Positions 1 through 26,545 of a stretch of DNA of 26,545 nucleotides are shown one piece after another. The notes under the pieces were generated by a model. The model did no database searches, was not told the DNA's origin, and saw only the letters and a program-made list of their open reading frames with translations. Position 1 is the stretch's first letter. Every line of letters begins with the position of its first letter. The position numbers were made by a program, and so were the translations under genes. This DNA is from a virus: IMG/VR virus record IMGVR_UViG_3300031885_000093, positions 1 to 26,545 of that record; one strand, given 5' to 3'.

Positions 1-165
1 TTTTTCCACAATTTTTCCACCCTTTTCGAAATTTTTTTCCAGAAATTTTGTGCCCAGAGGAGCGAAGTGAACTCCTTGAGGAGCGATGGAATTGTGTTGT
101 ACGAAGTTTTGAGGGTGTGCTGCACTGTGTTGTACAGGCAGCACATGTATCGAGGGGTTGGGTGA
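1..165. other. Non-coding, repeat-bearing tract after the groES-like gene
   Basis: No convincing gene is present. From about position 50 the tract is richer in G than its surroundings and holds short repeats: GAGGAGCGA occurs at about 57-65 and again at about 78-86, and TGTGTTGTAC occurs at about 94-102 and again at about 126-135. A small inverted repeat (CTCCT/AGGAG) lies at 72-83 and a larger hairpin at 117-144. The first 40 bases hold runs of T and two TTTTTCCAC copies. A minus-strand frame opens at ATG 146-144 and stays open to the window edge. It has no ribosome binding site and is rich in CTC and ACC codons that neighbouring genes avoid, so I do not call it a gene. Confidence 0.6.
117..144. 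repeat. Strong hairpin downstream of the groES-like gene
   Basis: GTGCTGC at 117-123 pairs with GCAGCAC at 138-144. After a single bulged A at 124, CTGT (125-128) pairs with ACAG (134-137), leaving a GTTGT loop. On the minus strand the hairpin starts about 20 nt past the groES-like stop codon. No U-run follows it in either direction, so it is not a classic intrinsic terminator. It may act as an mRNA 3' end structure, a processing site or part of a structured RNA. Confidence 0.55.
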
Positions 166-447
166 TTAATCGAATATAGCCACGACATCATCTTCATTTA
201 CAATAAAGAATGTGTCATCATTAACGTTGGTGGTAGTTGATTCGCTTTTCTTAGCGATTTGCCAATTAGGTAGGATGATATCGCCTTCTTTGACGAATAG
301 GCACCCAGCCCCTACTGCTAGTACTCTACCCTTTGTTACTTCTTTTGGGTCAGCACGGGACAGCACGATACCGCCTTCGGTGATCATTTCTTTTTCCAGC
401 ATTTCTACTACGATATTTTTGTTTATTGGTTTTAGGAAGTGTGCCAT
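166..447 (-). CDS. GroES-like co-chaperonin (Cpn10)
   Basis: The protein has 93 residues, close to the roughly 97 of bacterial GroES. It shows the GroES pattern in order: an N-terminal strand with KPINKNIVVEM, a mobile loop with EGGIVL (the IVL tripeptide contacts the GroEL apical domain), the core TKGRVLAVGAG, then KEGDIILPN and the C-terminal NEDDVVAIFD. This resembles bacterial GroES more than the divergent T4 gp31, which does the same job. The expected role is to cap host GroEL so that it can fold phage proteins, classically the major capsid protein. A GAGAG ribosome binding site precedes the ATG. The gene follows a 64-aa gene with a 1-nt gap and ends the leftmost operon of the window. 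The family is secure; the capsid-folding role is inferred from T4 gp31. Confidence 0.9.
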   Translation of the reverse strand: MAHFLKPINKNIVVEMLEKEMITEGGIVLSRADPKEVTKGRVLAVGAGCLFVKEGDIILPNWQIAKKSESTTTNVNDDTFFIVNEDDVVAIFD

Positions 448-448
448 A

Positions 449-643
449 TTAATCTCTCAGTAGTTTAGGTGCGGATTCGCCATCATGAACGTAGTCTTCG
501 GCGATGGTGTATGGGTTATCGGCGATACCGACATTTCTGTTGTGTACTAGTACATTATCCACATAGAAGTTAATTAGGTATCCGGATGGGGTATCCATTA
601 TTTCGGATCGTTTATTATTGTGTTGGTACGACATTGGTTTCAT
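449..643 (-). CDS. Small conserved-context hypothetical protein, 64 aa
   Basis: I do not recognise this family. The protein has 64 residues and no membrane segment or cysteine motif. It seems to contain a small beta-rich unit (YLINFYVDNVLVHNRN) followed by an acidic C-terminus. A second in-frame ATG (MSYQHNN) lies three codons in. The listed ATG has an AGG seven bases upstream and is preferred weakly. The gene sits tightly between the CobT-like gene (7-nt gap) and the groES-like gene (1-nt gap), so it is almost certainly translated from the same message. Function unknown. Confidence 0.65.
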   Translation of the reverse strand: MKPMSYQHNNKRSEIMDTPSGYLINFYVDNVLVHNRNVGIADNPYTIAEDYVHDGESAPKLLRD

Positions 644-650
644 ATATTGC

Positions 651-2642
651 CTATGATATCATATTAATAAAACGGTTCAGTACGACTCGATTAGTAGTTC
701 TTTGTTTTGAGAACTTAGTAAAGGAGGATACCAGACCACGGGTTGTTGCATTTTCTTTCACTTTTAATTCTGCATCTTCCGCTGTACCCATGCCATCAGC
801 TCTTAGTAGGTAGTATTCATCGTAACCGGCGGTAGTAACGACTTTATAGTTATCTCTTCGGAACTGTGCTTTAATAGCATCATGATCAATTGTATCTGGG
901 AACAGATATTCAATCGCGGATGTTGATCGTCTATACACGACATAGAACCCTATTATATTACACTTTGTAATGGACTTCAACAGTTTCAGGTAAGCTGCTG
1001 TGACTAGTCTACCATGATGCGGAGATTTAATAGTTTCTTGGTGTTTTGTTTTTGGGTCGCGTATCACTAGTGATTTAAATGTGTCGGGGTCGATACCCAG
1101 ACCTACTCTATCTATTCCATCGTTATAGTGTATGAATCGGTTACCATCTGATTCGCCATCCGTGAGGAACACGGTGTTAACGATTTGCAGATTGTAGTCT
1201 TTTTTAAACTTTGGTACTACTGTCATTGCAGTTACTATAGCTGCATTTAGTGGAGTACGCCCCAGAGAGAACCATTTAGGTGCTGATTGGTACTCATGCA
1301 TGTTTCTTGATAAGGCAAGCAATGATTGTACGGCATAGTTATATTCTCTCGTGATCATTTTATTAGATAGGATATTCAGCATATTAACTGACGAGAATAT
1401 TTCCAGGTCCCCGTCTTTGTGTGTTTGTATACTTTCTGCAAATCTATCGGTAAATGCGTACACCTCGAATGGTATATTGACTTGTTTGCAGAACATGACC
1501 AGATTGAGCAATTGTTTAACGGTATTATGCAGTGTATTCTGCATAGAACCTGACCAGTCTATGAACAGTACTAATCCATGAGATTTACCATTGGGCACGA
1601 CCGCTAGTTTCTTGAACATGTCATCCGCGAACTTATACGAGAATATAGCATCCATATTGAGTTCACCGGTTTTGGCGACAGAAGCACGTTTTAGTTGTTG
1701 AGCATTCTTTTTCAGTTCGAACTCTTTCACTAGGTACGCCACGACTTTCTTTGATTCTGTTCTGAACGTTTGGTACAGGTCATTATTCAGCACTAATCGT
1801 TGTTGATAATGTTCTCGGTAATATTCTGGGTGTATTAGATCGACATGTGTGCGATAGTTTCTCCACACGATTTTGTGGTCTACTATTACTTTATCCATAT
1901 CCACGGTTGGTATATTGCCGTAGTAGTATTCAAAATTGGCCTCGGAGTATAGTTGTTCTTGGTTTTTTCGTAATGCGTTGTCGGTTTCTGACTCTACACG
2001 TTTTTGATAGTCGCATGATTCACCATCGCGATCGCCATCACTTTCTTGTTCCTCTCCTTCATCATTTGGATTGGTGGATTCTTTATCTTCTATTTCGAGA
2101 TAATCCATTACTTTTCTTGCTACTATTAGTACATCATCTATTGTGGTACAACTCAAGATCTCTTCCATCAGGTCTTGTTCTATTGTTGTGATGAAATCTA
2201 TACCACTATTAACACCGAGCTTTATGTACATATTAGCTCTATCGATGAAATTTAGTTCATTGATATTAGTATCTTCTGTGTCGAAGAAGTTTCTCTTGAC
2301 AAGATCATTATAGGCTATAATGAATGGTTGTTTTAGTCCAGGATATTTGGACTTGATCATTTTTTCTATACGAGCATCTTCTATCACATTTAGCACAGAG
2401 AATGTGATGTCTAGTTCTTTATATCGTGTAAAGAGTTCTGGTGGTGTAAACAGTGCATGACCGACTTCGTGGCCCATGAACAGATCATATAATTCTGGGA
2501 TAATCTTATCGTCTAGTATAGGTATTGTTAGAATACGGTTAATCACATCGAAAGATGCTGTTCTAACTTTACGTTGTTCAACGATAAGATTTTCTGATGC
2601 CATTAATTTGGCGAGGATTGATTTGGACTGTACTAATTTCAT
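651..2642 (-). CDS. CobT-like metallopeptidase / VWA-domain protein
   Basis: The 663-residue protein joins two modules. Residues 58-62 are HEVGH, a zincin HExxH site, followed by NVIEDAR at 85-91, whose Glu88 fits the third zinc ligand of VWA-linked peptidases. Residues about 185-215 form an acidic linker. From about 355 a von Willebrand A domain starts with the MIDAS motif D362-W-S364-G-S366, and the remaining metal residues lie in GRTPLN and LTDGESDG further on. This is the architecture of CobT and related VWA metallopeptidases, which work with a MoxR/CobS-type AAA+ ATPase. Marine T4-like phages often carry CobS/CobT-like genes. No CobS-like ATPase is visible here, so its partner must lie outside the window or come from the host. 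A consensus promoter lies directly upstream. Enzymatic substrate unknown. Confidence 0.82.
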   Translation of the reverse strand: MKLVQSKSILAKLMASENLIVEQRKVRTASFDVINRILTIPILDDKIIPELYDLFMGHEVGHALFTPPELFTRYKELDITFSVLNVIEDARIEKMIKSKYPGLKQPFIIAYNDLVKRNFFDTEDTNINELNFIDRANMYIKLGVNSGIDFITTIEQDLMEEILSCTTIDDVLIVARKVMDYLEIEDKESTNPNDEGEEQESDGDRDGESCDYQKRVESETDNALRKNQEQLYSEANFEYYYGNIPTVDMDKVIVDHKIVWRNYRTHVDLIHPEYYREHYQQRLVLNNDLYQTFRTESKKVVAYLVKEFELKKNAQQLKRASVAKTGELNMDAIFSYKFADDMFKKLAVVPNGKSHGLVLFIDWSGSMQNTLHNTVKQLLNLVMFCKQVNIPFEVYAFTDRFAESIQTHKDGDLEIFSSVNMLNILSNKMITREYNYAVQSLLALSRNMHEYQSAPKWFSLGRTPLNAAIVTAMTVVPKFKKDYNLQIVNTVFLTDGESDGNRFIHYNDGIDRVGLGIDPDTFKSLVIRDPKTKHQETIKSPHHGRLVTAAYLKLLKSITKCNIIGFYVVYRRSTSAIEYLFPDTIDHDAIKAQFRRDNYKVVTTAGYDEYYLLRADGMGTAEDAELKVKENATTRGLVSSFTKFSKQRTTNRVVLNRFINMIS

Positions 2643-2673
2643 ATATCACCGATAGATTCATAATGTATGGGTT

Positions 2674-2701
2674 ATTATACCATGTATTAGTACAGTGTCA
2701 A
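2674..2701 (-). promoter_or_regulatory. Sigma70-type consensus promoter for the CobT-like operon
   Basis: On the minus strand TTGACA (2701-2696) is followed after 16 nt by TATAAT (2679-2674), with TGG just before the -10. Both hexamers match the consensus exactly. The predicted start of transcription is near 2667, about 25 nt ahead of the ATG at 2642. The -35 begins just past the stop codon of the preceding gene, at 2705-2707. Confidence 0.85.
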
Positions 2702-2704
2702 GTT

Positions 2705-3127
2705 TTATGGCAGTAGGTCTGGAAATGCTTCTTTAATGAATTCATAATCTAGGCCAGGAACACCTAGATCTTTGTTGAAGATACCCATGACCACTTCTGA
2801 TTCTCTTGGTTCAATTGCTTCCAGGAACTGAGTTAATAGTTCTTCTCTTCGTTGTGGGGAGAGTTGTTCTGCTTGTGGGTGTCCTTTCTGGAACAGATAT
2901 AGTCTACGGATTTCGGTAGACAGTTGTGTATATGCCATACCAGGAACCACCTCCTTCGGCACATATTTGTGTGGCACTTCCTTGATCAGCCATTGATGAT
3001 CTGGGTGGTAAGCAAGTATAAACACATCAACCAGAGTTTTAGAGAGGTTTTTCTCGATGACTTTCATCTTATCGTGTCTAGTTGGTGCGTTTTCAATTTG
3101 GTCTAGTATTTCATATATGTTAATCAT
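2705..3127 (-). CDS. Phage protein resembling a stand-alone DNA-ligase N-terminal domain
   Basis: The protein has 140 residues and no membrane segments. By eye it follows the N-terminal, non-catalytic domain of T4 DNA ligase gp30: a helical start (INIYEILDQIENA...KMKVIEKN), a middle with LAYHPDHQWLIKEVP, and the end ESEVVMGIFNKDLGVPGLDYEFIKEAFPDLLP. That end parallels the gp30 segment that reads EVLRRVMMRDLECG and ends with a WPGLIP motif. The adenylation domain and its lysine motif are absent. Marine T4-like phages carry proteins of this size and pattern (I believe the family is DUF6433). Its start codon overlaps the RNase H stop by 1 nt (TAATG). A DNA-binding role in lagging-strand processing is an inference from the similarity and from this neighbour. 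Confidence 0.8.
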   Translation of the reverse strand: MINIYEILDQIENAPTRHDKMKVIEKNLSKTLVDVFILAYHPDHQWLIKEVPHKYVPKEVVPGMAYTQLSTEIRRLYLFQKGHPQAEQLSPQRREELLTQFLEAIEPRESEVVMGIFNKDLGVPGLDYEFIKEAFPDLLP

Positions 3128-3969
3128 TAGAATTCATCCATCACTGTTATAAGGTTTCGTAGTTTATATTGAACCATATAGTCCAATAGGTGTTTTCTTG
3201 GTGCAGGTTTTGTTTCTTCGTAGCATTTGATGATATTCTGTTTAATATGTGTTGGTATAAAAGACAGGTCGATCATCTGTTGGTTTCGTATAAAGTTATT
3301 CTTTTGTGTTTCATCTTCCCATTCAGTATGGTTTTCGTACAGAAGTTTCTCAAGGATACCTTTTGTCACAGATTTCTGTTTAATTTCCATGACGAATGTA
3401 TCGCTCGGTGATAGTACATTAGGTACACCATCGCCACGATCGCCGCGAATAATCTTCTCTTTAAGTTCTAGAGTAGGGTTTTCTGATTTCAGGAACTTCT
3501 TTTGCATTGGTGAGTATTGCTTAACGTTTTTATGGCTATGCAATTGCAGAAAGTCTTCATCACCGGATAGTATTAGTATCTTTTGTGTTGGTGCGTGTCT
3601 TGGTACCAAAGTTCCGATGATATCATCTGCTTCGGCCATATCCACTTCGATCACCTTGTATGGGAAATAGTCTTTAAGTTCTTGTCTGAACTTGGTCATC
3701 ATTTCAAACACAAGTTTCCAATCAAGGTCTGATTTAGCACGAGATTTTGCTCGACACGCTTTGTAGTATGGGAACTCGGACTTGCGCCAATACGTTCTGT
3801 TATCACAGCAAATGACCACTTCACCATACTCTTTGAATGTTTTCACATGTCCACGTATCATATTAAGTATCATATACCGAATATCATTTTCGGTCGTGTT
3901 GGTGTTCTTCGGTGATATTTGTGGCATGATACCCGATATCAGTATCTGGTTTAGATCAATTAATAACAT
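3127..3969 (-). CDS. rnh: T4-type RNase H / 5'-3' flap exonuclease
   Basis: The 280-residue protein belongs to the FEN1/T4 RNase H family, which removes RNA primers and flaps from lagging-strand fragments (T4 Rnh has 305 residues). The metal-binding acidic residues appear in the expected order: D5 in LLIDLN, D56 in VVICCDNR, D115/D116 in EADDIIG, D137 and D139 in LSGDEDFLQLH, and D177/D180 in RGDRGDGVPN. The last of these opens the helix-hairpin-helix region. KSEFPYYKACR matches the substrate-binding arch region. AAGGT lies eight bases before the ATG. It overlaps the ligase-N-like gene by 1 nt, which suggests the two products work together in maturing Okazaki fragments. Confidence 0.92.
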   Translation of the reverse strand: MLLIDLNQILISGIMPQISPKNTNTTENDIRYMILNMIRGHVKTFKEYGEVVICCDNRTYWRKSEFPYYKACRAKSRAKSDLDWKLVFEMMTKFRQELKDYFPYKVIEVDMAEADDIIGTLVPRHAPTQKILILSGDEDFLQLHSHKNVKQYSPMQKKFLKSENPTLELKEKIIRGDRGDGVPNVLSPSDTFVMEIKQKSVTKGILEKLLYENHTEWEDETQKNNFIRNQQMIDLSFIPTHIKQNIIKCYEETKPAPRKHLLDYMVQYKLRNLITVMDEF

Positions 3970-3977
3970 AATATACC

Positions 3978-4313
3978 TTACTCAAAAATAGAATCAAAAA
4001 ATGTGTCTGATGTTGTTGTTTTCCTTCCGATGACACCATAGAACCCACACTTTATTAGGTGCTCTAGGTATACTACGGGGTCCGCTAATATAGCATCGAA
4101 ACAGTCTTCGATCACCATAACACCGTCTTCGTTTGGTTCTATGAACACTATCTCATAGTTCTTACCAAGTTTAGAACCGCCAACGCTTTCGCCTGGATCT
4201 TTGTACATGAATGTTTCTATGTGTGTATGTTCATCCAGTTCTTCGTACGGAGAAAAGATAAACCCATCGTATGGGGTTTCTGCCAATTTTCTGATGTTGT
4301 CGAGTAGACTCAT
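3978..4313 (-). CDS. Hypothetical protein, 111 aa
   Basis: I do not recognise this protein. It has 111 residues, is acidic, and has no membrane segment. It begins MSLLDNIRKLAETPYDGFIFSP, and UvsX at the other end of the window also begins MSLLD. The middle carries alternating beta-type segments (NYEIVFIEPNEDGVMVIED) and an aromatic, glycine-bearing stretch (LIKCGFYGVIGRK). It lies 8 nt upstream of the RNase H start and 7 nt downstream of the GIY-YIG-like gene, so it is a member of the same message. Coding is supported by the tight packing and by codon use like its neighbours. Function unknown. Confidence 0.7.
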   Translation of the reverse strand: MSLLDNIRKLAETPYDGFIFSPYEELDEHTHIETFMYKDPGESVGGSKLGKNYEIVFIEPNEDGVMVIEDCFDAILADPVVYLEHLIKCGFYGVIGRKTTTSDTFFDSIFE

Positions 4314-4320
4314 ACTGCTC

Positions 4321-4749
4321 CTATAGTTTTACATGATTCCTGTGGATTTTACACGCTATAATTCCATTATACCACATATCTGGGAATTCCAACACTTTAT
4401 TTGCAAATTGTTCTCTTGCTTCTGTGTATGACAGATTTCCTTTCGATGTGCAGTAGAATACTATTTCGCGAGTAAAGTTTTCTTCCCCGTGTATCTTAAC
4501 ATCATTCTGTAATTCTAAAGATGATGACCAATATGTTTTCCAATCGGATTCCACTTGTTTCTTTATCTTTTTCTTCTTTTTCACACCAGATTTTAGTGTT
4601 ACTGTTTTAATAGATGTTTTTGTGAAGTGTGATAGCTTCTTACCAATATACTTCCTGTTGTTAGTCAGATTTGTTATAAGATACACAAACCCGACACAAT
4701 CAGGAAGTACTTCGACAGCATCACCGTTGTATGACCACATTAGTCCCAA
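4321..4749 (-). CDS. GIY-YIG-like phage nuclease domain protein
   Basis: The 142-residue protein has a GIY-YIG-type core. VYL (22-24) and YIG (34-36) form the two characteristic strands, followed by basic residues KK. A lysine-rich insert lies at 52-64, then SDWKTYWSSS, KIHGEENFTREIVFYC, and TEAREQF with Glu110 as a candidate catalytic glutamate. The protein ends with YNGIIACKIHRNHV. Proteins of this pattern are common in T4-like phages as free-standing predicted endonucleases. The usual homing-endonuclease DNA-binding repeats are missing, so it may be a phage housekeeping or repair nuclease rather than a mobile one. Its start overlaps the end of the zinc-ribbon gene by 10 nt. Activity and target unknown. 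Confidence 0.75.
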   Translation of the reverse strand: MGLMWSYNGDAVEVLPDCVGFVYLITNLTNNRKYIGKKLSHFTKTSIKTVTLKSGVKKKKKIKKQVESDWKTYWSSSLELQNDVKIHGEENFTREIVFYCTSKGNLSYTEAREQFANKVLEFPDMWYNGIIACKIHRNHVKL

Positions 4750-4928
4750 TCTTCTTCTAGGTCTAATTCTTCCTCTACAAACTCTTCGTCATACTCTTCT
4801 ATTAACTCACCACAGAACGGGCAGTGTACTGGGATGTCTTTAGAAACCATTTCTGCTTGATATGTTATACTGAAATATGAATCGCAATTAGAGCACTCCT
4901 CTTTTATGTTTTTCTTTGTCATGTGCAT
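4740..4928 (-). CDS. Small zinc-ribbon protein with acidic tail
   Basis: The 62-residue protein carries two CxxC knuckles (CSNC and CPFC) about 24 residues apart, which together would bind one zinc ion. The last 20 residues are almost entirely Glu and Asp. Starts at 4928 (MHMTKK) or two codons later at 4922 (MTKK) are both possible; neither has a clear ribosome binding site. Similar zinc ribbons with acidic tails occur in T4-like phages without known function. The tail could mimic nucleic acid or bind a basic partner, but that is a guess. It lies 19 nt after nrdA and overlaps the next gene by 10 nt. Confidence 0.75.
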   Translation of the reverse strand: MHMTKKNIKEECSNCDSYFSITYQAEMVSKDIPVHCPFCGELIEEYDEEFVEEELDLEEDWD

Positions 4929-4947
4929 ATGTTATGTTTTATGTTGT

Positions 4948-6651
4948 TTATCCGTGACAACTTAAGCACTCGTTTTTACTAACATTCACACCCGATTCTG
5001 AACGAATATAGTATAAACCTTTGATATACGGGTCCTTGAACGCCATTTTGTGCACTTCGCTAATATATTCTTCGTCTTCGTCAGCCGAGAAGAACAGATT
5101 GATCGATTGCCCCTGATCTATATATCTCTGTCTAGCAGACGCTAATCTAATGATTTGTTTCTGGTCAATTTCAAATGCTGTCTTGAATACCGATTTCTCA
5201 TCATCAGTTAGCCATTCAACGTGTTGCACCGATCCGTTATGTGATATAATATCTTTCACGGTCTCATCGGAGTATACATCACGATCTTTCATAAGATTTA
5301 GCAATGTCGGGTTAACTCTATCCATTTTACCTGCGGCAGTATTTTGCACATACGCATTCTTGTATATTGGCTCAATGCCCTGCGATACGGAGCCACATAT
5401 CAGTGCCGATGACAGATTAGGTGCTATTGCTATTCTATGGGTATTTCTGACACCATACCCTTTACACCAAAAAGGTTCACCAAATTCAGTAGCCATCCAT
5501 TGTGATGCACGAAGGGTCTCATCATGCAGGTGCTTGAATATTTCTGTATTCTTGTAATATGCATCCATTGATTCAAATGGAATGGAGTGTTCTTGTAGGT
5601 AAGTATGGAAACCCAGCATACCCAAACCAAGTGCTCTACTCTTTTCGGCGAACCGCACTACCTTTTCCATACCCCGTGTTTTCTTACCAATTTCTATTAG
5701 ATCTTGGTTAACACAATCTAAGAATACTGTAGCATTGAATACTGCATCGGTATCTTTCCATTCATCGTATAGAGAAGCATTCATAGAAGATAATACACAT
5801 GAAAATGTGTGGTCTTCGTCTGAAAATAGCTGTACTTCAGAGCACAAGTTAGAGGCTTTTACCGTTAGATTTTTATCTTTATACATCTTTGGGTTTTGTG
5901 AGTTCACTTTATCAATAAATTCAAAATACCCTTTTCCTGTGATCATCTTTAATTTTAGTGATTTTTGGTACCGATCAATAGCATCTTTATCACCAGCATC
6001 TAATCTATCAATGAACTTATTAGTCACAATCCATCCAATATTAGCATCATCGGGATTCTTTGTGATGAAGTTCACAAGTTCAAAGAAATCATCATGATCA
6101 ATTTCAACATATCCTGCCCATGCACCCCTACGTTGAGAACCTTGGCTGATATCTCTTGACATCTGCACAAAGTCCTTAAATACAGGAAGAACACCAGATG
6201 CCGAACCTTTTAGTCCAGTAATCTTAGATCCTCTTGGCCTAATACCACCAAGATAGCTAGATGTACCAAAACCGTTTTTAGACAGGATAGCATTTTCTTT
6301 TTGTGCATCATAGAACGCATATACAGAATCATCAACATAATTTCCAGAACAACTCACTGGACAACCGACACCGGTGCCCATATTGGATAACACAGGCGTT
6401 GATGCTGCTAGATGACCATTCCACAGCAAGTTATAGAACTTTTCTTGCCATTCTGCTGGTGTTGTTGTGTATGATGCTGCATGTTTAGCCACTCGAGTAT
6501 ATACCGATTCTAGATCTGGATACTCTTTTGATAGATATTTCTCTTTAAGCATTTGCCATGCGGCAGTTGAACACCAATCTGGAAGTTTTCCTTCTTCTTG
6601 TAGCCGTTTTCTTTCAATGCCCAACTCTTCATATATCGATAACTCTACCAT
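4948..6651 (-). CDS. nrdA: Ribonucleoside-diphosphate reductase class I, alpha subunit
   Basis: The 567-residue catalytic subunit reduces ribonucleoside diphosphates to deoxy forms for phage DNA synthesis, together with NrdB. The active-site residues are all visible: C101 in CPVSCSGN and C285 in FSCVLSS (redox pair), N268-C270-E272 in NLCSEV (thiyl radical site), Y547-Y548 (radical transfer), and the C-terminal shuttle pair C562/C565 in CLSC. It is much shorter than E. coli or T4 NrdA (about 750). It starts directly before the catalytic core, so the N-terminal ATP-cone that lets dATP switch the enzyme off is missing. AAGGA lies eight bases before the ATG. It has its own promoter at 6687-6715, as needed because a gene in the opposite direction separates it from nrdB. 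Confidence 0.95.
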   Translation of the reverse strand: MVELSIYEELGIERKRLQEEGKLPDWCSTAAWQMLKEKYLSKEYPDLESVYTRVAKHAASYTTTPAEWQEKFYNLLWNGHLAASTPVLSNMGTGVGCPVSCSGNYVDDSVYAFYDAQKENAILSKNGFGTSSYLGGIRPRGSKITGLKGSASGVLPVFKDFVQMSRDISQGSQRRGAWAGYVEIDHDDFFELVNFITKNPDDANIGWIVTNKFIDRLDAGDKDAIDRYQKSLKLKMITGKGYFEFIDKVNSQNPKMYKDKNLTVKASNLCSEVQLFSDEDHTFSCVLSSMNASLYDEWKDTDAVFNATVFLDCVNQDLIEIGKKTRGMEKVVRFAEKSRALGLGMLGFHTYLQEHSIPFESMDAYYKNTEIFKHLHDETLRASQWMATEFGEPFWCKGYGVRNTHRIAIAPNLSSALICGSVSQGIEPIYKNAYVQNTAAGKMDRVNPTLLNLMKDRDVYSDETVKDIISHNGSVQHVEWLTDDEKSVFKTAFEIDQKQIIRLASARQRYIDQGQSINLFFSADEDEEYISEVHKMAFKDPYIKGLYYIRSESGVNVSKNECLSCHG

Positions 6652-6676
6652 TCAAAATTCCTTAAGTTTTAATTTA

Positions 6677-6684
6677 TATAAATA
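6677..6684 (+). promoter_or_regulatory. T4-type late promoter for the homing endonuclease
   Basis: TATAAATA, the exact T4 late promoter -10 consensus, lies on the plus strand about 95 nt upstream of the endonuclease start and inside a non-coding spacer. T4 homing endonuclease genes are often transcribed late. The octamer occurs by chance in AT-rich DNA (three other plus-strand copies in the window lie inside genes on the opposite strand), so the position rather than the match supports this call. Confidence 0.55.
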
Positions 6685-6686
6685 CA

Positions 6687-6715
6687 ATTATATAACGAAA
6701 TGCGTTATATGTAAA
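6687..6715 (-). promoter_or_regulatory. Sigma70-type promoter for nrdA
   Basis: On the minus strand TTTACA (6715-6710) is followed after 17 nt by TATAAT (6692-6687). Only one base departs from consensus. The predicted start of transcription is near 6680, about 29 nt before the nrdA ATG. Its -10 almost abuts the plus-strand late promoter, and its spacer is filled by the palindrome at 6690-6710. Confidence 0.75.
6690..6710. repeat. Palindrome in the nrdA/endonuclease divergent promoter region
   Basis: ATATAACG (6690-6697) and CGTTATAT (6703-6710) form a perfect 8-bp inverted repeat around AAATG. It spans the spacer of the nrdA promoter and also falls at the likely first transcribed bases of the plus-strand late transcript. 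It may be an operator for a dimeric repressor or a 5' mRNA stem-loop. Confidence 0.6.
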
Positions 6716-6779
6716 GAAAAAGGTGTTACTCGCGGATTGCCGTCCCAGTAACTCTAATCATTCAACAATGGAAACCATT

Positions 6780-7472
6780 ATGACCAGCAAAACTATATAT
6801 ACGAATCTACCTTATGTTTATAGACTAGACCATCCAACAACTGGCGAGTTCTATATTGGTTATCGTTCTGCCAATAAGAAACCATCGTATCAAGACCTAC
6901 CTGAATACAAAACTTCCTCAAAAATAGTTAAATCCAGATTTGATGAATTCAATTGGACTATACTTGCCGAGTTCTTTATCGGTGAAGATGCCTATGATTT
7001 TGAGCAACTAACCATATTCGAAAACTGGAACAACCCTCTTATCTTAAACAATTCTTGTTACTATGGAAAGGCAAGATTAAGAAATAATGGACATTCTGAA
7101 GAAACAAAAGCAAAATTGTCTGCTGCTCGTCAAGGATTTACTTTTTCTGAAGAATCAAAAGCAAAGATATCTTCCTCGCATATAGGAAAGACCCTTTCGA
7201 TAGAACATAGGGCAAAACTTTGTATCGCTAGGATTGGAAAATCCTCACCAAATAAAGGCAAAAAATCATCAACAGAAACAAAAGCAAAATTATCCGCTAT
7301 TCATTTTGGTAGTAAGCGTTCCGATGAAACAAAGGCAAATATGTCTGCTTGGCAAAAGGGTGTTCCTAAAGAAGTAGTAGATTGCCCCCACTGTTCTAAA
7401 AGTGGGGGAATAAGCAATATGAAACGATATCATTTCGACAACTGTAAATTTAAATCTCTACCACTTGAATGA
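6780..7472 (+). CDS. Free-standing GIY-YIG homing endonuclease (NUMOD3 repeats)
   Basis: This is the only gene on the plus strand. The 230-residue product has a GIY-YIG nuclease domain (VYR at 13-15, YIG at 25-27, Glu75 in YDFEQL as candidate catalytic residue), then NUMOD3 DNA-binding repeats of the form S-E-E-T-K-A-K-L-S at about 105-194. The C-terminal zinc finger has C202, C205, H218 and C222. Such proteins cut intron- or gene-less alleles and spread their own gene. I chose ATG 6780 because GGA lies seven bases upstream; ATG 6768 (four codons longer) or GTG 6723 remain possible. Its last 15 nt overlap the 3' end of nrdB on the other strand. It lies between nrdB and nrdA, the same place T4 carries the endonuclease gene mobE. 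Confidence 0.92.
   Translation: MTSKTIYTNLPYVYRLDHPTTGEFYIGYRSANKKPSYQDLPEYKTSSKIVKSRFDEFNWTILAEFFIGEDAYDFEQLTIFENWNNPLILNNSCYYGKARLRNNGHSEETKAKLSAARQGFTFSEESKAKISSSHIGKTLSIEHRAKLCIARIGKSSPNKGKKSSTETKAKLSAIHFGSKRSDETKANMSAWQKGVPKEVVDCPHCSKSGGISNMKRYHFDNCKFKSLPLE
7090..7362 (+). repeat. DNA-level repeats encoding NUMOD3 units
   Basis: Four imperfect copies of GAAACAAAAGCAAAATT start near 7101, 7152, 7275 and 7325, and a weaker diverged unit lies near 7201. Each encodes a T/S-K-A-K/N helix of the endonuclease's DNA-binding region. They are protein-motif repeats, not a mobile element. Confidence 0.75.
7385..7408. repeat. GC-rich hairpin inside the endonuclease zinc-finger codons
   Basis: CCCCCACT (7385-7392) and AGTGGGGG (7401-7408) form a perfect 8-bp stem with an 8-nt loop, very GC-rich for this genome. 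It encodes CPHCSKSGG of the zinc finger. On the minus strand it lies about 50 nt past the nrdB stop codon and could form in the nrdB message. It lacks a following U-run. Confidence 0.6.
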
Positions 7473-8450
7473 TTTTTCTTTCCACGATCTATTATAATCG
7501 CTGCCCTGAGAGCTGAAAAAATCGTGTAGCGTACTCGACTCAATATCCCTAAAAAACCATTTTGCAATGGGGTTGTAACTTGGTTTGAAGATTGCCTTGA
7601 AGCCAAGATTCTCAAGGCAGGTGTCCAATCTAGATTCTACGAAATGTGACAATTGCTTATTAGTAATTCCTTTGATATGGCCCTTCTCAAATATCTTATC
7701 GATGATGATAGATTCGTGTTTCAGTATTACTCTTGCAGTTTCTTCCAATTCTTGATCTAACAAAGTTAATTGTTCTGTTGAAAATTGACCATCATTTTTT
7801 GCCTCTTCTAATAATGTCCGGAACAACCATGCGCCTGCTTGACTATGCAGTGTTTCGTCTATGGCAGAGAAGTTGATACCTGCATTTATATTTACAAAAG
7901 TATTTTTCCCAGCACTGTTAAATGATTTCAGGAATGCAAAGCTAGAGTATAGGATAGCACCTTCAATCATAGAAAAGATACCTACCGATTTTAATATATC
8001 ATAAACTGTATCTCTTTTCTCAGTTCTTTTTCCGATCCATGCCATTCTATTTGCAAGAACTTCGTCTTCTTTATACGAGTTATAGAATTCTTCGTTATCA
8101 AGACCAAGCACTTCATTAATCTTGTTATAGAATGGAGCATGAACACCTAGTTCCATAAATGAAAATGTTGCAGCCATTCTTTGGATATCTGGTCTAGGAA
8201 ACACTTTTGAGATATAATTCTGCCAGTAATCATTGCCGACATTTAACTCATACAATGTAAACAGTTTTAGTGTTGAAATAACCCCATGATATTCAGCCTC
8301 TGTACAGTTTGTTTTTAGATCGTGAAGGTCTTTTTCTACTTCAATTTCATCAGGAAACCAGATGATCTCAGCTTGTTGTTTAGCAAATTCTATTGCTACC
8401 GGGTAGTCAGTGATATATTCTGATTTCGGTGTAAAAATCCTTATTGCCAT
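7458..8450 (-). CDS. nrdB: Ribonucleoside-diphosphate reductase class I, beta subunit
   Basis: The 330-residue protein is the metal/radical subunit that partners NrdA. Candidate ligands are E68 (LYELNV), E100 and H104 (MELGVHAPFY), E163 (MIEGAILY) and E199-x-x-H202 (DETLHS). Y108 lies four residues after H104, as the radical tyrosine does in E. coli NrdB. The first Glu-His pair is spaced E-x-x-x-H rather than the E-x-x-H of E. coli, suggesting a distinct R2 subgroup. The end carries LHDFFSSQGSDYNRSW, like the R1-binding tail of other R2 proteins. No ATP-cone is present. AGGAC precedes the ATG. The 3' end overlaps the endonuclease gene by 15 nt. The RNR pair is thus split by an antisense gene. 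Confidence 0.93.
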   Translation of the reverse strand: MAIRIFTPKSEYITDYPVAIEFAKQQAEIIWFPDEIEVEKDLHDLKTNCTEAEYHGVISTLKLFTLYELNVGNDYWQNYISKVFPRPDIQRMAATFSFMELGVHAPFYNKINEVLGLDNEEFYNSYKEDEVLANRMAWIGKRTEKRDTVYDILKSVGIFSMIEGAILYSSFAFLKSFNSAGKNTFVNINAGINFSAIDETLHSQAGAWLFRTLLEEAKNDGQFSTEQLTLLDQELEETARVILKHESIIIDKIFEKGHIKGITNKQLSHFVESRLDTCLENLGFKAIFKPSYNPIAKWFFRDIESSTLHDFFSSQGSDYNRSWKEKSFKW

Positions 8451-8491
8451 ATTATAGTCCTGCCATTAAATTCGTGTGGTGTAGTATGTAG

Positions 8492-8866
8492 TCAAACAAT
8501 TTCTGGGTAATCTATCAATATGGATTTGATATCTGGTGCGGTCCATCCATGCGGTTTGAGTATTTTACCATCTTCACGTCTTAGCACAGTACCATTGTCT
8601 GATATCTTAGCTAGATTACTTCTTGCTACTTCATCCCACACATTTTGTTGTGGTAATTGTAGAGTGTGTTCTAATCCTTCAATAACCCATTTCAGATCAG
8701 CACACGCATCAGCAATCTCAACAATGTCTCGATCTGCATATGCATCCAACAACTCATTAAATTCTTCTCTAATCAATTCCAAATACAAATCTGCTTGATC
8801 ACCATAACCAATTTCAGTCTGGCCACACGCGCTCATAAATTTTAAAACATCATTTCTACTAAACAT
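8492..8866 (-). CDS. MazG-like nucleoside triphosphate pyrophosphohydrolase
   Basis: The 124-residue protein fits the all-alpha NTP-PPase superfamily (MazG/HisE/dUTPase-2). The first metal helix carries REEFNELLDAY (E34, E35, E38) and the second DIVEIADACADLKW (E50, D53, D57). The C-terminal VLRREDGKILKPHGWTAPDI is a substrate-lid-like tail common in phage members. Such enzymes hydrolyse (d)NTPs or damaged nucleotides to monophosphates plus pyrophosphate; in phages they are thought to tune nucleotide pools or alarmone levels. Here the gene sits between primase and nrdB, in keeping with a nucleotide-pool task. GGAGAAGTGA precedes the ATG. The exact substrate cannot be read from the sequence. 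Confidence 0.85.
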   Translation of the reverse strand: MFSRNDVLKFMSACGQTEIGYGDQADLYLELIREEFNELLDAYADRDIVEIADACADLKWVIEGLEHTLQLPQQNVWDEVARSNLAKISDNGTVLRREDGKILKPHGWTAPDIKSILIDYPEIV

Positions 8867-8881
8867 TCACTTCTCCAATTA

Positions 8882-9886
8882 TTAAATTTCTATCTTCTTC
8901 CAGTTAATCCAAGCCATTTTAGCACGAAGATTAACAAATGTATTCTTTTCTATTATATCTTGAATATCTTCTGCATCAAATCCTGCTAGGATCATATCGT
9001 TGATATCCTTTTCTTCTATCATTTCTGGCCAGATACATATAGCAAAATGGTTATCTATGGCACTTTCCATCAATTTCAATATTTCTTTGTTTCTTGGTTC
9101 GTTATCGAATACCAGTACCACCTGAGTTTTGTCGAACAGCTCGGCAGCAAATTGTAAGTTAGAACTCGATATAGCGATACAGTTCTTTAGGAACAGAGAA
9201 TCAATAGGACCTTCCACTACCAGTATAGGGTCTTCTTCATTGATTCTATTAAGACCAAACACCTTTGGTGAGTTTTCATCTATCTTTATTGTTATATATC
9301 GTAGCTTAGAATCGTTTAGTGTTCTTCCTTGAAACCCTATTAGATCATCATCTGCATCATAGAACGGGATTACTAGCCTTGCATCATTCTCACCTAACTT
9401 CTTTTCGATGCCCATATCAACATTAACAAATTTGTTGAAGTCTTCGCAATAGTATAGCTCAGACCATTCAGCTTCGGGGATCTTCCGCTTTATCACATAT
9501 GCCTTAGCAAAGTGGTCGTCTGGTAATCTGTGTATCTTGGGTAGAGGTATTGCATTTTTAACTTTGCGCTGAACAACCTTTATTGGTTTCACTGGTACAT
9601 TATATTCGCCCTTGTCTTTGTATCTTTCTAGTGAATACTCTTTCAATAACGATGGGTCTACTTGTTTCAGCAGGTTATAGAAGTTTGTACTAATGCCGCA
9701 GTTATGGCACATATAGAAATAGTCATTATCTTTCTTGTACACGAACCCGCGTGCCTTGGTTTTGTCTCTTGCAGAGTCTCCACACATAGGGCACCTGAAT
9801 TGGTACAGATCGTCTTTCTTTTTGGTGAATCTAGATAGTTTTGCTGAAATTCGAAGAAGGAATGTTCTATCGATGTAAATGCTCAT
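8882..9886 (-). CDS. DNA primase, T4 gp61 type
   Basis: The 334-residue protein (T4 gp61: 342) makes RNA primers for lagging-strand synthesis and works with the gp41 helicase encoded at 19223-20584. The N-terminal zinc module has C32/C35 in CPMC and C60/C63 in CHNC. The middle carries a TOPRIM fold: LVIPFYDADDDLIGFQGR, then PILVVEGPIDSLFLKN with the catalytic glutamate, and QVVLVFDNEPRN with the metal-binding aspartate. AAGGA lies ten bases before the ATG, and a perfect consensus promoter lies immediately upstream, making this the first gene of the primase-MazG-NrdB group. Confidence 0.92.
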   Translation of the reverse strand: MSIYIDRTFLLRISAKLSRFTKKKDDLYQFRCPMCGDSARDKTKARGFVYKKDNDYFYMCHNCGISTNFYNLLKQVDPSLLKEYSLERYKDKGEYNVPVKPIKVVQRKVKNAIPLPKIHRLPDDHFAKAYVIKRKIPEAEWSELYYCEDFNKFVNVDMGIEKKLGENDARLVIPFYDADDDLIGFQGRTLNDSKLRYITIKIDENSPKVFGLNRINEEDPILVVEGPIDSLFLKNCIAISSSNLQFAAELFDKTQVVLVFDNEPRNKEILKLMESAIDNHFAICIWPEMIEEKDINDMILAGFDAEDIQDIIEKNTFVNLRAKMAWINWKKIEI

Positions 9887-9915
9887 AATTAGTTGTCCTT
9901 GAGTTGTATATTTCT

Positions 9916-9944
9916 ATTATACCCATGCAACGTAGTTATGTCAA
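9916..9944 (-). promoter_or_regulatory. Sigma70-type consensus promoter for the primase operon
   Basis: On the minus strand TTGACA (9944-9939) is followed after 17 nt by TATAAT (9921-9916), preceded by TGGG. Both hexamers and the spacing are ideal for host sigma70. The predicted transcription start is near 9909, about 23 nt before the primase ATG. The -35 begins directly after the stop codon at 9946-9948 of the lysis-region gene. Confidence 0.9.
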
Positions 9945-9945
9945 G

Positions 9946-10347
9946 TTATTTGAATATGCCCAAATGGTTTAGTAAGAACACGAACCCTGCTGCACCACCA
10001 ATTAACAACCATCGCCAGTTTTCTAATGCTGACAATCTATCAGAAATAGCTCTGCTCTGTGTTGCAGATATATCTGCATGTTCCTTGATCTTTTCTTCTA
10101 TTCGAGTCTCCATGTCTTCTAGCTTTAATACTATTTCTCGTGTGTTATCTGCCATTTTACTATACAGGTCCCTGACATCAGTTAATGTCTCTTTATTTCC
10201 ATCTTCAAGGTGGTTTATTCTTGAATCGTGTACTGCTAATAATCTAGTTACTTCTGATGATGCTTTTGCTATTTCTGCAACAGTGTTATCTATTTTGTAT
10301 ACTACTGTGCGTAATACCGCAACTTCAACGTTAATATCACTTTGCAT
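9946..10347 (-). CDS. Coiled-coil protein with C-terminal membrane anchor (lysis cassette)
   Basis: The 133-residue protein is a long alpha-helical coiled coil (residues about 5-108, heptad-like with many Leu, Ile and Val) followed by one membrane segment (WRWLLIGGAAGFVFLLNHLGIF) and a single terminal Lys. This plan, cytoplasmic or periplasmic coiled coil plus tail anchor, is that of XhlA-like holin-accessory proteins. It overlaps the end of the i-spanin gene by 11 nt and is the last gene of the late module, which supports a role in lysis. It may be the holin, a holin partner or a membrane-bound structural factor. No endolysin gene is visible next to it. Confidence is high for the gene and low for the precise function. 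Confidence 0.75.
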   Translation of the reverse strand: MQSDINVEVAVLRTVVYKIDNTVAEIAKASSEVTRLLAVHDSRINHLEDGNKETLTDVRDLYSKMADNTREIVLKLEDMETRIEEKIKEHADISATQSRAISDRLSALENWRWLLIGGAAGFVFLLNHLGIFK

Positions 10348-10927
10348 TGTCTAGCTCCTTCTGTTGTCTAACCCAATCTTGTAGGGACTTTAGTTGTTCA
10401 ACTACTTCGTAATATGTACCGTAGTTTCTGCTAACGTTTTCGGCAATTCCAGAGAGTCTAATTTTGGTGGGGGATTCATTAGCAGCTCCGGTGGGTTCGG
10501 GAACTTCGTTCTTTGCGGAAGCATTGAGCAGCTGCACAAAACCAGTATTAACAACGCACTTAGAGTCAGATTCTTTATTAATATATTCTGGTACTTTCTT
10601 GATAATAACATTCGTTTTTCCTTTGACTATTCGAACTCGATCAACATATTTAGTGATAACTTGTGCAGTTATCTCGGCAGCAGCAAGTTCTTTCTTTGCT
10701 ATCTGTGCTTCCATCTGACTAACCTTGAGTTGCCATGCTGCTTCAGTACTAATAGCCCCTAGTGTATATACACCAAACGTGAATAGTAAGATAGATAGCA
10801 ATTCTAAAGGAAGTTTATATGTTATTGGTATTAATCTAGAAAATACAACTGCTATGCACATACCAGCAATACCAGAGAGCGTGATTACATAAAACATCCA
10901 GTTCGGTATAAAATTTAATATAAACAT
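10337..10927 (-). CDS. i-spanin (Rz-like) with two N-terminal membrane segments
   Basis: The 196-residue protein ends with the phage i-spanin signature: SKCVVNTGFVQLLNASA, then SGIAENVSRNYGTYYEVVEQLKSLQDWVRQQ. Before it lies a coiled coil (about residues 62-105) and, at the N-terminus, two hydrophobic segments (about 10-33 and 40-60). Standard Rz proteins have a single N-terminal anchor, so the extra segment is unusual and would place the N-terminus in the periplasm if the coiled coil is periplasmic. The o-spanin is encoded entirely inside this gene in another frame. Together the two would bridge inner and outer membrane and fuse them at lysis, which implies a Gram-negative host. The gene overlaps its upstream neighbour by 13 nt. 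Confidence 0.85.
   Translation of the reverse strand: MFILNFIPNWMFYVITLSGIAGMCIAVVFSRLIPITYKLPLELLSILLFTFGVYTLGAISTEAAWQLKVSQMEAQIAKKELAAAEITAQVITKYVDRVRIVKGKTNVIIKKVPEYINKESDSKCVVNTGFVQLLNASAKNEVPEPTGAANESPTKIRLSGIAENVSRNYGTYYEVVEQLKSLQDWVRQQKELDNAK
10402..10611 (-). CDS. o-spanin (Rz1-like lipoprotein) nested in the i-spanin gene
   Basis: The 69-residue frame lies wholly within the i-spanin gene, shifted by one base. It starts with a basic N-terminus (MLLSRKYQNILIK), a hydrophobic signal segment (LTLSALLILVL) and a lipobox L25-C26-S27-C28, giving lipidation at Cys28. The mature part is short and proline-rich (NPPELLMNPPPKL), typical of Rz1. AAGGA lies seven bases before the ATG, a good ribosome binding site. 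An outer-membrane lipoprotein of this form, in this position, is hard to explain by chance. It is the partner of the i-spanin in the last step of lysis. Confidence 0.88.
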   Translation of the reverse strand: MLLSRKYQNILIKNLTLSALLILVLCSCSMLPQRTKFPNPPELLMNPPPKLDSLELPKTLAETTVHITK

Positions 10928-11136
10928 ATTGTTATCCAGCCCTCATCGGAAAATTTATACCTTTCATGTCCTTTTACAAGAACACTAACATTGTCGAATT
11001 CTGATCTTATCCATCTGGCCAGACTACAATTATCTATGCCAATTATCTTAATGTATAATGAATCGTTCTCTGATTTAGTTTCGCACTTGATTTTAAATTT
11101 ACTTTCAACGTGTTTAACTATATCAGTTAATTTCAT
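10915..11136 (-). CDS. Small hypothetical protein, 73 aa
   Basis: I do not recognise this protein. It has 73 residues and is soluble. The pattern is KLTDIVKHVESKFKIKCETKS, then LYIKIIGIDNCSLARWIRSEF, then VSVLVKGHERYKFSDEGWITICLY: helix, strand, helix, strand, which looks like a small alpha/beta fold. Its start codon overlaps the stop of the 55-aa gene by an ATGA, and its end overlaps the i-spanin start by 13 nt, so translation is coupled on both sides. The position between virion and lysis genes gives no firm clue to function. Confidence 0.7.
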   Translation of the reverse strand: MKLTDIVKHVESKFKIKCETKSENDSLYIKIIGIDNCSLARWIRSEFDNVSVLVKGHERYKFSDEGWITICLY

Positions 11137-11300
11137 TTACGGGACATCACATTAGATAGTTTACGTTTTCTCTTCTTGTATGCATCAACAGAACCGGCGG
11201 TAGCAGGATCTGTAGAAACAGCAGTACCAGTAACATTGGTAGGACCACCGCCCATACCACCAGCACTCATTTCTAGTATAAAGTCTTTGAAGTTCTTCAT
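11133..11300 (-). CDS. Small Gly/Thr-rich protein, 55 aa, with a capsid-targeting-like start
   Basis: This short frame encodes 55 residues: MKNFKDFILEM, then a glycine-rich stretch SAGGMGGGPT, a Thr/Ala/Val-rich middle and a basic end YKKRKRKLSNVMSRK. It overlaps both neighbours by ATGA junctions (11297-11300 and 11133-11136), strong evidence for coupled translation, and it fills what would otherwise be a 160-nt gap. The start resembles the capsid-targeting sequence of T4 internal protein I (MKTYQEFIAE), where the prohead protease cuts after a (L/I)-x-E motif; ILE fits. Similar small proteins occur in marine T4-like phages. A role as a head internal or core peptide is inferred. Confidence 0.8.
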   Translation of the reverse strand: MKNFKDFILEMSAGGMGGGPTNVTGTAVSTDPATAGSVDAYKKRKRKLSNVMSRK

Positions 11301-11683
11301 AATTGTCTTAGCCTGTCTGCAACACCCATATCCATTAGTATATCGGATGAATTTATGTCTACGCCATTAATACCTGTTATGATGTCTGGCATCATGTTTA
11401 GATATATCAGGAACGTTTTGAGTATTCCATAATCATCAGGATCAACCTTAAAGAACAGTATTCTTGTTGTTGCTTCAGGTCCAAATACATTACTCAATAA
11501 AATTATATGGTTCAGTATAAGTCTTTCTTTCAAATCGCTTATTGTATTGTATCTTCTGAATAATCTCTTGATATATTTGGTACGTCTGATATCAGATTCG
11601 AATTCGGACATTATGCATCTAGGTGCCGAATAGCACTTCAATGCATAAATCTGAAAGTTGTCGTCACATAATACAGAAAACAT
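11297..11683 (-). CDS. Conserved T4-like phage protein, 128 aa
   Basis: The 128-residue, mostly helical protein matches by eye a family common in marine T4-like phages. Marks are FQIYALKCYSAPRC near the start, SEFESDIRRTKYIKRLFRRY, DLKERLILNHIILLSNVFGPEATTRILFFKV, then a leucine-rich end with LNMMPDIITGI. I believe this is family DUF7207, but I cannot confirm the accession. No function is known. It lies 8 nt after the virion-protein gene and is coupled by ATGA to the 55-aa gene, within the late module, so a structural or assembly role is possible. Confidence 0.8.
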   Translation of the reverse strand: MFSVLCDDNFQIYALKCYSAPRCIMSEFESDIRRTKYIKRLFRRYNTISDLKERLILNHIILLSNVFGPEATTRILFFKVDPDDYGILKTFLIYLNMMPDIITGINGVDINSSDILMDMGVADRLRQL

Positions 11684-11691
11684 CAGAATAA

Positions 11692-12294
11692 TTATAGACC
11701 AGTATAGATCTGACCAGTGCTAGTATTGCCGGAGTTTACATTAGCGGCAGATGCGTTTGCTAATGCAACCAATGTTTCTTTCAAATACCTAACGGTACCA
11801 TCATTGTTGGTCTTTTGTTGAATATGAACCCATCCTGCACTAGTATCACCAATACTAGCAGTTAATGATGTATTAGCATTAGATGTTCGTGTATTGGTAA
11901 CAAGAATAGTGTCTTGGTTATATGTAGATTCTGCACTAGATGCTCGTACAATAGGTTTGTCAAATTCAATACTTGCGCTGATGGCAACATTTGAAGCTAC
12001 ATTTTGACTTAGTGTTACTGTAGTACCAGTCACGCTTAGTACAGTTGTATTAGCAGTGAACATTCCTGGAGTACCTGTTCCATTTACGATGTTTGCACCG
12101 AAAACCGACCAACCAGCTAGGATTCCTACATTAGCAACATCAGAAGATCCTGCCGCGAAAGTTAATACATTTGAGATTGCATCAGTAGTATTTGCCGCTG
12201 ATGTTACTGATAAACGAACAAATTCCCTAATTTGTCTTTCTAAGGGAAATTTTGGTTTATTGTTTGCTGTGTCTGTGTTACCCCAAGCTGGCAT
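11692..12294 (-). CDS. Virion structural protein of marine T4-like phage type
   Basis: I place the start at ATG 12294 (MPAWGNTDTANNKP): an ideal AGGAG lies eight bases ahead, while an upstream in-frame ATG at 12324 has no site. The 200-residue product is rich in Thr, Asn, Ala and Val. After an N-terminal FPLERQIREFVRLSV come beta-rich repeats of NVLTF, TTVLSVTGTTVTLS and ILVTNTRTS, ending in GWVHIQQKTNNDGTVRYLKETLVALAN and NTSTGQIYTGL. Proteins of this pattern occur in marine T4-like virions. The Thr/Asn-rich beta composition suggests an exposed structural part such as a head decoration or fibre-associated protein. Exact location in the particle is not known to me. Confidence 0.8.
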   Translation of the reverse strand: MPAWGNTDTANNKPKFPLERQIREFVRLSVTSAANTTDAISNVLTFAAGSSDVANVGILAGWSVFGANIVNGTGTPGMFTANTTVLSVTGTTVTLSQNVASNVAISASIEFDKPIVRASSAESTYNQDTILVTNTRTSNANTSLTASIGDTSAGWVHIQQKTNNDGTVRYLKETLVALANASAANVNSGNTSTGQIYTGL

Positions 12295-12324
12295 CTTATT
12301 ACTCCTAATTTTTAAATTATACAA

Positions 12325-12897
12325 CTATTTAGTTGATCTCTTATCTTCAGTTTTCTTTTCTTTATCTTCGCCCTTCTTTTTACTACGGTCTCTGGGTGAA
12401 GGATCGATCTCTACTATACCTTTTTCCTTGGTAGTGCCATCCGGATTTTTTGGTCCTGTCATTGGTGTACCCAAAGTTAGTACTGCTAATGCATCAGGTT
12501 TATTATCTCCTGTTGAATCTTTAGGATCAGTTTTTTCGAATTTTAGTTTGTTATCAGCTTCTAGTCTTAGTCGAGTATATATGTCTTTGATAATTCTGGT
12601 GGGGCTGGATAGTCCCTCACCAAGACCAATGCCATGAGTTTGATCAGCTTTATTGTATCTGGCATTTTTCCATTTATCAAACTCTCTTTTCTTTGCTTGG
12701 CTGATCATTTTAGCACGATTAACATATCTAGGATCCAATCCTTTAGATTTAAGGTATTTTGCTAAGAAAGGGTCTTTTTCCCACGATTCATCTAATGGGT
12801 CAAATGATTCATATTTTTGTCCAGAAGAATCATATGGATCATTTCTAGCAGGGGAAACCACCTTTAAATCTTTTAGAAAGTTTTTTATTTTCTTCAT
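12325..12897 (-). CDS. Charged hypothetical protein of the head module, 190 aa
   Basis: The 190-residue protein begins MKKIKNFLKDLKVVSPARNDPYDSSG, followed by KYLKSKGLDPRYVNRAKMISQAKKREFDKWKNARYNK and a disordered C-terminus made almost only of Lys, Glu, Asp, Arg and Pro. No membrane segment or catalytic motif is visible. The basic start resembles that of the 55-aa and P-loop proteins. Gene order (between a core-like protein and a virion protein) and composition suggest a scaffold, core or neck component, but this is inference. It lies 2 nt downstream of the 289-aa gene. Confidence 0.72.
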   Translation of the reverse strand: MKKIKNFLKDLKVVSPARNDPYDSSGQKYESFDPLDESWEKDPFLAKYLKSKGLDPRYVNRAKMISQAKKREFDKWKNARYNKADQTHGIGLGEGLSSPTRIIKDIYTRLRLEADNKLKFEKTDPKDSTGDNKPDALAVLTLGTPMTGPKNPDGTTKEKGIVEIDPSPRDRSKKKGEDKEKKTEDKRSTK

Positions 12898-12899
12898 GA

Positions 12900-13769
12900 T
12901 TATTCAGCCTCTATTTTTTGTACATGTTTCTTTGCTACTTTTTTGATGTTACGAAGTGTTTGTGATGTTTCATTAGTGATGAATGGCACATTATCGTCAA
13001 TAGGGGTCTTAGCCTCTTCCAGATCGATGTCACATGATTCGGCCATAGCCATTTTAGTAGCAGTGGCATACATAACGTTCTGCCAGTTCTTGCCATACTT
13101 TTTCTTGAAGTCCTTTTCCTTAGACTTCATTGATAATACGATTTCTTCTTTCTTCTTTGTTTGTGCTGGTGTCATAGTTTCTTCATCGACATCAGAGAAG
13201 TCTGGTGTTGATATTGGTTTCATTGCTTCTAGTATTTTGCTAGAGAATGAAGTTTCTTCACGACTCAACACTTTATGTGTACCGGCAAAACTTTTGCTGA
13301 TCTTTCTGTGGCTATCATCACCTAACTTACCAGTGGCTGCTAATGATTTTCTCTTTTCTGCGCTTTTATCTAGATATGATTTAACTGCTGATGGTTTGTC
13401 TAGTACTTCAGATATAGCGGTATTCTCTGGAGTATACTGTACTTTTGCGCTGAAGTGTTCATTATCACCGATACCTGGTGGTAATTCTCTACGAACACCA
13501 TCTAGTCCATCCATGTATTTCTTATCAGCCATTGGTCTTATTACTTTAGCCGTTTTGTGTAGTTTAATGATGTGTTGCTGGGTATTAACTTCGGCATTTT
13601 TCATCATTCTATCTAGACTAGAAACAGCACCCTTTAATTTCTGACCACGCTCACTCTCGTTTAATTCTTCGGACAGCATTGCAACTTCGTGCTTTTCAGT
13701 GTCAACCTTTTCTAATACACTATTTACTGCGTCTATCATTGATTGTGAGATTTTGTCTTTTGTGAACAT
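12900..13769 (-). CDS. Core/scaffold-like protein with YATATKMA motif
   Basis: The 289-residue protein is highly charged and largely helical. The N-terminal third looks like a coiled coil (MIDAVNSVLEKVDTEKHEVAMLSEELNE). Residues about 215-245 carry MKSKEKDFKKKYGKNWQNVMYATATKMAM, a motif (F-K-x-K/R-Y-G-x-x-x-x-x-V-M-Y-A-T-A-T-K-x-A) that I recognise from several proteins of marine T4-like phages, where it seems to be a portable module of unknown role. FTKDKISQS at the start is not capsid-targeting-like. Position in the late module points to head assembly. It starts 1 nt after the P-loop gene ends. Confidence 0.75.
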   Translation of the reverse strand: MFTKDKISQSMIDAVNSVLEKVDTEKHEVAMLSEELNESERGQKLKGAVSSLDRMMKNAEVNTQQHIIKLHKTAKVIRPMADKKYMDGLDGVRRELPPGIGDNEHFSAKVQYTPENTAISEVLDKPSAVKSYLDKSAEKRKSLAATGKLGDDSHRKISKSFAGTHKVLSREETSFSSKILEAMKPISTPDFSDVDEETMTPAQTKKKEEIVLSMKSKEKDFKKKYGKNWQNVMYATATKMAMAESCDIDLEEAKTPIDDNVPFITNETSQTLRNIKKVAKKHVQKIEAE

Positions 13770-13770
13770 T

Positions 13771-14853
13771 CTATCCTACCTTCTTCTTTTTGATTCTTGG
13801 GGGTGATTTGCTTAATTCATTTTCTAATGGAGTTCGCATTTTCTCTTGTTCTGTACTGTTAACAGTACCTAATTCATAACCAGTATCACCAGAAGCTAAT
13901 CCTTCTAGTATTTCTTTGCGAAATTTCATGAATTGTTTCTGTTCTACTTGAGCGTTTCCAAATGCACCAGAACCTTGATTTGGTCGGTCACTCCATGTGT
14001 CACCGATACCATCGACGGGTCTGAATTTACCACATTGTGTATTATATTTAGGTTTTACTTTAGAGTCTTTGTCTTTTTGAAAATTCGGAATGTTCTTTTC
14101 TGGACTAATCTTAAGCGAGGGCTGCGCTTGCTCGTGGTAGGCTCTATTAGAATATCCGGTGTTTTGGGCAACATCGCCATATTTAACATTATCGGGTTTA
14201 CCTGATATGCGTACCAACTGACATGTTGGACAATTATTATCAGACAATAGATTGATATGTTTCTTATCTCGCCCCGCCGCTCCATTAGTAAATTTTGATA
14301 TATCCTGTTTAGTTTTAGTTGGTTTACAAGTACACTCTATAAATAGTTTCGTTTTAGTGCATACTCGATCAATTGACTCGTTGAATTTAGTTAGTGTGTC
14401 TATGTTGTCTACTACAATGATATCCTCAAACATGTCGGTATACACGTCAAGATTTTCTTGTGCGCTACACCATCTACTATACCTAATCTCTTCAGATAGG
14501 GTTTTGTTCAACTTAGAGTTCCTATCAATACTTATAGTATTTGTGGTATTAACAAACACCATATTTGTAGCATATCCAATCTTAGTAAGGTCTTCGTTTA
14601 TCTGTGAAATTGTATCTATATCTGTGGCTGGTGCAGTTATCAGTAGTGGTGCTTTGTCTGTTAATGTGCCTTGGCAAATAACAGAATATGCTTGGTGGTG
14701 GTTCATTTCTAAAATAGAAATATCTTTCATTATACCGCGTATCACCACGTCTTTACCAGAGCCAGGTACACCAACAACAAATATAGCTTTAGATTTGCCT
14801 ATATCACCGAAGTCTTCTGAGATAGTGTTTAATAATTCTTTGAAATTTTTCAT
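13771..14853 (-). CDS. P-loop NTPase of the late module
   Basis: The 360-residue protein starts MKNFKELLNTISEDFGD and then has a Walker A motif GVPGSGKD (28-35), a probable Walker B DIIVVDNID and a Ser/Thr-rich sensor-like region. Two cysteine pairs, CTC and CPTC, lie about 50 residues apart. The C-terminal 150 residues are unstructured, with GKFRPVDGIGDTWSDRPNQGSGAFGNAQ and a basic end PPRIKKKKVG. The P-loop with GSGKD is like kinase-type (zeta-toxin-like) NTPases rather than AAA+ motors. Homologues occur among marine T4-like structural genes. The start resembles capsid-targeting sequences, with ISE as a possible protease site, so the enzyme might be packaged. A weak ribosome binding site precedes the ATG. 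It is the first gene behind the late promoter. Confidence 0.75.
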   Translation of the reverse strand: MKNFKELLNTISEDFGDIGKSKAIFVVGVPGSGKDVVIRGIMKDISILEMNHHQAYSVICQGTLTDKAPLLITAPATDIDTISQINEDLTKIGYATNMVFVNTTNTISIDRNSKLNKTLSEEIRYSRWCSAQENLDVYTDMFEDIIVVDNIDTLTKFNESIDRVCTKTKLFIECTCKPTKTKQDISKFTNGAAGRDKKHINLLSDNNCPTCQLVRISGKPDNVKYGDVAQNTGYSNRAYHEQAQPSLKISPEKNIPNFQKDKDSKVKPKYNTQCGKFRPVDGIGDTWSDRPNQGSGAFGNAQVEQKQFMKFRKEILEGLASGDTGYELGTVNSTEQEKMRTPLENELSKSPPRIKKKKVG

Positions 14854-14884
14854 TATTTTTATGATTATCTATTCAACATAGTAG

Positions 14885-14892
14885 TATTTATA
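14885..14892 (-). promoter_or_regulatory. T4-type late promoter for the head/lysis module
   Basis: TATAAATA reads on the minus strand at 14892-14885, in the 55-nt spacer between the glycosyltransferase cluster and the P-loop gene, 32 nt upstream of its ATG. It is the only minus-strand copy of the octamer I found in the window, and the genes that follow are late in type (virion, core, lysis). No -35 element is needed for T4 late promoters, which use a phage sigma factor and clamp. Confidence 0.75.
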
Positions 14893-14908
14893 ATATTATA
14901 ATTATCAA

Positions 14909-15592
14909 CTAATCTAGCATGATCTGGCCATTTAATGCCATGACCATTTCGCAGTGAAGCATATCGTGCTCTATTAGTTTGGTTGGATCGATATTCATCA
15001 TATGTGAATGTTCTGTATCTAATCCAAGTTCAAATTTACCGAAGTTCTTGATTATTACCTTGCTATAATCTTCTACTAAAGATAAGCACCACGAGTATAA
15101 TCTTGTCTCTAATATATGGGGTGATCCATATCCTTTTTGGATCTCTTCTCTCATCCAAGAGTTTACACGTTTCTTGAATACGTATTTGCCATGAATATCG
15201 TGATCAGCAACATCAAACTCATCTTGTAGTTTACAGCGACCGCCAATCTTAAACATCCGACCTTCCATAGATTTAAAATCGTATATAGAGTTTAGATGTT
15301 CTATTGCCTTTAGTAGTAAGTAATTTTCACCATGACTCTTTAGTCCGTGGCGGTTAAAGTATCTGCAATTTTCATCATCACTAAAATCTAGCATGATGTG
15401 TGTTTTGGATCGAATGACTTCCTGTTCTACTAGTGTTAACGGATAAGCAGAGCTATCAGAGAATACTATTAATGCTTTTGGGTCTTTTCGTGTAATAGAC
15501 TCGAATGTTTCTAGTGTTTGCTTGTATCTATCATCTGCATTAATAACTCCGAATAATGGTTTCATACACGAAGTAACTATAAATATATTCAT
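14909..15592 (-). CDS. Glycosyltransferase-like protein
   Basis: The 227-residue protein has an N-terminal Rossmann-like start (MNIFIVTSCMKPLFG) with ALIVFSDSSAYPLT, and a central FKIGGRCKLQDEFDVADHD that matches the KxxGRYxL motif of predicted viral and bacterial GT-A-like glycosyltransferases. It ends with EHSHMMNIDPTKLIEHDMLHCEMVMALNG. It is the last gene of the six-gene glycan cluster and is coupled to the gene before it by an ATGA overlap. Donor and acceptor sugars cannot be told from the sequence. Confidence 0.7.
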   Translation of the reverse strand: MNIFIVTSCMKPLFGVINADDRYKQTLETFESITRKDPKALIVFSDSSAYPLTLVEQEVIRSKTHIMLDFSDDENCRYFNRHGLKSHGENYLLLKAIEHLNSIYDFKSMEGRMFKIGGRCKLQDEFDVADHDIHGKYVFKKRVNSWMREEIQKGYGSPHILETRLYSWCLSLVEDYSKVIIKNFGKFELGLDTEHSHMMNIDPTKLIEHDMLHCEMVMALNGQIMLD

Positions 15593-16398
15593 TTCAGGGT
15601 GTTCTCATACTGTGATCTTGGCCAATTATATTGAATTGGTGTTCCTTGTGGTGGCTGTACTGGGCAGCTAATGATATTATAGAAATCGTGGTAGTATGAT
15701 GCACCTATCCACATTTCTGGTTTATTTCTATTAGAATCCCATGTATTTAGTGGTGTGTATTTCATCAACATTTCCCACCAATCATTTGTCTTTATATCAG
15801 GCAGTTTTCTGATGTAAGATGATTTGGTCCACCAAAACGTGCCTGAATAATGTGGCATTGGCCACATACACAGATTAACCCCAGCGCACGAGTGGTCTTG
15901 TAGTTTCTCGATACAAGTTTCCCACTTCTCTATACAACCCCATTCTAAGAACTTTCTCCACAGATAATAGTTGACGAATGGTTGATAAATCTTTTCTTGT
16001 CTCATTCTCCAAGGAGCGGTAATACCCTTGCAATGGAAATATAAGAAATATGCGTCTTCACGTTTAGCATGTTCTTGAAGTTCGTACATAGTTTCTGTTT
16101 CATCAAAAACTTCAGAATCTCCGTCATACGTTACTGTTTGCACATGTTGCAGTGACAAGTTTTCTACTTTGTTCTCATCGGTGATGATCTTCTTGATTAT
16201 TTCAATCTTATCGAAGGTATTACAGATTCCACTAAACAGTTCGACTTGTTCTGCCTTACCTATACAAACAACACATATCTTTTCCAGTTCCTCGTATAAT
16301 CCATGATTAATGACTTCGTGTATTTGATCAAGGAATACATTATACCAGCAACCGGTCTCATCGGTTAGATATACATGATAGTACGCATATTTCTTCAT
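15589..16398 (-). CDS. Glycosyltransferase-like protein
   Basis: The 269-residue protein matches a family of predicted glycosyltransferases. It has an N-terminal YYHVYLTDETGCWYNVFLDQIHEV, then AYFLYFHCKGITAPW, and a core MPHYSGTFWWTKSSYIRKLPDI, followed by NKPEMWIGASYY. The HYSGTFWW/IRKLP combination is the mark of this family, common in capsule or O-antigen clusters and in large phages. AAA/TGA-type tight packing (4 nt) joins it to its neighbours. Target glycan unknown. Confidence 0.78.
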   Translation of the reverse strand: MKKYAYYHVYLTDETGCWYNVFLDQIHEVINHGLYEELEKICVVCIGKAEQVELFSGICNTFDKIEIIKKIITDENKVENLSLQHVQTVTYDGDSEVFDETETMYELQEHAKREDAYFLYFHCKGITAPWRMRQEKIYQPFVNYYLWRKFLEWGCIEKWETCIEKLQDHSCAGVNLCMWPMPHYSGTFWWTKSSYIRKLPDIKTNDWWEMLMKYTPLNTWDSNRNKPEMWIGASYYHDFYNIISCPVQPPQGTPIQYNWPRSQYENTLK

Positions 16399-16402
16399 AA
16401 TA

Positions 16403-17122
16403 TTATTTCGGGTAGTAGTTCTTGTATAAATGCACTATTGGATATTTATCAGCGTCAACTATACTAAGATCAAAGTTTTTGTTCAGTGGTTTGATCTCGT
16501 ATATACCATTATTAACAGTATAAGGTTTTCCGCACAGAAAGTAAACTATAGTCATGAAACAATCATACCAACCGAATGTGGGGTAGTGTTCTTGTATCTG
16601 ATCAAACACCTGTCCAAAGATTTCCACGATATGGTGGTAGTTATTAACAAATGTGTCTATCTTATATATTGTACCACCGCCAGCACCATAGTATCTAGTT
16701 AGTGGTTCTATTCCAGAAACCTGTTTACACAAGTCAAACACAAAATCTGGTACATAGTTGGTTGGTGTATTATGTGCTAATATTTCACAATCATCGGGTA
16801 TGACTATTTTGCCGATAATAGCAACATCATCTTCTGCACACATGATATGTGTACCTTTTGCTAGTAGACAAGCAATATAGAACCGTTGCATCCAATTTAG
16901 TGCTTTATCTTTCCTATATCCATGTGGCATTTCTGGGTATCCAAGATTATCTGTATAATACTGGAACTGACAATCGTACTCTTTTGCGGCAGAGTAATAA
17001 TCAGGACCAGCATCAGAACTTATGATAATAGAACTATCCGGATAAAACTTCCGGATGTTCTTTATACATTCAACAGAGGCATCCTCAAAGAAACCTGGTA
17101 TGTAGAATGATAGTTCGCTCAT
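16403..17122 (-). CDS. GT-A-type glycosyltransferase
   Basis: I choose ATG 17122 (MSELSFYIPGF), because it overlaps the methyltransferase stop in an ATGA; an upstream ATG at 17140 would overlap by more and adds only MVSYQT. The 239-residue protein shows a GT-A layout: SELSFYIPGFFEDASVECIKNIRKFYPDSSIIISSDAG, a DNLGYP turn, KALNWMQRFYIACLLAKGTHIMCAEDDVAI with EDD as the metal-binding motif, GAGGGTIYK and YDCFMTIVYFLCGK. It appears to be a sugar-nucleotide-dependent transferase. Acceptor unknown. Confidence 0.78.
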   Translation of the reverse strand: MSELSFYIPGFFEDASVECIKNIRKFYPDSSIIISSDAGPDYYSAAKEYDCQFQYYTDNLGYPEMPHGYRKDKALNWMQRFYIACLLAKGTHIMCAEDDVAIIGKIVIPDDCEILAHNTPTNYVPDFVFDLCKQVSGIEPLTRYYGAGGGTIYKIDTFVNNYHHIVEIFGQVFDQIQEHYPTFGWYDCFMTIVYFLCGKPYTVNNGIYEIKPLNKNFDLSIVDADKYPIVHLYKNYYPK

Positions 17123-17667
17123 CGTTTGATAAGATACCATGCATCATTAGACACCAATTTAAGATCAGACACATCATAGCTGTTTGTTTGAAGGAATTCA
17201 CCTAATGCTCTATTAACACCAACTAGGCTGTAGTCATGACCAGAGAACATACCACCAGACTTAACTTTTGGATAAAAATTCAGCATATCTTCAGATGCTC
17301 TTTCGTATGAATGATCACCATCAATAAACACGAAGTCTAATTCATCATCGGCAATTTTAGAGACTGCTTCATTTGAAATCATTTCCAAGAAAGTTACTTT
17401 ACTCGCTTGTGTGATTTTAGTAAGGTTGTTCATTGCAATAGCTTTACATTCGTTGATACGTTGCTCTGAAATAGCACCACACCAATCCATATATGCTAGA
17501 TAAGGATCAATTGCATACATGGTTGAAATGTTATCACAATGTTCTAGCATTTGGCACAAATTTGTACCTTCACACACACCAAGTTCACATCCTACGATGT
17601 TATCACCAAGTGATTTGATTGCTTCTAATAACCCGTTGCTAGATTCTGTCGTGTTGTTAAATATCAT
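17119..17667 (-). CDS. Class I SAM-dependent methyltransferase
   Basis: The 182-residue protein is a Rossmann methyltransferase of the Methyltransf_24 type. Motif I is VGCELGVCEGTN (residues 25-36), motif II has YAIDPY, and the acidic/His motif is DFVFIDGDHSYERA (111-124), followed by KSGGMFSGHDY. Members in glycan clusters usually methylate sugars or small molecules. The gene sits in the middle of five glycosyltransferases and is coupled to the next by a 4-nt overlap, so capping or decorating the glycan chain by O-methylation is a reasonable guess. Confidence 0.85.
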   Translation of the reverse strand: MIFNNTTESSNGLLEAIKSLGDNIVGCELGVCEGTNLCQMLEHCDNISTMYAIDPYLAYMDWCGAISEQRINECKAIAMNNLTKITQASKVTFLEMISNEAVSKIADDELDFVFIDGDHSYERASEDMLNFYPKVKSGGMFSGHDYSLVGVNRALGEFLQTNSYDVSDLKLVSNDAWYLIKR

Positions 17668-17676
17668 ATAGTTTCC

Positions 17677-18531
17677 TTATGTGTTGATTGTGAAGTAATC
17701 GTTTTCGTTATGTTGGTTATATTTCTGTTCTATGAACTTCTTCCATTCAGGCACTCTATCGTATTGATGAACAATACAGAATGGTTTGTCCCAATATGTT
17801 TTAACTACACCATCTTCGAAGATTGGTTCGCGTTCTGTAAGAAATGGTCTAAATCCTTCAATCTTACTAGGATCAACAGTAGTACCTGCTTGACACGCCC
17901 AACCATCCAATTGTTCAGCAAAGAATGTTCTAGATTTATAAGGTTCAGTTTGCAACAATACATTATAAACCGCCTGGTCTACTATTGGGATCGGTCTATT
18001 GATAGCATTGGTGAAAATATTGAACATCAAATCTTTAACATATTCAGACACACCACCAATTGTACCAACATTATAAATGACATTATCAGTGAATAATTCA
18101 TGAACATATGGACCATAGGTTTCTAGTAGATTTTGATCGCCCCAAGCTTCATCTTTGTATCTAATAGATTCTGAACCAGCAACTAGTTTACAAGGAGGTA
18201 GACATTCACTCAGCCAATCTACAGGATTTGTTTGGAAATATACATCTTTGACATCGGTGGTGATGACATATTCGTAGTCTTGCCATGTATCTTTCAGATA
18301 GTCGTAGATAGACAAGAATCGAGCAACATGAATTGGTGCATCAACCTGAATCATTTCTACAATCTTGAATCCTTGTTCTAGTATCTTTGCTCGTGTTTCT
18401 TCTGATGATTGTCCTAATACAAGAACTTTATCACCTTCAAATCCACATTCATTGATAGATTCAATCCAAGGTTTTAACTGGTTGTAGTTGTAACCAGTTG
18501 CGGCACCAATAATTAAACTTTGTTTATCCAC
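17677..18531 (-). CDS. GT8-like glycosyltransferase
   Basis: The 284-residue protein begins at a GTG at 18531, with GGAG seven bases upstream as ribosome binding site. It has a GT-A fold pattern: SLIIGAATGYNYNQLKPWIESINECG, VITTDVKDVYFQTNP (metal-binding Asp cluster), a NVGTIGG acceptor loop, PIVDQAVYN and the closing CIVHQYDR. This is the arrangement of GT8 and related galactosyl- and glucosyltransferases. It overlaps the preceding GT2 gene by 19 nt. The exact donor cannot be read. Confidence 0.83.
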   Translation of the reverse strand: MDKQSLIIGAATGYNYNQLKPWIESINECGFEGDKVLVLGQSSEETRAKILEQGFKIVEMIQVDAPIHVARFLSIYDYLKDTWQDYEYVITTDVKDVYFQTNPVDWLSECLPPCKLVAGSESIRYKDEAWGDQNLLETYGPYVHELFTDNVIYNVGTIGGVSEYVKDLMFNIFTNAINRPIPIVDQAVYNVLLQTEPYKSRTFFAEQLDGWACQAGTTVDPSKIEGFRPFLTEREPIFEDGVVKTYWDKPFCIVHQYDRVPEWKKFIEQKYNQHNENDYFTINT

Positions 18532-19226
18532 GGGAATTCTCCATTATATTTGTCGTTCATAAATTTGTTGCCCTGATCAAAGAATTCTTTGGATACAGAA
18601 CCATCATTTCCATCAAGTCTATATGCAACTGTATGTACACCAGTGCCTATGTACTTTGGGTAGTTTGTCATTAGCACATCACGATATACCCTATCTTGTC
18701 CCCACCCACCGTGCCATACACTGGCAACATGAGCGGCAACATTTGTACGTAGACAGTAGCAATTGGTATCTATGTGTTTGTATCTACCGCACGAATCCCA
18801 GTTACCGAGAGATTCACAATTATCATCACATACATAAGTACCATCTTTATCGAATATTCTTCTTAGTGAATATGTCCAATCTAGATTATTATCTTCTATG
18901 GTATCTATACAAGATTTTACGTGATTATTTTCAAACCAATTATCCTGATCTAAGAACAATGCATATTCAGTATTAATCAAGTGACTGAATGCTGCATATA
19001 TTCTATGACCATAATAACCATTAGCACCAACATTATCATTAAGATAACACACTTTTAGATTTTTGTTTCCAAGGTATTCACTAACGATAGCACTAGTTTT
19101 GCCTTTAAATTGTACACCATCACACACAACAAGACATTGTGTATCTGTGCTCTGACTAATAACAGATGTAATAGCAGTTCTTAATTCAGGAACTCCTGTA
19201 GTGGGTATTATCACTGTAGCCGTCAT
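18513..19226 (-). CDS. Family 2 glycosyltransferase
   Basis: The 237-residue protein has a classic GT2 start: TATVIIPTTGVPELRTAITSVISQS, CLVVCDGV, and the metal-binding LFLDQDNWFEN (D-x-D). A C-terminal half with HGGWGQDRVYRDVLM holds a GWGQD motif like the ED/QxxRW region of GT2 enzymes. It is the first gene of the glycan cluster and overlaps the helicase gene by 4 nt, so the whole cluster appears to be transcribed by read-through from the replication operon. Confidence 0.88.
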   Translation of the reverse strand: MTATVIIPTTGVPELRTAITSVISQSTDTQCLVVCDGVQFKGKTSAIVSEYLGNKNLKVCYLNDNVGANGYYGHRIYAAFSHLINTEYALFLDQDNWFENNHVKSCIDTIEDNNLDWTYSLRRIFDKDGTYVCDDNCESLGNWDSCGRYKHIDTNCYCLRTNVAAHVASVWHGGWGQDRVYRDVLMTNYPKYIGTGVHTVAYRLDGNDGSVSKEFFDQGNKFMNDKYNGEFPWINKV

Positions 19227-20584
19227 ATTTTAAAATTCCCAAAGTCTTTCTTCTGTGTTTTAGTTGCACTAGTTTGACCAGCATCTATGATATCATTTTG
19301 CGATGATTGTTCTGTATCATACAGTTTCATTTTAGCTCTATCAATACCAATGGTGAATCTCTTATGGTGTGTTAAATCGGAATATCGATTCTTTAACTGC
19401 TTTACCATAATTTGGTCCATTTGCTCAAGTTCTTCAGATGAAATCAATGCAAACATCATATCGGCAGTAGCTGGCAGACCAAAACTCTCACTGACATCTT
19501 CCATACCTGGATCTGATGATCCAAAGCCACTTCGTGTTGTCTGTGTTGCTGTTACCAACGGAACATTATATTCAACTGCTAATCCTCTCAATTCCTCGGC
19601 AATTGCTTTAACATATGTATATGAGTTCACGTTAGAACCAACCTTTAATCTTGAACTGCAACATATGTTCAGATAATCTATGAATATGATATCTGGTTCA
19701 AAGTTACGCTTCAGGTTCAATTCATTCAACAATGTTCTAAAGTGTGCCGATGATGCTGATGCTGTTGGATATTCTTTGATAATAAGTTTACCGACAGTTT
19801 TAGATCTGACTCTTTCAACTTTCTTGATGTATGATTCTTCGTTCAACGACATCAATTCATCCATAGTGACATTCAACAAATTAGCATCGATACGTTCGGC
19901 AATTCGTTCTTCCGCCATTTCCATTGTGATGTATAGTACATTCTTACCCTGTGCCATACAAGCAGCCGCAACATGGCACATGAACAAAGATTTACCAACA
20001 CCAGTTCCCGCAAGAATCACGTTAAGAGTTTTAGTGGATAATCCTCCCTTCGTGATCTTATTGAAATATTCTAGATCAAATGGTATCTTACTTTCTTTTC
20101 TGTGGTAGAACTCATATCGTGATGCGGCATCTTCAAGATAATCATGACCAACAGAGTTATCAAATGATACAGCTAGTGCATCAGTTAATAACTTTGGAAT
20201 TGTTCCTGTATCTCTTTCTTTATCTGAACCATCAAAGATAGCGACAGAATCCATTAGAGCATTGTATACAGATTTATCTTTACAAAACTCTTCGGTCTGA
20301 TCAATCAACCAATCTATCTTAGAAGAATCGCCACCCTCAAGATCATTGATATAGAAGTTCAGTTCAACGAAACCATCTTGTGATAGATTAAGATCATTTA
20401 CTGCAATCCTAAGTGCTTCTATTGATGGTGGTGTGTTGTACTTATTAGTAAATTCAATGATTGAGGTGAATATCGCGCTTTCTTTCTTACCAACGAAATA
20501 TTCAGGTTTTAAAAATGGTAATACTTTACGCAAATATTCTTCATTATGTATTAAGTTCTTCAGTATTACTAGTTCTAGATTCAT
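19223..20584 (-). CDS. Replicative DNA helicase, T4 gp41 / DnaB type
   Basis: The 453-residue hexameric helicase (T4 gp41: 475) unwinds the fork and pairs with the gp61-type primase. The N-terminal domain (MNLELVILKNLIHNEEYLRKVLPFLKPEYF) is the primase-interacting helical part. The RecA-like motor has Walker A GTGVGKS (193-199), a glutamate in ITMEMAEERIAERI, Walker B DIIFIDYLNI with D303, and a Q/R-containing end TATQTTRSG. AGGAAA lies eight bases ahead of the ATG. Its first 41 nt overlap the 104-aa gene, and its last 4 nt overlap the GT2 gene. No loader (gp59) gene is seen here. Confidence 0.94.
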   Translation of the reverse strand: MNLELVILKNLIHNEEYLRKVLPFLKPEYFVGKKESAIFTSIIEFTNKYNTPPSIEALRIAVNDLNLSQDGFVELNFYINDLEGGDSSKIDWLIDQTEEFCKDKSVYNALMDSVAIFDGSDKERDTGTIPKLLTDALAVSFDNSVGHDYLEDAASRYEFYHRKESKIPFDLEYFNKITKGGLSTKTLNVILAGTGVGKSLFMCHVAAACMAQGKNVLYITMEMAEERIAERIDANLLNVTMDELMSLNEESYIKKVERVRSKTVGKLIIKEYPTASASSAHFRTLLNELNLKRNFEPDIIFIDYLNICCSSRLKVGSNVNSYTYVKAIAEELRGLAVEYNVPLVTATQTTRSGFGSSDPGMEDVSESFGLPATADMMFALISSEELEQMDQIMVKQLKNRYSDLTHHKRFTIGIDRAKMKLYDTEQSSQNDIIDAGQTSATKTQKKDFGNFKI

Positions 20585-20858
20585 CTACGATTTCCTGTCC
20601 TGCGCTGTTAGCCATGATTGCTATTAAAATATTTCCTATAAAATCTCTGAACTCTATACTGTCTAGATCATCAAATTTATTATATTCTACTATGTCATGA
20701 GTAAATTGTAAATACATTTTACCAGCTTCTTCTTCAACACCCACTTTACCGAAATTAAATACTACCCCTTGATACCCACCAGACAAGAGTTCTATGTGTA
20801 CAATTTCAGGATCATAGTCAGGTATCAAGAACGAATAATCAATGCCTTCCTCCATCAT
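20544..20858 (-). CDS. Small hypothetical protein between uvsX and gp41
   Basis: I do not recognise this protein. The 104 residues are acidic. The sequence MMEEGIDYSFLIPDYDPEIVHIELLSGGYQGVVFNFGKVGV suggests a beta-rich half, and a helical C-terminal half follows with FRDFIGNILIAIMANSAGQEIVDES. A protein of similar size and place, between recombinase and helicase, is found in marine T4-like phages. It overlaps UvsX by 4 nt (ATGA) and the helicase by 41 nt, so translation of all three is coupled. A partner role for UvsX or gp41 is possible but unproved. Confidence 0.75.
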   Translation of the reverse strand: MMEEGIDYSFLIPDYDPEIVHIELLSGGYQGVVFNFGKVGVEEEAGKMYLQFTHDIVEYNKFDDLDSIEFRDFIGNILIAIMANSAGQEIVDESRTSNTEELNT

Positions 20859-21925
20859 AGCACATCCTCGATAGCTTCTAGTTCACTAGCGATATCATCA
20901 TCAGAGATAATTGTGCCATTAGATACCTGATAATTTTCTTTGATCCATTGCTGGAAGCTAGTGCTTGAAATAAGAGGCACCCAGAAATCTTTAGTATCGG
21001 TATCTTTTGCACGGAATTTCTTTTCGGAAATCTCGCCTGTTTCAACATCAACCTTAGAGTACCAGCCATTAGATGGTTTAACCACATGACCAGATTCTAG
21101 TGCCATTTCAAGTAATCCAGACCATTTACTAAGACCACCATCAAATTTAACGGTAACAGGAATCTTAGACTTTTCGCGTGAGTGTCTAGACTTTTCTACA
21201 TTAATGATGAAGTTATAACCGGTTAATTCAGTACCATCTTTCTCTTGTTGTCTACCAAGGATGAAAATGTTGTCGGCAGAAAGATAGATACCAGTACCAC
21301 CAGAAACTACAGGTTTGCTGTACAGCTCTTGTGTCATGTAGATATGGTTTACTGCAATCATTGGGATATCATACTTAACCAAATATGGTGTGATCATTCT
21401 AAAGATTGACTTCATTTGCTTTGCACGACTCATATCTTGAGTACTTTTACCGGCAATAGCATCTTCCATTTCTTTCTTGCTAGACATGTTACCAAGAGAA
21501 TCAACAACAAAGATTACTTTATCACCACGTTTAATCTCTTGAAATTGGTGCATGATATCAAATTTAAACTCTTCCATATCCATAATTGGAGTATGTACTA
21601 CACGTTCTTTATCAATACCAAGAGAATCAAAGTATGATTCAGGTGTGCCGAACTCACAATCATAGAACACAAGAACAGAATCTGGGTACTTGTCCATGTA
21701 CGATTTAGCAAGGATCAATGAGAACAATGATTTAAAATGCTTTGATGGTCCGCAGAACAATGTTAGTCCAGGAGTCAAACCGCCATCAATTCTGCCTGAT
21801 AATGCAATATTCAGTGCAGGGATTGGTGTTGTGATCATATCCTTCTTGTTAAAGAACTTAGAACTCGACAAAATCGAGGAGTCCTTAATTGTGCTGTTCT
21901 TTTTAATTCTATCCAATAAACTCAT
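20855..21925 (-). CDS. uvsX: UvsX, RecA-like recombinase
   Basis: The 356-residue protein (T4 UvsX: 391) forms filaments on single-stranded DNA for strand invasion and recombination-dependent replication. The Walker A motif is GPSKHFKS (59-66), with the conserved SKHFKSLFSL found in phage UvsX. The glutamate of YDCEFGTP follows, then Walker B KVIFVVDSLGNMSSKK and the DNA-binding loop-like region VSGGTGIYLSADNIFILGRQ. The acidic C-terminal end (SDDDIASELEAIEDVL) is typical for UvsX. AGGAAC precedes the ATG. It lies 14 nt downstream of the polymerase stop and is coupled to the next gene. Confidence 0.94.
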   Translation of the reverse strand: MSLLDRIKKNSTIKDSSILSSSKFFNKKDMITTPIPALNIALSGRIDGGLTPGLTLFCGPSKHFKSLFSLILAKSYMDKYPDSVLVFYDCEFGTPESYFDSLGIDKERVVHTPIMDMEEFKFDIMHQFQEIKRGDKVIFVVDSLGNMSSKKEMEDAIAGKSTQDMSRAKQMKSIFRMITPYLVKYDIPMIAVNHIYMTQELYSKPVVSGGTGIYLSADNIFILGRQQEKDGTELTGYNFIINVEKSRHSREKSKIPVTVKFDGGLSKWSGLLEMALESGHVVKPSNGWYSKVDVETGEISEKKFRAKDTDTKDFWVPLISSTSFQQWIKENYQVSNGTIISDDDIASELEAIEDVL

Positions 21926-21939
21926 ATTTTGTTCCTGTT

Positions 21940-24594
21940 TCAGTTAAAGAAATCATCTAGTGTACTTGCTTCGGTCTTATCTATAACACTAATAACTTTC
22001 TGTTTGATTGGTTCTACGAAAGTACCAGCATCAAAGAAATCTCCTAGTGTGTTTAGCTTTTCTGTTTGCCACCCCATACAATCCAATATGACTTTAATTG
22101 GGAGGACAAACGTCTTTTCATACTGCATATCATAATCTACATACTTATCTAATCCAAATTCGGTCGGTAACCGCCCAGGAAATGATATGACATCATTCTT
22201 GATTGGGTTTGGCATTTTAAGATATGTGAACTTTAGTTTTTCACCTTCCTGGATATGTGGATACTTCTTTTCTAATCCAAGTTCAGTAAGGTAAAGATTG
22301 TATAATAATGCACCTCTTACATGGATTGGTGTGCGTGACTTGTATATAGTTAAGTCACTAGCATATTTGTTCAACCCATTAACCCCTCGTGGGAATGATA
22401 TTTCTTCTGGAGGTAGCTCAAAGAAATCACTCTTAAATGTGTCTATGAATTCATGTATATCAGTTTCTGACCCGTTCAACATAATTTCAATAGACTTCTT
22501 CATTTTCTCACGAATAGCTGATGGCGTTGAAGATTTCACCATTTCTAGTCCCGTTATTTTGATCTTTGGTTTTGCATATTGCACACCTTCATTGTTATAC
22601 ACGTTTAGGATGTAACGTTTCTTCGCTGTCCAGATACCTTTATCACACAACGCTTCACGCTTCATTACCATCTTTTGTGCGTATGCATGAACATAATCAG
22701 CTAGTTCTTGATAGGATTTATCTATGTGAGGTTGTATTCTATCCTCACACACTCTATCCATAAAATCAATGACTTTATTAGATGGTAATGAAACAGTACC
22801 ACCAACGCCACACACTTTGTTAACAAGTTCAGCTAGTCTCAAATATACAGAATCTGTATCCATATAAATAATATAATCAACATCAACAGTTTTCATTAAA
22901 GAGTTCATATACGTATTAATTGATTTCTCAATCCAACGAACTGATAACTGTCCCGCAGAAGTTACTGATGAAGCTAATCTTATATCATAAAATCTGAAGA
23001 ATCTAGTACCTGTAGCACCATATGCAGAAACTAATGATTCTTTCTTGGCACGTTGTAGGTTGTTGTATCTAGCAATCTTCTTGATCAAGTCAGCTTTCTT
23101 ATCTGTATCAGTTTCTATTTGGTACTCACTTTCAGCGGCTAACATTATGTTCTTGTATGTGCTACGTTGAACATACATATCCTCTAGCATCTTTGGGAAG
23201 AAACCTTGAGATCCAGTTTTAAAGAATTGTCCATTAGGTGCAAAGGTAACACCTTCTAGTTTAGATGTATCAATTTCTTTATGCAACAAACGCTCAATAT
23301 TACAAAGTTCTGATACCTCACGCATATCATCTGTGTAATCACATTCATCAATAAGCATTTCTGGTGAAATATTGTATTGAATCATAATATGTGGATACAG
23401 TGAGTTTAAATCGAAACTCGCCACCCAATCATGTTTACCAATCTGTGGAGATTTTACATATGCACCATCAAACTGTTCCTTCTCTTTGTGTTCACTTTGT
23501 GGTACAATGATGTTCCTTTCTAATAGATAGGAGTACGTCATAGAATCCCACATACGAGTTTGTTTAAACACATCCTCAAGGTTAGTCTTGGTATCATATG
23601 CTAGAGTAAGTGCTAATTCTAAAAGCTTTAGCTTATCCTCCATCATCACAATCAGCTTAACGTCTTGTACGTTATATTCAATATATTTCTGAAAGTTTAA
23701 TGTATACAGCTGGTGTAAGTTCTCAAACTCTTCGTATGATAATTTGCTTTCACCAAGTTCAACATTGGCTATATTGTCTAATCTATACGATTCTTGAGAT
23801 TTGCCACCTGGTGCATACCATTTATACAATTCAAGATAATCTAATGATGCGACACCCATAATTTCATAAGTATTCTGAGATTTACCATGCATATCTTTAA
23901 CTTCTCGTTCTAGTACATTACCCCACGGAGATAGTTTTCTGGTTAATGGTTCGCCAAGAATTTTCACAAATCTATTAACGATGTATGGAACATCGAAGAA
24001 CTTGGTGTTCCAGCCTGTAAGTATGTCTGGATACTTGATCATCCACACATCAAGGAACTTCTTACATAGCATATATTCATCATCACATTTGATGTAGATT
24101 TCTTCACCTTGAGTGACATAATCACCACAACCAAACACACATGTTACGTCACCAATATAACTTATGGTAATTGCTGTTATGGGTGAGTCTGCTTTATCAG
24201 GGTGAGGGAATCCATCATCAGACATAACCTCGATATCGATTATGCCAATAAGAACATTTTCTTTATCGTATTCGATCATACCTTTGTGTTGATCAGCAAT
24301 AAAAGCATACTCATAGCGAGTATTGCCGTATATTGGTGATGCATTAGATACACCATCAAATTGCTTCACATAATCTTTAGCATCTTTCATGCTATCGAAT
24401 TTCTTCTGTTCTAGAAATTTACCACGCAGATTCTTAAAATCTGTTGGCTTTTTAGATTCTATGTATAGCGAGGGTTCATAGTCAATCTTCATCTTGATAC
24501 GTTTACCGTCTTTAACACCACGATAAAGAATGCTATTACCCCATGCTTTTACATTTGTATAGAAATCGTTTGACACTGTTTCAGAATTACTCAT
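21940..24594 (-). CDS. DNA polymerase, family B, T4 gp43 type
   Basis: The 884-residue replicative polymerase (T4 gp43: 898) has the proofreading exonuclease and the polymerase domains intact. Exo I is IIDIEVMS with D120/E122, Exo II TGWNTKFFD (N196, D201), Exo III YNVQD with D311. Polymerase motif A is FDLNSLYP with D395, motif B KKESLVSAYGATG (about 517-529), motif C YMDTDSVY with D579 and D581; KKRY follows. The last residues TLDDFFN look like a sliding-clamp binding peptide, as in T4 and RB69. AGGAAA lies six bases before the ATG. A consensus promoter lies just upstream, so this starts the main replication operon. No intein or intron interrupts it. Confidence 0.96.
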   Translation of the reverse strand: MSNSETVSNDFYTNVKAWGNSILYRGVKDGKRIKMKIDYEPSLYIESKKPTDFKNLRGKFLEQKKFDSMKDAKDYVKQFDGVSNASPIYGNTRYEYAFIADQHKGMIEYDKENVLIGIIDIEVMSDDGFPHPDKADSPITAITISYIGDVTCVFGCGDYVTQGEEIYIKCDDEYMLCKKFLDVWMIKYPDILTGWNTKFFDVPYIVNRFVKILGEPLTRKLSPWGNVLEREVKDMHGKSQNTYEIMGVASLDYLELYKWYAPGGKSQESYRLDNIANVELGESKLSYEEFENLHQLYTLNFQKYIEYNVQDVKLIVMMEDKLKLLELALTLAYDTKTNLEDVFKQTRMWDSMTYSYLLERNIIVPQSEHKEKEQFDGAYVKSPQIGKHDWVASFDLNSLYPHIMIQYNISPEMLIDECDYTDDMREVSELCNIERLLHKEIDTSKLEGVTFAPNGQFFKTGSQGFFPKMLEDMYVQRSTYKNIMLAAESEYQIETDTDKKADLIKKIARYNNLQRAKKESLVSAYGATGTRFFRFYDIRLASSVTSAGQLSVRWIEKSINTYMNSLMKTVDVDYIIYMDTDSVYLRLAELVNKVCGVGGTVSLPSNKVIDFMDRVCEDRIQPHIDKSYQELADYVHAYAQKMVMKREALCDKGIWTAKKRYILNVYNNEGVQYAKPKIKITGLEMVKSSTPSAIREKMKKSIEIMLNGSETDIHEFIDTFKSDFFELPPEEISFPRGVNGLNKYASDLTIYKSRTPIHVRGALLYNLYLTELGLEKKYPHIQEGEKLKFTYLKMPNPIKNDVISFPGRLPTEFGLDKYVDYDMQYEKTFVLPIKVILDCMGWQTEKLNTLGDFFDAGTFVEPIKQKVISVIDKTEASTLDDFFN

Positions 24595-24620
24595 AAATTT
24601 CCTGTTTATATTAAAATTGC

Positions 24621-24649
24621 ATTATACTTCGATATCAGCATCCTGTCAA
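24621..24649 (-). promoter_or_regulatory. Sigma70-type consensus promoter for the polymerase operon
   Basis: On the minus strand TTGACA (24649-24644) is followed after 17 nt by TATAAT (24626-24621). Both hexamers and spacing are ideal. The predicted start is near 24614, 20 nt before the polymerase ATG. The -35 overlaps the TGA stop codon (24646-24648) of the preceding gene. Confidence 0.9.
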
Positions 24650-24951
24650 ACGATAATCCGATTTTCGGGAACAATCAATCCAGAACCAAAGATATTTGCA
24701 TAGTTCTTGATGAAGTCTGCCGCTGGTAGATATGAATACACAATATGCATAGTTTCAAATCCAATTTCCAAATCCGTTTGAGGTTCTGAATGAATTGGGA
24801 ATGGTGAGAACCCAATATTAGTACCACCATCTTTACCTTTAACGATAGCGATACCCACTGGATTTTTCAATCTCATTCCTTGTACATTGTTAACAACAAC
24901 TTCACCAAGAACATCTTCACCTGTTACTAATTTTAATGCTACTACGTTCAT
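24646..24951 (-). CDS. Conserved T4-like phage protein with LSm-like start, 101 aa
   Basis: The 101-residue protein begins NVVALKLVTGEDVLGEVVVNNVQGMRLKNPVGIAIV, a strand-turn-strand pattern (K-L-x-x-G-x-D-V-x-G-E-V) like the Sm/LSm beta-barrel that binds RNA. The middle GFSPFPIHSEPQ and the end YLPAADFIKNYANIFGSGLIVPE are shared, as far as I recall, with a family of uncharacterised T4-like phage proteins near the replication genes. An RNA- or DNA-binding role is a guess from the fold pattern. It is coupled by ATGA to the phosphoesterase gene and ends 51 nt before the polymerase start. Confidence 0.75.
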   Translation of the reverse strand: MNVVALKLVTGEDVLGEVVVNNVQGMRLKNPVGIAIVKGKDGGTNIGFSPFPIHSEPQTDLEIGFETMHIVYSYLPAADFIKNYANIFGSGLIVPENRIIV

Positions 24952-26543
24952 ACTTTCCTCTTAATGTTATTTTCAATTCTCCACTTACCATCAATGATAG
25001 TGATAAGTTGACGTTTACCGTTCTTGTGGATAATACAATGTGTATGTAACCAACTAGATGGACCTTTTGTGTAGTCCATTTTCTTCAATGAAGAAGTGCC
25101 AACGCACCATGCGCCACCTACAATACTAGGTGTATGTGAGTGCCCAATGATACACTTTTCACCAATTTTAGACAAGTTCTGCACAGAGCCTCTAGAACCA
25201 TTAGGACCAGCATCACCATGCATTGATAATGTGATACCGTGCAAAGCGAATCCATTTTCAATAAATCTAACTTTATCTCTTGATTGGTAATCCTGCAACT
25301 CTTGAATTTTATATACTTGTTCTAGATAAATTTCTAGTGCTGATCTGCCTAACCCACTTCTGATATCACCCAATTTCAAATACATCAACTGATGATAAAT
25401 TTCCGCATTCACATAATCAAATTTAGGATCACTAATGTTCAGCCATTTATCAATGTGGTCGTCATGATTGGATCCAACTATAAGTGTTAGCGCAAATTTA
25501 GGTGTGGTATCAAATACATGATCCAGTGATAGTTTCAGCTCTTCTCTCAATGAGCCGTTCTGTGTCACTTGATGTTTCTTCCACCTAGTAAAGAAGTCAT
25601 TCATGTGATGATGTGAAATACTATAGCTGTCTATAATATCACCACGGATGATGTATTTCGGTTTTAATCTATCTACTATACCACCAGCACCATATGTGGC
25701 TTCCACAACTTCTTTGTCGGCAAATAGTACGTGTTCATCACCAGTATAGATAGCATCGATGTCTTCGAAGTTGACAAACCCAGTAGCGCCCCACTTTTCA
25801 TCTAGATCATGGAATACACCAGTTTTATCTGCTAACAATTGTCTAATGAAGAATATATCACTCTTTTTATCGATATCAATAACAACAGCACCAAAGCAAT
25901 GATGGAATTGTGCACGATGACCAGCTTTGCTTGCACTATAGTTATTCTTTAGTGATATGCTGCCAGTAGAATGTAGTATGATGCTATCTCGCCACGAATT
26001 AACCGCAATAGATTTCATTTGTACCACTGGGTGTCCTACAATAGTGGTCATACCTTCACAGATACCATCAATACCAGTTAGAGGATTAGTAGCAGTAGCC
26101 TGTATGTTACAATCACCAATGACCTTAAACTTATCTTTATACTTAATATTTTCATTTAGGATGTGTGGAACTGCTTCTGGTGGCCATTCCATATCATCAC
26201 CATCCATAGCTGGATTTCTATATCTGTTACCAATGATGAACAATTTATAGTTCTTTTGGTCGCAATATTTTTCCAATCCTGACAAGAAATCACCAAAAAC
26301 TTCGGTGTTGTTCAAGCAAGAAGTAACCACAATACCATCGTATTGGCCATATACATCTTCGAATTGAATGGAACCATTCCCGATAACTGGGTCCGGTAAA
26401 CTTTGTCTGATAATTGGTGATGGTGGATCGTAGAAATTAACGGAACAATCTTTACACTTGTGTCTTTGCCTTAGAACACCATTAGAGATTTCAGTGCCCT
26501 TCTTGATAAAGTTAGTCGAGCCACAGTTAGGACAGGTGTTCAT
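24948..26543 (-). CDS. Zinc-ribbon metallophosphoesterase (Mre11/T5 A1-like)
   Basis: The 531-residue protein starts with a zinc ribbon C4/C7 and C30/C33 (CPNC, CKDC) of the kind seen in transposases and DNA-binding proteins. The middle third (IVVTSCLNNTEVFGDFLSGLEKYC...IIGNRYRN) has no clear match. The C-terminal half is a complete metallophosphoesterase: D269-x-H271 (GDEH), GD302xxD305, GSNH360D361, H442 in MHGD, and GHSH (467-470). This is the set found in Mre11/SbcD-type nucleases and calcineurin-like phosphatases. Phage T5's A1 protein, which degrades host DNA, is similar in size and, as far as I recall, also a metallophosphoesterase; that link is tentative. Start at 26543 is two bases from the window edge, so upstream extension cannot be excluded. 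Confidence 0.85.
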   Translation of the reverse strand: MNTCPNCGSTNFIKKGTEISNGVLRQRHKCKDCSVNFYDPPSPIIRQSLPDPVIGNGSIQFEDVYGQYDGIVVTSCLNNTEVFGDFLSGLEKYCDQKNYKLFIIGNRYRNPAMDGDDMEWPPEAVPHILNENIKYKDKFKVIGDCNIQATATNPLTGIDGICEGMTTIVGHPVVQMKSIAVNSWRDSIILHSTGSISLKNNYSASKAGHRAQFHHCFGAVVIDIDKKSDIFFIRQLLADKTGVFHDLDEKWGATGFVNFEDIDAIYTGDEHVLFADKEVVEATYGAGGIVDRLKPKYIIRGDIIDSYSISHHHMNDFFTRWKKHQVTQNGSLREELKLSLDHVFDTTPKFALTLIVGSNHDDHIDKWLNISDPKFDYVNAEIYHQLMYLKLGDIRSGLGRSALEIYLEQVYKIQELQDYQSRDKVRFIENGFALHGITLSMHGDAGPNGSRGSVQNLSKIGEKCIIGHSHTPSIVGGAWCVGTSSLKKMDYTKGPSSWLHTHCIIHKNGKRQLITIIDGKWRIENNIKRKV

Positions 26544-26545
26544 AA

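Follow-up and report, generated by a model that had tools for sequence, protein, structure and literature searches.

The spanin genes of phage lambda, encoding the inner-membrane i-spanin Rz and the lipoprotein o-spanin Rz1, share the same DNA, the o-spanin gene lying in the +1 frame within the i-spanin gene (PMC6139136). Rz comprises a transmembrane segment (TM), a coiled coil, a linker and a C-terminal helix, and Rz1 a prolipoprotein signal followed by a proline-rich mature part. This 'embedded' class makes up 182 of the 528 catalogued two-component spanins, in which the o-spanin as a rule begins at 0.4-0.5 and ends at 0.9-1.0 of the length of the i-spanin, and 507 of the 528 have, in one component or the other, one or more periplasmic cysteines in addition to the lipidated residue (PMC6139136). 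Rz has one TM with N-in/C-out topology, and with an artificial transmembrane domain (TMD) it is fully functional (PMC5295617). Extra i-spanin membrane segments were noted in 2012 in phage phiCbK (PMC3556154).

Here we describe a spanin locus in a window (the whole stretch of DNA analysed) of 26.5 kb with T4-like replication genes, namely those for DNA polymerase, a UvsX-like recombinase, a DnaB-like helicase, primase and both ribonucleotide reductase subunits. The pair is very probably a two-component spanin of the embedded class belonging to a T4-like environmental phage, anchored by a membrane hairpin and acting in the ordinary manner of spanins. The i-spanin gene (10337..10927, minus strand; 196 aa) is placed between a 73-aa open reading frame (ORF) upstream on the same strand, with which its start shares 13 nt, and a 133-aa gene for a coiled-coil/TM protein, itself upstream of primase, with which its stop end shares 11 nt; the Shine-Dalgarno sequence predicted ahead of it is weak. 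The o-spanin gene (10402..10611, minus strand; 69 aa) is contained entirely within it, in the +1 frame at an offset of 316 nt, occupying nt 317-526 of 591, or 0.54 to 0.89 of the i-spanin length. Lambda has the same nested +1 arrangement, and the composition of both Rz and Rz1 outlined above recurs in the window proteins, although family searches report no sequence similarity between the two pairs. The coordinates, lengths and frame given for this nesting in the original prediction are all correct; full nesting is no oddity, this being the standard lambda architecture (PMC6139136).

The i-spanin is identified by its ORF, by PHROG matches, by annotated homologues and by fold matches. Its residues 34-190, the periplasmic domain, match the profile of phrog_4952 with E=2.4e-43, and several Rz-like spanin PHROGs match it more weakly; searches of Pfam and NCBIfam returned no model for either protein. 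PHROGs files family 4952 under 'signal peptide motif / other' and not under lysis. An i-spanin annotation together with a nested o-spanin is nevertheless carried by homologues from the Burkholderia phages Mana and AP3 and from Stenotrophomonas phage Salva, and, judged by sequence, PHROG 4952 is a spanin family, which gives a function to proteins called 'signal peptide motif' or hypothetical in databases. In public phages, those PHROG 4952 homologues that carry an annotation are i-spanins of the embedded class. Aptresvirus AP3 and Mana, Pseudomonas phage Bise and Caulobacter phage Cr30 share with the window a homologous periplasmic domain and a nested +1 o-spanin, mostly with FPxPPxxLM, and differ from it in having one TM each in the i-spanin. 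A periplasmic cysteine additional to the lipidated one is present as Cys124 of the i-spanin (10556..10558, minus strand), which hardly varies among 31 aligned sequences (conserved in at least 90%) and is a candidate for an intermolecular disulfide.

The o-spanin, which Rz-like spanin PHROGs match only weakly, is further recognised by its ORF, a conserved motif, a shuffle test and a drop in synonymous rate. The lipobox Cys28, proline-rich mature part and ribosome binding site described in the original prediction were all found, the last being read as AAAGGA (10619..10624, minus strand; 7 nt ahead of the ATG). The lipobox is L25-C26-S27-C28 (LCSC; Cys28 codon at 10528..10530, minus strand), the Cys28 column is invariant across seven aligned o-spanins, and the signal peptidase II site is called by this pattern and its conservation; position 29 is Ser, so there is no Asp at +2, and by pattern the signal is that of an outer-membrane lipoprotein. 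The proline-rich motif FPNPPELLMNPPP (10465..10503, minus strand), taken from the alignment and the family table, falls within a stretch that relatives conserve as C..P..FPNPPELLMxPP.

That the overlapping bases are constrained in both frames, as had also been claimed, is borne out by comparison with relatives. Scans of IMG/VR gave 49, two of which end at a contig edge before the region, leaving 47 testable relatives (about 39 distinct); every one has a nested +1 lipoprotein with C...FPxPPxxLMxxP or a close variant, including one (L008) in which the o-spanin frame is also of 69 aa, and alignment found no relative with this frame interrupted. Cr30, Bise and Mana, relatives with a single TM, have the nested o-spanin too. 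Over 45 pairs at 60-97% identity, pS in the i-spanin frame is 0.26 in the overlap, against 0.56 for periplasmic codons outside it and 0.60 for TM codons, and this approximate halving holds at 45-60% identity (0.41 versus 0.77). When the i-spanin protein was kept fixed and its synonymous codons were resampled, 0.5-0.9% of trials produced a +1 stop-free run of at least 74 codons, and none of 10,000 reshufflings produced a lipoprotein-like ORF, so a chance origin of the nested frame is excluded.

It is in its membrane anchor that the i-spanin departs from lambda Rz. Our hydrophobicity script finds two segments, at about residues 10-32 and 35-56; the scale is one that we implemented ourselves, and it is relied on only for contrasts with controls. 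One segment each is given by lambda Rz, P2 LysB, Mana, AP3, Bise, Cr30, Salva and Pluto. TM1 (10832..10900, minus strand), which in the window protein is the more strongly hydrophobic segment, corresponds to a modelled helix at 9-28, and TM2 (10760..10825, minus strand), which is marginally hydrophobic (about +0.57 on our scale), is supported by the AlphaFold2 model and the alignment. TM2 aligns with the lone TM of those homologues that have just one, which makes TM1 the additional element. The hydrophobic hairpin proposed for the N-terminus is thus recovered by the script, by AlphaFold2 and in 28 distinct aligned sequences, the window's included, from T4-like contigs; the second segment, for which a membrane-spanning character had been left to be settled, is retained as membrane, corresponding as it does to lambda's single anchor. 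Most T4-like relatives have two segments; in L013 and L014 the second is marginal or falls under the cut-off. The start site and the N-terminal motif M-[FW]-[IL]-L-x-F-[IL]-P are likewise conserved in the 28 sequences. In these, the loop between the segments has K/R in 28 and D/E in three, and the N-tail has K/R in two and D/E in 23; by the positive-inside rule, this charge pattern makes an N-out/loop-in/C-out topology likely. The i-spanin accordingly has the N-terminal inner-membrane anchor and periplasmic helical/coiled-coil domain of an embedded spanin, and lacks the type II topology of lambda Rz (single N-terminal TM, N-in/C-out). The expected change in topology relative to Rz is therefore upheld for the N-terminus, which is predicted to flip, but not for the coiled coil, which is predicted to stay periplasmic, so that the mechanism should be unaffected.

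A short hairpin occurs also in three contigs outside T4-like synteny (L050, L053 and L055). On the tree of the periplasmic domain parsimony gives three changes for the hairpin, with one possible, the tree being poorly resolved at depth, where several long branches meet. A profile search of genome contigs with the family alignment returned one relative only, a single-TM protein in a Pseudomonadota metagenome-assembled genome, and for this reason no host is assigned to the hairpin clade.

The AlphaFold2 model of the i-spanin (mean pLDDT 79.7, pTM 0.49) has helices at residues 9-28, 35-115, 128-138 and 158-194, the second being continuous from the membrane (TM2) into the coiled coil. Its periplasmic part (residues 57-115; 10583..10759, minus strand) is CC1-like, and the C-terminal helix (residues 158-194; 10346..10456, minus strand), in which the alignment shows a conserved NY..Y....QLK.LQDWV, is CC2-like. 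The modelled helix layout agrees with the TMD-CC1-linker-CC2 plan of Rz, plus one extra helix. Fold matches include viral proteins bearing the name 'Spanin, inner membrane subunit' (E=1e-3), a pair of uncharacterised proteins from uncultured phages (E=6e-12 and 1e-5) and, weakly, one called 'Phage lambda Rz-like lysis protein' (E=0.12).

Among described i-spanins a parallel to this anchor is gp105 of Caulobacter phage phiCbK, which has an N-terminal hydrophobic domain ahead of its anchoring TM and yields two segments by the same script, but differs from the window protein in its overlapped architecture and in having no meaningful sequence similarity to it. Literature searches on two-TM i-spanins mostly returned two-TM holins, phiCbK being the exception, and in the open-access literature we found no description of a T4-like environmental clade that combines embedding of the pair with conservation of the hairpin, which is weak evidence of absence. 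Whereas T4 itself has separated spanin genes, environmental T4-like phages of this group use an embedded spanin, and their conserved two-helix i-spanin offers a natural test of the view, suggested by lambda genetics, that the spanin anchor is a passive tether.

For localisation, complex formation and lysis by the pair we infer the following course. After export and lipidation at Cys28 the o-spanin would reside in the outer membrane, while the i-spanin would be held in the inner membrane by its two-helix hairpin, N-terminus out, positive loop in and C-terminus out, the TM2 helix leading into the periplasmic coiled coil, then the linker with Cys124 and finally the C-terminal helix. By analogy with lambda, this last helix would bind the proline-rich o-spanin, and on degradation of the peptidoglycan by the endolysin the complex would collapse and fuse both membranes, as proposed for Rz/Rz1. 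Since the working domain is periplasmic as in lambda, the mechanism should stay the same. No holin or endolysin was identified in the 26.5 kb window, and the tie to a lysis cassette consequently rests on homology. In one relative (L004) a larger second lipoprotein-like ORF and a phrog_181 endolysin (1236-1637 and 1844-2455) lie just downstream of the spanin pair, the endolysin at a distance of a few genes.

How far could the same data be read otherwise? The weak family matches of the nested ORF might be taken to mean that it is a chance open frame and that the o-spanin lies elsewhere, but a reading that has to accommodate the reshuffling result, the retention of the ORF in all testable relatives, a suppression of synonymous change in the overlap only and the o-spanin annotation of homologous nested ORFs in Mana, AP3 and Salva retains a negligible probability. 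Were translation to begin at M11 or M23, both internal, or TM1 to be cleaved or peripheral, the product would be a single-TM type II i-spanin, a reading in keeping with the weak upstream Shine-Dalgarno sequence and with the one TM of the homologues from P2-like phages, Cr30 and Bise. This we regard as very unlikely, given that the start and the first nine residues are conserved over the 28 sequences, which the internal Mets are not, that it is TM1 which is the more hydrophobic segment and which AlphaFold2 models as a helix, and that the N-tail does not carry the positive charge that a signal peptide should have.

If the hairpin is accepted, the question then is what TM1 does. Most likely it is an elaborated anchor, perhaps aiding insertion, oligomerisation or contact with a membrane protein, with the mechanism unchanged; Rz tolerates an artificial TMD (PMC5295617), so a differently built anchor is tolerable and anchor identity of little weight. 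A dedicated lysis role, either coupling to a holin or a membrane disruption of its own, as speculated for phiCbK-like i-spanins, appears unlikely to us, though it draws on the conservation of the TM1 helix in the whole clade, on the sufficiency of one TM for a simple anchor (PMC5295617) and on the proposal of the phiCbK authors that extra TMDs coordinate with the holin (PMC3556154). Against it, divergence is faster in the membrane part than in the remainder (pN 0.21 versus 0.12), as would be so for a generic anchor, no holin partner is identified, and the hairpin may merely ease insertion or dimerisation. Still more doubtful is the idea that the N-out hairpin has a second inner-membrane job in this clade, for example in holin docking or timing, which would couple outer-membrane fusion to hole formation. 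Should TM1 matter, this would support the phiCbK proposal of communication between spanin and holin.

The spanin pair lies in a divergent island. In a comparison of the window with the relative L003, nucleotide identity over 10400-11400 is 58-88%, the flanks being at 91-100%, and this suggests, from sequence, that the spanin module was exchanged by recombination; there are other divergent islands too, so mosaic exchange is general in this comparison. The slot upstream of the 133-aa gene and primase holds spanin-like pairs also in methylophage Melnitz and pelagiphage HTVC008M, both Kyanoviridae. Each consists of a small TM protein with a single TM and a lipoprotein, annotated as hypothetical and of presumed spanin identity, overlapped in Melnitz (L060, 1609-2344) and separated in HTVC008M (L061, 2182-2715). 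Such differing architectures at one slot suggest a spanin slot that may have been refilled.

The 133-aa neighbour (9946..10347, minus strand) is XhlA-like, with a coiled coil and a C-terminal TM (111-133), and matches Pfam DUF7201 at E=6e-12; a gene of this kind beside primase is conserved among T4-like phages of marine origin, cyanophage P-HM2 (T4-like GC 201) being one of them. It was considered as a holin and dropped, as it adjoins primase in cyanophage and pelagiphage genomes without such an adjacent spanin. Two perfect sigma-70 consensus promoters (TTGACA-17-TATAAT) are present on the minus strand, one between this gene and primase (9916-9944) and one just upstream of the DNA polymerase gene (24621-24649), and both are likely, by their sequence, to be phage early promoters.
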